Shown here piece by piece: positions 1 through 64,000 of a stretch of DNA of 64,000 nucleotides (position 1 is its first letter; every line of letters begins with the position of its first letter). Both the position numbers and the translations under genes were made by a program. Location of the stretch: contig JAUSDY010000176.1 of NCBI GenBank assembly GCA_030650395.1, forward strand, positions 62,001 to 126,000, in the 5' to 3' direction. A model generated the notes under the pieces. That model did no database searches and was not told the origin of the DNA. It saw only the letters and a program-made list of their open reading frames with translations. This DNA comes from Acidobacteriota bacterium. Lineage in GTDB: Bacteria; Acidobacteriota; Vicinamibacteria; Vicinamibacterales; UBA2999.

Positions 1-1357
1 TGGTCAGCGCGAGCTCGACCAGCTTGCGCGACGTCGCGACGTTCATGCGCATGTGGTTGGCGCCGCCCGTGCCGTACGACGCGCCCTGGTTCATGTGAAC
101 CTTAGCCGTCTTGACGAAGTAGCGCTCCACCATCTGCTCCGGCGTCAACGACGGGGCGCCGGCCGGCTTGGTGCGGTTGTGCTCGGCGGCGAGCGCCTTC
201 GAGTTGATCTTGTCGGCGACCGCCGTGACGTCGAGCCACGCCAGGTAGGTGCCCTCGGGCTTCACATACTTGATCGACGGGATGTTGGCCGCGATGAACT
301 TCGCCACGAAGTCGTGGTTGCCGTCGATGTACTCAACACACTGGTTGAGCCAGTCTTCGCCGCCGGTGACCGCCGCCTGGCTGGCGATGATGCCCATGGT
401 ATTGAGGTCGGCGCGGTGATTGACCTTGACGCGCGCCAGCAGGTCGGGGTTCGTCGAGTAGTACCACGCGACCTTGTGCGCCGCCAGGCCGAACGACTTG
501 CTGGCCGCTTTGAACGTCAGGCTGTTGTTGACAATCGCCTTGTTCGGGAGGCTGGCAAACGGCGTGTAGTTGTGGCCCTTGGTGACCCAGTCGCAGTGGA
601 TTTCGTCGGCGAGCACCACGACGCGATGCTTCAGGCAGATCTCGCCGATGCGAGTGAGGTCTTCGGCCGACCAGCAATTACCGGTCGGGTTCTGCGGGTT
701 GCACAGGATGAACGAGTGGGTGTCGAGGCTGATGCGGCGCTCGAACTCGTCGAAGTCCATCGAGAACTTGCCGTTTGCGACTTTGAGCGGCACGTCTTCG
801 GCCTTCGTCCCCGTGAAGGTGAGGTCGGAGTAGAAGCCGTTGTAGGTCGGCGTCTGCAACAGCACCTTGCTGCCGCGCGGCGAGAAGGTCAGTAGCGCGG
901 CGATCAACGCCGGATGCACCCCGGCAGAAAGCACCATCGTGTCCGGGTCGATGTCGACGCCGTAACGCTTCTTGTTCCAGGCGGCGACCGCGTTGGTCAG
1001 GGCCGGCGTGGCCTTGCCCATGTCGAGGTAGCCCCAGTTTTCGTGCGTCATCCGGGCCTGCAGCGCCTCGGTGATGGCGGGCGCGGCCCTGAAGTCCATG
1101 TCGGCAATGCCCATCCCGACCTGGACGCTGTCTTTGCCGTAGTTTCTGATCTGCTGATCGAACTTGGTCGAATCGGTCCCGAAACGGTTGTAGACGGTAT
1201 CGAAGTCGTACTTCCCGTTTGACGGCTGCAGGCTGGTGCCCGCGGCTGCGGCCGCGGCGGCGGCCAGGGGAGTGCTCGATCCAACGGCGCCTGCCAGGGC
1301 CGTGAATCCCGCGTTCCTGAGAAATGATCTGCGGTTCAGTCCATCGGTTCGTGACAT
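1..1357 (-). CDS. PatB/MalY-like PLP-dependent aminotransferase or C-S lyase, exported (3' end outside window)
   Basis: The gene reads from an ATG at 1357 and is still open at base 1, so the C-terminus is missing (about 452 codons seen). The N-terminus carries a twin-arginine pattern (NRRSFLRNAG) followed by a hydrophobic Ala-rich stretch, so Tat export is likely. The body has class I/II aminotransferase landmarks typical of the MalY/PatB branch: ADMDF near the start, NPTGN, ADEIHCD, and the SKSF segment that should hold the PLP-binding lysine. Such enzymes act as cystathionine beta-lyase-like C-S lyases or aminotransferases; the true substrate cannot be read. It lies 47 bp after a ferritin-like gene on the same strand and is probably the last gene of that run. 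Export of this fold to the periplasm is unusual outside Acidobacteriota-like genomes. Confidence 0.85.
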   Translation of the reverse strand, partial: MSRTDGLNRRSFLRNAGFTALAGAVGSSTPLAAAAAAAAGTSLQPSNGKYDFDTVYNRFGTDSTKFDQQIRNYGKDSVQVGMGIADMDFRAAPAITEALQARMTHENWGYLDMGKATPALTNAVAAWNKKRYGVDIDPDTMVLSAGVHPALIAALLTFSPRGSKVLLQTPTYNGFYSDLTFTGTKAEDVPLKVANGKFSMDFDEFERRISLDTHSFILCNPQNPTGNCWSAEDLTRIGEICLKHRVVVLADEIHCDWVTKGHNYTPFASLPNKAIVNNSLTFKAASKSFGLAAHKVAWYYSTNPDLLARVKVNHRADLNTMGIIASQAAVTGGEDWLNQCVEYIDGNHDFVAKFIAANIPSIKYVKPEGTYLAWLDVTAVADKINSKALAAEHNRTKPAGAPSLTPEQMVERYFVKTAKVHMNQGASYGTGGANHMRMNVATSRKLVELALT

Positions 1358-1404
1358 GCGTGGGCCCTCAGGCGGAAATACTACACCCGCGGGCGAAGGA
1401 ATTG

Positions 1405-1878
1405 CTACTTCTTCATCTTGGACACGTCAGGCACGTCTTCGCCCAGCGCGGTGGCGAGGTCGATCTGGTGTTCCTGTTCCTGTCGCAAGATCTCGCGAAT
1501 CTCTTCGGCCATCGCGAACTCGCCGAGCGCCTCGCACTGCCGGACGCGCTCGCGGTAGGCGCGGATGGTATTGTTCTCGTTCTGCAAGTCGGCCCGCAGC
1601 ATCTCCTTGGCGTCTTCGGTGAGCTTCACCGGCAACGCGGTGGCGTTTGGCATGCCGCCGAGATAATCGATCTGCTTGGCGATGGTCAGCGCATGGGCGA
1701 GCTCTTCGCCGGCGTGCACCTCGAGCTCCTTCGCGATCGCCATGTAGGCCGCGCCCTTGAGCGCCTGCGAGTACACCACGTACGCCAGGATGGCCTGGTA
1801 CTCGCGCGACAGGTCTTCTTGCAGGCCCTTCAGCAACTGCTCGCGCGTGGCGGCGCCCGTCTTGTTGTCCTTGCCCAT
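1405..1878 (-). CDS. Ferritin-like / bacterioferritin-domain protein
   Basis: A 157-residue four-helix ferritin-like protein. The start was placed at the ATG at 1878 (MGKDNK), 2 bp after the upstream hydrolase stop, because residues further upstream in this frame are Arg-rich and look non-coding. A conserved helix includes EVHAGEELAHA and a later helix has RQEQEHQIDL, giving Glu/His residues of the kind that form a di-iron site. Family members store iron or remove peroxide with ferrous iron. No signal peptide, so it is probably cytoplasmic, unlike its neighbours. Tight spacing with the dienelactone hydrolase gene implies co-transcription. Whether it assembles into a cage is not visible from sequence. 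Confidence 0.85.
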   Translation of the reverse strand: MGKDNKTGAATREQLLKGLQEDLSREYQAILAYVVYSQALKGAAYMAIAKELEVHAGEELAHALTIAKQIDYLGGMPNATALPVKLTEDAKEMLRADLQNENNTIRAYRERVRQCEALGEFAMAEEIREILRQEQEHQIDLATALGEDVPDVSKMKK

Positions 1879-1880
1879 CG

Positions 1881-2774
1881 TTACCCTCTCACGTAGTTGT
1901 TGAAGTGGGCGATGGTCCGCTGCCACGCGAGCTTGGCGGCCGCCGCGTCGTAACGAGGCGTGGTGTCGTTGTTGAAGCCGTGCTGCGTGCCGGCGTAGAT
2001 GTAGCCTTCGTAGCGCACGTTGTTGGCCTTGAGCGCGGCTTCCCACGCCGGCCAGCCGGCGTTGATGCGCTCGTCGGTGCCCGCGTAGTTGACGAGCATG
2101 GCCGCCTTGATCTTCGCGGTGTCTTCCGCCGTCGGCTGGCCGCCGTAGAACGGCACGCCGGCGCTCAGGTCGGCGCCGAGCCGCGCCGCGAGCATGCTCA
2201 CCACGCCGCCGCCGTAGCAGAACCCGACCGCGCCGATCTTGCCGGTGCAGTCCGCGCGCGTCTTCAGGTAGTTCGCGGCCGCGACGAAGTCTTCGCGGGT
2301 CTTGGGCTGTTCGAGCTTGGGGAACAGCTCGCGCGCCTTTTCTTCGTCGCCGGGGTAGCCGCCAAGTGGCGTCAGCGCGTCAGGCGCGAGCGCCATGAAG
2401 TTGTCGAGCGCCAGCCGGCGCGCGATGTCTTCGATGTGCGGATTGAGGCCCCGGTTCTCGTGCACCACCACAATGCCCGGCAGCTTGCCGGTGGCGTTGG
2501 CGGGGCGGGTGAGGTACGCCTTGATCTTGCCGTAGCCGTTGGGCGAGGCGATCTCGACCCATTCGGTCTTGAGGCGCTTGTCGTCTTTCGGGACCTGCTG
2601 GGCCTCGGCGAACTTGGGGCTGAGCGAGTCGAGCAGCATGCCGGCGGTCACGCCGCCGATGGCGAACTTCGTCGCGCGATCGAGAAAGCCGCGGCGATCG
2701 ATGGCGCCGTGCACGTACTGGTCAAAAATGAGGAGCAGTTCCTGATCGAAATCCTGCGTGGTCTTGCGTTCCAT
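1881..2774 (-). CDS. Dienelactone hydrolase family protein with Tat-like leader
   Basis: A 297-residue alpha/beta hydrolase. The N-terminal 30 residues look like a cytoplasmic lead-in, followed by DRRGFLDRATKFAIGG, a Tat-type RR motif and hydrophobic segment. The catalytic nucleophile motif is GFCYGGG (Cys nucleophile as in carboxymethylenebutenolidase), and a late histidine is in GTQHGFNND. Family members hydrolyse lactones or esters; the substrate here is unknown. It is the first gene of a minus-strand run with the ferritin-like and MalY-like genes. Its upstream region (2775-2845) leads into an 18-bp repeat array, which lies between this gene and the divergent gene at 3286. Confidence 0.88.
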   Translation of the reverse strand: MERKTTQDFDQELLLIFDQYVHGAIDRRGFLDRATKFAIGGVTAGMLLDSLSPKFAEAQQVPKDDKRLKTEWVEIASPNGYGKIKAYLTRPANATGKLPGIVVVHENRGLNPHIEDIARRLALDNFMALAPDALTPLGGYPGDEEKARELFPKLEQPKTREDFVAAANYLKTRADCTGKIGAVGFCYGGGVVSMLAARLGADLSAGVPFYGGQPTAEDTAKIKAAMLVNYAGTDERINAGWPAWEAALKANNVRYEGYIYAGTQHGFNNDTTPRYDAAAAKLAWQRTIAHFNNYVRG

Positions 2775-2845
2775 GTGGGGCCTCCGGCGGCTGCAGAGTT
2801 CAGATTGACGAGTTTAGAGTGTCGCGAGCCGCCTGACAAGGATGG

Positions 2846-2944
2846 TGACGGGATCGCACATCTTGACGGGATCGCACTACTTGACGGGACCACAATCCTT
2901 GACGGGAACGCAATCCTTGACGGGATCCTGCTAAGCAAGATCCA
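2846..2944. repeat. Left 18-bp tandem array (TGACGGGA units)
   Basis: Five units start with TGACGGGA at 2846, 2864, 2882, 2900 and 2918, a period of exactly 18 bp. The last unit reads into TCCTGCTAAG. The same units occur in inverted orientation at 3811-3882, so the region 2936-3810 is bracketed by mirrored arrays. The innermost units, 2918-2935 and the reverse complement of 3811-3828, agree at 17 of 18 positions. Confidence 0.9.
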
Positions 2945-3285
2945 GGCAGGTAGTACCGCTGAACTCATCCTTTCTGCCGCCGATACGGTCGAATGTTGAT
3001 GATGAGCTTCGCTCAGGCGCTCGCGAAAGGGATGGCGTCCCCGAGGGTAACTAACGACGTGTTTAGGCGGCGGGGCCGGTTTCAGCGGGCGGCGTGACGG
3101 AGGGGCGAGGAGCATCGGCCAGCCTTTTAAAGGACGACAGAGGCACGTCGTTCGGCCGGGGGCGAGGGGTTTACCCCGGCCAACGTTGGCCTCATCTGTC
3201 AGAATATGGGTATGCTGAATTTTCAAGCTGGTCTTGCCAGACGCCCGGCAAAGACAGAGCGATCCCTACCGAACGGAGCACCAGA
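2945..3285. other. Non-coding stretch upstream of the small secreted gene
   Basis: No convincing gene is seen in this 341-bp stretch. Short open frames exist on both strands but lack ribosome binding sites and family resemblance. The region becomes less GC-rich toward 3200, where the leader of the next gene begins. It should hold the promoter of the gene at 3286 and possibly of the divergent hydrolase at 2774. Confidence 0.5.
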
Positions 3286-3738
3286 ATGAGACTCGGCGCT
3301 GCTGCAGTTGTGTTCGTCGTGCTCGGCGCGGTAGCAAGCGCTGACACGATCACCCGAGAAGACTTCAGATGCAACTATTCACGGAAGTTCGAGTGCTCCT
3401 CGTTGTTGGAATGTCAGACCAGCCCAATTGGCTCGTCGTATTTATTGGTTCCTCATGTTGACGACCTGTATGGAGACACCATTGGTGCAGGCATCGTTTC
3501 GAAATTGCCTTCGATTCGGCGTTGCGATGAAAAGGGATGCTCTGCGGTGGAAGTAAGCGCCACCATGAATGGAGCCTTCATCAACGTGACGAAACCAGAC
3601 GGTACCTACTTTCTGAAAATTTCAACTGTGGACCTCGGCAAGGGTACTGAAATTGGAGACTTCGTCGAGGTCACATTGTCGGTTCTTGGGCACAATCACA
3701 TACTTCGGATCGTGTCGAGCGATTGTGAAATAGCTTGA
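3286..3738 (+). CDS. Small secreted protein of unknown family
   Basis: A 150-residue protein starting MRLGAAAVVFVVLGAVASA, a clear Sec signal peptide with probable cleavage after the ASA segment. I chose the ATG at 3286 because the signal peptide starts there; the frame stays open upstream but without coding character. The mature part is about 130 residues with several cysteines (RCNYS, FECSSL, ECQTS, RRCDEKGC, SSDCEI), suggesting disulfide bonds in the periplasm or outside the cell, and looks beta-rich. I do not recognise the family. Base composition is visibly less GC-rich than the neighbours, and mirrored 18-bp arrays flank it, which suggests acquired DNA. It converges with the beta-propeller gene. 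Confidence 0.65.
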   Translation: MRLGAAAVVFVVLGAVASADTITREDFRCNYSRKFECSSLLECQTSPIGSSYLLVPHVDDLYGDTIGAGIVSKLPSIRRCDEKGCSAVEVSATMNGAFINVTKPDGTYFLKISTVDLGKGTEIGDFVEVTLSVLGHNHILRIVSSDCEIA

Positions 3739-3810
3739 GCGCCGAGGATGTCGCCCGCGCTGTACAGGTGGTGGCGGCCCGAGGGGAAGGTGATACTCGG
3801 CGCGATCTCT

Positions 3811-3882
3811 CTTAGCAAGATCCCGTCAAGAATTGTCGTCCCGTCAAGAAGTGTTATCCCGTCAGGTGTTGCCGTCCCGGCA
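3811..3882. repeat. Right 18-bp tandem array, inverted copy
   Basis: Four 18-bp units in inverted orientation (reading TCCCGTCA on the plus strand) end at 3828, 3846, 3864 and 3882; the outermost is diverged. It mirrors the array at 2846-2944. Its outer edge lies 5 bp from the stop codon of the beta-propeller gene, so it probably forms the 3' untranslated region of that gene and of the convergent gene ending at 3738. Confidence 0.9.
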
Positions 3883-3886
3883 AGGA

Positions 3887-5122
3887 TCAGTTAAGCGTCC
3901 AGAGGGTTATGGAGTTGAGATCCTTGACGAACACGCGCTGGCCCGACAGCACGGGCTGGGCCCACGTCGCGCTGTTGGCGACGTTGTAGCGGCGCAGGAT
4001 CTCGAACTGTTTCGGGTTGCCGCGCGCCACGATCAGCTGCGCGTCGGCTTGCAGCGCCAACCACACGTCGCCGGCGCGCACCACCGCGGCGTTCTCGGCC
4101 TGGCGCCCCTCGGATAACCACAGCGTCTGGCCGGTGTTCGCGTCGACGCCGAAGAACTGGCCGCTGTTGCGCGCCGAAAATCCGAACAGCGTGGTGCCGA
4201 CCACCACGCCGGTGCTCATGTCCATCGTGACGTCGTTGTTTTCCCACACGTTCTCGGACACCCATTGATCGCCGCGCTTCATCACGCGAAACGCCGTGAC
4301 CGGCAGGCCGAGGCCGGAAATGATCACCGTCTGGCCATGAAGAATCGGAGTGGCGGCGTTGCGTGTGGCGCGAACCGAATACGGCCGCTTCCACAGCAGC
4401 TCACCGCCGGCGGCCGAGACACCGACGAGATTGTCCTGCGTGACCGTGACCACCTGCCTGGTGCCGCCGAGCTCGGCGACCACCGGCGATCCGTAGGCCG
4501 GGCCGTCGCCGTTCCAGCTCCACTTCACGTCGCCAGTGCGGGCGTCGAATGCGGTCAGCGCGCCGTTACTATGCCCGCCCACGTGCACGATCACCAGGCC
4601 GCGATCGACCAGCGGCGACATTGCCGTGTGATAGAGCGGCTCGACCAGCGGCGAGGGCTTCTGCCACAGCAGCTTGCCGCTTGCGGCATCAAACGCCGTC
4701 ACCATACCGCTCATGCCGAGCGTGTAGAGCCGGCCGTCCGCAAAGGTCGGCGTCGACTTCGGCCCGGTGCCGTGCGTTCGCGTGGCCGCCGGGTTGGGCT
4801 TGTAGGCCGCGACGTACTTCGTTTCCCAGATCGTCTTGCCGGTCGCGGCGTCGAGCGCGCGCATGACCTCGCTGTCGTCCTGTCGCGAGAATGCGAAGAC
4901 CCGATCGCCGACGATGATGGGAGCCGAGTAGCCGAGGCCGACCTCGACCTTCCAGCGCTCGGTGAGCCGCTCGGGCCACGTGGCGGGTGGCGTGAACGAT
5001 GCCGCGCCGTCACGCTGTGCGCCGCGCCATTGCGGCCAGTCGGTATTGGGCCGCTGTGCCGCCGCCGGTGCGAGACCGCACACCACGAGCGTCACGACGA
5101 GAGCAACGGTGGGACGCGCCAT
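3887..5122 (-). CDS. PQQ-type beta-propeller repeat protein, secreted
   Basis: A 411-residue protein with a Sec signal peptide (MARPTVALVVTLVVCGLAPA, then an AxA-like site). The mature part begins with DWPQWRGAQRDG, typical of outer-membrane-assembly or PQQ-dehydrogenase-like propellers in Acidobacteriota, followed by about seven blades with repeated motifs such as ALDAATGKTIWETK, FDAASGKLLWQ and DANTGQTLWLS. The domain probably binds a protein partner or cofactor in the periplasm; catalytic residues of PQQ dehydrogenases are not obvious. The start at 5122 overlaps the stop of the peroxiredoxin gene by one base (TAATG), which points to translational coupling. Its stop codon adjoins the right 18-bp array. 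Confidence 0.85.
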   Translation of the reverse strand: MARPTVALVVTLVVCGLAPAAAQRPNTDWPQWRGAQRDGAASFTPPATWPERLTERWKVEVGLGYSAPIIVGDRVFAFSRQDDSEVMRALDAATGKTIWETKYVAAYKPNPAATRTHGTGPKSTPTFADGRLYTLGMSGMVTAFDAASGKLLWQKPSPLVEPLYHTAMSPLVDRGLVIVHVGGHSNGALTAFDARTGDVKWSWNGDGPAYGSPVVAELGGTRQVVTVTQDNLVGVSAAGGELLWKRPYSVRATRNAATPILHGQTVIISGLGLPVTAFRVMKRGDQWVSENVWENNDVTMDMSTGVVVGTTLFGFSARNSGQFFGVDANTGQTLWLSEGRQAENAAVVRAGDVWLALQADAQLIVARGNPKQFEILRRYNVANSATWAQPVLSGQRVFVKDLNSITLWTLN

Positions 5123-5787
5123 TACTTGGGCTGCGGCACGATGCGGAGGTACGGCTTCGGCGCCTTCCAGCCTTGCGGATATTTCTGCCTGGCCTCGTCT
5201 TCGCCCACGGCCGGCAGGATGATCACGTCCTCGCCGTTCTTCCAGTTCACCGGCGTGGCGACCTTGTGCTTCGCCGTGAGCTGCATCGAATCGATCACCC
5301 GCAGCACCTCGTCGAAGTTGCGGCCGGTGCTCATCGGGTACGACAGCACCAGCTTGATCTTCTTGTCGGGGCCGATCACGTAGACGTTTCTGACCGTCGC
5401 GTTGTCGGCGGCGGTGCGGCCTTCGCACGTTTCGCCGGCGGTCGCCGGCAGCATGCCGTACAACTTGGCGACCTGGAGGTCGGTGTCGCCGATCATCGGG
5501 TAGTTGGGCGCCGTGCCCTGCGTTTCGGCGATGTCTTTCGCCCACCTTTCATGCTTATCGACCGGATCGATGCTGAGCCCGATCACTTTCACGTGGCGCT
5601 TGTCGAAGTCGGGCTTGATCCGCGCCATGTAGCCGAGCTCGGTCGTGCACACCGGCGTGAAGTCCTTGGGATGGGAAAACATCACCCCCCAGGAATTACC
5701 GAGCCAGTCGTGGAATTTGATCGGGCCCTCCGTGGTTTGGGCCTGGAAGTCGGGGGCATCGCTGCCGATGGGCAAGGGGCCGCTCAT
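5122..5787 (-). CDS. 1-Cys peroxiredoxin (Prx6-type)
   Basis: A 221-residue cytoplasmic peroxiredoxin. It has the peroxidatic cysteine motif PVCTTE near residue 48, preceded by FSHPKDFTP, and the long C-terminal extension (MQLTAKHK, VNWKNGEDV, then PKPYLRIVP) that marks the Prx6 class. It reduces hydrogen peroxide and organic hydroperoxides using an external thiol. A second cysteine lies in GETCEGR but is not at the standard resolving position. It is the first gene of a two-gene unit with the beta-propeller gene. Upstream lies a repeat-rich region, so any promoter must sit in or beyond 5788-5960. Confidence 0.93.
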   Translation of the reverse strand: MSGPLPIGSDAPDFQAQTTEGPIKFHDWLGNSWGVMFSHPKDFTPVCTTELGYMARIKPDFDKRHVKVIGLSIDPVDKHERWAKDIAETQGTAPNYPMIGDTDLQVAKLYGMLPATAGETCEGRTAADNATVRNVYVIGPDKKIKLVLSYPMSTGRNFDEVLRVIDSMQLTAKHKVATPVNWKNGEDVIILPAVGEDEARQKYPQGWKAPKPYLRIVPQPK

Positions 5788-5798
5788 AATACGCTCCG

Positions 5799-5955
5799 AA
5801 TCTGTTGGTCTGTTGATCTGGTGAGGGATTGATCTGATCGGTTGAACTACTGACCTGGTGATCTTCCGCCGGCAAGCGCCGATCGGTCAACCGATCCTGA
5901 GGTCATTAGATCTCAGAATCGGTCACCCGATCAACAGCTCACCAGATCAACAGAT
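5799..5955. repeat. Mirrored array of GATCTGTTGATC-type units
   Basis: The left part has iterated words (TCTGTTGG, TCTGTTGA, TCTGGTGA, TGATCTGATCGGT) and the right part contains their reverse complements (CACCCGATCAACAG, CTCACCAGATCAACAG). The arrangement could fold into a long imperfect hairpin upstream of the peroxiredoxin gene and just after the 3' end of the gene at 5966. The same unit recurs at 38504-38538. Confidence 0.7.
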
Positions 5956-5965
5956 GCGCGTCACT

Positions 5966-7294
5966 TTACTGGCCTGGGGGCCGCGGCACCGCGGTGCGGG
6001 CGCCGGAATCGCTGCCAGAGCTGCTGCTGCCGCCGCTGCTCCCGCTCGAATACCCCTGGGAGGACGCGCCACTCGTGCCGCCGCCCGAAGACGAGGAGCC
6101 GCCGCCGTTATCGTGCGCGGCGCCGTTGCCGACGTTGCCGCTGCGGATGGGTGACGGCTCGGCTTCGCGCGGCCGCACCTGCGTGTAACCGCGGCCGTTG
6201 ACGACGCGTCCTTCCGTCGAGGGCGTCGCCGATACCGCGTTCGGGTCCAGCGCGACCCAACCGCCGCCGTACGTGCTGTAGCCCGGATAGAAGTTGCCGT
6301 AGTTGTTGTTGTAATAGCTGTTGTAGCCGTAGCCATACGGCGCGTAGAAGGATCCGCACGGCGAGTAGTAGCTGCGGTAGCCGCTATAGGGTGAGTAGCA
6401 GTCGGACATCGACGAGAACGCGAGGGGCGACATGAACGGATCGTACCAGCCGCCGCCCATCGAGATGCCCGACGGGGCATACGATCCGGCGCCGGCGCGC
6501 TGCACGACGAAGCGCTTCGGATAAGTGAGCGCGACCATCAAGTCGATCACCGGCTCGGGGACGCCGGCGTCATCCATCGCCACGAGGTTCCGCCGGTTCA
6601 GATCGTAAGACCCGCTGTCTTCTGAAATCGCGGCTTGCACGGCGTCGGCCGGCAACTTGGCGCTCGCCTCGATCACGTCATTGACGTTCCAGTCCGTAGC
6701 GGTCGCCGGCGGCGCCTCCGCCAGCATGCGTGCCGACGGCATCGGCGCGCGGGACCCGTCGGCCAGGTTCTGATCGAGCGCGCGGCGATAGCGTTGCACG
6801 CGCACGCTCTTCGTCGGTCCGCCCTCCACCAACTGCACGTTCACCCAGGCCGGGCCCTTCGTCAGGAACGTCACGCTTGACACCTTGCGCGCCGGGTCTT
6901 TGCCGCACATGACGTCGGTCACGCGGAAGACGCGGAGGCCGTCATTCGACCACTCGGAGCGCTCGGTGCCCTTGCACTCGGGATCCGAGATGGGACGCGC
7001 CACGCCGTCGGGAACGATCACCTCGTCGAGGCCGCGTTGCGTGCCCACCAGCGTCTGCAGCTTGACGCCCTGTTTGTCGTCGGGTGTGATGCAGACGCGG
7101 GCGCCCGTGCCCACCAGATCGTCTTCGAGGCGCCAGCAGCCGAGCCAATGCGCGAACCGCGCATCGGTCTGCGCCGTGGCCGCCGCCGGCGTCGCCGGAG
7201 CGCTGCGAGTGATCTGTGCTTGTGCCACCGCCGCCGAGGCTTCGGTGCTCAAGCCCGCCGCCATTGTCATCGCCAGTAGAAATGTGATGCTCAT
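5966..7294 (-). CDS. Exported protein with Tyr-rich and Ser/Gly-rich tail, unknown function
   Basis: A 442-residue protein with a signal peptide (MSITFLLAMTMAAGLSTEAS). Residues about 40-180 form a compact region starting FAHWLGCWRLEDD, with several cysteines (RVCITPDD, PECKGTE, VMCGKDP). A second region includes DWNVNDVIEASAKLP. Then comes a Tyr/Pro/Gly-rich stretch (YSPYSGYRSYYSPCG, YGYNSYYNNNYG) and a C-terminal Ser/Gly-rich tail. The tail looks like a flexible surface or cell-wall-associated segment. I do not recognise the family. It lies 27 bp downstream of an outer-membrane barrel gene on the same strand, which suggests a joint envelope role. Confidence 0.75.
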   Translation of the reverse strand: MSITFLLAMTMAAGLSTEASAAVAQAQITRSAPATPAAATAQTDARFAHWLGCWRLEDDLVGTGARVCITPDDKQGVKLQTLVGTQRGLDEVIVPDGVARPISDPECKGTERSEWSNDGLRVFRVTDVMCGKDPARKVSSVTFLTKGPAWVNVQLVEGGPTKSVRVQRYRRALDQNLADGSRAPMPSARMLAEAPPATATDWNVNDVIEASAKLPADAVQAAISEDSGSYDLNRRNLVAMDDAGVPEPVIDLMVALTYPKRFVVQRAGAGSYAPSGISMGGGWYDPFMSPLAFSSMSDCYSPYSGYRSYYSPCGSFYAPYGYGYNSYYNNNYGNFYPGYSTYGGGWVALDPNAVSATPSTEGRVVNGRGYTQVRPREAEPSPIRSGNVGNGAAHDNGGGSSSSGGGTSGASSQGYSSGSSGGSSSSGSDSGARTAVPRPPGQ

Positions 7295-7321
7295 AATCGT
7301 TCTCTCTGATTTTCTCGAACG

Positions 7322-8125
7322 CTAGAACGCGTAATGGAAGCCGGCGCCGAACCGGAAACCCTTCAAGTCGATCGGATCGAAATCCACGAAGTCTCTGTCG
7401 AGCGCCGCCGAGCTCCAGGTATAGCGGCCTTCGAGCGACATGAACACGCGGTTGAAGAGGTGGATGTCGGTGCCGCCCGCTGCGTACGCGCTCGGCGTCC
7501 ACCCGGCGGATCGGAACGTGCTGGTGAACACGTGGCTATCCGCAAAATCGACGAAGTCGCCGACCTGTTCGAAGTCGTAGCGCAAGATGCCGCCACCCGC
7601 GCCGACATACGGGGTCAGCTTGCTCGGGATCCAGGCAAAACGGCTCACCCGGCGGCCTGCCGGCAACAGCGCGAATTTCACGCCCGCCGAAACCGCCTGC
7701 TCCTTGAGCGAGGTCGTCTGTTCGATCGGCAGCAGCTTGTTGTCGACGAAGTCCCGGTACTCGGACCCTTGCCTCATCATGCTGCCTTCGAAGCCCATCG
7801 TCACATCCACGCGCGGCGCGACGTTGATCGACAGGTCGAGGCCGAAGCCCGGCCGGTTGAACGCGGAGCGCTCGATCGTCAACTGATCGGTGACGAAGTC
7901 GAAGATGTCGCTGCCCGCGCTGGCGAAGACCCAATTGCCACGAAGGCCGACGGTGACGCGCGGCCGACCCAGGAAGAAGTCCGCGCTCGACGGTGGACGG
8001 ATGCTGGGTGCGCCGGGATTCTGATCGTCGGAAGCTGCGCTCACGGGTAGCGCGCTGGCGGCGAGGAGGAGGACTGCGCACACACTCAAACAAGGACCAC
8101 GGAAGCGATGGCCGATGTGAGTCAT
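7322..8125 (-). CDS. Outer-membrane beta-barrel protein (OmpW/OmpA-barrel-like)
   Basis: A 267-residue protein with a signal peptide (hydrophobic stretch ending VSAA). The mature part alternates polar and hydrophobic residues in short strands (TVGLRGNWVFAS, LDLSINVAPRVDVTMG, PYVGAGGGILRYDF, FMSLEGRYTWSS) and ends in GFHYAF, a C-terminal Phe as expected for barrel insertion by the BAM complex. The length fits an 8-10 stranded barrel. Function is probably structural or small-molecule passage; nothing indicates a substrate. It precedes the gene at 5966-7294, probably in the same transcript. Confidence 0.8.
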   Translation of the reverse strand: MTHIGHRFRGPCLSVCAVLLLAASALPVSAASDDQNPGAPSIRPPSSADFFLGRPRVTVGLRGNWVFASAGSDIFDFVTDQLTIERSAFNRPGFGLDLSINVAPRVDVTMGFEGSMMRQGSEYRDFVDNKLLPIEQTTSLKEQAVSAGVKFALLPAGRRVSRFAWIPSKLTPYVGAGGGILRYDFEQVGDFVDFADSHVFTSTFRSAGWTPSAYAAGGTDIHLFNRVFMSLEGRYTWSSAALDRDFVDFDPIDLKGFRFGAGFHYAF

Positions 8126-8226
8126 AGCTGTTACCTCGAGGGGCCGGCAGCCTGCTGGCGAAGGCGCCTGCCGTAGCCCTAAGAATAGCAGGAATTCCGG
8201 TCATCCTGCGTATGACTTAGGCGGAC

Positions 8227-8595
8227 CTATTTGAGCGTAAAAGTCAGTTCGATGGTGATTTGGACCGGGACCGGTTTGCCGTCCTTCTTCCCGGGCTCGA
8301 ATTTCCACTCGCGGGTGGCCTTCACGGCCTGGTCGTCGAGGCCGTATTCCTTGTCGAGGGAACGGCTGACTTCGACCTCGCCCACGTCCCCCTTTTCAGT
8401 GACGACCGCGAGCAACCAGACCGAGCCTTGGATTTTCTGCTCCATAGCGGCGGGCGTGTATACGGGCTTCACTTCCTTGATGACGCGCGGGAGGGTGACG
8501 CCCTTGCCGGGTTTGAAGACCTCGGTGTTCTGCGCCGCGAGGGTAGTGGCGGCGACGGCGACGGCGACGACTACGGCGAACACGCGGCGCGACAT
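8227..8595 (-). CDS. Periplasmic TonB C-terminal-domain protein
   Basis: I placed the start at 8595 (MSRRVFAVVV), which has GGAGG 8 bp upstream; a longer frame upstream looks non-coding. The result is 122 residues: a cleavable signal peptide of about 25 residues followed directly by a TonB_C fold (PVYTPAAMEQKIQG, AVVTEKGDVG, KATREWKFEPG, ending in ITIELTFTLK). There is no retained membrane anchor and no proline-rich spanner, so it is unlikely to transduce energy as real TonB does. It may act as a free periplasmic domain. Stand-alone genes of this kind are common in Acidobacteriota. It is a single gene. Confidence 0.82.
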   Translation of the reverse strand: MSRRVFAVVVAVAVAATTLAAQNTEVFKPGKGVTLPRVIKEVKPVYTPAAMEQKIQGSVWLLAVVTEKGDVGEVEVSRSLDKEYGLDDQAVKATREWKFEPGKKDGKPVPVQITIELTFTLK

Positions 8596-8688
8596 AGGGA
8601 CCTCCAATGTGATCAAGGCGTGCGACTGTGCCAGATGTGTAGACGTCGTGAAACCCCAACCGGCCGTCGAGGCCATTGGCCGGGCTGC

Positions 8689-9954
8689 TCAAGCGGCAGC
8701 CGGCACCTTGATGCGCAGGATCACGACCGCTCCCACGACGAGTACCGCGGCGAGCAGCAGGAGACCGCTGGTAAATCCGCCGGTTGCTTCGCGCACCCAG
8801 CCGACGACGAACGGGCCGACGAACCCGCCCAGGTTGCCGATCGAGTTCACCAGCGCGATCCCGCCGGCCGCCGCGGTGCCGCGCAGCAATGCCGGCGGCA
8901 GCGTCCAATACGGTCCGAGTGTTCCCCAGATGCCGAAGGCCGCGATCGAAAGCGTGAACAGCGACATCGCCGCGGTCGCCGGCGCCAGCACGGTCAAGAC
9001 GAAACCGGCAGCGCCGATCAGCATCGGCCCGGCCACGTGCCAGCGCCGCTCGCCGGTGCGATCCGAATGCACGCCGATGGTCACCATGCCAATGGTGGCC
9101 GCGACGTAGGGAATCGCCGACAGCAGCACCACCGTCGCAGAGCTCAGCGTCCCGGTCGCTTGCACGATCTGCGGCAGCCAGAAGCTCACACCATAGAAGG
9201 CGATCACGATGCAGAAGTACGGCACCGACAGCGCCCACAAGCGGCTGCTGCGAATCGCCGCGCCGAAGGTCACGAATGTCTCGGGTGTGTGCTCTCGCTC
9301 TTGCGCCATCTTCTGTGACAGCCACGCTCGCTCCTCAGCCGAGAGCCAGGCGGCATCCTCAGGTTTCTCGGTGAGGCGCGACAGCACCACCGGCGCGAGC
9401 AAGACGGCCGGTAACCCCTCGATAATGAAGAGCCATTGCCAGCCGTGCAGGCCAAGCGTGCCGTCGAGTTGCAACAGCGCGCTCGACAACGGCGCGCCGA
9501 TCACGCCGGCCATGGCGGTGGCCGTCATGAACAACGCCACCGTCCGCGCCCGCTCGCGCGCGGGGAACCAGTTGGTGAGGTAGAACAAGAGCCCTGGAAA
9601 GAAGCCGGCCTCGGCCGCGCCCAAGAGAAACCGCAGCACGTAAAACATCGCCGCGCTGTTCACGAAGATCATCGCGGTCGAGACCAGTCCCCACGTCACC
9701 ATGATCCGCGCGATCCAGACGCGCGCGCCGACGCGGGCGAGGATCAGATTGCTGGGAACCTCGAGCAGGGTATAGCTGAGAAAGAAGATGCCCGAGCCAA
9801 AACCGTACACCGCGGCGCTGAAGCCGAGCTGCTCGTTCATGTCGATCGCCGCAAACCCGACGTTCACGCGATCGAGATACGCGACGACATACAGCAGGAA
9901 GAGAAAGGGGATGATCCGCCAGCGGACCTTGGCGAGCGCGGTGGTTTCAGGCAC
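8689..9954 (-). CDS. MFS transporter, anion:cation symporter (ACS) type
   Basis: A 421-residue inner-membrane protein starting with GTG at 9954. About twelve hydrophobic segments are seen. The first helix region carries LDRVNVGFAAIDMNEQLG and the second LSYTLLEVPSNLIL, both hallmark segments of the ACS family (phthalate, tartrate, glucarate and 4-hydroxyphenylacetate carriers). The central loop after helix 6 has RLTEKPEDAAWL, also typical. It should import an organic anion with protons; the substrate cannot be deduced because no catabolic gene is adjacent. It is divergent from the ADOP permease gene across 54 bp, which must hold both promoters. Confidence 0.9.
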   Translation of the reverse strand: MPETTALAKVRWRIIPFLFLLYVVAYLDRVNVGFAAIDMNEQLGFSAAVYGFGSGIFFLSYTLLEVPSNLILARVGARVWIARIMVTWGLVSTAMIFVNSAAMFYVLRFLLGAAEAGFFPGLLFYLTNWFPARERARTVALFMTATAMAGVIGAPLSSALLQLDGTLGLHGWQWLFIIEGLPAVLLAPVVLSRLTEKPEDAAWLSAEERAWLSQKMAQEREHTPETFVTFGAAIRSSRLWALSVPYFCIVIAFYGVSFWLPQIVQATGTLSSATVVLLSAIPYVAATIGMVTIGVHSDRTGERRWHVAGPMLIGAAGFVLTVLAPATAAMSLFTLSIAAFGIWGTLGPYWTLPPALLRGTAAAGGIALVNSIGNLGGFVGPFVVGWVREATGGFTSGLLLLAAVLVVGAVVILRIKVPAAA

Positions 9955-10008
9955 TGCGGGAGATTACCCGGAACCTCTCAGTTACTGCCACCGTAGACTG
10001 TCGTAGCC

Positions 10009-12486
10009 ATGGACCGACTGCTACAAGATCTCCGTTTTGCCTTCCGGCTGCTCTGGAAAGACCGCAGCTTCGCGGTCACGACCATCGCCACCCTCGCGCT
10101 GTGCCTGGCGGCCAACGTCGCCATTTTCGCGATTGTGGACGGCGTGCTGCTGAAGCCGCTGCCGTTTGCGGAGCCGGATCGGCTGGTCCGCATCTACAAC
10201 AAATACCCGGGCGCCGGTGTCGCCATTGCCGATAACGGCGTGCCCGATTACTTCGATCGGCTGCGCGACATGCGCGCGCTCGAGAGCATCGCGATGTACC
10301 GGCAGGCGGGCGTGACCATGAGCGGCAGCGGGCTGCCGGATGCCGAACGCATTCAATCGATGATGGTCACGCCGTCGTTCTTCCGGCTGTTGCGGGTGCA
10401 GCCGCTGCGCGGCCAGCTCTTTGCCGACGAGCACGGCGAGATCGGCCGCGAGAAGGTCGTGGTCCTTACCTATGGGTTCTGGCAGCGCGTGCTCGGCGGG
10501 CGGGACGAGGCGATCGGGCAGGACGTGCGACTGGGCGGCGAGCCGTACCGCGTGATCGGCATTCTGCCGCAAGGTTTCAAGTTCATCGATCCGGCGGTGC
10601 AGCTGATGCGCCCGGCGGCGTTCAGCGCGCAAGAGAAATCAGACGACTCACGCCACAGCAACAATTGGCAGCAGTTCGGCCGCCTCGCGCCGGGCGCCAC
10701 GATCGAACAGGCGCAGAGCCAGGTCGATGCGATCAATGCCGCCAACCTGGACCGGTTCCCGCAGTGGCGCGAGATCATCATCAACGCCCGCTTCGGCACC
10801 GATGTGGTCGGCTTTCAACAAGGCCTCGTCGCCGAAACGCGTTCGACGCTGACGATGTTGTGGGGCGGCGCGATCTTCGTGCTGCTGATCGGCTGCGTCA
10901 ACGTGGCGAACCTCGCGCTGGTGCGCGCGACGGCGCGCCTGCGCGAGCTGGCGACGCGCCACGCCCTGGGGGCGACGTCGGTGCGGCTGGCACGGCAAGC
11001 GCTGACCGAATCAATCGTGATCGCGTCGGCAGGCGGCGCCGTGGGTCTCGGCCTCGCGTGGTGGGGACTGCAAGCCGCGCCGTTCTTCGGGTTCGATCAG
11101 CTGCCCGCCGGCGGCACCATCGGTCTCGACGCACGTCTCGTCGGGTTCACCGTGTTACTCGTGGGCCTGGTCGGCATCACCGTTGGGTTGATCCCGATCG
11201 TCGCGATGCGCCGCGCCAACTTGGCGCAGGTGGTGCGCGAAGAAGGCCGCAGCGGCACGCAAGGCCGCGGGCCTCGGCTCGTGCGACGGCTGCTAGTGAC
11301 CAGTCAGGTGGCCTTCGCCTTGATGTTGCTGATCGGCGCCGGAGTGTTACTCGCCAGCTTTGAGCGCGTGTTGCGGATCGATCCTGGATTCAATGCCGCG
11401 AACGTCTTGACCGGAACGATCAGCCTCCCGGCCTCGCGGTACCGCGATGAGGCGGCGCTGCGTGCGATGACCGAGCGCGTGCTCGAGCGCATTCGATCGG
11501 TGCCCGGCGTGCAATCGGCCGGCGCGACCACCACGATTCCGTTCAGCGGCGCTTACAGCGACAGCGCGATCCTCGCCGACGGCTATCAGATGAAGCCCGG
11601 CGAGTCCCTGATCTCGCCCGGCGAGGTCTCGGCCAGCGTTGACTATTTCGAAACGATGGGCGCCCGGCTCGTCAGCGGGCGCTTCTTTACGACAGACGAC
11701 GCCGAGCAGCGCCGCGGCGTGCTGGTGATCGACGAGCAGCTTGCGAAGCGGTTCTGGCCGGATCAGGATGCCGTGGGCAAACGGCTCTATAAACCCGAGA
11801 ACCCCGACGCGATCATGGCGAAGCCCGCCGAGGATCAGATGCTGACCATCGTCGGCGTCATTCGCTCGATGCGCATTCGCGGCCTTGTCGATTCGCCGGG
11901 CACCGGCCGCGTCGGCAACTACTTCCATCCATTCCGGCAGCAGCCCGCACGCACGCTCGGCCTCGCAATTCGCACCGCGCAGGCGCCGGAGACCGTGATC
12001 GCGTCGGTGCGCCGCGAGATTCAGCAGATCGATCCGGAACTGCCGTTCTACGGCGTCAGGACCATGGAAGATCGGCTGTCGGCGTCGCTGATCGATCGCC
12101 GCACGCCGACGCTCCTGGCCACGGGATTTGCCGGCGTGGCACTGTTTCTTGCCGCCATCGGGATCTACGGCGTGCTGGCGTACCAGGTGTCGCAGCGCCG
12201 GCGCGAGATTGGCATCCGCATGGCGCTTGGCGCCGAGTCGGGCAGCATCTTCGGCCTGATTCTTCGCGAGGGCGGCCTGATGGTTGCGGTCGGCGCCGTG
12301 CTTGGGCTGCTCGGCTCGTTCGTCGTGAGGCAAACGCTGCAGGCCCAGCTTTACGAAGTGGGCGCGATGGATCCGCTGGTCGTCAGCAGCGTGGCGATCG
12401 TTCTCGTCCTGGTGGCGCTGGTCGCGTGCGTGCTTCCAGCGCGACGCGCAGCGAAGACCGATCCGATGATCGCGTTGACCCAATAG
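10009..12486 (+). CDS. ADOP-family permease (duplicated FtsX/MacB-like)
   Basis: An 825-residue protein with the classical ADOP (acidobacterial duplicated orphan permease) layout. It has an N-terminal cytoplasmic stub with LLQDLRFAFRLLWKDRSF and a first membrane helix, then a periplasmic MacB core domain (about residues 50-270). A first FtsX domain follows (three helices, 275-400), then a linker, a second helix with core domain (410-690), and a second FtsX domain (700-815, IGIYGVLAYQVSQRRREIG). No ATPase gene is next to it, as usual for this family. Its role is probably mechanotransmission or efflux with a separate ATPase. The family is strongly enriched in Acidobacteriota and supports the taxonomic guess. 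Confidence 0.92.
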   Translation: MDRLLQDLRFAFRLLWKDRSFAVTTIATLALCLAANVAIFAIVDGVLLKPLPFAEPDRLVRIYNKYPGAGVAIADNGVPDYFDRLRDMRALESIAMYRQAGVTMSGSGLPDAERIQSMMVTPSFFRLLRVQPLRGQLFADEHGEIGREKVVVLTYGFWQRVLGGRDEAIGQDVRLGGEPYRVIGILPQGFKFIDPAVQLMRPAAFSAQEKSDDSRHSNNWQQFGRLAPGATIEQAQSQVDAINAANLDRFPQWREIIINARFGTDVVGFQQGLVAETRSTLTMLWGGAIFVLLIGCVNVANLALVRATARLRELATRHALGATSVRLARQALTESIVIASAGGAVGLGLAWWGLQAAPFFGFDQLPAGGTIGLDARLVGFTVLLVGLVGITVGLIPIVAMRRANLAQVVREEGRSGTQGRGPRLVRRLLVTSQVAFALMLLIGAGVLLASFERVLRIDPGFNAANVLTGTISLPASRYRDEAALRAMTERVLERIRSVPGVQSAGATTTIPFSGAYSDSAILADGYQMKPGESLISPGEVSASVDYFETMGARLVSGRFFTTDDAEQRRGVLVIDEQLAKRFWPDQDAVGKRLYKPENPDAIMAKPAEDQMLTIVGVIRSMRIRGLVDSPGTGRVGNYFHPFRQQPARTLGLAIRTAQAPETVIASVRREIQQIDPELPFYGVRTMEDRLSASLIDRRTPTLLATGFAGVALFLAAIGIYGVLAYQVSQRRREIGIRMALGAESGSIFGLILREGGLMVAVGAVLGLLGSFVVRQTLQAQLYEVGAMDPLVVSSVAIVLVLVALVACVLPARRAAKTDPMIALTQ

Positions 12487-12543
12487 AACAGGAGCTCAGG
12501 AGGTCAGGAGTAATTATTCTCCTGACCTTCTGGTCTCCTGTGA
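12487..12543. terminator. Mirrored CAGGAG-unit array, likely bidirectional terminator
   Basis: It fills the gap between two convergent genes. The left arm repeats AGGAGCTCAGGAGGTCAGGAG; after TAATTATT the right arm has CTCCTGACCTTCTGGTCTCCTG, its imperfect reverse complement. The predicted hairpin could end transcription from both sides. The same unit recurs at 34701-34790. Confidence 0.7.
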
Positions 12544-12909
12544 TCAGATCTCGATGACTCCAAGACGAAGGCCGCGCTGCACGGCCTCGGTGCGCGTCGA
12601 CACGCCGAGCTTGCCGAAGATCGACGCCAGGTGAAACTTCACCGTGTGCTCGCTGATGCCGAGGATGCGTGCGATCTCGCGGTTCGGCAGGCCGTCGGCG
12701 ACGAGCGCCAGCACGTCGTGCTCGCGAGCGGTGAGCGCTTCGACCAACGGCTCCTGCGGCCGCGACGGCGCCGGGCGCGACATCACCACTTCGGCCTGCT
12801 CGATGCGATCCACGATCTGCAGATTCGGATCGCCGGCCAGCCGGCGCCGAAGCGCGTCGACTTCGTCGCTCGACCGGCCGCTCAAGAACACGCGAATCGG
12901 AGGGGGCAC
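12544..12909 (-). CDS. LuxR/NarL-type regulator with shortened receiver
   Basis: A 121-residue protein. The C-terminal half (residues about 57-121) is a clear LuxR HTH: EALTAREHDVLALVADG, NREIARILGISEHTVKFH, IFGKLGVSTRTEAVQ. The N-terminal half starts like a NarL receiver (IRVFLSGRSSDEVDALRRRL, then IVDRIEQAEVVMS) but is only about 45 residues. It lacks the phospho-accepting aspartate loop, so it is not a normal phosphorylation-controlled response regulator. It follows the HtrA-like gene by 51 bp on the same strand. An inverted repeat at 12914-12961 lies just upstream and could be an operator. Target genes are not evident. Confidence 0.85.
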   Translation of the reverse strand: MPPPIRVFLSGRSSDEVDALRRRLAGDPNLQIVDRIEQAEVVMSRPAPSRPQEPLVEALTAREHDVLALVADGLPNREIARILGISEHTVKFHLASIFGKLGVSTRTEAVQRGLRLGVIEI

Positions 12910-12913
12910 GCTG

Positions 12914-12961
12914 ACCTAATGGAGCGTATCAACGAAAGTGAGAATATGCGCGCCATTAGGT
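12914..12961. promoter_or_regulatory. 9-bp inverted repeat between HtrA-like and LuxR-type genes
   Basis: ACCTAATGG (12914-12922) and CCATTAGGT (12953-12961) are perfect reverse complements with 30 bp between them. They cover the whole intergenic gap and touch the stop codon of the upstream gene. It could be a regulatory site for the LuxR-type protein or an RNA hairpin. There is no T-run, so a standard terminator is unlikely. Confidence 0.45.
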
Positions 12962-13848
12962 TACCCCCGGGGGCGTTCGCCCACCGTCACCGCCACGTCT
13001 TGCACAATGCCGCCGCGCACGACGGTGATCGGTACCGCCTTGCCCACCCGATCGCCGCGCAGCCGGATCACGAGCTCCTCCGGTTCCTGCACGGTCTCGC
13101 CGTCGAATGCCACGATCACATCGCCCACCAGCACGCCGCCGCTTTCGGCGGGGCTGCCGCTGGCGACCTGGCTCACGAGCAGGCCGTAGCTCTGCGCCCG
13201 CCCGCCACGCTGGCGCTCGGGTATCGCGACGGCCAGCGAGCTCACGCCGAGGAATCCCTGCCTGGTTCCGCCTTCCGTCGTCACGCGCGTGCCCGCGGCC
13301 CAGGCGATCGACGCTGGAATCACGACCGTGGTCCCGCGAATCGCCATCGACGTGATGATGCCAAGCGCGTCGCCGCTCGAATCAACCAGCGCGCCGCCGG
13401 TCAGCGCGCCGTGCGGCGGTTGCTGGATGCGAATCACGCGATCGAGCGTGCTGGCGCGTCCGGTGCGCAGCGGCCCGCCGACCACGCTGACTGGCGCGAG
13501 CGAGGCCATCACGCCGCCGCTCCAGGTGCGGCCTACCGCGACGCCGAGGTGGCCGGGCCTGGGTTCGGCCGCGGCTTTGAGCGCCGGCCGCGCAAGTCCT
13601 TCGACCCGCACCACCGTTAGTCCCATGTTGCCGACGCGGCCCAGTACCACGCCTTCGACGGTGTGACCCTCTCCGGTGTGAACGGCGACGTTGTCATCGT
13701 CGATCGCCGCCGGCGTGAGGATGTGGTTGTCGGCGAACACCACGCCCGCCGCGGGGCGCCGATGGCCGTGAACCTGTACGACTGATTCAGCCGCGCGCTC
13801 GACGGCGGCTGCGATCTGATCCGAGAAACTTACCCATGCGTTGTTCAT
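12961..13848 (-). CDS. HtrA-like pseudoprotease with PDZ domain
   Basis: A 295-residue protein with the HtrA order of a trypsin-like domain (about residues 15-185) and a PDZ domain (about 195-290, GLLVSQVASGSPAESGGV). All three catalytic positions are changed. The histidine of the usual ILTNAH motif is Ala48 (ILTPAAI), the aspartate of TDLAVL is Gly76 (NMGLTVV), and the serine of GNSGG is Thr150 (ALTGGAL). There is no signal peptide, so it is probably cytoplasmic. It is therefore more likely a peptide-binding or sensing protein than a protease. Co-directional with the LuxR-type gene, it may feed that regulator; this link is inferred from position. Confidence 0.8.
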   Translation of the reverse strand: MNNAWVSFSDQIAAAVERAAESVVQVHGHRRPAAGVVFADNHILTPAAIDDDNVAVHTGEGHTVEGVVLGRVGNMGLTVVRVEGLARPALKAAAEPRPGHLGVAVGRTWSGGVMASLAPVSVVGGPLRTGRASTLDRVIRIQQPPHGALTGGALVDSSGDALGIITSMAIRGTTVVIPASIAWAAGTRVTTEGGTRQGFLGVSSLAVAIPERQRGGRAQSYGLLVSQVASGSPAESGGVLVGDVIVAFDGETVQEPEELVIRLRGDRVGKAVPITVVRGGIVQDVAVTVGERPRG

Positions 13849-13975
13849 GTCTCAACGGTAGCGGAGAGACAGGCGGCCGAGGATCAGCCGATTGACTAGG
13901 AGCTCGCGGTACAAAAAAGGGACCGGAGGGCGGGATGCGATGTTCCCGGCCACTTCGGTCCTACCCCCAGAAATT

Positions 13976-14070
13976 GAAGGGTTCTGAAGGGTTCTGACAG
14001 GTTCTGAAAGGTTCGCCTCGGAACCTCTCTGAACCTGTCTGAACCTCTCTGAACCTGTCTGAACCTGTCT
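13976..14070. repeat. Mirrored 10-bp array (GAACCTGTCT units)
   Basis: The left arm has four 10-bp units of GAAGGGTTCT type from 13976. After GCCTC, the right arm has five units of GAACCTGTCT or GAACCTCTCT, nearly the reverse complement of the left. The right end runs into the stop codon of the BON lipoprotein gene at 14069-14071. A long imperfect hairpin is expected in that transcript. A related array follows the tRNA at 46327. Confidence 0.85.
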
Positions 14071-14527
14071 AAGGATTCGGGACGACCGTCAGCTGGTTGT
14101 CGATGCGGTAGCTCGGCGCTTCGGCGGCCGCGATGCGGGCGGCTTCGGCGCGCTGGGCCGCGGTCTTCACGGAACCCTTCAGCACCACGGTCTTGGTCTC
14201 GTGGAATGTGTCCACGTTGATGTGGCTGGCATCGACCGTACGGTCGGCCATGAGGGCCGACTTGACGTCGATGGTCTCAACAGCCGCCTTGATGGCGCCC
14301 GCGGCGTCCTTGGCTTCGTCCTTGATCTCTGCCGTGACGTCCTTCGTGGCGTCCTTCACCTCGGCCGCTGCTTCCTTGGCCGCGGCCTTGGTCTCGGCTG
14401 CGGCGGCCGCGGCCTTGTCGGCGTTCTTTTCCGCGTCCTTCTCGATACCAGCTGCCGTGTTCGAGCAGGCCGCCAGAGAGAGGCCGCTCATGAGTGCGAT
14501 CGCGAGATATCCGTTCTTGAAGCTCAT
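14069..14527 (-). CDS. BON-domain lipoprotein with Ala/Lys/Glu-rich helical linker
   Basis: A 152-residue lipoprotein. The start at 14527 (MSFKNGYLAI) has AGGAGGA upstream; longer readings add a Cys/Arg-rich stretch without coding character. The lipobox is LSLAAC with Cys21. Residues about 25-90 are a low-complexity Ala/Lys/Glu/Asp helix (KDAEKNADKAAAAAAETKA and similar), probably a spacer across the periplasm. The C-terminal 60 residues form a BON domain (VDASHINVDTFHETKTVVL, GSVKTAAQRAEAARIA), a phospholipid-interacting fold found in OsmY and DolP. A role in envelope maintenance is likely. It is a single gene with its promoter in the region shared with the large histidine kinase. Confidence 0.85.
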   Translation of the reverse strand: MSFKNGYLAIALMSGLSLAACSNTAAGIEKDAEKNADKAAAAAAETKAAAKEAAAEVKDATKDVTAEIKDEAKDAAGAIKAAVETIDVKSALMADRTVDASHINVDTFHETKTVVLKGSVKTAAQRAEAARIAAAEAPSYRIDNQLTVVPNP

Positions 14528-14593
14528 CGGTCCTCCTGCGGGCACAGTCGCCCGACACCTCGAACACTTCAAGTTCAGTGCCAGCAATTCGCG

Positions 14594-14640
14594 GCTCAAG
14601 CCCCAAGCCCCCAAGCCCTCAAGCCCCTTTTTGAGGCAAT
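14594..14640. repeat. CAAGCCC-unit tandem array
   Basis: Four to five iterations of CAAGCCCC or CAAGCCCT (7-9 bp) end in CCTTTTTGAGG. It lies upstream of the BON gene and of the divergent kinase gene. It is shorter and less mirrored than the other arrays. Confidence 0.6.
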
Positions 14641-14768
14641 TGGTGGCATCTTAACGGCGAATGACGGTCATGGCGTACACAGGGGTGGATGACGCCTTGG
14701 CTTCCAGTCGGTGCGTAGCCTCTTGCCCGTTCTGGGCAGCTGGAGTGCAAAACAGCACGATCTTGTCG

Positions 14769-14783
14769 GGCCTGTTCTTTGCA
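14769..14783 (+). promoter_or_regulatory. Possible sigma-54 promoter upstream of the poly-HAMP kinase
   Basis: GG (14769-14770) and TTTGCA with GC at 14781-14782 are separated by exactly 10 bp, the spacing of -24/-12 promoters. The -24 element (GGGCCT) only partly fits TGGCAC. The nearby start codons are 14815 and 14848. Weak evidence, given only because other sigma-54 activators are in the window. Confidence 0.25.
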
Positions 14784-14847
14784 TCAATAGTCGAGTTTCT
14801 CCAAAGGAAATCCTATGCACTTGGCTCGAAATACGACGGGAGGCAAC

Positions 14848-20528
<5,681 letters not shown>

Positions 20529-20532
<4 letters not shown>

Positions 20533-22226
20533 GCAAGGTCAATATTCTCGTCGTCGACGATCGCGACGAGAACCTGGTCGCCCTCGACGCGGTCCTCAAC
20601 GACCCGGCGTATCGGCTCGTGCGGGCGCGATCCGGGCGTGAGGCATTGCGGGAGGTGCTCGAACAGGACTTCGCGTTGATCCTGCTCGACGTCGTGATGC
20701 CCAACATCGACGGCTACGAAACGGCCACGCTGATCCGCGAGCGGCCGCGGTCGAAGCAGACGCCGATTATTTTCCTGACGGCAAACGACTGGGGCGCGTC
20801 ACACGTGTTTCGCGGCTACAACGTCGGCGCCGTGGATTACCTGATCAAGCCGGTGGCGGCCGACGTGTTGCGCTCGAAGGTGGCGGTCTTCGTCGAGCTG
20901 TTCAACCGGCAGGAAGCGCTGCGCAAGGGGCAGGAAGAGCTCGAGCGGACCATTGCCGAACGCACGCGCGAGCTGGCCTCCGCCAACATCGCGCTGTCGG
21001 CTGAGATCGAAGAGCGCACCCGCATCGAACAGGAGCGCGTCGGGTTGCTGCTGCGCGAACAGGCCGCGAGGTTGGAAGCCGAAGCCGCCAACCGGTTAAA
21101 GGACGAATTTCTGGCGACCCTGTCTCACGAGCTGCGCACGCCGCTCAACGCGATCATGGGTTGGGCGCACGTGCTCGGGCAAAGCCCCGGCGACCGCCAG
21201 ACGGTGCAGCGGGCCGCGGAAGTAGTCCGGCAGAACGCCGCGGCGCAGGCCCAGATGATCGAAGACATCCTGGACGTGTCGCGCATCGTCAGCGGCAAGC
21301 TCCATCTCGACACGTCGACGGTCGACCTCAGGGCCACCATCGAAGCGGCGATCGAATCGCTGATGCCGGCGGTGACGGCCAAGGCGATCCATGTCGAGCG
21401 ACAGCTGACCGATGGTGTCTGCGTTGCCGGCGACCGCGACCGTCTACAGCAGGTGGTGTGGAACCTGTTGTCGAACGCGTTGAAGTTCACCCCGAAAGGC
21501 GGGCTGGTCACGGTGGGGTTGACGGAGGGCGACGGCGACGCCGAAATCTTCGTCAGCGACAACGGCATCGGCATTACGCCCGATTTCCTGCCGTACGTGT
21601 TCGATCGCTTCCGGCAGGCCGACAGCTCGATGAGCCGCCGCCATAGCGGATTGGGCCTCGGCATGGCGATCGTCCGCCACCTGATTGAGCTGCACGGCGG
21701 CACCGTGAGCGTCGAGAGCGACGGTGAGGGGAAAGGCGCGACGTTCCGGTTACGCTTGCCGACGCGCCGGGCCGAGGTCGCGCCGCTGCAGCCACGTGAG
21801 GAGCGCGAGTCGGAACCCGCGACCGGTGGCATGGAGCTGGACCGGCTACAGGGCCTGCACGTGCTGATTGTGGAAGACGATACCGACTCCCGCAACGTGC
21901 TCGCGCTGTTGCTGCAGAAGCTCGGCGCGCTGGTCGAAGCGGTGCCCTCGGCCAAAGAAGCCATGGCCCGCGTCGTCAACCGGCGTCCCGACGTCATCGT
22001 GAGCGACATCGGCATGCCGGACGAGGATGGCTACTCGCTGATCCGCCGGTTGCGTCAAATGCCGGCCGACCTCGAAAAGAAGCTGCCCGCCATTGCGCTG
22101 ACGGCCTACGCGCGCAAGCAGGATGCCGACGCGGCGATCGACGCCGGATACGATCGCCATCTGCCCAAGCCGGTGGCGCCCGCCGAGCTGATCCGCGCGA
22201 TCAAGAGCGTCACTCTTCCTTCATAA
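20529..22226 (+). CDS. Receiver-kinase-receiver hybrid histidine kinase
   Basis: A 565-residue soluble protein starting with GTG inside the stop of the upstream kinase gene (GTGA overlap). The domain order is receiver (about 5-120, [11 protein letters not shown]), coiled coil (125-190), HisKA with His near residue 200 ([15 protein letters not shown]), HATPase (about 300-415, [14 protein letters not shown]), then a second receiver (about 440-560, [12 protein letters not shown]). The N-terminal receiver suggests that it is controlled by phosphotransfer from another kinase, most likely the poly-HAMP protein encoded just upstream. No DNA-binding output is linked, so the downstream target is unknown. 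All catalytic boxes appear intact. Confidence 0.92.
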
Positions 22227-22282
22227 TACGATCCCATCATCCTAGGCAGAGCTGGCACGATTCGTGGAAGAGCTACGCCCAT

Positions 22283-23422
22283 ATGGCCGAGTCCGCCGTT
22301 GAGAATCGGGAACCCGTCGCGACGGTCGCCAAGGTTCCCAGCAGGATCACCGCGGCGCAGGTGATTGCCGTCCTGCTGGCCATTTTCGCGCTGAGCTACG
22401 CCCAAGGCCTGCTGGCGCCGCTCCTGGTGGCGGTGCTTGCCAGCGTGGCCCTGGCGCCGCTGGTGCGGGTGCTGTCGAAAGTTGTGCCGCGCGCTCTGGC
22501 GTCGGCCATCGTGGTGATCGGCATCGCCGGCCTGATTGGCCTCATCGCGTACTCCCTGTCGGGTGAAGCGTCGGCGTTCAGCAAGCGGCTTCCGAGCATC
22601 GTGCGCGAGGTGCGCACGGCGATTGTGTCGGCGTCTCCCAGGCAGGGGTTGATCCGGCAGCTGCAACAGGCCATCACGGAGCTGGAAAAGACCACCGCGT
22701 CGCCGGCGCCGACCAACGTGACACCCGTGACGATTGTCGAGCCGGTGGACGTGCAGCAGCAGTTGATGTCGTGGGCCCGCACGCTGGGCAACTACCTGGC
22801 GCAGGCGATCCTGATGCTGTTCCTGATCTACTTTCTGCTGGCTTCGGGCGATCTGTTCAAGAACAAGCTCGTGAAACTGAGCGGCGATCGATTGTCGCAA
22901 CGCAAAGTGACGCTGCAGATGATCGACGAGATCACGAGCAAGATTGGCCGGTTCGTGTTCTACCAGGCGTGGAGCGGCGCGCTGGTCGGCGTGATCACCT
23001 GGCTGTGTTTCCGGTGGATCGGCGTGAGCTACGCGGCGCTGTGGGGCGTGGCGGCCGGCGTGATGAACTGCATCCCCTACTTCGGCCCGACGCTGATCAT
23101 GGCCGCCTCGGCGGCCGCGGCCCTGATCCAGTTCCGCTCGCTCGCCATGATGGCGCTGGTCGCGAGCGTGTCGCTCGCGGTCACGGCGCTCGAGGGCTTC
23201 CTGCTGGCGCCGATGATGCTGGGGCAGGCGGCGCGGGTCAACACGGTGGCGGTGTTTGTCTCGTTCATGTTTTGGGGCTGGCTGTGGGGCTCGCTCGGGC
23301 TGGTGATCGCGGTTCCCGTCATGATGATCGTCAAGACGGTGGCCGATCGCGTCGAGTCGCTGTCGGCGTTGAGCGAGCTGCTCGGGGAGCGCGAGCGCCG
23401 CAGCCCCGGCTCGGCCAGTTGA
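22283..23422 (+). CDS. AI-2E (PerM/YdiK-type) family transporter
   Basis: A 379-residue inner-membrane protein. There are hydrophobic segments near the N-terminus (VIAVLLAIFALSYAQGLLAP, VAVLASVALAPLV), a soluble amphipathic middle region of about 90 residues, then five or six helices. The family signature PYFGP occurs in MNCIPYFGPTLIM. Members export small molecules such as AI-2 or act as Na+(Li+)/H+ antiporters; which applies here is not visible. The ATG at 22283 lies 57 bp after the hybrid kinase gene on the same strand, so it may be in that transcript. The next gene begins 16 bp after its stop. Confidence 0.9.
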   Translation: MAESAVENREPVATVAKVPSRITAAQVIAVLLAIFALSYAQGLLAPLLVAVLASVALAPLVRVLSKVVPRALASAIVVIGIAGLIGLIAYSLSGEASAFSKRLPSIVREVRTAIVSASPRQGLIRQLQQAITELEKTTASPAPTNVTPVTIVEPVDVQQQLMSWARTLGNYLAQAILMLFLIYFLLASGDLFKNKLVKLSGDRLSQRKVTLQMIDEITSKIGRFVFYQAWSGALVGVITWLCFRWIGVSYAALWGVAAGVMNCIPYFGPTLIMAASAAAALIQFRSLAMMALVASVSLAVTALEGFLLAPMMLGQAARVNTVAVFVSFMFWGWLWGSLGLVIAVPVMMIVKTVADRVESLSALSELLGERERRSPGSAS

Positions 23423-23437
23423 TGGTGGAAGCACCGC

Positions 23438-24022
23438 ATGACTAGCCGTTCAGACTCATCACGGCGCTGGCGGCGCGCGCAGCCCCGCGCCGATGAAGAC
23501 CCGTCGCACACCAACATCGAGGCGGTCGCCAAGCTCGAGCGTGACAGCCGGCGCCGCAAGTCGGGCTTCGATCGCGTCATCGACGCCGTGCGAGCGTGGG
23601 CGGGTAGCCCGTTGTTCATCGTGCTTCACGTCGTCTGGATCGCCGGGTGGATCCTCATCAACACGCGAGGGCCCGCGTTCGATCCGTACCCATTTAGTTT
23701 TCTCAACATGACCGTTGCAGTTGAAGCGATCGTGCTGAGCAGCTTTCTGCTGATGGCGCAGGATCGCATGACGAAGGAAGCCGACCGGCGAGATCATCTC
23801 AACCTGCAGGTCAACCTGCTCGCCGAGCAGGAGCTGACTGCCATCCTGAACGTGGTGGTGGCGATCGCGGAACGCGCCGGCATCGACGTGAAGAACGATC
23901 TCCCCGAGATCGAACGGCTGAGCGCCCGGACTGATGTTCACAAGATCGCGGCGACCCTTGAACGCGAGATGGAGGCGTCCAAGCGTGGCGCCTCATCCGT
24001 TGAATCCGATCCCGCGAGCTGA
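23438..24022 (+). CDS. DUF1003 membrane protein
   Basis: A 194-residue protein with the DUF1003 core: two adjacent membrane helices (PLFIVLHVVWIAGWILIN and MTVAVEAIVLSSFLLMAQ) separated by DPYPFSFLN, followed by RMTKEADRRDHLNLQVNLLAEQ, which is the family's best-known motif. The N-terminal 45 residues and the C-terminal tail are charged and cytoplasmic. Function is unknown in the family. It follows the AI-2E transporter gene closely and may be co-transcribed. There is no Shine-Dalgarno as strong as those of its neighbours. Confidence 0.88.
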   Translation: MTSRSDSSRRWRRAQPRADEDPSHTNIEAVAKLERDSRRRKSGFDRVIDAVRAWAGSPLFIVLHVVWIAGWILINTRGPAFDPYPFSFLNMTVAVEAIVLSSFLLMAQDRMTKEADRRDHLNLQVNLLAEQELTAILNVVVAIAERAGIDVKNDLPEIERLSARTDVHKIAATLEREMEASKRGASSVESDPAS

Positions 24023-24254
24023 AGCGAATCGGTAACGGGACGCGTCTACGAAGCGGCGACAGCCGGCGGGTCTGATGAGGCCGCCAACAGAACCTCCGCG
24101 GTATCAGGCTGAGCTGCCAGAGCCGGGCGGCCTGGGCAGTCGTTAAGGACATGCCCAAACCAAGCACGGCCTTACGTAGTCTTGGGAAGCCAGGTCATCC
24201 GTAGGGCGTCAATGGCTGGCGAGGCCCTTGCTAGAGCGATTGGTGGAGAAACCC

Positions 24255-25112
24255 ATGTACCAGAGATTCCTTGCTGCTTTTGCATTCGTGTTGGCTATTT
24301 CACCTGTCACCATGGCGCAGGAGCCCGGCGACCGCGCGACCGTTCAAATGCGCGACGGCACCAAAGTAGAGGGCCGGATTGAGGAGCTTGCCGGCGGCAC
24401 GCTGTTTCTGCGCGTCTCGCAGCACGACCAGCGTCGCATCAACGTTGGGGACATCGCCCTGATCGATAAGCGGGGCGGCGCGTCCGGTCTGCCCGCGACC
24501 GAGATTCGCGAGGCCCGCGGCGCCGATCACGTCCTGCTTCTCAACGGCGGGTCGAGCGTCCGGGGCCGGCTCGTGACCATCAAAGGCGGCGAAGGTTCCG
24601 GCGATGCCGGGCCGCGCACCTATGTGTTCCGCACCGTCGATGGCAGCGAGAGGCAGTTCGGACCCGGTGAGGTGGCGCGCATCTATCTTGGTTCCTATCC
24701 GTTCGAAGCCGCCGTCTCGGGGCATACGGCCGCCGATGTGCCGCCGACCAGCGTGCCTTCCGGCGGGATTCGTGTTCCTGCGACCGCCGCGTGGGTGTCG
24801 ACCGGACTGAACGTCCGCAAGGGCGATTGGGTGACGTTCAACACGACCGGCGAAGTCCAGTTGTCCGAGAACGTAAACGATCGCGCGCGCTCGGCGGGCA
24901 GTTCTCGCGTCGCGCGGCTCTCGCCGCTGCCGAACGTGAACGCCGGCGCGTTGATCGGCCGCATCGGCATGAATGGCCAGCCATTCGGGATCGGCGATCA
25001 GGCCACGGTGCCGATGCCCGCTGCCGGCGTGCTATATCTGTCGGTCAACGACGACGAGCGCGCCGACAACGCGGGCGAGTTTATCGTGGTCGCCAGCCGC
25101 AACCCGCGCTAA
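24255..25112 (+). CDS. Secreted protein with PA-IL-lectin-like C-terminal beta-sandwich
   Basis: A 285-residue protein. The start at 24255 (MYQRFLAAFAFVLAISPVTM) gives a clear signal peptide and has GGAGAAACCC upstream; the 24228 start is less likely. The N-terminal half has two small beta domains (QMRDGTKVEGRIEEL, VLLLNGGSSVRGRLV), resembling repeats that regulate or bind. The C-terminal 110 residues start VPATAAWVSTGLNVRKGD and include NAGALIGRIGMNGQPF and YLSVNDDERADNAG. This pattern is shared with the PA-IL (LecA) galactose-binding lectin fold, where Asp/Asn residues bind calcium. Sugar binding outside the cell is plausible but unproven. It converges with the AsmA-like gene. Confidence 0.75.
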   Translation: MYQRFLAAFAFVLAISPVTMAQEPGDRATVQMRDGTKVEGRIEELAGGTLFLRVSQHDQRRINVGDIALIDKRGGASGLPATEIREARGADHVLLLNGGSSVRGRLVTIKGGEGSGDAGPRTYVFRTVDGSERQFGPGEVARIYLGSYPFEAAVSGHTAADVPPTSVPSGGIRVPATAAWVSTGLNVRKGDWVTFNTTGEVQLSENVNDRARSAGSSRVARLSPLPNVNAGALIGRIGMNGQPFGIGDQATVPMPAAGVLYLSVNDDERADNAGEFIVVASRNPR

Positions 25113-25131
25113 TCGACGTGGAGCGCCGCGC

Positions 25132-26688
25132 CTAGTTGCCGCGCAGGGTTTTCCCGAAATCGAGCTTGACCTGCGGCTTCTCCTGCGTGCCTCCGACCGT
25201 AATGACGAGGCGAGTGCCGGCGCCGTTCTTCCGGAACAGCGGATCGAACGGCCGCAGCAGCAAGCTCTTGACTCCCGTGAGGGTGCGTGATGCAGAGGCG
25301 TCCAGCAGCACTTCGCCGTCCAAGTCGAGCGCCCGTGACTTGAGCGCGTGGCTGCCGTTGAGCCGCACCGATGCGCCGTCCACCTCGAACGACAGTCCCT
25401 GATAGGTCAGCACACCCTTGTGCAAGGTGAACTTGCTGGCGACCCGCGACGCCACGTCATCGATCGCCTGATCGTTGGGCCGGCCCTGGCCGCGGCGGCT
25501 GAGCTCGTCGATCTTCTCCTGGACACCAGGGTCGGTGAATTTCAGCCGCTCGGCGGTGACCGAGCCTTCGAGCGCGAGGCGATCGAGCACCTTGGCGGAG
25601 CCCTGGGGCAGGTCGAACGCGGCGTCGAGGGCAATCGTGGCGTCGGCCGGCGGCGTGCCGTCCTTGCTGACGAGGCGCAGAAATTCACTGAGGTCGACCG
25701 AATTGCTCTTGATGTTCAAGACGATCCGCTTGCCCTTGACCCCTTTCGTGCCCTCGACCACGCCCTTGGCGCGCAGCCGGGACTTGCCAAGGGTGAGGTC
25801 GACCCGCGTCAGCTCGACATCGCCTTTGGTGCCGTCGACGAGCGCTTCATAACTCGTGGTGAGCGCAACGCTGCGGCCGTTCAGCTCGGTGAGGCGGAAG
25901 CCCTCGGTGCGGGTCTCGCCGCGCGTCTTGATCTGATCGAGGACGCCTTCCATGACGCCGACCGCGCTCAGCTTCCCGTCAAGGCCGTCGATGGTGCCGA
26001 GATCCGCGGCAAAGGTGTATTCGCCGATCAGCGGCGTCTGCCCGGGCTCATCTGACTGCCACGGGCCGAAGGTGCCCTTTGCTTCGATCTTGCCTTCAGG
26101 AATGGGATTGGTCAGCGACGCGTGGAAAGGTGAGGCCGACTTGGAGGTGAGCTGTTCCATCTCCAGCTCGTAGATGTCCCAGACCTTCGGGTTCTTGCGT
26201 TCGGTTCGCGGCACGATGACCAGTCGGGTGTTCGTGGCGGTGAACCGCTTGATCACCATGGGATCGCCCGAATCGCCTTTGTTCCCCGTTGCCGGTCGAG
26301 GCATCGGGCGCTTGCCGGTGGCTTCGTCCTTCGGCGGGATGCTGATCTCCATTCCGTCAACCTTGACGTGATCGACGGTGGAGCCCCAGAGCTCGCCGGC
26401 ATGCATGTTCACCGTGAATGACGAGATGACGAGCAGCGGCTGGATGTCTGTTCGTCCGTGGTGGCGAATTGTGAGGTCGCGCCCGGTCAGGCGCAGCGGG
26501 AACCATGTCAGATGGACCTCGCCGAGCTGCACGTCGCTCTCGAGCGATCGGCTCAGCGTGGAGGTGACCCAGTCACGCAGGCGCGGCTCGAGCTGGCGCA
26601 ACGAGACCCAGACGCCGATGCCGGTCAGCAAGACCACGACGCCGAGGACCAGCGCCGCAACGCGAACGCGGCGGCTTGTCAGCTCCAT
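25132..26688 (-). CDS. AsmA/DUF748-like membrane-anchored protein
   Basis: A 518-residue protein with one N-terminal membrane helix (VAALVLGVVVLLTGIGVWV), then a large periplasmic domain. The first part (LRDWVTSTLSRSLESDVQLG, then WFPLRLTGRDLTIRH) is the usual start of AsmA-like and DUF748 proteins, which form long beta-rich grooves thought to carry lipids across the periplasm. Extended repeats of amphipathic beta-strand follow, ending in LRPFDPLFRKNGAGT. Lipid transport or outer-membrane assembly is the likely role, inferred from the fold class. It lies 3 bp downstream of the DUF4397 lipoprotein gene, so the two form an operon. Confidence 0.83.
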   Translation of the reverse strand: MELTSRRVRVAALVLGVVVLLTGIGVWVSLRQLEPRLRDWVTSTLSRSLESDVQLGEVHLTWFPLRLTGRDLTIRHHGRTDIQPLLVISSFTVNMHAGELWGSTVDHVKVDGMEISIPPKDEATGKRPMPRPATGNKGDSGDPMVIKRFTATNTRLVIVPRTERKNPKVWDIYELEMEQLTSKSASPFHASLTNPIPEGKIEAKGTFGPWQSDEPGQTPLIGEYTFAADLGTIDGLDGKLSAVGVMEGVLDQIKTRGETRTEGFRLTELNGRSVALTTSYEALVDGTKGDVELTRVDLTLGKSRLRAKGVVEGTKGVKGKRIVLNIKSNSVDLSEFLRLVSKDGTPPADATIALDAAFDLPQGSAKVLDRLALEGSVTAERLKFTDPGVQEKIDELSRRGQGRPNDQAIDDVASRVASKFTLHKGVLTYQGLSFEVDGASVRLNGSHALKSRALDLDGEVLLDASASRTLTGVKSLLLRPFDPLFRKNGAGTRLVITVGGTQEKPQVKLDFGKTLRGN

Positions 26689-26691
26689 GAG

Positions 26692-27471
26692 TTACCGCGG
26701 GGTGCGCGAGTCAAGCGCGTCTTCGATCAGGAACGCTTCGAGCTTCGGCGTCGAGCGCACGCGTCCCACGATGACGAGCGTATAGAACTTGCCCGCTTCG
26801 ATGTGCACGACCGGAGCCTTGACGAGCGGCGCCGCCTGGCCCTCGGCGCGGACCTCGATCTCGCCGGTAAACGGATCGATGTCTTCGTAGCCGGTCACCG
26901 ACTGAAAGTCCACGCCATCGAACAGCGCGCCTGGCGTGCCGGTCGCGAAGATGTCGAGCTCGCCGGCTTCTGCGCCGCCGTGAATGACGCGCAGGCGCGC
27001 TTTGCCCGCCGCCGGCGGAGACATCATGTCCTGCACGACGCGCAGGTGCGCCGCGTTGCCCTCGCCCGGCAGCGCAAACACGGTGTAGTAATCGCCGTCG
27101 TCCAGCCCCTCTGTGTTCGACGAGAGCGGCTTGGCGTTGGCCATTCCTGCCGGACGGACCGCAAACGTATATCGCTTGCCATCGAGCGCGCGGTACGCGG
27201 TGACCGACTTGTAGCTGAGGTTGTCGAAGACGGTCAGATCGCCGGCATAGATATCCACCGGAGCGCCGGCCGGAATGGCGTTCACGACCCGGACCAACGC
27301 TTCGTCACGACGGTCGGCCGCCGCCGACGATGGCGCGGTCGACGTGCCGGCGGGAGACGTCGTCGTCACAGGAGAAGTGCTGCTTGTCTCCGCGCGATCA
27401 CAGGCCGCCAGTGCGCCAACGGTGAGCGTAAAGGCCGCAAGGGCGCTCAGTGCAGAGATTTGAGATGACAT
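26692..27471 (-). CDS. DUF4397-domain lipoprotein
   Basis: A 259-residue lipoprotein. The ATG at 27471 (MSSQISALSA) was chosen because it has AGGAG upstream and starts the leader; an earlier in-frame start adds a Cys-rich 12-mer. The lipobox ends in GALAAC with Cys24. A Ser/Thr/Pro linker is followed by two DUF4397 modules, starting ALVRVVNAIPAGAPVDIYAG and LRVIHGGAEAGELDIFATG. DUF4397 modules are beta-sandwiches of unknown function found on envelope proteins. It is first in a two-gene unit with the AsmA-like gene, suggesting that they work together at the envelope. Confidence 0.88.
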   Translation of the reverse strand: MSSQISALSALAAFTLTVGALAACDRAETSSTSPVTTTSPAGTSTAPSSAAADRRDEALVRVVNAIPAGAPVDIYAGDLTVFDNLSYKSVTAYRALDGKRYTFAVRPAGMANAKPLSSNTEGLDDGDYYTVFALPGEGNAAHLRVVQDMMSPPAAGKARLRVIHGGAEAGELDIFATGTPGALFDGVDFQSVTGYEDIDPFTGEIEVRAEGQAAPLVKAPVVHIEAGKFYTLVIVGRVRSTPKLEAFLIEDALDSRTPR

Positions 27472-27540
27472 GTCGCAACACTCCTGATGTTGCAGGGTGC
27501 ATGACACATGCCACCCACCTCCGCACTAGCGCGCTTCCAC

Positions 27541-27583
27541 CTCCGCGCTCTGCGCTACGGCGGACAAGTCGGCGAGACAGGCG
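27541..27583. repeat. REP-like element, CTACGGCGGACAAGTCGGCG family
   Basis: CTCCGCGCTCTGCGCTACGGCGGACAAGTCGGCG forms TCCGC/GCGGA arms around a short loop. Related copies are at 44857-44895 (inside a DinB gene) and 50174-50200. It sits in the intergenic gap before the small Pro-rich gene. Confidence 0.6.
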
Positions 27584-27616
27584 CGATATTTGCTGAGCAA
27601 TCTTCTGGAGATCTCA

Positions 27617-27835
27617 ATGCAGATGCAGACACCGCACGAACACGACCCGGTTACGCCTCACGGCCCGATTCCAGGCCTGCCGAAGACGCCCGAGCAACCG
27701 GTCGTTCCGCCGGACGACCCGCACCGCGCGGATGTCGATCGCGAGCCCAGCATCGATCCGCCGACGACGGAGCCGCCGGTTCAGGCGCCGTCTGAGAGAC
27801 CTGTCATTAGCGAACCGCCCTCGCCGCGCGCGTAA
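27617..27835 (+). CDS. Small Pro-rich protein
   Basis: A 72-residue open frame starting at the ATG at 27617 (MQMQTPHEHDPVTPHGPIPG), with GGAG 6 bp upstream. About a third of its residues are proline, the rest mostly charged. It has no signal peptide or membrane helix. Small disordered proteins of this kind are seen in acidobacterial genomes, but I do not recognise a family. The ribosome binding site and the convergent terminator just after its stop (27890-27941) support it being real. It could also be a chance frame in GC-rich DNA. Confidence 0.5.
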   Translation: MQMQTPHEHDPVTPHGPIPGLPKTPEQPVVPPDDPHRADVDREPSIDPPTTEPPVQAPSERPVISEPPSPRA

Positions 27836-27853
27836 CGCTCGGGCAACCCGTAG

Positions 27854-27874
27854 CGCGGACCTTTTAGGTCCGCG
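27854..27874. repeat. REP-like palindrome, GTAGCGCGGA family
   Basis: CGCGGACC (27854-27861), loop TTTTA, GGTCCGCG (27867-27874), preceded by GTAG. Two relatives with the same GTAGCGCGGA start are at 61429-61523. It lies just after the stop of the small Pro-rich gene. Confidence 0.65.
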
Positions 27875-27889
27875 AGCCCCCGTACACGA

Positions 27890-27941
27890 CAAAACCGGGC
27901 CGGTTTCCAAGTAAACGGAAGTGGAAACCAGACCCGGTTTG
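27890..27941. terminator. Bidirectional terminator-like stem-loop
   Basis: AAACCGGGCCGGTTTCCA pairs with TGGAAACCAGACCCGGTTT across a 13-bp loop; the two arms match apart from one small bulge. A and T runs flank the stem. It lies between two convergent genes, as expected for a shared terminator. Confidence 0.75.
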
Positions 27942-27954
27942 TTATGAAACGCTA

Positions 27955-28215
27955 TTAGCCGCGATCTTCTTCGCCGGCTTCTTCCTGCTCGGGCGGGTCC
28001 TGCCCCCGGCGAGCCACGCGTTCAGCCTTCGTATCGTCCGTGGCGTCATCCTTGGCAGGGTGGTGCTTCTCCTTGGGCGGCGGCATCGTCTCGCCTGCGG
28101 CGGCCTTGTCCGCTTCCGCTTGCGCGGTCGTGACGGGAACGTCGGGCTCCTGCGCCTTCTCCTCGGCGTCATCCAAGACCGGGAGGTTTGCCAGCATCGT
28201 CAGATCTTCGATCAT
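27955..28215 (-). CDS. Small highly charged protein
   Basis: An 86-residue protein starting at the ATG at 28215 (MIEDLTMLANLPVLDD) with GGAGG ideally spaced upstream. It is rich in Glu, Asp, Lys and Ala and contains PPPKEKHHPAKDDATDDTKA and an acidic C-terminus. It is probably disordered and cytoplasmic. I do not recognise a family. The strong ribosome binding site, its own terminator and a 405-bp upstream gap support a real gene. Confidence 0.6.
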   Translation of the reverse strand: MIEDLTMLANLPVLDDAEEKAQEPDVPVTTAQAEADKAAAGETMPPPKEKHHPAKDDATDDTKAERVARRGQDPPEQEEAGEEDRG

Positions 28216-28620
28216 CGGTGATCCTCCTCGGGACAAAGTGCCTGACACCGCAGCGCAAAGAAACACTACAAACGACGTGCCACACTTGGGGTGGCGCATC
28301 GTGCCTACAGCTGAGTTACCGGCACCTCATGATGGGTCCGACACTGCCCTAAGTGGGATAGTTGATGCTTCCGTGTCGACGTGGAGCTGAATCAGGCGTG
28401 TATTTAGGCGAACTTCTCAACCCTGCTCTTGGCAAGGCGCTTGCTTTTGAATCAGCCAGAATCGCCGCGCGAACGCGGCAATGAACAACCAAGCAAGACC
28501 ACCGCTTCACTACCGCGTTCTTTCGCAGCCCACCCATAAGCCTCCGGGCAGAGAGCCGTTCGGCTCTCGTCCGGACGGATCTCTCCTCAAAAGAACCTCG
28601 ACCAAGATTTGGCGATTGAC
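28216..28620. other. 405-bp stretch with no gene recognised
   Basis: It is bounded by the start of the small charged protein gene (28215) and the stop of HMG-CoA lyase (28621), so it should hold the promoter of the former. It includes a small hairpin GAGCCGTTCGGCTC near 28550. Short frames exist but none has a ribosome binding site or a recognisable product. I see no RNA gene. Confidence 0.4.
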
Positions 28621-29517
28621 CTATTTAGCTGTCTGTAAATATCGCGACGGCAGCCGGTGATCCAGCCGGGTCTCGATAAACCGCGAGCTCTCGACGACGC
28701 GATCCAGCGAAACACCGGTTTCGATGCCGAGTCCATCGAGCATGTAGAGCAGGTCTTCGGTGGCGAGGTTTCCAGCCGCGCCGGGAGCGAAGGGACACCC
28801 GCCCAAACCGCCGGCGGAACTATCGAAGGTCGTTACGCCGTAATCGAGCCCCGCCAGTACGTTGGCGAGAGCGGTGCCGCGGGTGTCATGGAAATGCAGC
28901 GCCGTCTGGCCGAGGGGGATCTGTTTCGTGACGGCGTCGAGCACACGGGCGACCTGGCCGGGATGCGCGACGCCAATGGTGTCGCTGATCGAGACTTCGA
29001 ACACACCGAGCTCAAATAGCCGCGCCGCCACACGCGCCACCTGCGACGGCGCGACGGCGCCTTCAAATGGACAACCGAAGCAGGTGGACAGATACCCGCG
29101 GACGCGGATGCCGGCGGCGGTGGCCTGCCCGCACACGGCGGCGTAGGTCTTGAGCGACTGATCGATTGACTGATTGATGTTGCGTTGGCTGAAGGTTTCC
29201 GAAGCGGCGGCGAAGATCGCGATCTCCGACACGCCCGCGGCCAAGGCGCGTTCCAGCCCCGCCTGATTGGGGACGAGCGCGGTGTAGCGGACGCCGGGCC
29301 TCCGCGCGATGCCGGCGAACACCTCCGATGCATCCGCCATCTGCGGCACCCGCTTGGGCGACACGAACGCCGACACCTCGATGGTGGAATGGCCGGCCGC
29401 CGTCAGCCGATCGACAAACGCAATCTTGTCGGCCGTTGCGACGATCGCCTTTTCGTTCTGCAGGCCGTCGCGCGGGCCCACTTCAACGATCGACACGCGC
29501 CCGGGCAGGGTATTCAT
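28621..29517 (-). CDS. liuE: Hydroxymethylglutaryl-CoA lyase
   Basis: A 298-residue TIM-barrel enzyme. The start at 29517 (MNTLPGRVSIVEVGPRDGLQ) overlaps the biotin-carrier stop as ATGA; longer readings add an Arg-rich stretch. Family motifs seen are VGPRDGLQNE near the N-terminus, EVSAFVSPKRVPQMAD, and GGLGGCPFAPGAAGN with the catalytic cysteine. It cleaves HMG-CoA to acetyl-CoA and acetoacetate, the last step of leucine breakdown. It is last in the liu run (liuB, liuC, biotin carboxylase, biotin carrier, this gene), and the overlap indicates translational coupling. Isovaleryl-CoA dehydrogenase is not in the window. Confidence 0.93.
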   Translation of the reverse strand: MNTLPGRVSIVEVGPRDGLQNEKAIVATADKIAFVDRLTAAGHSTIEVSAFVSPKRVPQMADASEVFAGIARRPGVRYTALVPNQAGLERALAAGVSEIAIFAAASETFSQRNINQSIDQSLKTYAAVCGQATAAGIRVRGYLSTCFGCPFEGAVAPSQVARVAARLFELGVFEVSISDTIGVAHPGQVARVLDAVTKQIPLGQTALHFHDTRGTALANVLAGLDYGVTTFDSSAGGLGGCPFAPGAAGNLATEDLLYMLDGLGIETGVSLDRVVESSRFIETRLDHRLPSRYLQTAK

Positions 29518-29912
29518 GCTTCGAATTCGAGCAGGTTGACGCCCGGTTGAACGAGGTCGCCCTTGGCGCAATGGAGGGCCTTGATCACGCCGTCGCGCGG
29601 CGCCTTGATCGGCAATTCCATTTTCATCGCCTCGAGCACGATCAGGGTCTCTCCCTGAGACACGGCCTGTCCTGCGACGGCCTTGATCGCCACGACGGTT
29701 GCGGGCATCGGCGACATCACGCCGGCGTCGCCGCGACCGCGCGAGCGCTTGCGGCCCGCCTCTTTGGCGACGGCATCAAGCCGCGCGACCTGGCCATCGA
29801 CGAAAACCCAATCGAACTTCGCGGTACCGGCGACCGCCACGCGCCAACGGCGCGTGCCGTCGCTCACCAAATACCAGCCGTCGCCGATCGACTCGACAGA
29901 GAACTTATCCAC
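29514..29912 (-). CDS. Biotin carboxyl carrier protein (separated C-terminus of MCC alpha chain)
   Basis: A 132-residue protein starting with GTG at 29912. The C-terminal 75 residues form a biotinyl domain with the biotinylation motif EAMKMELP (Lys in AMKM). The first 55 residues (DGWYLVSDGTRRWRVAVAG, FDWVFVDGQVARLD) resemble the beta-barrel piece that precedes the carrier in methylcrotonyl-CoA carboxylase alpha chains. In that family one polypeptide normally carries biotin carboxylase, linker and carrier. Here the carrier is in a different frame and overlaps the end of the biotin carboxylase gene by 8 bp. It carries CO2 from the carboxylase to LiuB. Confidence 0.9.
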   Translation of the reverse strand: MDKFSVESIGDGWYLVSDGTRRWRVAVAGTAKFDWVFVDGQVARLDAVAKEAGRKRSRGRGDAGVMSPMPATVVAIKAVAGQAVSQGETLIVLEAMKMELPIKAPRDGVIKALHCAKGDLVQPGVNLLEFEA

Positions 29913-31425
29913 GCCAACGCCCCAACGACAGAAAGGGATCGGTGCGTACGGTGCGTACGGTGCCTGGGGTGCCTAGGGGGTTGGTGCCACGGGTGCCAGC
30001 GGTGCCAACGGTGCGCCGGTGCTCGGCGACGGCGGCCAGTGCGGCTTCCGGTAGTTCGGTGCTGATCGTGGCCGCGATGGCCGGGCCTTCGCGATCGAGG
30101 AACCCGGTGTCGATCGTCGCGTCGATGAACTGCGGATGCTCGAGGATCCGCAGCAGGAACGGAATGTTGGTATGGATGCCGAGGATGGCGTAGTCGCGAA
30201 GCGCCGCCAGCGCGCGGTGGCGCGCGGCGTCGCGGGTCTCGGCCCACACGATCACCTTGGCGAGCATCGGGTCGTAGTGCACGGAGACGTCACCGTCCGC
30301 CGCGACGCCGCTGTCGACGCGCACGCCGGGACCCTGCGGCTCGCGGTAGAGCAGGATGGGCCCCGCCTGCGGGATGAAGCCTTGCGCGGGATCCTCCGCA
30401 TAGACCCGGCACTCGATGGCATGGCCACGTTGCGACAGCGACGCCTGCGTAAAGGGCAACGGCTCGCCAGACGCGACCAGCAACTGCGTGCGGACCAGAT
30501 CGATTCCCGTCACGCATTCGGTGACCGGGTGCTCCACCTGCAAGCGCGTGTTCATCTCCAGAAAATAAAAGCGCGCCTGGTCGCCCGAACCGTCGAGCAG
30601 GAACTCGACGGTGCCGGCGTTGCGGTAATTGATCGCGCGCGCCGCGGCAATGGCCGCCGCGCCCATCCGTTCGCGAACGCCGTCCGACAGGGCCACGCAC
30701 GGGCTCTCTTCGATCGTTTTCTGATGGCGGCGCTGAACCGAACACTCGCGCTCGAACAAGTGGACGATGTTGCCGTGGGCGTCGGCGACAATCTGGATCT
30801 CGACGTGACGCGGCTTCTCGATCAACCGCTCGACGTAAAGCGTGCCGTCGCCCACAGCGGCGATGGCTTCACGCCGTGCGGCGGCGGCAGCTTCGGCAAT
30901 CTCCTTTGCCGTCCAGACTTTCTTCATCCCGATACCTCCGCCGCCTGCGGATGGTTTGATCAGGACGGGGAAGCCGAGGCTTTCAGCCGCGCGCGCGAGC
31001 GCCGCGTCAGACTGGTCGGCGGGCGTTTCGCCCGGCACGACGGGCACGCCGGCATCAATCATCAGGCGCCGGGCGCCAATCTTCGATCCCATTTGTTCGA
31101 GTGATGCCGCGGTGGGGCCGACGAAGATCAGACCAGCCTCTTCGCACGCCTTTGCAAAGTGCGCTCGTTCGGAGAGGAAGCCGTAGCCGGGATGAATCGC
31201 ATCGGCGCCCGACTGGCGCGCCGCGTCGATTACCTTCTGCGCGTCGAGGTAGCTCTCCCGTGCCGGCGGAGGCCCGATGCGAATCGCTGAATCGGCCTCG
31301 CGCGCATGCGGCGCGGCTCGGTCGGCATCGGAATAGATGGCAACCGTCTCGATGCCCAGCTCGCGGCAGGCTCGAATGATGCGGACCGCGATCTCCCCCC
31401 GGTTCGCGATCAACAGCCGTTTCAT
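29905..31425 (-). CDS. liuD: Biotin carboxylase subunit of methylcrotonyl-CoA carboxylase, with repeat-derived C-terminus
   Basis: A 506-residue ATP-grasp enzyme. The ATG at 31425 gives MKRLLIANRGEIAVRI. Conserved segments include GYGFLSER, KPSAGGGGIGMKKV, EMNTRLQVEHPVTE and EVHYD-region equivalents (VSVHYDPMLAKVIVW). It carboxylates the biotin of the carrier encoded next, using ATP and bicarbonate. The normal domain ends near residue 450; the tail beyond it (VGTAGTRGTNPLGTPGT, then VRTVRTDP) is encoded by a 9-bp tandem array. This matches a disrupted single-chain LiuD. The gene starts 5 bp after liuC. Other acyl-CoA carboxylases share this fold; the leucine role is inferred from the cluster. 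Confidence 0.92.
   Translation of the reverse strand: MKRLLIANRGEIAVRIIRACRELGIETVAIYSDADRAAPHAREADSAIRIGPPPARESYLDAQKVIDAARQSGADAIHPGYGFLSERAHFAKACEEAGLIFVGPTAASLEQMGSKIGARRLMIDAGVPVVPGETPADQSDAALARAAESLGFPVLIKPSAGGGGIGMKKVWTAKEIAEAAAAARREAIAAVGDGTLYVERLIEKPRHVEIQIVADAHGNIVHLFERECSVQRRHQKTIEESPCVALSDGVRERMGAAAIAAARAINYRNAGTVEFLLDGSGDQARFYFLEMNTRLQVEHPVTECVTGIDLVRTQLLVASGEPLPFTQASLSQRGHAIECRVYAEDPAQGFIPQAGPILLYREPQGPGVRVDSGVAADGDVSVHYDPMLAKVIVWAETRDAARHRALAALRDYAILGIHTNIPFLLRILEHPQFIDATIDTGFLDREGPAIAATISTELPEAALAAVAEHRRTVGTAGTRGTNPLGTPGTVRTVRTDPFLSLGRWRG
29941..30024. repeat. 9-bp GGTGC array inside the biotin carboxylase gene
   Basis: About nine units of GGTGCNNNN (GGTGCGTAC twice, GGTGCCTGG, GGTGCCTAG, then GGTGCCAC, GGTGCCAGC, GGTGCCAAC and GGTGCGCC) run through the coding 3' end of the gene. 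On the coding strand they give repeated Gly/Arg-Thr-Val/Ala residues. The same unit makes up the intergenic array at 44248-44326. Confidence 0.85.
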
Positions 31426-31430
31426 CACGG

Positions 31431-32216
31431 CTAGTCGCGCACCCAGCCGGGCTTGCCCTTGGCGAGAAACGCCTTGAGGCCATCCTGGCCTTCAGCCGAC
31501 ACGCGCTGGGCGGCGATGGCTTCAGTCGTGATCGCCATCACTTCGGCGGTCGTCCGTCCCAGCACCCGCGGAATCAGGGCCTTGGCGCGCGCGACCGCCG
31601 TCGGCGCAGCACTCAGGGCTTCGCTGACGTAGCGGTCGATCGTGGTGTCGAGGTTCTCCGCCGGCACAACCGCGTGCACGAGGCCGATTTCTTTCGCCCG
31701 CGCGGCATCGAACCGCATCCCGGTCAGAAAGAGCTCGCGCGCCGCCGAGGCGCCGATTTTCTGCAGCACGTACGGGGAGATCATCGCCGGCAGAATGCCG
31801 AGCTTGGTTTCGGTGAATCCAAAGACCGCGGCCTCATCGGCGACCACGATGTCGCACACCGCGGCCAGGCCGCAGCCGCCGCCGAGCGCGGCGCCGTGAA
31901 TGCGGGCGATCACAATCGCCGGCACCGTGTTGATGGCCTCGAACATCCGGGCGCCGGCCTCGGCGTCGCGCGCGTTCTCTTCACGCGAGTAACCGGCCAT
32001 CTTCGCCATCCACGCGGCGTCGGCACCGGCGCTGAACACCTTGCCGGCGCCGGCCAAGATAACGGCGCGTAAGCCCGGGTCGGCATGCGCGCGCGCGGCC
32101 CACGCCGTGAGATCGGCGATCACGTGTTCGTTGAAGGCGTTGCGGACGTCGGGACGATTCAGCGTGACGTACTCGACGGCGCCGCGTCGCTCGACCGTTA
32201 GGAATTCAAAGCTCAT
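31431..32216 (-). CDS. liuC: Methylglutaconyl-CoA hydratase (enoyl-CoA hydratase family)
   Basis: A 261-residue crotonase-fold enzyme. The N-terminus has VEYVTLNRPDVRNAFN, and the oxyanion-hole region reads SAGADAAWM and IHGAALGGGCGLAAVCD. A conserved FGFTETKLGILPAMISPYV is typical of the methylglutaconyl-CoA hydratase branch (LiuC, AUH). It hydrates 3-methylglutaconyl-CoA to HMG-CoA, linking the carboxylase and the lyase encoded beside it. The stop is 5 bp before the biotin carboxylase start. Upstream, the operon is interrupted by a plus-strand gene at 32311, so it probably has its own promoter at 32217-32310. Confidence 0.9.
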   Translation of the reverse strand: MSFEFLTVERRGAVEYVTLNRPDVRNAFNEHVIADLTAWAARAHADPGLRAVILAGAGKVFSAGADAAWMAKMAGYSREENARDAEAGARMFEAINTVPAIVIARIHGAALGGGCGLAAVCDIVVADEAAVFGFTETKLGILPAMISPYVLQKIGASAARELFLTGMRFDAARAKEIGLVHAVVPAENLDTTIDRYVSEALSAAPTAVARAKALIPRVLGRTTAEVMAITTEAIAAQRVSAEGQDGLKAFLAKGKPGWVRD

Positions 32217-32310
32217 CGCTGCACGCGCTCTTCATTATATGGCGGCAGCTCGACCGGCTCGCGATGGCGCTGGCGCGGATCCTGCACCAATCGGCCGAGA
32301 GGATATCGCC

Positions 32311-32859
32311 ATGAACATGATCGCCGTCACGAGTGCTGGTCTGATGGTGTCTGTGTTGCTCGGACCCTTCGACTTGGGACGAGACCAGGATCCGGTCTCG
32401 TCCCTCGCTCAGGGCAAGCTGGGCCAGACGCCGGCACCGCAAGCGCAGAGGCCGGACACGCAGAAGGTCACGCCTGAGGTGCAGGCCAAAGCCAAGCTGC
32501 TGGATGTCACGAGGATCGGCTGCCTCAAGGCCTGGCAGCCGGGTCCGCCCGACGCCACCCGCGCGCCCGATCCACCGAGGACTGGCACATACATCCTGAC
32601 GCCGCTTGTCGTCGACCCGAACAGGGCGACGGCCGATATGCCGACCTACCTCCTGGTTGGGGGCGCGACGGTCAGCTTCCCGGCGCACGTCAACCACAAG
32701 GTCGAGATCTCCGGCGTGGAAAGCGTGGCACAGCTGGCGCCCACGCCTCAGGAGATCGCCGCGGCGCCGGCGCTCAGGACCGAGAACAAGCCCGATACGC
32801 GCACCATGCCGTCGTTGACGGTGCAGAGCTTGAAGATGATCTCGACGGCGTGCCCGTAA
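32311..32859 (+). CDS. Secreted protein of unknown function inserted in the liu cluster
   Basis: A 182-residue protein starting at the ATG at 32311 (MNMIAVTSAGLMVSVLLGPF), preceded by GAGAGGAT. The N-terminus is a probable signal peptide, followed by a Gln/Pro-rich linker (LGQTPAPQAQRPDTQKVTP). The compact C-terminal part has TRIGCLKAWQPG, TYLLVGGATVSFPAHVNHKV and SLTVQSLKMISTACP, with two cysteines that could pair. I do not recognise a named family, although the pattern looks like small acidobacterial exported proteins. It sits on the opposite strand between liuC and liuB and does not fit leucine catabolism. Confidence 0.7.
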   Translation: MNMIAVTSAGLMVSVLLGPFDLGRDQDPVSSLAQGKLGQTPAPQAQRPDTQKVTPEVQAKAKLLDVTRIGCLKAWQPGPPDATRAPDPPRTGTYILTPLVVDPNRATADMPTYLLVGGATVSFPAHVNHKVEISGVESVAQLAPTPQEIAAAPALRTENKPDTRTMPSLTVQSLKMISTACP

Positions 32860-32885
32860 AAGAAACCACGAGCTTCGTGGTTGCC

Positions 32886-34493
32886 TTACATTCTGAACAC
32901 GCCGAACTTCGCAGGGGGAATCGGCGCGTTGAAGGACGCCGATATTCCCAGCGCCAGCGCCGAGCGCGTCTCGACCGGATCGAGAATCCCGTCGTCCCAT
33001 AACCGGGCCGTCGAGTAGTACGGCGAGCCTTCGGTGTCGTACTTCTGCAGGATTGGATCGCGGATCGCGGCTTCAGCCTCTGGCGTAAGCCCGCCCCCTT
33101 CGCGCGCGAGCTGATCGCGCTTCACCGTCGTCAGCACGCCCGCCGCCTGCTCGCCGCCCATCACCGAGATGCGCGCGTTGGGCCACATCCACAGCAACCG
33201 CGGTTCATAGGCGCGGCCGCACATTCCGTAGTTGCCCGCGCCGAAGGACCCGCCGACAATCACTGTGAATTTCGGCACCACGGAATTCGCGACGGCGTGC
33301 ACCATCTTGGCGCCGTCTTTCGCGATGCCGCCGCGCTCGTACTGTTTGCCCACCATGAAGCCGGTGATGTTCTGCAGAAACACCAGCGGCACGCCGCGCA
33401 TGTTGCACAACTCGATGAAGTGAGTCGCCTTCAACGCCGACTCGGAGAACAGCACGCCGTTGTTCGCGATGACGCCAACGAGGAACCCGTGGATCCGCGC
33501 GAAGCCGCAGACGATCGTCGGCGCGTAGCGCTCCTTGAACTCGTCGAAACGCGAGCCGTCGACCATCCGCGCCATCAATTCGCGGACGTCGTAGGCCTTG
33601 CGCAGATCGAGGTTCACGATGCCGTAGATCTCCGACGGATCGTAAGCCGGATCTTCCGGCGTCGCCGCGTCTGCGGGCATCTGCTTTCGCGTATTCAGCG
33701 TGGACACGACGATGCGCGCCTGGTGCAACGCGTGCGCGTCATCATCGGCGAGATAGTCGGCCACGCCCGAGAGCCTGGTGTGGACGTCGGCGCCGCCAAG
33801 ATCTTCCGCCGTGACTTCTTCGCCGGTGGCGGCCTTCACGAGCGGGGGGCCACCGAGGAAGATCGTGCCGGTGCCCTTGACGATGATGGTTTCGTCCGAC
33901 ATCGCGGGAACGTATGCGCCGCCGGCGGTGCACGACCCCATCACCACGGCCACCTGCGGGATCGCTTCCGCAGACATGCGAGCCTGATTGAAGAAGAGCC
34001 GGCCGAAGTGCTCGCGATCGGGGAAGACGTCGGCTTGCAGCGGCAGGAACGCTCCGCCCGAATCCACCAGGTAGACGCACGGCAACCGGTTCTGCAGCGC
34101 CACTTCCTGGGCGCGCAGGTGTTTCTTCACGGTGAGCGGGTAGTAGGTGCCGCCCTTCACGGTGGCGTCGTTGGCCACAATCATGACGTCGCGGCCCGAG
34201 ACGCGTCCGATTCCCGTCACGACGCCGGCGGCCGGCGCCTCGTTGTCGTACATGCCGTACGCCGCAAGCGGAGAGAGCTCGAGGAAGGCGGAGCCCGGAT
34301 CGATCAGCGCGTCGATCCGCTCGCGTACCGGCAGCTTGCCTTGTTCGCGGTGACGGACGACGTATTTGGCGCCACCGCCGGCCTGCGCTTCAGCGAGGCG
34401 CGTGCGGTACTCCGCAACGAGGTCCTGCATGCGCCGCCGGTTCGCGGCGAATTCCGCCGAGGTAATGTCGATGTGGGATTCGATGGGATCCAT
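32886..34493 (-). CDS. liuB: Methylcrotonyl-CoA carboxylase carboxyltransferase (beta) subunit
   Basis: A 535-residue carboxyltransferase. It contains [36 protein letters not shown] and [18 protein letters not shown], which are hallmark segments of the MCC-beta group, with the C-terminal [18 protein letters not shown]. It transfers CO2 from carboxybiotin to 3-methylcrotonyl-CoA. The ATG at 34493 lies 10 bp after the stop of a small zinc-ribbon gene. Length and motifs fit intact LiuB. The geranyl-CoA carboxylase beta chain is a close alternative; the adjacent HMG-CoA lyase and liuC favour leucine degradation. Confidence 0.93.
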
Positions 34494-34503
34494 GGCGGCG
34501 GCG

Positions 34504-34683
34504 CTACCAGCCGCAGCAGTCGGTCTTGAAGCGGCAGGCCGGGCAGCGCCACACGGCGTGCATGCGGTACATCTCCGCGCCGCACCGCTCGCATTTCATC
34601 GCGTCTTCGTTGGTGTGGTCGGGCGGCGTTCGCAACGCGGACACCACAGGCGTGATGACTAACTTAACCTCGGGCTTCTGCAC
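34504..34683 (-). CDS. Small zinc-ribbon protein upstream of liuB
   Basis: A 59-residue frame from GTG at 34683 (in-frame stop four codons upstream); an internal ATG at 34599 would give 31 residues. The C-terminus carries CERCGAEM, then [16 protein letters not shown], so two CxxC pairs make a probable zinc ribbon. Its stop lies 10 bp before the liuB start codon on the same strand, implying co-transcription and coupling. I see no Shine-Dalgarno for the GTG, so the start is uncertain. A role in carboxylase assembly or regulation is conceivable from position only. Confidence 0.6.
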
Positions 34684-34700
34684 CCGGGAATTCTAGCAAA

Positions 34701-34790
34701 CGGGAGATCAGAAGACAGAATAAACAGGAGATCAGGAGGCCAGGAGAATTTTGATCGAAATGCTCCTGTTCTCTTGGTCTCCTGTTTTTG
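34701..34790. repeat. Mirrored CAGGAGATCAGGAGG array with T-run
   Basis: The left arm has GGGAGATCAGAAGACAG and CAGGAGATCAGGAGGCCAGGAG; after a loop, CTCCTGTTCTCTTGGTCTCCTG follows and then GTTTTTGCTTTT. The hairpin plus T-run reads as a terminator on the plus strand, and it separates two minus-strand genes. The unit matches the array at 12487-12543. Confidence 0.7.
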
Positions 34791-34810
34791 CTTTTGGGCA
34801 GGAGCCCTGT

Positions 34811-34900
34811 TTAGAACCCGCAACCCATCTGATTCACGACGAACCAGAGAGCGATCAGCGACACCGGCACTCCCAGCAACCATGCGACTCCGTATTTCAT
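34811..34900 (-). CDS. 29-residue single-helix membrane peptide
   Basis: The peptide starts MKYGVAWLLGVPVSLIALWF and ends in MGCGF, nearly all of it one hydrophobic helix. The ATG at 34900 has AGGAGAGAC just upstream, a strong ribosome binding site that makes translation likely. There are no charged residues apart from Lys2. Very small membrane proteins like this often modulate larger membrane partners. I do not recognise a family and none of its neighbours is an obvious partner. Confidence 0.5.
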   Translation of the reverse strand: MKYGVAWLLGVPVSLIALWFVVNQMGCGF

Positions 34901-35020
34901 CTGTCTCTCCTCTTCGAAAGAACAATTCCGTTATTCCGTTGTTTCTCGAGTGCAACTTGCGTTCCAAGCGGAATGGGAGAAACGGAATCAACTTTGCTAT
35001 GGACTACGGTGGAGGTCGTG

Positions 35021-35323
35021 ATGAGAAGTATGAATAACCACATTGGGTCGCCGTCGATGACGTTGGTTACCGAAAGTGTGGATGTTGTCACCGCGTTCAA
35101 GCAACTAATGGGCCGGGTCCGAAGGGCCGTCCGTCAAAGCCTGTGCACGGTCATCAACGGGGGCCATGAGCTCTACCGTGCCCGGACGGACACCAAGCTC
35201 TACCAGGAATGCCTGCTCTGTGGCTACGAGACGTCCGGTTGGACCATTGACCGGCACGATCGGCGGTTGCACCTCGTCGGCACCTCGCACGCGCACGCGC
35301 AGACGTCGGCCGCGCGCCGCTAG
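35021..35323 (+). CDS. Small CxxC-containing protein
   Basis: A 100-residue protein starting at the ATG at 35021 (MRSMNNHIGSPSMTLVTESV) with GGAGG 6 bp upstream. It contains RRAVRQSLCTVINGGHELYR and a CLLCGYETSGW motif, so one CxxC pair plus histidines (RHDRRLHLVGTSHAHA) could bind zinc. There is no signal peptide. The base composition is a little less GC-rich than the flanks. The family is not recognised. It converges with the NtrC-type gene at 35354. Confidence 0.55.
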   Translation: MRSMNNHIGSPSMTLVTESVDVVTAFKQLMGRVRRAVRQSLCTVINGGHELYRARTDTKLYQECLLCGYETSGWTIDRHDRRLHLVGTSHAHAQTSAARR

Positions 35324-35353
35324 GGGCGGCTGCTGCGGAAATCTCCTCGGCGA

Positions 35354-36880
35354 TCAGGCCCCAGGCGCCTCACTGATTCCGCATTCCTTCATCTTGTTCA
35401 GCAGGGTCTTGTAGCTGACCTGCAGATACTCGGCGGTTTTACGGCGATTCCAGCGAAAGCGTTCGAGCGCGTGCTGGATGGCTTCCTTCTCGGCGCCCAT
35501 CGCCGCATGCCGCGCCAGTTCCTGCAGGTTCATCCCGTCGGTGCTGACCGGCCCCATCCCGGCACCACTGTCTGCCGCCGCGGGAACCGGGAACGGCACG
35601 ACGGAAGCGGGTTGCTGCGGCACAGGCGGCCGCGCCACGGCGACCGGCATGGGCGGCGGCGTGTGCGTGTAGCCCTCGGCAGCGGCACGCGCGGCGCGCA
35701 GCCGGCCGATCTCGGCGAGGATCAGGTTCTCGTCCTGCAACACCACCAGGCGCTTCATCATGTTCTCGAGCTCACGGATGTTGCCGGGCCACTCGTACGA
35801 CAGCAGGTTTTCCTGTAACACCAGCGACGGCCTCACCGACGGACGGCGATAGACCGACGCGAACTTCAGCAGGAAGAACTCGATCAGCTGCGGAATCTCC
35901 TCGCGCCGTTCGCGCAGGGGCGGCACGTGGATCTCGATTACCTGCAGGCGATAGTAGAGATCCTCGCGGAACGTGCCGGCGCGCATCATCGCGTCCAGGT
36001 CGCGGTTGGTGGCGGCGATGATCCGCACATCCACTTCGACGTTGCGGTTGCTGCCAAGCTTGGTGAACTCGCGATCCTGCAGCACGTGCAGAATCTTGAC
36101 CTGCAGCGCCAGCGGCATCTCGCCAATTTCGTCGAGCATGATCGTGCCGTTCTGCGCGAACTCGAACTTGCCGATGCGGGTCGACGCCGCGCCGGTAAAC
36201 GCGCCGCGCTCGTGCCCGAACAGCTCGCTTTCGAGCAGCTCGGCCGGCAGCGCCGCGCAGTTCACCTTGACGAACGGGTTGGTGCGGCGTGGCGATCGGC
36301 GATGAATCTCGCGCGCGATCACTTCCTTGCCGACGCCGCTCTCGCCGCGCAGCAACACGCTGATGTCGTTGTCGGCCACGCGGTCGACCATCGTCATCAC
36401 AGGCTGCATGGCCTTGCCGGAGCTCCAGCACGGTTGGGCACCGTCGGGGTCGACCCCAACCTGCGTCCGCAACCGCGTGACTTCGTTGGTGAGCGACAGC
36501 CGCTCGAGGGCATTTCGAATCGCGGCCTCGAGCGCGACCTCGCCGACACCGTCCGGATCGCCAGGCTTGACGACGTAGTCGGTGGCGCCTAACCGCACGG
36601 CTTCGACGATGGTGGCCGGCGTCTGTCCGCCGGAGAGCATCACGACCTGTGCGGCAGGGTGGGCGAGGCGAATCGCGCGCAGCGTTTCGAGGCCGTCGAG
36701 CCCGGGCATCAGCACGTCGAGCAGGATCACATCCGGCAGCGCGCCTTCGCGCAGCGCGTTCAGCAGCGCGTCGCCGCTGTCGTAGGCGTGCGTGTCGTAC
36801 CCGCGGGACCGCAGCAGGGTCTGCAGATATTCGGCAAACGGCTGATCGTCGTCAACGATGGCGAGTGTGGCGCTGCTCAT
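35354..36880 (-). CDS. NtrC-family sigma-54-dependent response regulator
   Basis: A 508-residue protein with three domains: receiver (about 1-120, VILLDVLMPGLDG), AAA+ (about 150-385, with GESGVGKEV Walker A, GAFTGA for sigma-54 contact, and LDEIGEMP), and a C-terminal Fis HTH (about 465-505, RRKTAEYLQVSYKTLLNKM) after a Pro/Ala linker. It activates RNA polymerase with sigma-54 from distant sites. Its start overlaps the stop of the upstream kinase-like gene by 4 bp, so they form a two-component pair. Its target promoters are not known; a candidate sigma-54 promoter lies at 37569. Confidence 0.93.
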   Translation of the reverse strand: MSSATLAIVDDDQPFAEYLQTLLRSRGYDTHAYDSGDALLNALREGALPDVILLDVLMPGLDGLETLRAIRLAHPAAQVVMLSGGQTPATIVEAVRLGATDYVVKPGDPDGVGEVALEAAIRNALERLSLTNEVTRLRTQVGVDPDGAQPCWSSGKAMQPVMTMVDRVADNDISVLLRGESGVGKEVIAREIHRRSPRRTNPFVKVNCAALPAELLESELFGHERGAFTGAASTRIGKFEFAQNGTIMLDEIGEMPLALQVKILHVLQDREFTKLGSNRNVEVDVRIIAATNRDLDAMMRAGTFREDLYYRLQVIEIHVPPLRERREEIPQLIEFFLLKFASVYRRPSVRPSLVLQENLLSYEWPGNIRELENMMKRLVVLQDENLILAEIGRLRAARAAAEGYTHTPPPMPVAVARPPVPQQPASVVPFPVPAAADSGAGMGPVSTDGMNLQELARHAAMGAEKEAIQHALERFRWNRRKTAEYLQVSYKTLLNKMKECGISEAPGA

Positions 36881-37536
36881 ACCTGTACCAATGGAAAACG
36901 GAATCCGACCGAGGCGCGATGGTCCTCATGATTCCACGTTTGCACGCGATGTTGTTGAAGAACGAACGACGCCCAGATCAACGTCAACCCCTTGCCTCCA
37001 CGTGTCAGATCAACGGGCCGGGCCTTGGCGTCCCCCGGGCCCGATTGTAGCGAAGGAACCGATTCTTCGGCCCCCGCCAGCAGCGCCAGCGTGCGGCCGT
37101 CCCCCGCGTCGACACGGAACGCTCGCGGCGACTCGCGCGCTTCGTCGAACGCCGCGCGCGCCACGATGGCGACGGCGCGGATCAGATCGTGCGCGCTGGT
37201 ACTGGCGACCGACGCCGTCGGCGCGGTGTCGCCCTGCCACGCCGCGCCCTCGAGCTCCTTGGCCGCGTGCAAGCTGCCGATCAACTGCGCCGCCGCGATG
37301 TGCCCGGTGAGCGGCGGATCGGGCGACTCAGAAAGCGTCCCCACGCGGTTCATGTCCACGCACAGCGTCGCGATCAATCCGAGTGCGTCACGCGTCTTCT
37401 CGAGCGCGCGCTGCTGGTCGTCCGGCGTTGTCAGGCGGCCGTCGAGGTATAGCTTTAAATATCCCTGTGACACGGCTAGTGGCGTTCGGATCTCGTGTGC
37501 CACCGTATTCAAGACCTGCGCCAAGGTCAGCCCCAT
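36877..37536 (-). CDS. Short histidine kinase with degenerate ATPase domain
   Basis: A 219-residue soluble protein. The dimerisation domain is intact at the N-terminus (TVAHEIRTPLAVSQGYLKLY, His at about residue 13). The C-terminal half should be an HATPase, but the N-box asparagines and the DxGxG box are missing; only a G2-like segment GGKGLTLIWASFVLQQHR and the final strand remain. It may accept or pass phosphate rather than make it, or serve as a phosphatase for the partner NtrC-type regulator. No sensor domain is present. It overlaps the regulator gene by 4 bp. Confidence 0.75.
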   Translation of the reverse strand: MGLTLAQVLNTVAHEIRTPLAVSQGYLKLYLDGRLTTPDDQQRALEKTRDALGLIATLCVDMNRVGTLSESPDPPLTGHIAAAQLIGSLHAAKELEGAAWQGDTAPTASVASTSAHDLIRAVAIVARAAFDEARESPRAFRVDAGDGRTLALLAGAEESVPSLQSGPGDAKARPVDLTRGGKGLTLIWASFVLQQHRVQTWNHEDHRASVGFRFPLVQV

Positions 37537-37568
37537 CCCGCAAGCCTAGCACGGTCATTCGTCGACCT

Positions 37569-37584
37569 TGGCACGGCCCTTGAA
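37569..37584 (+). promoter_or_regulatory. Sigma-54-type promoter upstream of the CheY-like gene
   Basis: TTGGCAC with GG at 37570-37571 and, after the correct 10-bp spacing, TTGAA at 37580-37584. It differs from the consensus TTGC only at the -12 C. The position is 32-47 bp before the CheY-like start at 37616. Two NtrC-type activator genes lie within 2 kb on either side. Confidence 0.45.
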
Positions 37585-37615
37585 GCATAACCCGGTGGAT
37601 ACGAGCGATCAGACG

Positions 37616-38056
37616 ATGACACCGGACCCGGCGCGGACGCACATTTTGATCGTCGACGACTACGCGGATGCGCTCGAAATCTGGGCGATCTACCTGCACG
37701 GCGCGGGCTATCGGGTGTCGACCGCGATCGACGGCGCGTCGGCGATCGCCAAGGCCAGGCAACTGCTTCCTGACCTGATTGTTCTCGATCTCGAATTACC
37801 GGGCATATCGGGCTTCGAAGCGGCGCGCACGCTGCGCGCTGACCCCGAGACGGCCGACATCCCGTTGATCGCCGCGACCGGGTATTCGCACCTGCGTCAG
37901 CTCGACCTCGCACGCGAGGTGGGGTTCGACGCCGTCGTGGTCAAGCCCTGCGATCCGGAGACGCTGCTTTCGGAGATCGCGCGCCTGATCGCAGACCCCG
38001 TCGACCCGATCCAACTGGACCGTAGCAATGTGAACGAGCGTCATGAAAATGGGTAG
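37616..38056 (+). CDS. CheY-like single-domain response regulator
   Basis: A 146-residue receiver. The start is placed at the ATG at 37616 (MTPDPARTHILIVDDYADAL); in-frame upstream starts would be TTG or GTG without a ribosome binding site. Acidic DD pair, phospho-accepting aspartate in IVLDLELPGISG, and switch residues (IAATGYS, then VVVKPCDP) are all present. It has no output domain. It probably relays phosphate within the local signalling cluster. A possible sigma-54 promoter precedes it, which would put it under control of one of the neighbouring NtrC-type proteins; this is inference. Confidence 0.88.
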   Translation: MTPDPARTHILIVDDYADALEIWAIYLHGAGYRVSTAIDGASAIAKARQLLPDLIVLDLELPGISGFEAARTLRADPETADIPLIAATGYSHLRQLDLAREVGFDAVVVKPCDPETLLSEIARLIADPVDPIQLDRSNVNERHENG

Positions 38057-38080
38057 CGACTTACTTACTGGGTGGAGCAA

Positions 38081-38527
38081 ATGACTACAGACGACGTCGT
38101 TGTGATGGAGCGGGCGTTGGTTTTCATGGCGGTTTTCATGGGAATCCAGACACTGATCACCGTAGCTGGTGCGGTGGGCGCCTTTCTGGCCTACCGCAGC
38201 GCTAAGGCCGCCATTGACGAGAAGGTGATCGAGCTGCAGGGTCACATCAACCAGGTGAAGGCGCATATCGATCGCATTTCGAACACGGTCGACGACGCCG
38301 TGCTGGCGGTGAAGCGGGGCACGAACGCGGTCGGCGAAGTGGTCGCGGACGCCCGCCACGCGATCGGCACCGTGCGACATGGGGTCGCGTCGGTCGCGTC
38401 GGTGGCGACCGCGCCGAAGACGGCAATGGCGCTTGGCGTGATCCGCGGCGTGCAGTGGTGGCGGCGCCGTCGCGCCGCAGAGCGCCGGGCTATTCAAGAT
38501 ACGGGATCTGTTGATCTAGTGAGCTAG
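38081..38527 (+). CDS. Membrane-anchored helical protein (DUF948-like)
   Basis: A 148-residue protein starting at the ATG at 38081 with GGTGGAG upstream. One membrane helix (LVFMAVFMGIQTLITVAGAVGAF) is followed by a long amphipathic helical stretch (KAAIDEKVIELQGHINQ, VKAHIDRISNTVDDAV) and a basic tail. The layout resembles DUF948 and other stress-induced membrane proteins. The last residues (GSVDLVS) are encoded by a GATCTGTTGATCTAGTGA repeat, so the present stop codon lies within the repeat. It is 34 bp upstream of a YtxH-like gene, probably in one operon. Confidence 0.7.
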   Translation: MTTDDVVVMERALVFMAVFMGIQTLITVAGAVGAFLAYRSAKAAIDEKVIELQGHINQVKAHIDRISNTVDDAVLAVKRGTNAVGEVVADARHAIGTVRHGVASVASVATAPKTAMALGVIRGVQWWRRRRAAERRAIQDTGSVDLVS

Positions 38528-38538
38528 TGATCTGTTGA
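38504..38538. repeat. GATCTGTTGATC-unit array over a stop codon
   Basis: GATCTGTTGATCTAGTGAGCTAGTGATCTGTTGAT contains two GATCTGTTGAT words and two CTAGTGA words. It spans the end of the upstream gene (stop at 38525-38527). The same words make up the array at 5799-5955. Confidence 0.75.
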
Positions 38539-38561
38539 TAAAACAAAAAGGAGAGAGGCCA

Positions 38562-38924
38562 ATGAGATTGATGAACGAGCAAGAATCAGCGGGGAGCGGA
38601 ATGTTCCTGCTGGGCGCGGTCGCGGGTGCGCTGGTCGGTGCCAGCGTGGCGTTGCTGATGGCGCCGAAGCCCGGTGCGGAGATACGAAGCGATCTGAATG
38701 CCTCGTTCAATTCGCTTCGGGATGCGGCGGCGCGGCGCTACCGCGAGATGGCCGATCGGGCCGGCGTCCAGCTCGAGAACATCGAAGAGAAGGCGGATCA
38801 GCTGGCCGATCAGCTCGAATCGTCGGCTCGCGAAGCCCTCGACATGGCGTCAGCCAAAGTGCATTCGGTCACGGGCTCGACCAAGAGCGCGCGCGACGCC
38901 AACGGCGCGCCGCGTCACACCTAA
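38562..38924 (+). CDS. YtxH-like membrane protein
   Basis: A 120-residue protein starting at the ATG at 38562, preceded by AGGAGAGAGG. It has the YtxH pattern: a Gly/Ala-rich membrane segment (FLLGAVAGALVGASVALLMA), then PKPGAEIRSDL, and a long charged helix (KADQLADQLESSAREALDMA). Family members are found in stress and envelope operons and have no known activity. It is the second member of a run leading to the NtrC-type regulator at 38999. A second Gly-rich single-helix protein follows that regulator. Confidence 0.85.
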   Translation: MRLMNEQESAGSGMFLLGAVAGALVGASVALLMAPKPGAEIRSDLNASFNSLRDAAARRYREMADRAGVQLENIEEKADQLADQLESSAREALDMASAKVHSVTGSTKSARDANGAPRHT

Positions 38925-38998
38925 CGAGCTATCTGACCGCGCCGCGTTTGCGGGGAAGCGGAGCAGGGCTCCGCTTCCCTGTTCGTTGATCTGCAGCC

Positions 38999-40423
38999 AT
39001 GTCTTCACTAAAGTCGACCAACCGGCGCCGGGTTCTCGTCGTAGACGACGAGTCGATGGTGACTGACTGGCTGAAAATGGTGGTGGAGCAGGCCACGCGC
39101 GCGCCCGGCTACGAGGTGCGGACGGCGGCGGTCGGCTCGAAAGCCGAAGAGGTCTTCCGCGCCTGGCACCCCGACGTGGTGCTGCTCGACCTCGTGCTGC
39201 CGGATATCGACGGCATCGCGCTGTTGCGGCAGCTCAAGGCGATCGATCCGGCGCCCGAGATGATTGTCATCAGCGGCGTCGGCACCATCACGCGCGCGCT
39301 CGAAGCCGGACAGGCCGGCGCTTTTTTCTTCCTCGAAAAATCCAATCTCGACCCCGCTGGCCTGGTCTCGATTCTCGACCGTGCCACCGACCTGCAGGTC
39401 GAGCGCGCCCAGCATCAACGCCTGAAAGAGCAGATGCGGGAGCAGTACTCCTTCTCAAACATCATCGGCAAGAGCAAGAAGATGCGCGAGCTCTTCGAGC
39501 TGATCGAAGCGGTGGCCGAAAGCGACGCCAACATCCTGATCCAGGGGGACAACGGCTCCGGCAAGGAATTGATCGCCAACGCGATCCACGTGAGGAGCGG
39601 CCGGGCCAAGGGCCCGTTCATCAAGATCAACTGCGCGGCGCTGCCCAAGGACCTGATCGAGTCGGAGCTGTTCGGCTACAAGCAGGGCGCGTTCACCGGC
39701 GCCACCGCCGACAAGGTCGGCTTGCTGGAGCTGGCCGCGGGCGGCTCGCTGATGCTCGACGAGATCGGCGAGATGCCGCTGCTGCTGCAAATAAAGCTGC
39801 TGCGCGTGTTGCAGGAGCGCGAGTATCGCCCGATCGGCAGCGACCGGCTCGTGAAGGTGGACTTCCGGTTGATCTGCGCCAGCAACATCGAACCCGACGC
39901 GGCGATGAAAGACGGGCGGCTGCGCGAAGACCTCTACTTCCGCATCAACACGGTCACGCTGCGGGTGCCGCCGCTGCGCGAGCGCACCGAGGACCTGCCG
40001 CTGCTGTGCGCGCACTTCCTCGAGAAGTTCAACAACCGCTATCAGAAGAACGTCAAGAGCCTCACGCCGGCCGCGTACCACCTGCTGATTCGGTTCCGGT
40101 GGCCGGGCAACGTTCGCGAGCTCGAAAACGCCATCGAGCGGGCGGTGCTCGTCGCCAAGTCGCCGGACGTGCAGCCACAGGATCTGCCGGAGACCATCCG
40201 GGGCGATGCTCTCGCCGAGGACGCCTTCACCGTGCCGCCGCATCACACCCTGGCGGAGATCGAACGCATGGCGGTGCTGCAGACGCTGCAGCGCACCAAC
40301 TGGAACAAGCAAGAGGCCGCGCAAATCCTGGGTTTGTACCGGCCGACCCTGTACAGCAAGATCAAGAAGCACGACATCAAGGACCCGCGCACCCCCGTGC
40401 GCGTGGTCGAGGAGGCGGGATGA
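38999..40423 (+). CDS. NtrC-family sigma-54-dependent response regulator
   Basis: A 474-residue protein: receiver (about 10-130, VVLLDLVLPDIDG), AAA+ domain (about 160-385) with GDNGSGKELIANAI Walker A, GAFTGA and LDEIGEMP, and a Fis-type HTH at the C-terminus (NKQEAAQILGLYRPTLYSKI). It activates sigma-54 promoters. The start ATG at 38999 is 74 bp after the YtxH-like gene. Its stop overlaps the next gene (ATGA). It lies between YtxH-like genes and upstream of a YihY gene, so envelope control is a reasonable guess. No cognate kinase is adjacent downstream. Confidence 0.92.
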   Translation: MSSLKSTNRRRVLVVDDESMVTDWLKMVVEQATRAPGYEVRTAAVGSKAEEVFRAWHPDVVLLDLVLPDIDGIALLRQLKAIDPAPEMIVISGVGTITRALEAGQAGAFFFLEKSNLDPAGLVSILDRATDLQVERAQHQRLKEQMREQYSFSNIIGKSKKMRELFELIEAVAESDANILIQGDNGSGKELIANAIHVRSGRAKGPFIKINCAALPKDLIESELFGYKQGAFTGATADKVGLLELAAGGSLMLDEIGEMPLLLQIKLLRVLQEREYRPIGSDRLVKVDFRLICASNIEPDAAMKDGRLREDLYFRINTVTLRVPPLRERTEDLPLLCAHFLEKFNNRYQKNVKSLTPAAYHLLIRFRWPGNVRELENAIERAVLVAKSPDVQPQDLPETIRGDALAEDAFTVPPHHTLAEIERMAVLQTLQRTNWNKQEAAQILGLYRPTLYSKIKKHDIKDPRTPVRVVEEAG

Positions 40424-40677
40424 ACGATCGAAGCATGATGCTGCTGGGTGCTATCATCGGCGCGGGTGTGGGCGCCGGCGTCGGGTTCGTGCTCTTTACC
40501 GAGCGCGGCCGCCAGCTGCGTGCGGAGCTGCAGCCGGAGATCGAAACTGTGATGAGAGAAGCCGTGCGACTCGGACACGTCGTCGACGACCTGCGCAACG
40601 GACGGGTCGCGGCGCCGGGTGCCGCAGCCGCCGGCGCTGGTGCCGGCAACATGGTCTGGCCTCGCCGGACCCAGTAG
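40420..40677 (+). CDS. YtxH-like small membrane protein
   Basis: An 85-residue protein starting at the ATG at 40420, overlapping the NtrC-type stop as ATGA. It has one Gly/Ala-rich helix (LLGAIIGAGVGAGVGFVLFT) followed by a charged helix (ERGRQLRAELQPEIETVM) and an Ala/Gly-rich tail. The pattern is YtxH-like but short. It is translationally coupled to the regulator, so it may act in the same pathway. Only 4 bp separate its stop from the GTG start proposed for the YihY-family gene. Confidence 0.75.
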   Translation: MNDRSMMLLGAIIGAGVGAGVGFVLFTERGRQLRAELQPEIETVMREAVRLGHVVDDLRNGRVAAPGAAAAGAGAGNMVWPRRTQ

Positions 40678-40681
40678 TCGA

Positions 40682-41734
40682 GTGCCCCAGCGAGCCCGAT
40701 CCGCCGCCGCGACTGAAAGTCGCTCTGGCGAGACCTCGCCGGAGCTCGCAAGCCAAGGGGCAGCGAGCGAAGGCGGGTCCAGCGCGGGGCCTGTGCCGGC
40801 CCGGGCGGGTCGGCGGGCTCAGGTTGCCGGCCAGCTGCGACTGATTGGACTGGCGGCGTGGCGCGCCGTGGGCGAGCTGTACAACAGTGACGCCCTGACC
40901 CACGCGGCGTCGATCGCCTATTACGCGCTGCTGTCGCTCTTTCCGATCTTCCTGCTCGCGCTGGCGATCCTCGGCCAGGTCACCGCCGATCCGGCCGAAC
41001 GCGACGCGGTCGTGCGCTTCGTCTTCCGCTACTTTCCCCGGCAGTTCGATTTCATTACCGGCCAGCTCGACGCGTTCAAGATCCAACCCGTCTCGTTTGG
41101 CGTGTGGGGCATCATCGCGCTGGTCTGGGCCTCGCTGGGCGTGTTCAACGCCGTGACGTCCGCGGTCAATCACGCGTGGGGCGTGGAGCGGCGCCGCAGC
41201 TTCCTCCGGCACCGGCTCATTTCGTTTCTGATGCTGCTGTCGGCGGGCGGCGTGCTGCTGATCGGGCTGATTCTTGCGAGCATGGTCAAGCTGGCAGAAA
41301 CGGGGCTGGGCGAGGCGATCGGGCGTTCGGCAACGCTGGTCTGGGTATCGGGCGTCACGGCGCACTACGCCGCGACCGTGCTCTTAATCGGCTGCGTGGC
41401 CCTGGTGTTTTACTTCGTCCCCAACACGCGGGTCCGCTTCCGCGAAGTCTGGCCCGGCGCGGTCGTTGTCGGGCTGTTGTGGCGCGGGGCGCTGTCGCTG
41501 TTCTCCTGGTATGCGAGCGATCTGGCGTCGTGGAACGTGATCCACGGCTCGATTGCCGCGGTCGTGGTCTTCCTACTGTGGATCTACGTGAGTGCCGTGA
41601 TCCTGTTGTACGGCGTGGAGATGACGGCGAGCTACGCGCGCGTGCACGACGCGGCGGAGTTTCATCCGGGGCTGGCGCCGGTCGTGCCCGAAGACCCGCC
41701 CGAGCCCCTGACGCCGCTGCCGGGCCGCCGGTGA
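40682..41734 (+). CDS. YihY/BrkB-family inner-membrane protein
   Basis: A 350-residue protein with GTG at 40682 as the proposed start; GTG codons further in are alternatives, because residues 1-45 are low complexity. The family core begins SDALTHAASIAYYALLSLFP. About six membrane helices follow, with WGVERRRSFLRHRLISF between, and later YFVPNTRVRFREVWPGAVVVG and LYGVEMTASYARV. Once annotated as RNase BN, YihY proteins are now thought to be transporters or lipid-handling proteins. It ends a six-gene envelope and signalling run (37616-41734). Confidence 0.88.
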   Translation: MPQRARSAAATESRSGETSPELASQGAASEGGSSAGPVPARAGRRAQVAGQLRLIGLAAWRAVGELYNSDALTHAASIAYYALLSLFPIFLLALAILGQVTADPAERDAVVRFVFRYFPRQFDFITGQLDAFKIQPVSFGVWGIIALVWASLGVFNAVTSAVNHAWGVERRRSFLRHRLISFLMLLSAGGVLLIGLILASMVKLAETGLGEAIGRSATLVWVSGVTAHYAATVLLIGCVALVFYFVPNTRVRFREVWPGAVVVGLLWRGALSLFSWYASDLASWNVIHGSIAAVVVFLLWIYVSAVILLYGVEMTASYARVHDAAEFHPGLAPVVPEDPPEPLTPLPGRR

Positions 41735-41767
41735 AGAACGGTGTGCGACCTCGCGCCGACGGGTCGT

Positions 41768-42022
41768 CCGCAGATTACGCCGATTAACGCAGATTCAAAA
41801 CCCGAGAATTCTGCAAGCGCGCCTGTGCATTTTAGAATCGGGCCCGCGGAGCGGCCATAGGCCGCTGCCATGAATCAGGAGGTACGAAACGAGAGAGACC
41901 GTTTTTTGGCAAGTGTCTCGCTCGTTTCGTACCTCCTGATTCATTGCGAGACGCCGGGTGATTCTGCCGGCGTCCGCGGGCCCTCGCCTAATCTGCGTAA
42001 ATCTGCGGAATCTGCGGATAAA
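41768..42022. repeat. Mirrored AATCTGCG array around a 30-bp hairpin
   Basis: On the left, CAGATTACGCCGATTAACGCAGATT (41771-41795); on the right, TAATCTGCGTAAATCTGCGGAATCTGCGGAT (41989-42019), largely the reverse complement. The hairpin at 41870-41944 is in the middle. The 343-bp gap between 41734 and 42078 holds no gene that I can support. Confidence 0.7.
41870..41944. repeat. 30-bp inverted repeat with 15-nt loop
   Basis: The arms 41870-41899 and 41915-41944 match at 29 of 30 positions. Each arm contains CAGGAGGTACGAAACGAGAG or its complement. The left arm begins with ATG and holds an AGGAGGT word like a ribosome binding site. The length and near-identity are far beyond an ordinary terminator stem; no T-run follows the right arm. 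Confidence 0.9.
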
Positions 42023-42077
42023 AAGGTCGGCGCGCTGCCGATCTCGGGCAGCACGTCCCTCAGCATATGATCGCCAG

Positions 42078-44246
42078 ATGCCCAACCGCCTAGCTGGCGA
42101 GCAGAGTCCCTACCTGCTGCAGCATGCGAACAACCCGGTGGATTGGTATCCGTGGGGTGACCAGGCGTTTGCGGCGGCGCGAAAATCCGACAAAGCGATT
42201 TTTCTGTCGATCGGCTACGCGACCTGCCATTGGTGTCACGTGATGGAGCGCGAGTCGTTCGAAAGCGTTGGCGTGGCCAACGTGCTGAACGAGCACTTCA
42301 TCTCGATCAAGGTCGATCGCGAAGAGCGTCCCGACGTCGACCGCGTCTACATGACGTTTGTGCAGGCCACGACCGGTTCCGGCGGCTGGCCGATGAGCGT
42401 GTGGCTGACGCCCGAGCTGAAGCCGTTTTACGGCGGCACGTATTTCCCTCCGACGTCGCAGTGGGGCAGGCCCGCCTTTGTCGACGTGCTGGCGCAGATC
42501 GCCAAGGCGTGGCGCGAGGATCGCGCGCGCGTCACGCAATCGGCGGCCGAGGTCGTGGCACGGCTGGCCGTGATCGCCAGGGTCGACGCGGCCCGGACGA
42601 TGCCCGGCGAAGAGGCGCTGGCGTCGACGCTGCAGCAGTTCCAGCAGAGCTTCGACGCACGCCGGGGCGGCTTCGGCGACGCGCCAAAGTTCCCGCGGCC
42701 GAGCGAGTTGATCTTCCTGCTTCGGGAGTCCGCCCGCACCGGCGAAGCGGCGGGCCGTGACATGGTGGTGCAGACGCTGCGATCGATGGCGCTCGGCGGC
42801 ATGCGCGATCACATCGGCGGCGGCTTCCACCGCTACTCGGTTGACGGCAACTGGCGCGTACCGCATTTCGAGAAGATGCTCTACGACCAGGCCCAGCTCG
42901 CGGTGGCGTATCTCGAGGCGGCGCAGGCGGCCAACGATCCGTTCTTCGCACAGGTCGCCGAAGACACGCTGCAGTACGTGCAGCGTGACATGACCGATGA
43001 CGGCGGCGGCTTCTACTCGGCCGAAGACGCCGACAGCGTGCCGCCCGACCAGGTGGCCGACCCGCACGCGGCCACCTCCGCCGAGGCTACGGTGCCCAAG
43101 CACAAGATGGAGGGGGCCTTCTATGTGTGGGGCCTCGACGAAGTGCGCGCGGCGCTCGGCGAGGATAGCGCCATCTTCGAGGGCCGCTACGGCTTGCTGC
43201 CCAACGGCAATGCGCCGTTCGATCCGCAGCAGGAATTTGTCGACAATAACCTGCTCCATACCGCGCAGTCGCTCGCGGATCTCGCCCAGGCCGCAGGCGT
43301 GTCGGCGGTCGACGTTGCCGAATCGCTGTTGCGGTCGCGCAAGATTCTGTTCGAGGTACGCGAGACGCGGCCCCGCCCATTGCTCGATGACAAAGTACTG
43401 ACCGCCTGGAACGGCTTGATGATTGGCGCGTTCGCACGAGCGGCCAGAGTTCTGGCCGGCGGCGAGGCGCTCGGCCATGAGCCAGGCGAGGCGGATCCGG
43501 GGGCCCGGCATCTGCAGAGCGCGACCCGTGCGGCGGCGTTCATCCGCGAGCGGGTGTGGAACCCGTCGACGAAGCGATTGCTGCGGCGTTATCGACAGGG
43601 CGACGCCGCCATCGACGGCTACGCCGAAGACTATGCCTTCCTGATTTTCGGGCTGATCGAGTTGTTTCAAGCGTCCGGCGATCCGTCGTGGCTGTCGTGG
43701 GCGCGCGAGCTGCAAACGCAGCAAGACGAGCTGTTCTGGGACGCGGCCGGCGGCGGATGGTTCAGTACGACGGGGCAGGACCCGACCGTGCTGCTTCGCT
43801 TGAAAGAGGACTATGACGGGGCTGAGCCGTCGCCCTCTTCCGTGTCTGCATTGAACCTGCTGGCCCTCGCTCACCTCACCGGAGACGCGGCGTATTCGGA
43901 TCGCGCGGCGGAAGCGATCGCGTCATTTGGCGCGCGCCTCGAACAATTGGGGCGCGCCGTGCCCTTGATGGCGGCCGCGCTGTCGACGGCGCTTTCGGGT
44001 GGCGAACAGATCGTGGTCGTCGGCGACCGCGGTGCCGCCGACACGACGGCGTTGTGGCAGGCCGCGCATCGCAGGTTCCGTCCGTTCACGGTCTCGGTGA
44101 TCGTCGATCCTAAACAGCAGGATGCCGTTGCCGCGCACATGCCCTGGGTGGCGGCGATGAAGATGATCGATGGGCGGGCCACCGCGTACGTGTGCCGCAA
44201 TTTTGCGTGCGATGCACCCTCTACCGATCCTGGAGTCTTCGGGTAA
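42078..44246 (+). CDS. DUF255 (SSP411/YyaL-like) thioredoxin-fold protein
   Basis: A 722-residue cytoplasmic protein. The start at 42078 ([19 protein letters not shown]) fits the family's conserved beginning; sequences upstream are repeat-derived. The N-terminal thioredoxin-like domain has [16 protein letters not shown], with a CxxC pair at about residues 49-52, followed by a (alpha/alpha)6 barrel (about 250-600) containing [20 protein letters not shown] and [17 protein letters not shown]. Human SPATA20 is in the same family. Function is unsettled; an N-acylglucosamine-epimerase-like barrel suggests sugar or redox chemistry. It is a single gene followed by the 9-bp GGTGC array. Confidence 0.92.
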
Positions 44247-44247
44247 G

Positions 44248-44326
44248 GTGCGTACAGTGCGTACAGTGCGAAGGGTGCGTACAGTGCACGGGTGCCAAGG
44301 GTGCCAAGGGTGCCAAGGGTGCAAAG
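44248..44326. repeat. 9-bp GGTGC tandem array, intergenic
   Basis: About nine units: GGTGCGTAC, AGTGCGTAC, AGTGCGAAG, GGTGCGTAC, AGTGCACG, then GGTGCCAAG three times and GGTGCAAAG. It starts directly after the stop of the DUF255 gene and ends just before the ribosome binding site of the next gene. The same unit is found inside the biotin carboxylase gene at 29941-30024. Confidence 0.9.
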
Positions 44327-44335
44327 GAAAGAAAC

Positions 44336-44683
44336 ATGAGTGATGTTGATGTGTGGGTGCGGGGGGCTTCGGGCGCGGTCACCGAGAAGATGACGGGAGT
44401 GACGGCTGACGCCACGGCGTGGAGCGACGCCGATGTGCGGACGCTGCTCGAGCAGATGTTGAGCGCGATCGATCGCGCGAAGAATCCGGGCGGGCCGTCG
44501 CCGGTCGTGGCGCTGCGCGGCTTCAGCTGGATCGTCAGCCCCGAGGCCGGCGGCGTGCTGGTGCATCTCGAGCTGCAGACCGGCACCGCCAGCGCCGGGC
44601 CGTTTGCGATCAGCGAGGCGCGGCTGAACGAGATGATCGCGCGGGTGGTCGGCGGCCAGAAAGAGTCGACGCTCGTCCACTGA
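44336..44683 (+). CDS. Conserved-looking small protein of unknown function
   Basis: A 115-residue protein starting at the ATG at 44336 (MSDVDVWVRGASGAVTEKMT) with AAAGGAAAG upstream. It contains WSDADVRTLLEQMLSAIDRA and a beta-rich C-terminus (GFSWIVSPEAGGVLVHLELQ). There is no signal peptide or membrane helix. I do not recognise the family; codon use and the ribosome binding site support a real gene. Reading upstream of this ATG runs into the 9-bp array, so the start is well defined. Confidence 0.65.
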   Translation: MSDVDVWVRGASGAVTEKMTGVTADATAWSDADVRTLLEQMLSAIDRAKNPGGPSPVVALRGFSWIVSPEAGGVLVHLELQTGTASAGPFAISEARLNEMIARVVGGQKESTLVH

Positions 44684-44691
44684 GATGAACC

Positions 44692-44726
44692 CGAGGACTT
44701 GAGGACCTGAGGACTTGCGGACTTGA
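44692..44726. repeat. GAGGACTTGA 10-bp tandem array
   Basis: GAGGACTTGA, GGACCTGAGGACTTGCGGACTTGA: three to four units of about 10 bp between two co-directional genes. No mirrored arm is seen. Confidence 0.7.
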
Positions 44727-44737
44727 AAAGGCCAACG

Positions 44738-45244
44738 ATGGCGAAGCTGCTGCTGGCGTCGATCGACGAAGCCTACGACGCCCGCTCGTGGCACGGCACC
44801 AACCTGCGCGGATCGCTTCGCGGCGTCACCCGCGAGCAGGCCGCCTGGCGCCCCACCTCCGCCAAGGCTACGGCGGACAGGTCGGCGGGCAAGCCTGGCG
44901 ACGACCGGCACAACATCTGGGAACTGATGGTGCACGCGGCCTACTGGAAGTACGACATCCGCCGCCGGCTGACGGGCGAGAAGGGCCGATCGTTTGCGAT
45001 CGAAGGCAGCAACTTCTGGACGCGCCCGATCGAGGGCAGCCTGGCGGAATGGCGTGCCGACCTCGCGCTGCTACAGCGCGAGCACGACCTGCTGCGTCGA
45101 GCCGTGACGGCATTTCCCGAATTCCGTTGGACGAAGAACGCGCCGGGCAAGCCGTTCACTTTTGAAGGGCTGGTGCGTGGCGTCGCGGCGCACGACCTGT
45201 ATCATGCCGGGCAGATACAGTTATTGAAGCGCTTGCGAGAGTAG
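44738..45244 (+). CDS. DinB-like protein with repeat-derived insert
   Basis: A 168-residue protein from the ATG at 44738 (MAKLLLASIDEAYDARSWHG). The four-helix DinB/YfiT pattern is clear: WRPTSA after helix 1, HNIWELMVHAAYWKYDIRRR with the first metal histidine, and GVAAHDLYHAGQIQLLKRL with the others. Such proteins act as thiol-dependent metal enzymes or transferases in stress responses. Residues about 41-53 (SAKATADRSAGKP) are encoded by a REP-like element (44857-44895) in the loop before helix 2, so the element has been accepted in frame. The true partner thiol is unknown. Confidence 0.85.
   Translation: MAKLLLASIDEAYDARSWHGTNLRGSLRGVTREQAAWRPTSAKATADRSAGKPGDDRHNIWELMVHAAYWKYDIRRRLTGEKGRSFAIEGSNFWTRPIEGSLAEWRADLALLQREHDLLRRAVTAFPEFRWTKNAPGKPFTFEGLVRGVAAHDLYHAGQIQLLKRLRE
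44857..44895. repeat. REP-like element inside the DinB gene
   Basis: CTCCGCCAAGGCTACGGCGGACAGGTCGGCGGGCAAGC forms TCCGCC/GGCGGA arms. It codes for SAKATADRSAGKP in the DinB frame. Copies of the same core are at 50174-50200 and, diverged, at 27541-27583. Confidence 0.75.
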
Positions 45245-45252
45245 GTGCCCAG

Positions 45253-45272
45253 GCCGGAGTGGCGAAACTGGC
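45253..45272 (+). other. Partial copy of the tRNA-Leu 5' end (possible attachment site)
   Basis: GCCGGAGTGGCGAAACTGGC matches the first 20 bases of the tRNA-Leu at 46238 except for one base (A for G at 45258). It is directly followed by a frame (45276-45344) that looks like a short protein C-terminus (YETEQAAEQVKAIIWPKGGA). The 985-bp interval between the two copies contains higBA and an integrase fragment. Confidence 0.7.
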
Positions 45273-45352
45273 TGGCCCAGCTACGAAACCGAGCAGGCCG
45301 CCGAGCAGGTCAAGGCCATCATCTGGCCGAAGGGCGGAGCGTAGACCCCGCT

Positions 45353-45381
45353 TTGCTCATTACACGGTATCCATGTATAAT
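45353..45381 (+). promoter_or_regulatory. Sigma-70-type promoter of higBA
   Basis: -35 TTGCTC (45353-45358), a 17-bp spacer, and -10 TATAAT (45376-45381). The expected start of transcription (about 45388) is almost at the GTG of higB (45390), so the messenger would be leaderless. An imperfect dyad around the -10 may be the HigA operator. Confidence 0.7.
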
Positions 45382-45389
45382 GGGCCGCA

Positions 45390-45680
45390 GTGATTCAGAC
45401 CTTCGCGGACGCCACAACGACCGACTTGTTCCACGGGGCGAACACGAAGGCGGCCCGCGCGATCGACAAGGCGATCTGGCCGATCGTCCGGCGCAAGCTC
45501 GACATGGTGAATGCCGCGGCGGCCGTGCCGGATCTCCGCGTCCCTCCGGGCAATCAGCTCGAAGCCCTGAAGGGCGACCAAGCGGGCCGGTTCAGTATTC
45601 GGGTGAACCAGCAGTATCGGATCACCTTTCGTTTCGAGAATGGCCACGCGTTCGACGTGCGTTGTGAGGATTACCACTAG
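45390..45680 (+). CDS. higB: HigB/RelE-type toxin
   Basis: A 96-residue protein starting GTG-ATT-CAG at 45390 (MIQTFADATTTDLFHGANTK). The RelE/HigB fold is indicated by LFHGA, KLDMVNAAAAVPDLRVPPGN, RFSIRVNQQYRITFRFE and a final DVRCEDYH. In this family the toxin cleaves mRNA on the ribosome; the end motif with Asp, Glu and His fits. It comes before its antitoxin gene, as is normal for higBA. Both lie between the tRNA-Leu fragment and the intact tRNA-Leu, so the pair is probably cargo of an integrated element. Confidence 0.92.
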   Translation: MIQTFADATTTDLFHGANTKAARAIDKAIWPIVRRKLDMVNAAAAVPDLRVPPGNQLEALKGDQAGRFSIRVNQQYRITFRFENGHAFDVRCEDYH

Positions 45681-45683
45681 GAG

Positions 45684-45959
45684 ATGATGACGATGATTCC
45701 GAAGCACCGACCGCCCACGCACGCCGGGGAAATCCTGCTCGAAGAATTCCTCAAGCCGCTCAACCTGACGCAGGTCCAGGCGGCCGAGAAGATGGCGATC
45801 TCCCTCAACCGCCTGAATGAATTGATTCGGGGGAAGCGGGGCGTCACCGCCGACACCGCGCTCCGGCTCGCGAAGCTTCTGAAGACGACGCCGGAATTCT
45901 GGCTCAACCTCCAGAACGCCTACGACCTCTACGAAGCCAAGCACGCGATGAGCGCGTGA
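45684..45959 (+). CDS. higA: HigA-type antitoxin (XRE HTH)
   Basis: A 91-residue protein starting at the ATG at 45684 with TAGGAG upstream, 3 bp after the toxin stop. The family start is PTHAGEILLEEFLKPLNLTQ; the HTH covers VQAAEKMAISLNRLNELIRG, followed by TADTALRLAKLLKTTPEFW and the tail LNLQNAYDLYEAK. It should bind HigB and repress the shared promoter at 45353. The HTH is N-terminal to the toxin-binding part, as in HigA/VapI proteins. Confidence 0.93.
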   Translation: MMTMIPKHRPPTHAGEILLEEFLKPLNLTQVQAAEKMAISLNRLNELIRGKRGVTADTALRLAKLLKTTPEFWLNLQNAYDLYEAKHAMSA

Positions 45960-46216
45960 CCCTGAAGGGTGAACAACGATGGGCCAAGTACGCAAGGCGG
46001 ATGAGGCGGGGGCCGCGGCCGGCGGATCTCCGCCCTATCGTCACGTTCGCCTATCTCACCGGCTGGCGCATCCAGAGCGAAATCTATCGCCGCTACGCGA
46101 TCGTGAGCGAGGGCGACCTGGGCGTCGGCGTGGAGAAGCTCGGCGCGCTCGCGACAGGGACAATTTCGGGGACAAAGAGCCGCCGCGGACGGGTCAGACG
46201 GTTCGCGAAGGCGTGA
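45956..46216 (+). pseudogene. Tyrosine recombinase (integrase) remnant
   Basis: An 86-residue frame. The segment PADLRPIVTFAYLTGWRIQSEI resembles the box I region of phage-type integrases (the LTGxR motif with catalytic Arg), and the next part YRRYAIVSEGDLGVGVEKLGAL resembles their extreme C-terminus (YAIV-E-DL). The middle, with the HxLR box and the catalytic tyrosine context, is missing, so this is an internally deleted gene. Its stop lies 22 bp before tRNA-Leu. It indicates past site-specific integration at this tRNA. Confidence 0.75.
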
Positions 46217-46237
46217 AATACTAGGGTTTTCTCATTG

Positions 46238-46326
46238 GCCGGGGTGGCGAAACTGGCAGACGCACAGGACTTAAAATCCTGAGACGCGCAAGCGTCGTGT
46301 GGGTTCGATTCCCACCCCCGGCACCA
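46238..46326 (+). tRNA. tRNA-Leu (anticodon UAA)
   Basis: The acceptor arms GCCGGGG (46238-46244) and CCCCGGC (46316-46322) pair fully, the discriminator is A, and CCA is encoded. The anticodon stem CAGGA/TCCTG holds the loop CTTAAAA with anticodon TAA. The T-arm reads GTGGGTTCGATTCCCAC. A long variable arm (GAGACGCGCAAGCGTCGTG region) marks class II tRNA-Leu. The 5' 20 bases are duplicated at 45253. Confidence 0.98.
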
Positions 46327-46387
46327 TTCTGAACCTCTCTGAACCGTTCTGAATGGTTCCGAATGGTTCTGAATGGTTCTGAATGGT
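46327..46387. repeat. 10-bp TCTGAANGGT tandem array after tRNA-Leu
   Basis: Six units: TCTGAACCTC, TCTGAACCGT, TCTGAATGGT, TCCGAATGGT, TCTGAATGGT, TCTGAATGGT. It begins within a few bases of the encoded CCA and ends at the stop codon of the convergent DUF1508 gene. It is related to the array at 13976-14070. It may end or process the tRNA transcript. Confidence 0.85.
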
Positions 46388-46768
46388 TCATTTGCTCCCC
46401 GAAGTGCCCGGCGGCCATCTCGCACGGATGGCCGTGCCGGAATCGTGAAGTTCTTCGAGCGGAGTATCGGCGTCGGCCCCGGCCGCCAGGGCGGCGCTCT
46501 CAGCTGCCTCCTGCCGAGTGACGTACGTCTCGCCGGCAATGGCGACGACCTGCCCGCCCGGCGACGACAAGCGCCAGCGCCACAGCTGCTGAAAATCCTG
46601 GTAGACGTGAAACTGCGAGGCGGGCGCGCGGACGACGAGATCGATCGCGCGGCGACAGTCGACCCTGTTCCCGTACGACTCGACGCCAACAGCGATGATC
46701 AGGGAATTGCTCGCGACCAGGCGCCAATAGAACTGCCTGGACGTGTTTTGCACGATCTGAAACTTCAC
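46388..46768 (-). CDS. DUF1508 (YegP-like) protein
   Basis: A 126-residue protein with GTG at 46768 (VKFQIVQNTSRQFYWRLVAS), preceded by GGAGGGACTAAGACT. Two short repeats of the YegP type are seen: FYWRLVASNSLIIAVGVESY with DCRRAIDLV, and WRWRLSSPGGQVVAIAGETY with EAAESAAL. YegP proteins are small beta-rich dimers of unknown function, often stress-linked. A longer frame upstream exists but lacks the repeat pattern. It converges with the tRNA-Leu. Confidence 0.82.
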   Translation of the reverse strand: MKFQIVQNTSRQFYWRLVASNSLIIAVGVESYGNRVDCRRAIDLVVRAPASQFHVYQDFQQLWRWRLSSPGGQVVAIAGETYVTRQEAAESAALAAGADADTPLEELHDSGTAIRARWPPGTSGSK

Positions 46769-46935
46769 AGTCTTAGTCCCTCCTGTCGTGGGGTACACGA
46801 CAGCGACCGCGATAACGCACGCGTACGTTACGGAGGCGGCCGGCTCGAGGAGGGTCGATCCGGATCGAACGGCGAACTATGCAGCTGCGACCCTTTGCGG
46901 GGGACAGGAGTCACTGCTACACATGAGCATCTTAA

Positions 46936-47121
46936 TCACTCAGAGCCATCGGCTCTACCGATTTGCACGAACAATTCGTCGTCTTCGCGGGATACGTGCA
47001 CCAGCCATGGGTTGCAGCACACCTCGCAGTCCTGGACGTAGCTGCCGCGCACATCCGGCTCGACGTAAATCTCAATTTCTTCGCCACAATATGGGCAGGT
47101 AACAAGGTGGGTGTCGTCCAT
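46936..47121 (-). CDS. CPXCG-motif cysteine-rich small protein
   Basis: A 61-residue protein: MDDTHLVTCPYCGEEIEIYV, then VQDCEVCCNPWLVHVS. It has CPYCG and CEVCC pairs that should bind one zinc or iron ion, and a TRASH-like fold is likely. This is the known CPXCG family of short bacterial proteins without assigned function. It has no signal peptide. It lies upstream of and divergent from the YpfJ-like peptidase gene across 62 bp, which should hold both promoters. Confidence 0.88.
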   Translation of the reverse strand: MDDTHLVTCPYCGEEIEIYVEPDVRGSYVQDCEVCCNPWLVHVSREDDELFVQIGRADGSE

Positions 47122-47183
47122 TTTTCCTCGCGGCCAAACGCCCTAAGCCGTCAAGTGGCCCACTTTTAGCATAGACCCTATCC

Positions 47184-48023
47184 ATGAAATGGGAAGGTGG
47201 TCGTCGCAGTACCAACATTGAGGATCGCCGGGGGCTGGGCGCCGGCACGATCGGCGGGGGCGGCATCGGCATGCTCCTCATCGTGCTCGCCATATCGTGC
47301 CTGACCGGCACCAATCCGATGGAGTTGCTCCAGGTGGCCGAACAGGTCAACCCGGGGCAGGCCCAGTCGGTGCCGACCGGCGCGCCGAGCGGCGATCCCG
47401 CGGCCGAGTTTGTGGCGGTCGTGCTGGCTGATACCGAAGAGGCCTGGGGCAAGGTCTTCCAGGCGGGCGGCCAGACCTACCGGGCTCCCGTGCTGGTGTT
47501 GTTCGAAAACGGGGTGCAGTCGGCATGCGGCTCGGCGTCGTCTGCCAGCGGCCCGTTCTACTGCCCGTCGGATCAGAAGGTCTACCTCGATCTGACGTTC
47601 TTCCGCGAGCTCGATCAGCGCTTCGGCGCACCGGGTGACTTCGCGCAGGCGTATGTCGTGGCCCACGAAATCGGTCACCACGTCCAGCACCTGCTCGGAC
47701 TCGATCGGCAGGCGGCACAGGCGCGGCAGCAGGGCAGCCGCGCCGATGCCAATCAACTGTCGGTCCAGCTCGAGTTGCAGGCCGACTGCTTTGCCGGCGT
47801 GTGGGGACATCATGCTCAGAGCAAGCAGCTGCTCCACGATGGCGACATCGACGAAGGCATCGCGGCCGCGGCGGCGATTGGCGACGACCGCCTGACCAAG
47901 GGTCGCGTCTCGCCCGACAGCTTCACGCACGGCACCTCGGCGCAACGCTCCCGGTGGCTGCGCCAGGGCCTGTCGAGCGGCAGCATCAACAGCTGCGACA
48001 CATTCCGCGCATCGACGCTCTAA
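47184..48023 (+). CDS. ypfJ: YpfJ-family neutral zinc metallopeptidase
   Basis: A 279-residue protein. The start MKWEGGRRSTNIEDRRG matches the family's conserved N-terminus; a membrane helix follows (IGMLLIVLAISCL). The catalytic HEIGHHVQHLLG motif is near residue 162, and the later ELQADCFAGVWGHHA supplies the third ligand and is family-specific. The C-terminus has SHGTSAQR-like FTHGTSAQRSRWL. It is probably an inner-membrane-anchored peptidase of unknown substrate. Its stop codon lies within a 7-bp tandem array (48020-48085). Confidence 0.95.
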   Translation: MKWEGGRRSTNIEDRRGLGAGTIGGGGIGMLLIVLAISCLTGTNPMELLQVAEQVNPGQAQSVPTGAPSGDPAAEFVAVVLADTEEAWGKVFQAGGQTYRAPVLVLFENGVQSACGSASSASGPFYCPSDQKVYLDLTFFRELDQRFGAPGDFAQAYVVAHEIGHHVQHLLGLDRQAAQARQQGSRADANQLSVQLELQADCFAGVWGHHAQSKQLLHDGDIDEGIAAAAAIGDDRLTKGRVSPDSFTHGTSAQRSRWLRQGLSSGSINSCDTFRASTL

Positions 48024-48085
48024 ACTCTTGACTCTTAACTCTTAACTCTTAACTCTTAACTCTTAACTCTTAACTCTTAACTCCC
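48020..48085. repeat. 7-bp AACTCTT tandem array
   Basis: Nine consecutive units of ACTCTTA or ACTCTTG fill the gap between the convergent ypfJ and pepO genes. It overlaps the ypfJ stop codon (48021-48023). It is a pure tandem array without a mirrored arm and is likely to vary in copy number by slippage. Confidence 0.95.
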
Positions 48086-48090
48086 TTACC

Positions 48091-50151
48091 TCACCAAATC
48101 TTGACCTGACGGTCGGGCGGCAAGTACATCTGGTCGCCCTCTTTCACGCCGAACGCCGCAAAGAACTCGGGAATGTTCCGGATCGGTCCGTTGGCCCGGT
48201 ACATCTCAGGCGAATGCGGATTGGTCATCACCTGCTGGCGCAGCGCCTCATCGCGCTGCTTCGCCTTCCACGACTGCCCCCAACCCATATAGAACCGCTG
48301 ATCGGCGGGGATGCCATCAATGACCGGCGGTGGTACGCCCTTCAGCGACAGCTGATAGGCGCGGCGTGAAATCACGAGGCCGGTGAGGTCGGCGATGTTC
48401 TCGCCGAGCGTCAGCTCGCCGTTCACCTTCAGGCCGGGCAGCGGCTCGAATTCGTTGAACTGATCGACCAGCCGCTGCGCGCGCTTCTGGTACTCGGCTT
48501 CATCCTGTTTCGTCCACCAGTCGCGCAACGCGCCCGTGGCGTCGAACCGCCGGCCTTGATCGTCGAAGCCATGGCCCATTTCGTGGCCGATGATCGCCCC
48601 GATGCCGCCGTAGTTCACCGCATCATCAGCCTCGAGATTGAAGAATGGCGGCTGCAGAATCGCGGCAGGGAAGACGATCTCGTTGCGTACGGGGTTGTAG
48701 TACGCGTTGATGGTCTGCGGCGTCATGCCCCACTGTTCCGGGTCGATGGGTTTGCCGGCCTTGCCGAGCTGATAGTGGTTCTCGGTCGTGAACGCCCGAA
48801 GGACGTTGCCGACGAGATCGTCCTTCGTGATCTCGAGCTTCGAGTAATCGCGCCACTTGCTCGGATACCCGACCTTTGGGCGGAACCGCGCCAGCTTTTC
48901 CTGCGCCTGTTTCCTGGTGTCCGGCCCCATCCACTCGAGTTGATCGATGCCGGCCTTGTAGGCCACGCGCAGGTTTTCGACGAGCGCTTCCATTCGCGCC
49001 TTGGCCTCCGGCTTGAAGTGGCGCTCGACGTACAGCTTGCCGAGCATCTCGCCGAGATTGCCGTTGAGCAGGTTGACGGCGCGCTTCCATCGCGGCTGCT
49101 GTTCCTTCACGCCGCGCAGCGTCGTGTTGTAGAACCCGAACTCCGCGTCCACGTATGCCTTGCTCAGGTAGGGCGCAAAGCCATTGAGCAGGGATGCCTT
49201 CAGGTACGGTTTCCACCGCTCGACCGGCAGCTCGTTGACCGCGCCGGCAAATGCCTTCAGGTAACTGGGCTGCGAGACCACGACGGCGGCGTTGCCGCCG
49301 ACGCCAAGCTCCGCGGTCCACGCCGGCCAGTCGAAGCCCGGGAACTGCTTGCCGAGATCGGCGAGCGTGACTTTGTTGTAGGTCTTCACCGCGTCACGGT
49401 TCTCGACGTTGGTCCAATGCGCGCGGGCCAGCCGCGTTTCGAGCGCGAAAATGTCGGTGGCCATCTGTTCGTGGGGCACCCCTTTAAGGGGTGCCCCACG
49501 TTCGCCCGCCAGCTGCAGGGTGGTCGTCAGAAACGCGACGTACTTCTCGCGGTACTCCTTCAGTTTCGGATCATCCTTCAGGTAGTAATCGCGATCGGGA
49601 AGCCCGAGCCCGCCCTGATAGAGATAGAGCACGTCGTGCGTCGGCTGCTGCGCGTCGCCGTCGACGTAGCCGACCACGGGGTTGATCAGGTTCAGTTTGA
49701 AGAACTTGCCAAAATGCCGCGCCAGGTCGGTCTTGGTCTTGATCGCGTCGATCGCCGCCAGCTCGCCGTTGAGCGGCGAGAGACCGAGCTTCTCGACCAG
49801 CGCTTCGTTCATGAAGCTTTCGTAGAAGTCGCCGATCTTCTGCGCTTCAGATCCCGGCGTCTTCGTCGTCGACTTGCCGGCTTCTTCGACGATGGCCTTG
49901 AGGTCGGTCTGGGCCTTGTCGAACAGGATGTCGAAGGCGCCGTAGGAGGATTTGTCTGCGGGGATCTCGGTGTTCTTCAACCAGCCGCCGTTGACGTGCT
50001 GAAAAAAATCGTCTTGCGGCCTGACAGACTTGTCGAACGCCGCCAGATCGATGCCCGAGACCGGCGACTTGACCGGCGGCGGTGGCGGCGTCGGGCTCGC
50101 GCAAGCGGCCACGGCGGTCAGGCACACGGCAAGGGCAGTTTCTCGACTCAT
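48091..50151 (-). CDS. pepO: M13-family metallopeptidase (PepO-like), lipoprotein
   Basis: A 686-residue protein with a lipoprotein leader (ALAVCLTAVAAC, Cys17). The M13 N-terminal domain begins LAAFDKSVRPQDDFFQHVNG. The catalytic domain has IIGHEMGHGFDDQGRRFD (HExxH) and LTLGENIADLTGL (ENxAD with the third zinc ligand), ending in the CxxW-region equivalent (YLPPDRQVKIW). It cleaves short peptides in the periplasm. The coding sequence contains a perfect 13-bp-arm palindrome (49470-49500) that adds residues ERGAPLKGVPHE without breaking the frame. It converges with ypfJ. Confidence 0.96.
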   Translation of the reverse strand: MSRETALAVCLTAVAACASPTPPPPPVKSPVSGIDLAAFDKSVRPQDDFFQHVNGGWLKNTEIPADKSSYGAFDILFDKAQTDLKAIVEEAGKSTTKTPGSEAQKIGDFYESFMNEALVEKLGLSPLNGELAAIDAIKTKTDLARHFGKFFKLNLINPVVGYVDGDAQQPTHDVLYLYQGGLGLPDRDYYLKDDPKLKEYREKYVAFLTTTLQLAGERGAPLKGVPHEQMATDIFALETRLARAHWTNVENRDAVKTYNKVTLADLGKQFPGFDWPAWTAELGVGGNAAVVVSQPSYLKAFAGAVNELPVERWKPYLKASLLNGFAPYLSKAYVDAEFGFYNTTLRGVKEQQPRWKRAVNLLNGNLGEMLGKLYVERHFKPEAKARMEALVENLRVAYKAGIDQLEWMGPDTRKQAQEKLARFRPKVGYPSKWRDYSKLEITKDDLVGNVLRAFTTENHYQLGKAGKPIDPEQWGMTPQTINAYYNPVRNEIVFPAAILQPPFFNLEADDAVNYGGIGAIIGHEMGHGFDDQGRRFDATGALRDWWTKQDEAEYQKRAQRLVDQFNEFEPLPGLKVNGELTLGENIADLTGLVISRRAYQLSLKGVPPPVIDGIPADQRFYMGWGQSWKAKQRDEALRQQVMTNPHSPEMYRANGPIRNIPEFFAAFGVKEGDQMYLPPDRQVKIW
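49470..49500. repeat. 31-bp REP-like palindrome inside pepO
   Basis: CGTGGGGCACCCC, loop TTTAA, GGGGTGCCCCACG: 13-bp arms that pair perfectly. The architecture (13-5-13) is the same as the palindrome in tesA at 57562-57592. It sits in a helical linker of PepO and keeps the frame. Confidence 0.9.
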
Positions 50152-50173
50152 CGACCAATCTCCTCCGGGCGAC

Positions 50174-50200
50174 CGCCTTCGCCAAGGCTACGGCGAGTCA
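50174..50200. repeat. REP-like element, third copy
   Basis: CGCCTTCGCCAAGGCTACGGCGAGTC shares the GCCAAGGCTACGGCG core with the copy in the DinB gene (44857). It lies in the short gap between the start of pepO and the GGDEF gene. Confidence 0.75.
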
Positions 50201-50298
50201 AAGTGCGAAACCCTGATGATACCCCCGTCAAACCGGGCGCCCGGGGTAGAATGCGCAAGCCGCGAATATTCTGTACGCGGCGGGAGGGACGAGCACGC

Positions 50299-51021
50299 GT
50301 GGACGGCGGTTGGCTTTTCATTGTCGCGGCGCTGGTCGGGGCCCTGGCGACGTACGGCGTGTGGGCATCGGTGAGCCGCCGGCGCTTGAGCGTCCGCGCG
50401 GCGGAGCTCGAGAAGACACTCGAGATCCGGACCACCGAGCTTGAATCCGCACGCCTGCAGCTGCAGCGCCTCAGCACTGAAGATCCGCTGACGGCCGTGG
50501 CGAACCACGAGCAGTTTCTCGAGTTCCTCGAACGCGAATGGCGCCGGGCGAAGCGCGACGGCTTGCCGCTGTCGCTCATCTTCGTCGACGTCGATCACTT
50601 CCGCGCCTACAACCGCCAGTTCGGCCGCAACTCGGGCGACGATATTCTGAAGCAGGTCGGCCGCGCGCTGGCCGGCGTGGTGGGCCGCCCGGGTGATCTC
50701 GTGGCTCGCTATCACCGCGACGAGTTTGCCATCGTGCTCGCATCCACCGATGGCCCCGGCGCGTTCAACATCTCCGAACAGCTTCGGCAGGCGATCCACG
50801 ATCTGCAAATGCCGGCGGCCAAAGACGCGTCGCTCCCGACCGTGACGGCGTCGGTGGCGACGGCCACCGCCGTTCCGCAACGCGAATCCGCCTGGGAAGA
50901 GCTCGACTTGATCAAGGCGGCACGCCACGCGTTGCGCGAAGCCCGCGCCGCCGGCGGCAACTGCGTGCTGCGCGCCAATTTGGGCATGGCCGGTCCGCCC
51001 GAGTTGGTCGGCCGCCCCTGA
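50299..51021 (+). CDS. GGDEF-domain protein with degenerate active site
   Basis: A 240-residue protein starting with GTG at 50299 (MDGGWLFIVAALVGALATYG), with GGAGGG upstream. One membrane helix is followed by a coiled coil (ELEKTLEIRTTELESARLQL), then a GGDEF domain (DPLTAVANHEQFLEFLEREW, LIFVDVDHFRAYN, NSGDDILKQVG). The active-site loop reads RYHRDEF, so both glycines of GGDEF are lost and c-di-GMP synthesis is unlikely. It may be a GTP or c-di-GMP sensor or just a dimerisation module. The next gene starts 3 bp after its stop. Confidence 0.85.
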   Translation: MDGGWLFIVAALVGALATYGVWASVSRRRLSVRAAELEKTLEIRTTELESARLQLQRLSTEDPLTAVANHEQFLEFLEREWRRAKRDGLPLSLIFVDVDHFRAYNRQFGRNSGDDILKQVGRALAGVVGRPGDLVARYHRDEFAIVLASTDGPGAFNISEQLRQAIHDLQMPAAKDASLPTVTASVATATAVPQRESAWEELDLIKAARHALREARAAGGNCVLRANLGMAGPPELVGRP

Positions 51022-51024
51022 GGC

Positions 51025-51564
51025 ATGGGCCCCAGGCCCCCTACCCGGATGCGTCTCGAACTCACACGGTGCACGGTACGGCCCTGGCTCGCGGCCGACG
51101 GCAACGCCCTCGCTCGTCACGCCAACAATCGCAACGTCTCGATCCACCTGCGCGATCGGTTTCCGTTTCCGTACGAGCTCGAGCACGCCAGGAAATTCCT
51201 GGACTGGCTGATGGTGCAGGAACAACCGACGGTGTGGGCGATCGAGGTTGACGGAGAAGCGGCGGGCGGCATCGGCATCGAACAGAAGACCGACGTCGAA
51301 CGCATCTCGGCTGAAATCGGCTATTGGCTCGGCGAGTCGTGCTGGAACCGCGGCGTCGTGACCGAGGCGCTGCAGGCCGTCACCGCTGAAATGTTCCGCC
51401 GATTCGATCTGATGCGTCTCTACGCATTACCATTTGCCGACAACCCTGCATCCGTCCGTGTCTTGGAGAAAGCGGGCTACGTCCTCGAAGGACGCCTGCG
51501 CCAGAGCGCCATCAAGGACGGGAAGGTCAGGGATCAACTTTTGTACGCGACGTACCGATCATGA
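51025..51564 (+). CDS. GNAT N-acetyltransferase (RimJ/RimL-like)
   Basis: A 179-residue enzyme; the start could also be 51049, where MRLELTRCTVRPW is the more typical family beginning. Family features are WAIEVDGEAAGGIGIEQK (core strand), EIGYWLGESCWNRGVVTEA (acetyl-CoA-binding pyrophosphate loop QxxGxG/A-like) and NPASVRVLEKAGYVLEG, which is nearly invariant in RimJ/RimL-type enzymes. It transfers an acetyl group to an amine, perhaps a protein N-terminus. It overlaps the next gene by ATGA, so it belongs to an operon with the dioxygenase-like and hydrolase genes. Confidence 0.92.
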   Translation: MGPRPPTRMRLELTRCTVRPWLAADGNALARHANNRNVSIHLRDRFPFPYELEHARKFLDWLMVQEQPTVWAIEVDGEAAGGIGIEQKTDVERISAEIGYWLGESCWNRGVVTEALQAVTAEMFRRFDLMRLYALPFADNPASVRVLEKAGYVLEGRLRQSAIKDGKVRDQLLYATYRS

Positions 51565-52130
51565 CCAACTGTCCTGGCTATAACGATCTGGTGGCGCGGC
51601 TCGATCGCTCCGTCGACGCGGGCGATACGGGCGCGATCACCCAGGCGGTGAAGGCCGACCTCGAACACATCCTGGGCAATCGCCTGTTGGCGCTGCCCGC
51701 GCACCTGGTGGGCGCGCGGCCCGATAGTTATGCCCGCCGCCTGTTGCATCGCGACCCGCGCGGCCGCTACACGGCGATCGTGATGACATGGGGACCCGGG
51801 CAGGGCACCGCGGTGCACGATCACGGCGGGCTGTGGTGCGTGGAAGGCGTGGTTGACGGCGAGATCGCGGTCACGCAGTACCTGGTGCAGCCCGATCGCG
51901 ACGGCTTCTTTCGCGTGACGCCGATCGGCTCGCTGCTGGCCGGCACCGGCTCGGCGGGCTGCCTGATCCCGCCCACCGATCATCACGTGCTGGCCAACGC
52001 GCGGCCCGACCGCGCGTCGGTGACGCTGCACGTCTACGGCGGCGACCTCGACGACTGCAAGGTCTTTCTGCCCGCGACCCCCGACGGCCGGTACGCCGAA
52101 ACCACCAAGTCGCTGTCGTTCCACGAGTGA
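51561..52130 (+). CDS. Cysteine-dioxygenase-like cupin protein
   Basis: A 189-residue cupin. MTWGPGQGTAVHDHGGLWC gives two metal histidines (HDH), and DHHVLANARPDRASVTLHVYG provides the third (HHV). This is the pattern of thiol dioxygenases, which oxidise cysteine or 3-mercaptopropionate with iron and oxygen. The Cys-Tyr crosslink residues of mammalian enzymes are not obvious. It overlaps the acetyltransferase gene upstream and the hydrolase gene downstream, so all three are coupled. Thiol or sulfide metabolism is a reasonable inference from pairing with an MBL-fold enzyme. Confidence 0.85.
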   Translation: MTNCPGYNDLVARLDRSVDAGDTGAITQAVKADLEHILGNRLLALPAHLVGARPDSYARRLLHRDPRGRYTAIVMTWGPGQGTAVHDHGGLWCVEGVVDGEIAVTQYLVQPDRDGFFRVTPIGSLLAGTGSAGCLIPPTDHHVLANARPDRASVTLHVYGGDLDDCKVFLPATPDGRYAETTKSLSFHE

Positions 52131-53029
52131 CCACCACCGACTACATCGACCTGAACTTCCGCGGCAGCCCGCGCGTGATTGCCACCGCGGTCGTCGCCGC
52201 CACCGACGGCATCGTCCTGATCGATCCGGGTCCGACGTCGTGCCTGGCCACGCTCGAAGCCGGCCTTCGCGATCGCGGGTACACGCTGCGCGACGTGCGG
52301 TCGCTGCTGTTGACGCACATCCACCTCGATCACGCGGGCGCGGCGGGCACCATTGTCGAGCGGGTGCCCGGGGTCCGGGTCCACGTGCACGAGCGCGGCG
52401 CGCCGCACATGATCGCTCCGGAGAAGTTACTGGCGAGCGCGACGCGCTTGCACGGCGATCAGATGGAGACATTGTGGGGCGCGTTCCTTCCGGTGCCCGC
52501 TGACCGCATCGTCGTGCTGCAGGGTGGCGAGCGCATCGACGTCGCCTCGCATAGCTTCCGCGTCGCGTATACGCCGGGACACGCCAAGCACCATGTCAGT
52601 TATCTCGACGAGCAATCCGGGATGGCCTATGTCGGCGACACCGGCGGCGTGCGCGTCAGCGGCGACTACCTGATTGCGCCAACGCCGCCGCCGGACATTG
52701 ACGTGGAAACCTGGCGCGCCAGCCTCGATGCGATCGATGCGTGGCAACCGGTCTCGCTGTTCCTGACGCACTTTGGACCGGTCACGCCGGCCCGCGCGCA
52801 CCTGGCGCGGTTCCGCCAGACCCTCACGTCGGCGGCCGACGCGGTGAAGGCGTCGATGGCCGCGGGCGGCACGGACGAAGAGAAGGTGCGGCGGTTTGTC
52901 GAGCAGATGCGGCGCGATGTTCGGCAGGCCTTGCCCGAACACGAGGCAAAGGCTGCCGAACTGGCGGCGCCGTTCGAGCAGCTATGGCAAGGGCTGGCCA
53001 GGTATTGGCAGAAGAGAAATAACCAATAA
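52127..53029 (+). CDS. MBL-fold metallohydrolase
   Basis: A 300-residue protein with GTG at 52127 overlapping the dioxygenase stop. LLLTHIHLDHAGAAGT gives the HxHxDH motif near residues 64-69, and VAYTPGHAKHHVSY, AYVGDTGGVRV and LFLTHFGPV supply the other metal ligands of a two-metal site. The C-terminal 80 residues are helical and charged. Possible substrates are glutathione adducts, lactones or persulfides. Its last codons (EKRNNQ region) and stop lie in the AATAACCAA repeat array that separates it from the PilZ gene. Confidence 0.92.
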   Translation: MTTTDYIDLNFRGSPRVIATAVVAATDGIVLIDPGPTSCLATLEAGLRDRGYTLRDVRSLLLTHIHLDHAGAAGTIVERVPGVRVHVHERGAPHMIAPEKLLASATRLHGDQMETLWGAFLPVPADRIVVLQGGERIDVASHSFRVAYTPGHAKHHVSYLDEQSGMAYVGDTGGVRVSGDYLIAPTPPPDIDVETWRASLDAIDAWQPVSLFLTHFGPVTPARAHLARFRQTLTSAADAVKASMAAGGTDEEKVRRFVEQMRRDVRQALPEHEAKAAELAAPFEQLWQGLARYWQKRNNQ

Positions 53030-53100
53030 CCAAGTACGAATAACCAAAGAGTGCTTTGGTTATTGGTACTTTGGTTATTGGTACTTGGTTATTTGTTATT
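53017..53100. repeat. Mirrored AATAACCAA array
   Basis: The left arm AATAACCAATAACCAAGTACGAATAACCAAAG, after a short loop, is mirrored by CTTTGGTTATTGGTACTTTGGTTATTGGTACTTGGTTATT. It begins within the MBL gene (stop 53027-53029) and ends 4 bp before the convergent PilZ stop. The long hairpin could end both transcripts. It is AT-rich against the genome background. Confidence 0.85.
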
Positions 53101-53103
53101 CCG

Positions 53104-53508
53104 TCAAACGGCGACAGCTTCGGCGCGCTCTCCCGTCATGCGCGCGGGAGCGGCAACCGCAGCGGCGGGCGGATCGACCAGGAAACGCAGCGCGTAACCC
53201 GAGGGCGTGCCCGTGGACTTGCGGCAGGGCGCGACGCGCCACACCGCCGACAGCACGCGGCCTTCGCGCAGCCGCATCGGCAGCTTCTCGGCCAGCCTGG
53301 TCGAACGCTCCACCTGCAGGTGCACCAGGCGATAGAGCGGGATGGCGGCCCCGGCATCGCATTCCACGAAGACCCCGGCGTCGCTCACGTCGCGCGTGAC
53401 GACCGACGCGAAGCGCACGGCGCCCGAGGCGTCTTTCCAGGTCAAGCGCGCAGGGACGGTCACAACTTTGCGCTCGTTCGAGCGCTTCACAATTCCGAAT
53501 GCCATCAT
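53104..53508 (-). CDS. PilZ-domain protein
   Basis: A 134-residue protein. I placed the start at the ATG at 53508 (MMAFGIVKRSNERKVVTVPA); a GTG six codons upstream is an alternative. The PilZ strands are seen: RKVVTVPARLTWK, VTRDVSDAGVFVECD (D/NxSxxG motif) and VWRVAPCRKS. The preceding RxxxR motif is only weakly formed (KRSNER), so c-di-GMP binding is uncertain. PilZ proteins control motility, adhesion or polymer secretion. The nearby GGDEF protein appears degenerate, so a local c-di-GMP circuit is not demonstrated. Confidence 0.82.
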   Translation of the reverse strand: MMAFGIVKRSNERKVVTVPARLTWKDASGAVRFASVVTRDVSDAGVFVECDAGAAIPLYRLVHLQVERSTRLAEKLPMRLREGRVLSAVWRVAPCRKSTGTPSGYALRFLVDPPAAAVAAPARMTGERAEAVAV

Positions 53509-53756
53509 CGATCGCTTCTCAGCCACAGGACACCCCAGGGAGAACCAAGTAACCGGTCTTACAACTGTTGCAATGCACGTTTGTAATCCAAGTTCCGCGC
53601 CGAATCTGTGCAGACTGTGAAGCGGTGGATACTTAGTGGCCGATGAGCGTCATAGGATGCCTCGAGAGGACATCATGAGGGCCTATTACTGGATATTGCT
53701 GAGGTTTGTTGTGGTTACCTGGTATCCACCAATGGTTGGAACTGGCTACTTGGTAT

Positions 53757-56690
53757 TCAGGCTGACGGGCCTCCCTCGAGTCCCAGGCGCCGTAGCTTGA
53801 GGTAAAGGCCGCGCCGGGTCAGGCCGAGCGCGCGAGCGGTTTCAGAGATGTTGCCGCGATGCCGCGACAGCGTTTCACGGATCAGATCTCGCTCGATTTC
53901 ATCCACCACGGAGGCGAGGGTTTGGCCGCCACGCAGCGACACCCGGCCGCCGGGTTGAGCCGTTGCCGGGGCGGCCGCGGTGAGATCCGCGGAGAGGTGT
54001 TCGGGCCCGATCACGCCGCCGGCCGGCGCCATGGCCACCGAGCGCTGGATCTCGTTCTTGAGCTGCCGCACGTTGCCCGGCCACCAATACTGGGCGAACA
54101 AGTCGAGCACCTCGGAGCTGAGCTTCATGTCGGGCTTGCCGAGTCGATCCGACGCTTCGCGCAGGAAATAGGTCGTGAGGTGCGGGATCTCCTCGCGGCG
54201 CTGACGCAGCGGCGGCACGTGAATGCGGATCACGCTCAACCGGTAATAGAGGTCTTCGCGGAACTTGCCTTCGGCGACCCGCTGTTCGAGGTCGGCGTTG
54301 GTCGCGGCCAGCACGCGCACGTCGACGGGCAACGGGCGCACTTCGCCGACCGGCATGATCTCGCCCGCCTCGAGGAAGCGGAGCAGCTTGGGCTGCACGT
54401 CGAGCGGCAGGTCTCCGATCTCGTCCAGGAACAACGTGCCCCCCGTCGCGGTGCGGACCAGGCCTGGTTGATCCGAGACGGCGCCGGTAAACGAGCCGCG
54501 GCGATGGCCGAACAACTGGCTGTCGGCCAGCTCGCGCGTGGTGGTCGTGCAGTTATAGGGCAGGAAGGTCGCCGCGTTTCGCGACGAGCCGACGTGAATG
54601 GCGCGCGCGACCAGCTCTTTGCCCGTGCCGCTCTCGCCGGTGATCAGCACCGTGAGGTCGTTCCCCTGCAGCCGCTGAATCTGATCGACCACGCGGTGCA
54701 TCGCGGCGCTGGCGCAGAGAAAACCCGGCAGCAGCGGCTCGAGCGGACGCTCCGTGGTCGAGTCGACCGACGCGGTCGGGCGATCGCGCACGCCGCACAG
54801 ATCAAAGCCCTGCCGTGCCACGGCCGCCATCATGCGGGCGCGGCGAAGCATCGGATGTCCGAGCGGGCGAGTGGTGGCGACCGCGACAGCACGCGGCCCA
54901 TCCGGCTCCTTGCCGATGTGCTCGACGATCAGGCTGCCGCCGCCGTAGGTGCCGCCTTGCGCGGCGAGCCGCGCCACCGTGCGCGCGCCATCCGCGTCGG
55001 CGCCCGCATGCGCAATCAACCGCACGTCGCCGCCGGGCAGCTCGCTGAAGACGACCGCCACGTCGGCGGTGACGGCCTCGAGCAGCGTGGCGGCCAGCTC
55101 GCGCGCCAGCAGGTCAGGCAGTACCGCCGCGTCCACCAACCGTCTCACCAGCGCATCGTCGGCGTCGGCGGGGGAGCCGACATATTCACCGGTGCCCGGC
55201 GTTTGTGTGGTGGCCATCGCGGCCCGAACCTCTTCGAGGTCACGCGTCGCGCCGAGAGATTGAAACACCTGCGCGGCGTAGTGATAGTGGCGATCGGCCG
55301 TCGACTTCGCGCCGGCCTTGGAGGCCAGGCGCGCGAGGGCGAGCTGGCTCACGGCGGCCTGGTAGCGCTCGCCCACGAGCTCGAAGACGCTCGAGCTTTG
55401 CGCAATATCGTGGTACGCCTCGGTTGTTCTCGTTTGCCGCGCGCGAAGATCACCACGCAGCCGCAAGAACTCGCCCCACGCGCCGGGCGTGGTGCGCGGA
55501 TCGAGCCGCGATTCAACCTGCGTCAAGCGGTGCTCAGCGTCCTCGATGCGTTCGGCAGACAGCAACGCTTCGGCCGCGATCAGCTCCGCTTCGATCGTTT
55601 CTGCCGGGGGGGCGTTGGTCGACTTAGCAATCTCGTCGGCGATGGCCAGCGCTTCATCCGGCTTGCCGCGCCGCGTCGCCAGCCGCGCCGTGATCACGCG
55701 CAGCGACCACTCGTACCAGCGGCTGGTGTTGCGCCCGTATGCGCCATACGCTTCCGCCGCCTGGCGCAGGTACTCCGCCGCGTTCTCGTAATCGCCGCGC
55801 ATCAGCGACATCTGGGCGAGCGTGTCGTAGACCGCGCCAGTCGTCTCGTGGAACTGCATGGCGCTGCGAACATCGAGCGCGCGGTGCAGCACCGTGTCGG
55901 CGCGATCGAGGTTGCCGACGCGAACGCAAATCTGGCCCAGCGTGGCGAGGGCGACCGAGAGTCCCGGACCCTGTCCGAGCCCTTCGTGAAGTCCGACGGC
56001 GCGCTCGGCCAACGCGAGGGCCTGCTCGTAACGGTGGCGAATCAATGCCACGTTCGCCTGGTTGCCGTAGACCGTCGCCAGCACGTCGTCTGCCTGCAGC
56101 AGCGACGCCATTCGCTCGGCCTGCCTGAGTGCCGCATTCGCTTCGTCATAGCGGCCGGTCTGGGCGAGCATGACCGCCGACAACGAATGCACCATGGCGA
56201 GGTGCCGCCGGTCGCCCGCGGCGTGCAGCGCCGCGGCCGCTTCGGCAATGTGCTCGCGGACGATCGCCATGTCGCCGACCTGCCGATAGCACTGGCCGAG
56301 ATAAAAATGCGCCAGGCCAATCGCCCGGGAGTCGTGAGCGATCTCCGCTTGCTTGAGGGCGCGGTTGTGCAGCGCGATGGCACGCGATTGTTCGCCGCGC
56401 GCAAAGGCGACGCGGCCGTGCAGCCGCCACAGATTCGAGTGCAGCACCTGTGGCAGGTTTTCGCGAATGGTGTCGGGGGAGCGGCCCAGTACGGTTCCGG
56501 CCTGTGCAAGATCGCCTTGCAAGAGGTACGATTCAGCCAGCATGACCCGCACGCTCAGTTCGTCATCCCGGGTCAGGGTCGCCGGCGCACGCAGGAGCGG
56601 TGTCAGTAATTCAATCGTGACGGCAGCCTGGCCCCGTTCGAGCGCGGTGCTCGCCCGGGCAATCACCGGTTGAAGAGCTGCGTTCGCCAC
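53757..56690 (-). CDS. TPR-linked sigma-54 activator
   Basis: A 977-residue protein with GTG at 56690 (VANAALQPVIARASTALERG); no ATG is in frame nearby. The N-terminal 520 residues are tetratricopeptide-like repeats (ALHNRALKQAEIAHDSRAIG, ALAERAVGLHEGLGQG and others). A GAF-like middle follows (about 560-680), then AAA+ (about 690-910) with GESGTGKELVARAI, GSFTGA (Ser for the usual first Ala) and LDEIGDLP, and a Fis HTH at the end (NISETARALGLTRRGLYLKL). It lacks a receiver, so signals probably reach it through the TPR part. It is divergent from a PP2C phosphatase gene, suggesting control by Ser/Thr phosphorylation. Confidence 0.9.
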   Translation of the reverse strand: MANAALQPVIARASTALERGQAAVTIELLTPLLRAPATLTRDDELSVRVMLAESYLLQGDLAQAGTVLGRSPDTIRENLPQVLHSNLWRLHGRVAFARGEQSRAIALHNRALKQAEIAHDSRAIGLAHFYLGQCYRQVGDMAIVREHIAEAAAALHAAGDRRHLAMVHSLSAVMLAQTGRYDEANAALRQAERMASLLQADDVLATVYGNQANVALIRHRYEQALALAERAVGLHEGLGQGPGLSVALATLGQICVRVGNLDRADTVLHRALDVRSAMQFHETTGAVYDTLAQMSLMRGDYENAAEYLRQAAEAYGAYGRNTSRWYEWSLRVITARLATRRGKPDEALAIADEIAKSTNAPPAETIEAELIAAEALLSAERIEDAEHRLTQVESRLDPRTTPGAWGEFLRLRGDLRARQTRTTEAYHDIAQSSSVFELVGERYQAAVSQLALARLASKAGAKSTADRHYHYAAQVFQSLGATRDLEEVRAAMATTQTPGTGEYVGSPADADDALVRRLVDAAVLPDLLARELAATLLEAVTADVAVVFSELPGGDVRLIAHAGADADGARTVARLAAQGGTYGGGSLIVEHIGKEPDGPRAVAVATTRPLGHPMLRRARMMAAVARQGFDLCGVRDRPTASVDSTTERPLEPLLPGFLCASAAMHRVVDQIQRLQGNDLTVLITGESGTGKELVARAIHVGSSRNAATFLPYNCTTTTRELADSQLFGHRRGSFTGAVSDQPGLVRTATGGTLFLDEIGDLPLDVQPKLLRFLEAGEIMPVGEVRPLPVDVRVLAATNADLEQRVAEGKFREDLYYRLSVIRIHVPPLRQRREEIPHLTTYFLREASDRLGKPDMKLSSEVLDLFAQYWWPGNVRQLKNEIQRSVAMAPAGGVIGPEHLSADLTAAAPATAQPGGRVSLRGGQTLASVVDEIERDLIRETLSRHRGNISETARALGLTRRGLYLKLRRLGLEGGPSA

Positions 56691-56739
56691 GGCCGCATAG
56701 TATACGAAGTATCCAGCCCACGATAATCCTTTTAACGAT

Positions 56740-57492
56740 ATGGACTTGAGCGTAGGAACCCGGACCGATATCGGTCCGCGTAAAATGAACCAGGACCACT
56801 TCGGCACCTGGCCGGACCTTGGTTTATATGTCGTCGCCGATGGCATGGGTGGCCACAATGCGGGGGAAGTCGCGTCGCACCTGGCGGTCGAGACCATTCA
56901 CGGATTCATCGCCGAAAGCGCGCGGACCCCTGACATCACCTGGCCCTTCGCACTCGAGGTGGCCCTCTCGATCGACTTGAATCGCCTGACGACGGCGGTG
57001 CGGCTGGCCAATCGCCGCATTTACGACGAAGGCTCCAAGCACGCGGAGTTGAGCGGCATGGGCACCACGGTGGTCGCCGCGCTCGTCGCCGGGGACCGGA
57101 TGATGCTCGCAAGCGTCGGAGACAGCCGGATCTATCGCTATCGAAATGGATCGCTCGAACAGCTCACGCAGGACGATACGTGGCTGAACTCGGTGCTCGG
57201 CGCCAAACAGGCCGAGGATGCCGACGCGTCGCATCCGCTGCGTCACGTGCTGACGAGCGTGGTCGGCACGAGAGACGATGTGAAACCGGGAGCCCGTGAG
57301 GAGCGTCTGTTACCAGGAGACACCTTCGTGCTGTGCACGGACGGCGTGCACGGCCGGCTCGACAATGCGGCGTTTGTTTCGGTGCTCGCGGGTGGCTCCA
57401 ACCCCGAGCAGCACGCCACGGGGTTGGTCGATGAAGCACTGACGCGGGGCACGTCCGACAACGCCACGGCACTGGTGATTACAATCTCTTGA
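56740..57492 (+). CDS. PP2C-family serine/threonine protein phosphatase
   Basis: A 250-residue cytoplasmic phosphatase. MDLSVGTRTDIGPRKMNQDH has the first metal motif, VVADGMGGHNAGEVAS the second, followed by GMGTTVVAALV, VGDSRIYRYRNG, LCTDGVHGRLD and DNATALVI. All metal-binding aspartates are present, so it should be active. It removes phosphate from Ser/Thr, working against Hanks-type kinases. Its gene starts 49 bp from the divergent TPR/sigma-54 activator gene, and its stop overlaps tesA (TGATG). Confidence 0.95.
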   Translation: MDLSVGTRTDIGPRKMNQDHFGTWPDLGLYVVADGMGGHNAGEVASHLAVETIHGFIAESARTPDITWPFALEVALSIDLNRLTTAVRLANRRIYDEGSKHAELSGMGTTVVAALVAGDRMMLASVGDSRIYRYRNGSLEQLTQDDTWLNSVLGAKQAEDADASHPLRHVLTSVVGTRDDVKPGAREERLLPGDTFVLCTDGVHGRLDNAAFVSVLAGGSNPEQHATGLVDEALTRGTSDNATALVITIS

Positions 57493-58208
57493 TGCGTCAC
57501 GTCGTTCTCTCGTTGGCGATCGCCGGCCTGCTGGCAGGGGCCGCGTGCCGCCCTTCGACCCGCGGAGGTCTGAGCGAGGCTCAGACCTCCGCTCGCTCAG
57601 GGCAGGCCCCGCCAACAGATTCGAATGTGAAGACAGAGGCGAAACCTCGGATCGTGTTTCTTGGCGACAGCTTGACGGCGGGCCTCGGGCTTTCACGGGA
57701 TGCGAGTTATCCGGCGCTGCTCCAACGCAAGCTCGATGGTCGCGGCTATCGCTACGAGGTGGTGAACGCGGGCGTGTCCGGCGACACCTCTGCCGGCGGG
57801 CGGCGGCGTCTCGACTGGTCGCTCGAGGGCGACGTGAAGATTCTCGTCGTCGCGCTCGGCGCGAACGACGGCTTGCGGGGCCTCTCGCCGCAGGACATGA
57901 AGGCGAACCTGTCGACGATTCTGGATCGCGCAGCAGAGAAAAAGATCACGGTGATCCTCGCGGGCATGGAAGCGCCGCCGAACTACGGCGCCGATTACAC
58001 GCGCCAGTTCAGGGACGTCTATCTCGAGCTGGCGAAGCAGTACGACGTGCGGTTGGTGCCGTTCCTGTTGCAAGGGGTGGCCGGGATCTCCGGACTCAAT
58101 CAGGCCGACGGCATTCATCCGAACGCCCGGGGCGCGCAGCTGGTTGCGGATCTGGTGTGGGCCGCGCTCGAGCCGGCGCTCGCGCGCCCGGCCGCGGTCA
58201 CCCCATGA
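57492..58208 (+). CDS. tesA: TesA-like SGNH esterase/lysophospholipase, lipoprotein
   Basis: A 238-residue protein from the ATG at 57492. A lipoprotein leader ends in LLAGAAC (Cys19). The esterase has FLGDSLTAG (Ser60), ALGANDGLRG (block III Asn) and DGIHPNARG (catalytic Asp and His). It hydrolyses thioesters, lysophospholipids or aryl esters in the periplasm. Residues about 24-34 (GGLSEAQTSAR) are encoded by a 13-5-13 palindrome (57562-57592) in the linker between anchor and enzyme. The order tesA-ybbA-ybbP with overlaps is the same as in E. coli. Confidence 0.93.
   Translation: MRHVVLSLAIAGLLAGAACRPSTRGGLSEAQTSARSGQAPPTDSNVKTEAKPRIVFLGDSLTAGLGLSRDASYPALLQRKLDGRGYRYEVVNAGVSGDTSAGGRRRLDWSLEGDVKILVVALGANDGLRGLSPQDMKANLSTILDRAAEKKITVILAGMEAPPNYGADYTRQFRDVYLELAKQYDVRLVPFLLQGVAGISGLNQADGIHPNARGAQLVADLVWAALEPALARPAAVTP
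57562..57592. repeat. 31-bp REP-like palindrome inside tesA
   Basis: GCGGAGGTCTGAG, loop CGAGG, CTCAGACCTCCGC: perfect 13-bp arms. It has the same arm and loop lengths as the palindrome in pepO (49470-49500) but a different sequence. It keeps the reading frame. Confidence 0.9.
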
Positions 58209-58897
58209 TCGAGTTACGCGGCGTCAGCAAAACCGTCTCGAGCGGCGGACAGCCGCTCACGATTCTCCATCCCCTCGACTTGCACGTGCCCAACGGGCAG
58301 TGCCTGGCGATCATCGGGCCGTCGGGCAGCGGCAAGTCCACGCTGTTGGGATTGATCGCGGGCCTCGATTCACCGTCGACAGGACAGATCACGATCGCCG
58401 GCCACGACATCACGGCGCTTGGCGAGGATGCGCTCGCGCAGCTGCGCGGCGAGAAGGTCGGCTTCGTCTTCCAGTTCTTCCACCTCGTGCCGTCGCTGAC
58501 GGCGCTCGAGAACATCCAGGTGCCGATGGAGATCGCTGGCCGGCGCGACGCCAAATTGCGGGCGCAGGCGTTACTGGATGAAGTCGGCCTGCACGATCGC
58601 GGGCATCACTACCCGGCGCAGTTGTCGGGCGGCGAGCAACAGCGCATCGCGATCGCGCGCGCGCTGGCCAACGACCCGCCGCTCATTCTCGCGGACGAGC
58701 CGACCGGCAATCTCGACAGCTCGAACGGGCGGCACATTCTCGAGCTGTTGCTGCAGGTCAAGCGGGCGCGCGGCGTCACGCTCGTCATGGTCACGCACGA
58801 TCCGAGCGTGGCGGCGATCGCCGATGCCCAACTGGTGCTGCGGGATGGCAGGCCCGTGGCGGCCGAGACCACGGCCACCGGGAGCCGCCCCGCGTGA
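58205..58897 (+). CDS. ybbA: ABC transporter ATP-binding protein (YbbA-like)
   Basis: A 230-residue ATPase of the LolD/MacB class. Walker A is GPSGSGKST (about residues 38-46), the Q-loop is in FQFFHLVPSLTALEN, the signature is LSGGEQQR, Walker B is LILADEPTGNLD, and the switch is VTHD. It pairs with the permease encoded next. The ATG at 58205 overlaps the tesA stop (ATGA), and the permease GTG overlaps its own stop. MacB-type pairs work by mechanotransmission, moving lipids or lipoproteins at the envelope. Confidence 0.95.
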   Translation: MIELRGVSKTVSSGGQPLTILHPLDLHVPNGQCLAIIGPSGSGKSTLLGLIAGLDSPSTGQITIAGHDITALGEDALAQLRGEKVGFVFQFFHLVPSLTALENIQVPMEIAGRRDAKLRAQALLDEVGLHDRGHHYPAQLSGGEQQRIAIARALANDPPLILADEPTGNLDSSNGRHILELLLQVKRARGVTLVMVTHDPSVAAIADAQLVLRDGRPVAAETTATGSRPA

Positions 58898-61428
58898 GGT
58901 TCGTGCTCTACATGGCGGCGCGCGAGCTACGGGCCTCGTGGCGGCGACTGCTGGTGTTCTTCGTCTGCATCGCGGTGGGCGTGGGTGCGATTGTTGCCAT
59001 CAGGTCGGTCATCCAGAGTGTGCGGCACACCTTTGCCGGTGAGGCGCGGACGCTGATCAGCGCCGACGCGATCATCAGCAGCACCCGGCCGATCGGCGAG
59101 AAGCTGGCCGCGACGATCGACGATCGGCTGAAGACGGCCGGCGCCGAGAGCATTCGGTCCGTCGAGCTGGCGACCATGGCCAGGGCTGCCGACAAGCCCG
59201 GCGGCCGCGCGCGCATGGTGGAGCTGCGAGCGGTCGAAGACGGCTTTCCCTACTACGGCGTGATGAAGCTCGCCAATGGCGTGCGTTACGAGCACGGGCT
59301 GCTGCGCGGTTTTGGCGTCCTGGTCAGGCCGGAACTGCTCGCGCAGTTGGCCGTCGCGGTCGGCGACGCGCTGACGATCGGCTCGCAGCGTTTCACGATT
59401 CGCGGCGTCATCGAGAGCGAACCGGGGCGCAGGCTTGGCGCGTTCAGCATTGGCCCGCGGGTGTTTGTTGACCTGGCGGACTTACCGAAGACCGGCCTCA
59501 CGGGATTCGGCAGCCGCGCCATGACGCAGCGGCTGCTGCGCGTGCCCGATGCGGCGCTGGACGGCTTGATCGTGCAGCTCCGGAAGGACTTCGCCAACGA
59601 GTTCGCGCGCGTGCGCTCGTATCAGGCCACCGAAGACGACATCGGTGAAGACTTCGCGCGTGCCGAGGACTACCTCAGCCTGGTCGGCCTGGTGATCGTG
59701 ATCCTCGGCGGCATCGGTGTCTCGAGCGTCACGCGGGTGTTCGTCCAGCAGAAGATGAAGAGCATCGCGGTGCTGAAGTGTGTGGGCGCCCGATCGTCGC
59801 AACTGCTCGCGGTCTATGTCGCGCAAGTGGCCATGCTCGGCCTGGCGGGAAGCCTGCTGGGGATTGGCCTCGCCCGGCTCGCGATGCGCGCCATTCCATC
59901 TGTTCTCGCCGGCACCACGCCGGGCGTCGACATCACCTACGCGTTGACGGCGCCGGCGGTAACGCAAGGGCTCGGCATCGGCCTGCTGGTGTCGCTGTTG
60001 TTTTCGCTGGTGCCGCTGCTCGAGGTCCGGCACGTGAAGCCGTCGCTGCTGCTGCGCGACGAAGCCCGCAGCCGCAAGCCGGACCTGACCCAGGTGCTGG
60101 TCACGTTGTTCGTCGTGGCGGGTCTCGTGGCCCTCACGGTCTGGCAGGCCGGCTCGTTGCGGGTAGGGCTGATCGTAGCCGCCGGATTCGCGGGCACTGC
60201 GCTCGTCCTGCACGTGGCTGGATCGCTGCTGATTCGCGCGGTCGTGCCGCTCGCGCGCTCGAAGTCGTTTGCGATGCGCCACGCGGTGCTGCACCTCAGC
60301 CGGCCGGGCAGCCAGATGCGAATCGTGCTGCTCGCCGTCGGCCTCGGCAGCTTCTTCATCATCGGCGTCCGCTCGTTGCAGCAGAACCTGATTGCGGAGT
60401 TCAGGGTCAACGTCACGCCCGATTCGCCCGACATGTTCCTGCTCGACATCCAGAGCGATCAGGTCGAGGGCGTCCGATCGGTGCTGGCCAGGTATCAAGC
60501 GGCCGGGGCGGCGCCGGCGCGCCTGCTGCCGGTGCTGCGCGCGCGCGTCGTCGGCGTCGAGGGCCGCGAGCTGCAGCTCGAGAACTTCGAGGACGTTCGC
60601 GGCCGCGGCTCCCTGGCCCGCGAGTACACCGTGACCTACCGGCCCGCCCTGGAACCCAACGAGAAGATCGTGGCCGGCGCGCTGTGGGACGCCACGCCGT
60701 CCGAGGCGGGCGAGGTCTCGATCGAGCAGGGCCTCAGCGAGCGCTTTCGCATCGGTGTCGGCGATACGATCCGCTTCGACGTGCTCGGCCGCACCTTTGC
60801 CGCGAAGGTCACGAGCGTCCGGTTCGTGGAGTGGGCCGACAGCCGGGCCGGCGGGTTCATGTTCGTGTTTCGCCCGGGACTGCTGGAGAAGGCGCCGCAC
60901 GGGTTGATCGGGTTTCTGCGCGGTCCGGCTGATGGCGACGCGCGGGCGCGCATGCAGACGGAGCTGGTGGCGGTGGCGCCGAACCTGTCGGTGATCGACG
61001 GGCGCGAGATCCTGAACGCGATCAAATCGGTGGTCGACAACGTCACGCTCGCGGTCACGGTGGTCGGCACGCTGGTGCTGTTCAGCGGGCTGTTGATCCT
61101 GATTGGCGCGGTGGCGATGACGAAGTTCCGCCGCGTCTACGAGGCCGCGATCTTCAAGACGTTAGGTGCGACCCGCCAGCTGATCGCGACGGTGCTGTTT
61201 CTCGAGTACGGCTTGCTCGGCTTGCTCGCCGGCACCATCGGCGCCGGCGGCGCCATCGCGCTGACGTGGGGCATCAGCCGCTATGCGCTGGAGATTCCGT
61301 TTCACCCGCTGGTCCGGCTCAGTGCCGTTGGCGTCGCCATCACCTCCGCACTCGTGGCGGTGATCGGCGTGCTCTCCAGCTGGGAGGTCCTCCAGCATAA
61401 ACCGCTCGCGACGCTGCGCGCGGAATAA
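58894..61428 (+). CDS. ybbP: FtsX-like ABC permease (YbbP-like)
   Basis: An 844-residue inner-membrane protein with GTG at 58894. One N-terminal helix (LLVFFVCIAVGVGAIVAIRS) is followed by a periplasmic domain, then two FtsX domains: about residues 260-390 (VTRVFVQQKMKSIAVLKCVG) and 720-840 (MTKFRRVYEAAIFKTLGATR), with extra helices between (about 400-500). About ten helices in total match YbbP rather than MacB. It should couple ATP hydrolysis by YbbA to release or delivery of a lipid substrate, perhaps the product of TesA. Confidence 0.93.
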   Translation: MRFVLYMAARELRASWRRLLVFFVCIAVGVGAIVAIRSVIQSVRHTFAGEARTLISADAIISSTRPIGEKLAATIDDRLKTAGAESIRSVELATMARAADKPGGRARMVELRAVEDGFPYYGVMKLANGVRYEHGLLRGFGVLVRPELLAQLAVAVGDALTIGSQRFTIRGVIESEPGRRLGAFSIGPRVFVDLADLPKTGLTGFGSRAMTQRLLRVPDAALDGLIVQLRKDFANEFARVRSYQATEDDIGEDFARAEDYLSLVGLVIVILGGIGVSSVTRVFVQQKMKSIAVLKCVGARSSQLLAVYVAQVAMLGLAGSLLGIGLARLAMRAIPSVLAGTTPGVDITYALTAPAVTQGLGIGLLVSLLFSLVPLLEVRHVKPSLLLRDEARSRKPDLTQVLVTLFVVAGLVALTVWQAGSLRVGLIVAAGFAGTALVLHVAGSLLIRAVVPLARSKSFAMRHAVLHLSRPGSQMRIVLLAVGLGSFFIIGVRSLQQNLIAEFRVNVTPDSPDMFLLDIQSDQVEGVRSVLARYQAAGAAPARLLPVLRARVVGVEGRELQLENFEDVRGRGSLAREYTVTYRPALEPNEKIVAGALWDATPSEAGEVSIEQGLSERFRIGVGDTIRFDVLGRTFAAKVTSVRFVEWADSRAGGFMFVFRPGLLEKAPHGLIGFLRGPADGDARARMQTELVAVAPNLSVIDGREILNAIKSVVDNVTLAVTVVGTLVLFSGLLILIGAVAMTKFRRVYEAAIFKTLGATRQLIATVLFLEYGLLGLLAGTIGAGGAIALTWGISRYALEIPFHPLVRLSAVGVAITSALVAVIGVLSSWEVLQHKPLATLRAE

Positions 61429-61523
61429 AGCGCGGAACGAAAGTTCCGCGCTACCTGCTCCTACGGGGGGGGCGCCGTGCCGCCGTGTGGCCTGACGGCG
61501 TAGCGCGGAACTTTAGTTCCGCG
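61429..61523. repeat. Pair of GTAGCGCGGAAC REP-like palindromes
   Basis: AGCGCGGAAC-GAAA-GTTCCGCGCT (61429-61452) and CGCGGAAC-TTTA-GTTCCGCG (61504-61523, preceded by TAG) lie in opposite orientation about 50 bp apart, like a BIME unit. The spacer has a run of eight G. The first may also terminate ybbP transcription. A relative is at 27854. Confidence 0.85.
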
Positions 61524-61584
61524 GTTGGTGGTAATATCGAGTGTTAGCGCGTCACTCGCTAGGCGCGCTGGGAGTACGAAGTCA

Positions 61585-61923
61585 ATGAACGTCTCGCACT
61601 ACAAGGACGCCCTCTTGAAGAAGCGGGCAGAGCTCGTGGATACGGCGGGCCTCAATTCGCTCCAGAACTCGATGGAGCACAACAACGGGCGCCAGGGTGA
61701 CATGGCCGATCAGGCGTCCGGCAACAACGAAGTTCACATTCAGTTGCGCCTCAAGCAAACCGACGCCAAAATCCTGCAGGCGATCGACGAAGCGTTGATG
61801 CGCATTGAAAAGGGCGCGTTCGGATTGTGCCGCGATTGCGGCGAGCCCATTGCCGAAGCCCGCCTCAACGCTATTCCCTGGACACGGGTCTGCATCACCT
61901 GCAAGGAAAAGCAGAAAGCGTGA
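61585..61923 (+). CDS. DksA/TraR-family zinc-finger protein
   Basis: A 112-residue protein with start at the ATG at 61585 (GGGAG upstream). The coiled-coil hairpin carries DMADQA, which fits the DxxDxA tip motif that reaches into the RNA polymerase secondary channel. The zinc finger is GLCRDCGEPI, then RVCITCKEK (CxxC-x17-CxxC). It probably modulates transcription with or without ppGpp. It is shorter than E. coli DksA, as in many single-copy acidobacterial and TraR-like forms. It overlaps the ferritin-like gene (GTGA). Confidence 0.92.
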   Translation: MNVSHYKDALLKKRAELVDTAGLNSLQNSMEHNNGRQGDMADQASGNNEVHIQLRLKQTDAKILQAIDEALMRIEKGAFGLCRDCGEPIAEARLNAIPWTRVCITCKEKQKA

Positions 61924-62411
61924 GCACCACCACCGCGTTATCGGATCTGATTACGGAGTTCCTGCGCGAGCGCACGGCGCTGCTGATGCGGCACGAAGAC
62001 GTCGCCACCTTCGTCACCGGCTACGACATCAACAACGCCTATCAGTACATCATCGCGCGCGAGCAGACCCACCTGTCGTGGCTGCAGCATGCGCTGCTGG
62101 ACCTCGGGACGCCGATTCCGGGCGACCCGCCGCGCGACACCGTGTCGGCCACCAAGGGCGCCGACGCCTGGAAGGCGCTCGCCGCCGATGACGCTCGCCT
62201 GAACGCCCAGTTCGTCGACACGTGGCGCCCGCGGGTCGAGACCGTCAGCCACGCCCGGCACCGCGGCATGCTGAACGTCATCCTGGGAGAAATGCTGGAG
62301 CACAAGCGCCTGTTCGATCAGGCGGCCGCGGGCAACACCGGCCTCATCGGCACCTCGCTGTCCTACAACGATCATCCCGGTGCGGTCATGGGCGCCCGCT
62401 GGGTGGAGTAG
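61920..62411 (+). CDS. Ferritin-like helical protein of unknown function
   Basis: A 163-residue protein with GTG at 61920, overlapping the DksA-like stop. It is largely helical, with ITEFLRERTALLMRHEDVAT, IIAREQTHLSWLQHALLDLG and NVILGEMLEHKRLFDQAA, giving Glu and His residues in positions like a ferritin-type di-metal site. I do not recognise a named family. A motif-poor middle (GDPPRDTVSATKGADAWKAL) suggests a loop. Coupling to the DksA-like gene and position before folK are noted; no functional link is clear. Confidence 0.7.
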   Translation: MSTTTALSDLITEFLRERTALLMRHEDVATFVTGYDINNAYQYIIAREQTHLSWLQHALLDLGTPIPGDPPRDTVSATKGADAWKALAADDARLNAQFVDTWRPRVETVSHARHRGMLNVILGEMLEHKRLFDQAAAGNTGLIGTSLSYNDHPGAVMGARWVE

Positions 62412-62413
62412 CC

Positions 62414-62878
62414 ACGACCCCGGTCGCGATCGCCCTCGGCAGCAATCTCGGCGATCGCGAGGCCCACCTCGCCTTTGGCGTCCGTCAGCTGGCCGCCGTT
62501 CTCACCAACCTCCGCCAGTCATCGTCGTTCGACACCGCGCCCGTCGGCGTGGGGGCGCAGCCGCGCTACCTGAACGGCGTGGTCGTTGGAGACACCGACC
62601 TTTCGGCGCGGGCGTTACTCGATCGGCTGATGGAGGTCGAACAGGCGGACGGACGCGAGCGCCCGGGACCCGGCGCGGCGCGGACGCTCGATCTCGATTT
62701 GATTTTCTACGGGGACCAACGCGTGGCGGAACCCGGGCTGGTGGTGCCGCACCCGAGGTTCCGCGAGCGGCTGTTCGTGCTCGAGCCGCTCGCAGAACTG
62801 GTGCCGGACTGGATCGACCCAGTCAGCGGCGAAGCCGTTAGTGCGCTGCTTCAGCGGGCGGAACAGCGCCCTTCTTGA
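62414..62878 (+). CDS. folK: HPPK (folate biosynthesis), apparent ACG start
   Basis: A 154-residue enzyme. Family motifs are [34 protein letters not shown] and [17 protein letters not shown]. It transfers pyrophosphate from ATP to 6-hydroxymethyl-dihydropterin. No ATG, GTG or TTG is in frame between 62222 and the first conserved residue. The likely start is the ACG at 62414: GGTGGAG lies 5 bp upstream and the product would begin [15 protein letters not shown] at 62222 would add 64 residues of Arg-rich sequence. The 3' end overlaps the convergent RND gene by 41 bp. Confidence 0.88.
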
Positions 62879-64000
62879 AGATGCCGCGCCAGCCTTCTTC
62901 GAACAACGTATACATCGCCGGCACGAACACCAGCGTGATCATGGTCGAGGTGATGAGGCCGCCGATCACGACGCGGGCGAGGGGGGCCTGTAGCTCCGCG
63001 CCTTCACCGATGCCGAGCGCCATCGGCACCAGGCCGAGGGCCGTGCACCCCGACGTCATCAGGATGGGGCGCAGGCGATGGCGTCCGGCGAGCTCGATGG
63101 CCGCGCGCAGCTCCATCTTGTCGCGGTGGCGAAGCGTGTTGGTGTAATCGACCAGCAGGATGGCGTTACTCACCACGATGCCGGCGAGCATGATGACCCC
63201 GATGTAGGCCTGCATGCTGAACGGCGTCTTCGTCAGCAGAAGAATGCCGACCACGCCGATCGCCGCCAGCGGGATCGAGAAGATGATGATGAACGGATCC
63301 TTCAGCGATTCGTACTGCGACGCCATCACCGTATAGACCAGCACGATCGCCAGGATGAGGACCAGCCGCAGCTCGTTGAACGAGCGGTTCTGTTCCTCGA
63401 CTTCGTTGCCGAAGCCGACGGCGAAGTCCTTGGGCACCGTGATCTGGCCCATGTTCGCGCGCACCGCGGCGACGGCTTCGCTCAGCGTCGTCTCGGTCTC
63501 GGCGTTGACGCGCTGCACGCGCTCCTGGTTCTTGCGCTCGATCGAGACCGGACCGGTGTCGCGGTCGATGATCATGACGTTCTTGGCGGGCAGGACCTGG
63601 CCGCTCGGCGTGTTGAGGAGCACGTCGCCGACTTCGGAGATCTCCTCGCGGTCTTCCTGGCGCAACCGGACGATGATGGGGTACTCGTTGCCCGCTTCAC
63701 GGAACATCGCGGCCTGTGTGCCGGCGACGTTGGTGCGAATCGTGTTGGCCACGCCGGTGACGGTGAGGCCGAGCATCGCCGCCTTGTCGCGATCGACGCG
63801 CACCGCGAGCTCGGGGCGTCCTTCTTCACGCTGCAGCCGCGCGTCGGCGATGCCGGGTGTGGCCTCGAGCATCGCCTTGAGGTCCTGCGCGATCCGTTTC
63901 GAGGTGTCGAGGTCGTGGCCGAGGATCTCGATCGACAGGCGGCCGTCGCCGCCGCCGCCGCCCATGCCGCGCATCATCTGGTTCTGGCCGCCTGAGGGCC
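62838..64000 (-). CDS. RND efflux permease, HAE type (5' end outside window)
   Basis: The last 387 codons of an AcrB/MdtB-like permease; the frame is open at base 64000. A periplasmic DC/DN subdomain with [20 protein letters not shown] is followed by helices ([77 protein letters not shown]). [20 protein letters not shown] and [19 protein letters not shown] are typical of the HAE1/MdtBC branch. It exports drugs or other amphiphiles with protons via an outer-membrane channel. The missing part lies to the right. Its 3' end overlaps folK. Confidence 0.93.

Follow-up and report, generated by a model that had tools for sequence, protein, structure and literature searches.

A secreted-protein gene between inverted 18-bp tandem arrays in an Acidobacteriota genome, a candidate member of a hairpin family linked to PF05635 genes

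Tandem arrays that face each other across a single gene raise the question of whether arrays and gene belong to one element or stand together by accident. We examined such a locus in a 64,000-nucleotide stretch of an Acidobacteriota genome (hereafter the window; contig JAUSDY010000176.1, positions 62,001 to 126,000), where a first-pass annotation had described a small secreted-protein gene bracketed by mirrored 18-bp arrays and likened it to a cassette with terminal inverted repeats built from iterons. The genome of the window is designated G000, and eight relatives in its genus G001 to G008.

The window element and its junction

The locus comprises the following features, given in window coordinates:

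1881..2774, minus strand: left neighbour, a hydrolase gene (dienelactone-hydrolase-like by eye)
2844..2933, plus strand: left array, five 18-bp units, the outermost being TGACGGGA
2923..2943, strand not applicable: inner palindrome GGATCCTGCTAAGCAAGATCC on the loop side of the left arm
3286..3738, plus strand: cargo gene, encoding a Cys-containing secreted protein of 150 aa (signal peptide by eye)
3804..3822, strand not applicable: inner palindrome GATCTCTCTTAGCAAGATC on the loop side of the right arm
3813..3884, minus strand: right array, four inverted 18-bp units (tandem-repeat and weight-matrix detection)
3887..5401, minus strand: right neighbour, a PQQ-like beta-propeller gene (identified by eye, with 5401 taken as its start)

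The arrays of the window exceed chance. A weight matrix from 171 units of G000, with the consensus CTTG[A/T]CGGGANSGCACTT, gave 5 + 4 matches in the window at a score of at least 12 vs 0 + 0 in the reversed window, and TRF reported a period of 18 with score 113 for the left array (2846-2927) and a score of 72 for the right (3821-3884). The earlier description of five units facing four inverted ones was thus upheld, as was its observation that the innermost 18-mers of the two arms agree at 17 of 18 positions and both lead into CTAAG, a word that both inner palindromes carry when read inward. The left palindrome (2923-2943) has a similar apex in another copy, the mini-hairpin L040:3447-3571. The two 96-nt arms are 75% complementary, and in the predicted RNA fold of the window they base-pair around the cargo gene.

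The loop between the arms (~879 bp) holds one gene, the Cys-containing secreted-protein ORF already noted there, and no transposase gene, again as annotated; its lower GC was borne out by comparison with another 35 array stretches from G000 and G004 (0.56 vs 0.63-0.68). A Pfam search of the cargo protein returned no match, and no homologue was found at E 0.01 in the eight genus relatives. Among 162 genomes of the order there were three others (E 3e-11, 1e-5 and 0.002), the two better of which conserve C29, C37, C43, C80 and C85. Since homologues are missing from the eight genus relatives and only distant ones occur in the order, the cargo gene looks foreign to the genus. Homologues flanked by the same arrays, for which the first-pass annotation had proposed a search, did not turn up: no flanking inverted repeats were found at the homologues L070 and L071, which belong to another family, or at the weak match L072, and we rejected the cargo as a self-mobile gene on this ground.

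The element lies between the hydrolase and PQQ genes, not within an rRNA gene, and the stop codon of the PQQ gene is 2 bp outside the right array. The same junction is empty in two relatives, as the annotation had suggested might be seen in sister genomes: 11 bp in G008 and 12 bp in G007 separate the start codon of the hydrolase gene from the stop codon of the PQQ gene, with no insert, so that ~1.05 kb was gained in the window (or lost elsewhere). The gene order is kept in G001, with a different gene in between; here a hairpin array of another unit (CACGAAG type, by eye) directly follows the PQQ stop, and no 18-bp array was detected at the junction.

The dispersed 18-bp family and one PF05635 clade

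The 18-bp arrays of the window belong to a dispersed, genome-wide family. We scanned 40 genomes, including that of the window, with a two-unit pattern allowing at most 3 mismatches, which matched 80 + 87 times (167) in G000 vs 5 + 4 (9) in the reversed control. G004 (72 + 58) and G008 (79 + 72) are similarly rich and G001 (13 + 16) intermediate; the remaining five genus genomes have 0-7 matches each, and none of the 31 genomes from other genera exceeds 3. Ten G008 contigs (C6, C10, C26, C43, C54, C55, C56, C59, C60 and C62) end or start inside or within ~40 bp of 18-bp arrays, which probably reflects assembly breaks at near-identical copies.

Many members of the family are facing pairs with short loops. 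In the stretches fetched from G000, G004 and G008, arrays separated by less than 150 bp form inward-facing pairs in 28 of 29 cases, as do neighbouring arrays 150-3000 bp apart in 13 of 26 (G000 7/12, G004 1/7, G008 5/7), and the loop is shorter than 150 bp in 12 of 19 facing pairs in G000, 12 of 13 in G004 and 3 of 8 in G008. Solitary arrays, with no partner within the fetched stretch, are also frequent. The first-pass annotation had reasoned that arrays devoid of cargo would speak for an ordinary intergenic repeat, and in part this is what we found, in the short-loop pairs of G000 and the solitary arrays; some facing pairs enclose genes. One gene-less copy, the mini-hairpin L040:1690-1895, has a predicted RNA fold of -111.9 kcal/mol (z -11.2), matched by 0 of 200 shuffles. 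Co-evolution of the two arms within elements was clear in G000 only (likeness 0.706 vs 0.681 for shuffled arms, sd 0.008), weak in G008 (0.757 vs 0.743, sd 0.008) and absent in G004 (0.651 vs 0.649), and was discarded as a general property.

Gene-carrying loops recur, with a GC of 0.52-0.62 in G000. Their contents there include an a/b-hydrolase (L031), an OmpH protein (L034) and proteins without assigned family (L029, L045 and L030, the left array of L030 being weak), and the facing pairs L041 and L043 of G000 and L135 of G008 enclose proteins assigned by Pfam to PF05635. In G004, the pair at L083 surrounds a resident gene of normal GC whose G000 orthologue (L022) is arrayed on one side only. 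Three further observations concern individual copies: at L110:12144-13961, L097:4787-4858 and L131:9126-9955, in three species, an 18-bp array adjoins, apparently in frame, part of a gene (C-terminal and D-threonine-aldolase-like by eye); at L100:2515-3709 in G004 one array pair is nested inside another; and the inner loop of this nested copy holds, by eye, the apparent 3' end of a tRNA.

One PF05635 clade is found in the same arms as the window gene. When 148 PF05635 loci were tested for 18-bp arrays within 350 bp, only five had them (L143 and L150 in G000, L155 and L168 in G004, L161 in G008), and their proteins form a single clade, L143 and its four closest proteins (76, 72, 71 and 66%). 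The next-closest (61-62%, G007) are without 18-bp arrays, and one of these, L151, has arms of a different unit of ~18 bp (by eye). Both arms were detected in L143, L150 and L161, which span 543-728 bp; the second arm of L155 was recovered by alignment only (score 23), and L168 is arrayed on one side only. G001 has 29 pattern matches, yet 0 of its 13 PF05635 matches fall in the L143 clade.

Members of the family were gained or lost between species. Two mini-hairpins of G000 and G004 are missing in G008, one solitary array shared by G004 and G008 is missing in G000, and the L031 site has arms and gene in G000 and a single array in G008. The L143 site was scored in seven relatives, G007 being left out with its flanks on different contigs. 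G000 carries arms and a PF05635 gene here and G004 a bare 18-bp hairpin, while in G001, G002, G003, G005, G006 and G008 the flanks lie 67-205 bp apart without 18-bp arrays (other short arrays are present, by eye, in G001, G003, G005 and G008). The G000 element, both arms included, matches L155, which lies on another contig of G004, at 70% over 554 bp. At the L150 site, the second such element of G000, the right flank alone was found in all eight relatives, and there is no clean empty site.

These data bear on whether two ordinary intergenic arrays simply happen to flank a horizontally acquired gene. The many solitary arrays, the resident gene within the L083 pair and the lack of any excess of facing pairs at 150-3000 bp in G004 would all fit such a coincidence. 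We nevertheless consider it unlikely, given that nearly all close pairs face inward, that a CTAAG palindrome ends both window arms, that the foreign gene and both arms jointly fill a junction empty in two relatives, and that gene-in-loop and bare-hairpin states occur at one and the same site (L143).

The very stable fold, the location between stop and start codons and the different array families (by eye) at the same junction in different species invite another view, in which the hairpins are immobile terminators or RNA-stability structures grown locally by slippage or template switching, the cargo being incidental. Against this stand the link to a PF05635 clade and the occurrence of one unit at dozens of unrelated loci while it is nearly absent from other genera; since a single unit sequence at so many loci calls for copying, local growth is insufficient, and we regard this explanation as very improbable.

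PF05635 genes between inverted short arrays

The association of PF05635 genes with inverted repeats extends well beyond the 18-bp unit. The nine genus genomes contain 73 PF05635 matches, 68 of which were analysed (L145, L153, two weak G005 matches and one overlapping G003 match were excluded) and 67 scored, one being dropped at a contig edge; a locus was positive if an inverted repeat between its left and right 300-bp flanks scored at least 16. Inverted repeats flank 51 of the 67 loci (14 of 15 in G000) vs 0 of 108 control windows drawn from these loci, control windows here not being limited to genes. Roughly 1.5% of 3000 random positions, a second control, reach score 16, a value that is too high if anything because these were drawn from stretches chosen for 18-bp arrays. 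A protein-based scan of many phyla (the GTDB set) returned at least 585 PF05635 relatives, and among the best 80 of these, 52 loci lie between inverted repeats vs 8 of 787 control windows; reversing the letters left 1 positive of 80, and scoring direct repeats instead gave 14 of 80. The genus PF05635 profile matches the solved structures 2gsc and 2rld.

The arms at PF05635 loci are mostly short tandem arrays whose unit varies between loci. G exceeds C in the 5' arm at 45 of 51 genus loci (5 have fewer, with 1 tie) and at 49 of 52 positive loci among the best 80 of at least 585 in the GTDB set; 26 weak inverted repeats (score below 12) also lean towards G, 16 to 8, less strongly. Arms resemble each other when their proteins do: in the genus, the mean cosine is 0.53 above a protein identity of 0.7, 0.30 at 0.6-0.7 and 0.04 below 0.3, and Mantel tests gave rho 0.284 (p 0.002) for the genus and rho 0.443 (p 0.004) for G000. 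In the GTDB set, again for the best 80 of at least 585, the cosine is 0.31 for 16 pairs at 0.6-0.7 and less than 0.05 for 1309 pairs below 0.6, and the Mantel rho is 0.069 (p 0.054), so that across phyla the link is limited to close proteins. One close pair with similar arms in this best-80 set spans records of Planctomycetota (Sedimentisphaerales) and Nitrospirae (L236, L284).

Arm units of this wider group are dispersed in other genomes as well. The GGGAWTC unit recurs across 7 of the 8 Xanthomonadaceae genomes, at 3 to 375 matches (control 0), with 3 matches in the L280 genome and zero in that of L285, and the TCAGTTN unit has 63 + 55 matches in the L262 genome (control 0). The L257 genome has 118 TCAGTT matches (control 1), yet its PF05635 arms use another unit, so that no cognate gene is apparent for these repeats. 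PF05635 relatives occur in 34 plasmid records, eight of which were opened for inverted-repeat scores: 26.5 in a pair of records (97% identical regions on plasmids from the same strain), 31.5, 27.5 and 15.0 in one record each, and 9-11 in the remaining three, of which two share protein and flanks. Cyanobacterial plasmids carry a heptamer-armed PF05635 gene between the genes for two ribonucleotide reductase subunits. On the Anabaena sp. 90 plasmid pANA02 (L302), a type I-D CRISPR locus has an AGGTGAC-armed PF05635 gene between its cas6 and cas4 genes.

Other repeats of the window resemble such arms. We tested 16 rows chosen from 35 tandem-repeat rows and the inverted-repeat listing of the window, and 8 of the 16 resemble arms of a PF05635 locus in the same genome more closely than 95% of random segments do; 7 of these score at least 0.52, which is the 99% level. 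Individual repeats in the window include facing 10-bp arrays of GGTTCTGAAA type at 13975-14070 (35-nt arms, 6-nt loop), with the unit seen at the G000 PF05635 locus L157; 9-bp GGTGC arrays at 29940-30022 and 44248-44327, like the arms of the G000 PF05635 loci L174 and L201; and facing TTGGTTA arrays at 53018-53100, with 32-nt arms 94% complementary and the unit of PF05635 locus L198. A two-copy repeat at 5923-5953 is similar to the ATCTGTTG arms found at the PF05635 loci L187 and L190, and a 10-bp TCTGAATGGT array at 46338-46389 matches the L157 arms more weakly (0.33). Nine CTCTTAA units at 48018-48083 are unmatched among G000 arms and score 0.52 to the G001 locus L183, and a 276-bp tandem repeat of 8.8 copies at 15279-17712 is probably coding.

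Known systems and the proposed reading

The closest known parallel is the intervening sequence (IVS) of 23S rRNA genes that encodes an S23 protein, for example in Coxiella burnetii (428 nt), whose complementary ends pair into a long stem that closes off a one-ORF loop; the parts of the source considered here propose horizontal acquisition, report that RNase III cuts the stem, and describe PF05635/S23 as without known function (PMC4990558). Like an IVS, the window arms are predicted to form a stem around the insert, and relatives of the element with the same arms (L041, L043, L135) encode PF05635. Unlike an IVS, the window element lies outside rRNA, its arms are tandem arrays, many gene-less copies are dispersed, and its cargo has no Pfam match and is not S23/PF05635. 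The IVS of 428 nt cited in that source (PMC4990558) compares with 543-728 bp for the three two-armed PF05635 members.

A second parallel comes from REP/REPIN sequences, dispersed gene-less inverted pairs of which a few copies flank a cognate RAYT gene, with clade and repeat matched; RAYT is an HUH (Y1) transposase. The 18-bp family likewise combines dispersed inverted pairs with a cognate gene flanked by them, but this gene encodes a four-helix-bundle PF05635 protein instead of an HUH transposase, and the arms are arrays of ~7-18 bp units. In the DGR literature, the accessory protein Avd is said, in the part of the source consulted, to resemble PF05635, with a structure suggesting homology (PMC10053308).

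Short tandem repeats have been described in other bacteria. The heptamer SSRs of Xanthomonas and Nostoc consist of short, G-rich units in tandem and often stand as convergent pairs (Xcc has 70, Xac 75); the terms S23 and four helix are absent from that paper, and its consulted portions draw no link to PF05635 or mobility (PMC4692102). The window unit differs from these SSRs/STRRs in being 18 bp instead of 7 bp. The TAACTGA repeats of Beggiatoaceae are dispersed intergenic tandem 7-mers, nearly all direct with one inverted case, S23 and four helix again being unmentioned in the paper (PMC4679880); the 18-bp arrays are similarly dispersed, intergenic and tandem, but often stand in inverted facing pairs. 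Unlike integron gene cassettes in an array, the 18-bp copies are dispersed and flanked on both sides. Among the titles, abstract openings and passages covered by a search of the open-licence PMC literature, none ties PF05635 to short tandem or inverted arrays outside rRNA, and nothing on the 18-bp unit appeared in titles and abstracts on Acidobacteria repeats.

Mobile insertion cassettes and MITEs have inverted ends, optional cargo and no transposase inside, and multi-site binding ends occur in Tn7- or Mu-like transposons. The 18-bp elements share the inverted ends, optional cargo and lack of an internal transposase, and might accordingly be cassettes moved by a DDE transposase encoded at another locus, which would cut at the arrays as its multi-site binding ends. 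This alternative draws on the inverted ends with cargo between them, on copies missing at orthologous sites, and on element ends that tend to TG..CA, the outermost units often being TG(A)CGGGA where inner units are TGTCGGGA. No target duplication, however, fits generally at 19 paired elements and three orthologous empty sites (by eye), and TCATGA at one site is a palindrome and so proves nothing; nor did the loops read contain a parent transposase, apart from IS5-like fragments (by eye) in L045. The gene that recurs between 18-bp arms is PF05635 and not a transposase, and the arm unit of PF05635 elements varies from locus to locus. We therefore find it improbable that a DDE transposase moves these elements: the cassette reading of the window element offered by the first-pass annotation is supported, and a further step to terminal inverted repeats of a DDE transposon is not.

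We think it fairly probable that the window holds a gene-swapped, non-autonomous member of a genus-specific, IVS-like hairpin family, a reading against which it counts that the window copy has no PF05635 gene. Also weighing against it are the lack of a consistent target duplication, the frequent solitary arrays, the resident gene in the L083 pair, the armless homologues of the cargo, the arm likeness and inward facing that vary between genomes, the lack of clade members in G001 and the incomplete arms at L155 and L168. The L143-clade PF05635 gene would, on this reading, be the family's own, its protein recognising the 18-bp unit, most likely in RNA or single-stranded form. PF05635 proteins are not known to act as enzymes. 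Gene-less arms would be non-autonomous copies helped in trans, much as REPINs are by RAYT genes, and the window hairpin may have captured a foreign secreted-protein gene where relatives hold nothing or a PF05635 gene. In a transcript, the arms would pair around the cargo, and by analogy with the rRNA IVS, RNase III could cut the stem, which would make an insert between co-directional genes cheap.

A broader generalisation is also conceivable, which we put forward tentatively and without favouring it. Much of the intergenic short tandem-repeat DNA of bacteria (heptamer SSRs, STRRs and longer-unit arrays) may consist of non-autonomous hairpins of one class of mobile element with tandem-array arms, spread via PF05635 four-helix-bundle proteins, each clade co-diversifying with its own unit; rRNA IVSs would represent the small number of members inserted into rRNA, and the window would illustrate that such hairpins can capture other genes. 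If so, each PF05635 protein should recognise its own repeat, and gene capture would be possible without a transposase. This view offers a candidate origin for the short tandem repeats that are so common between genes in many bacteria, and gives PF05635/S23 proteins a genomic context.
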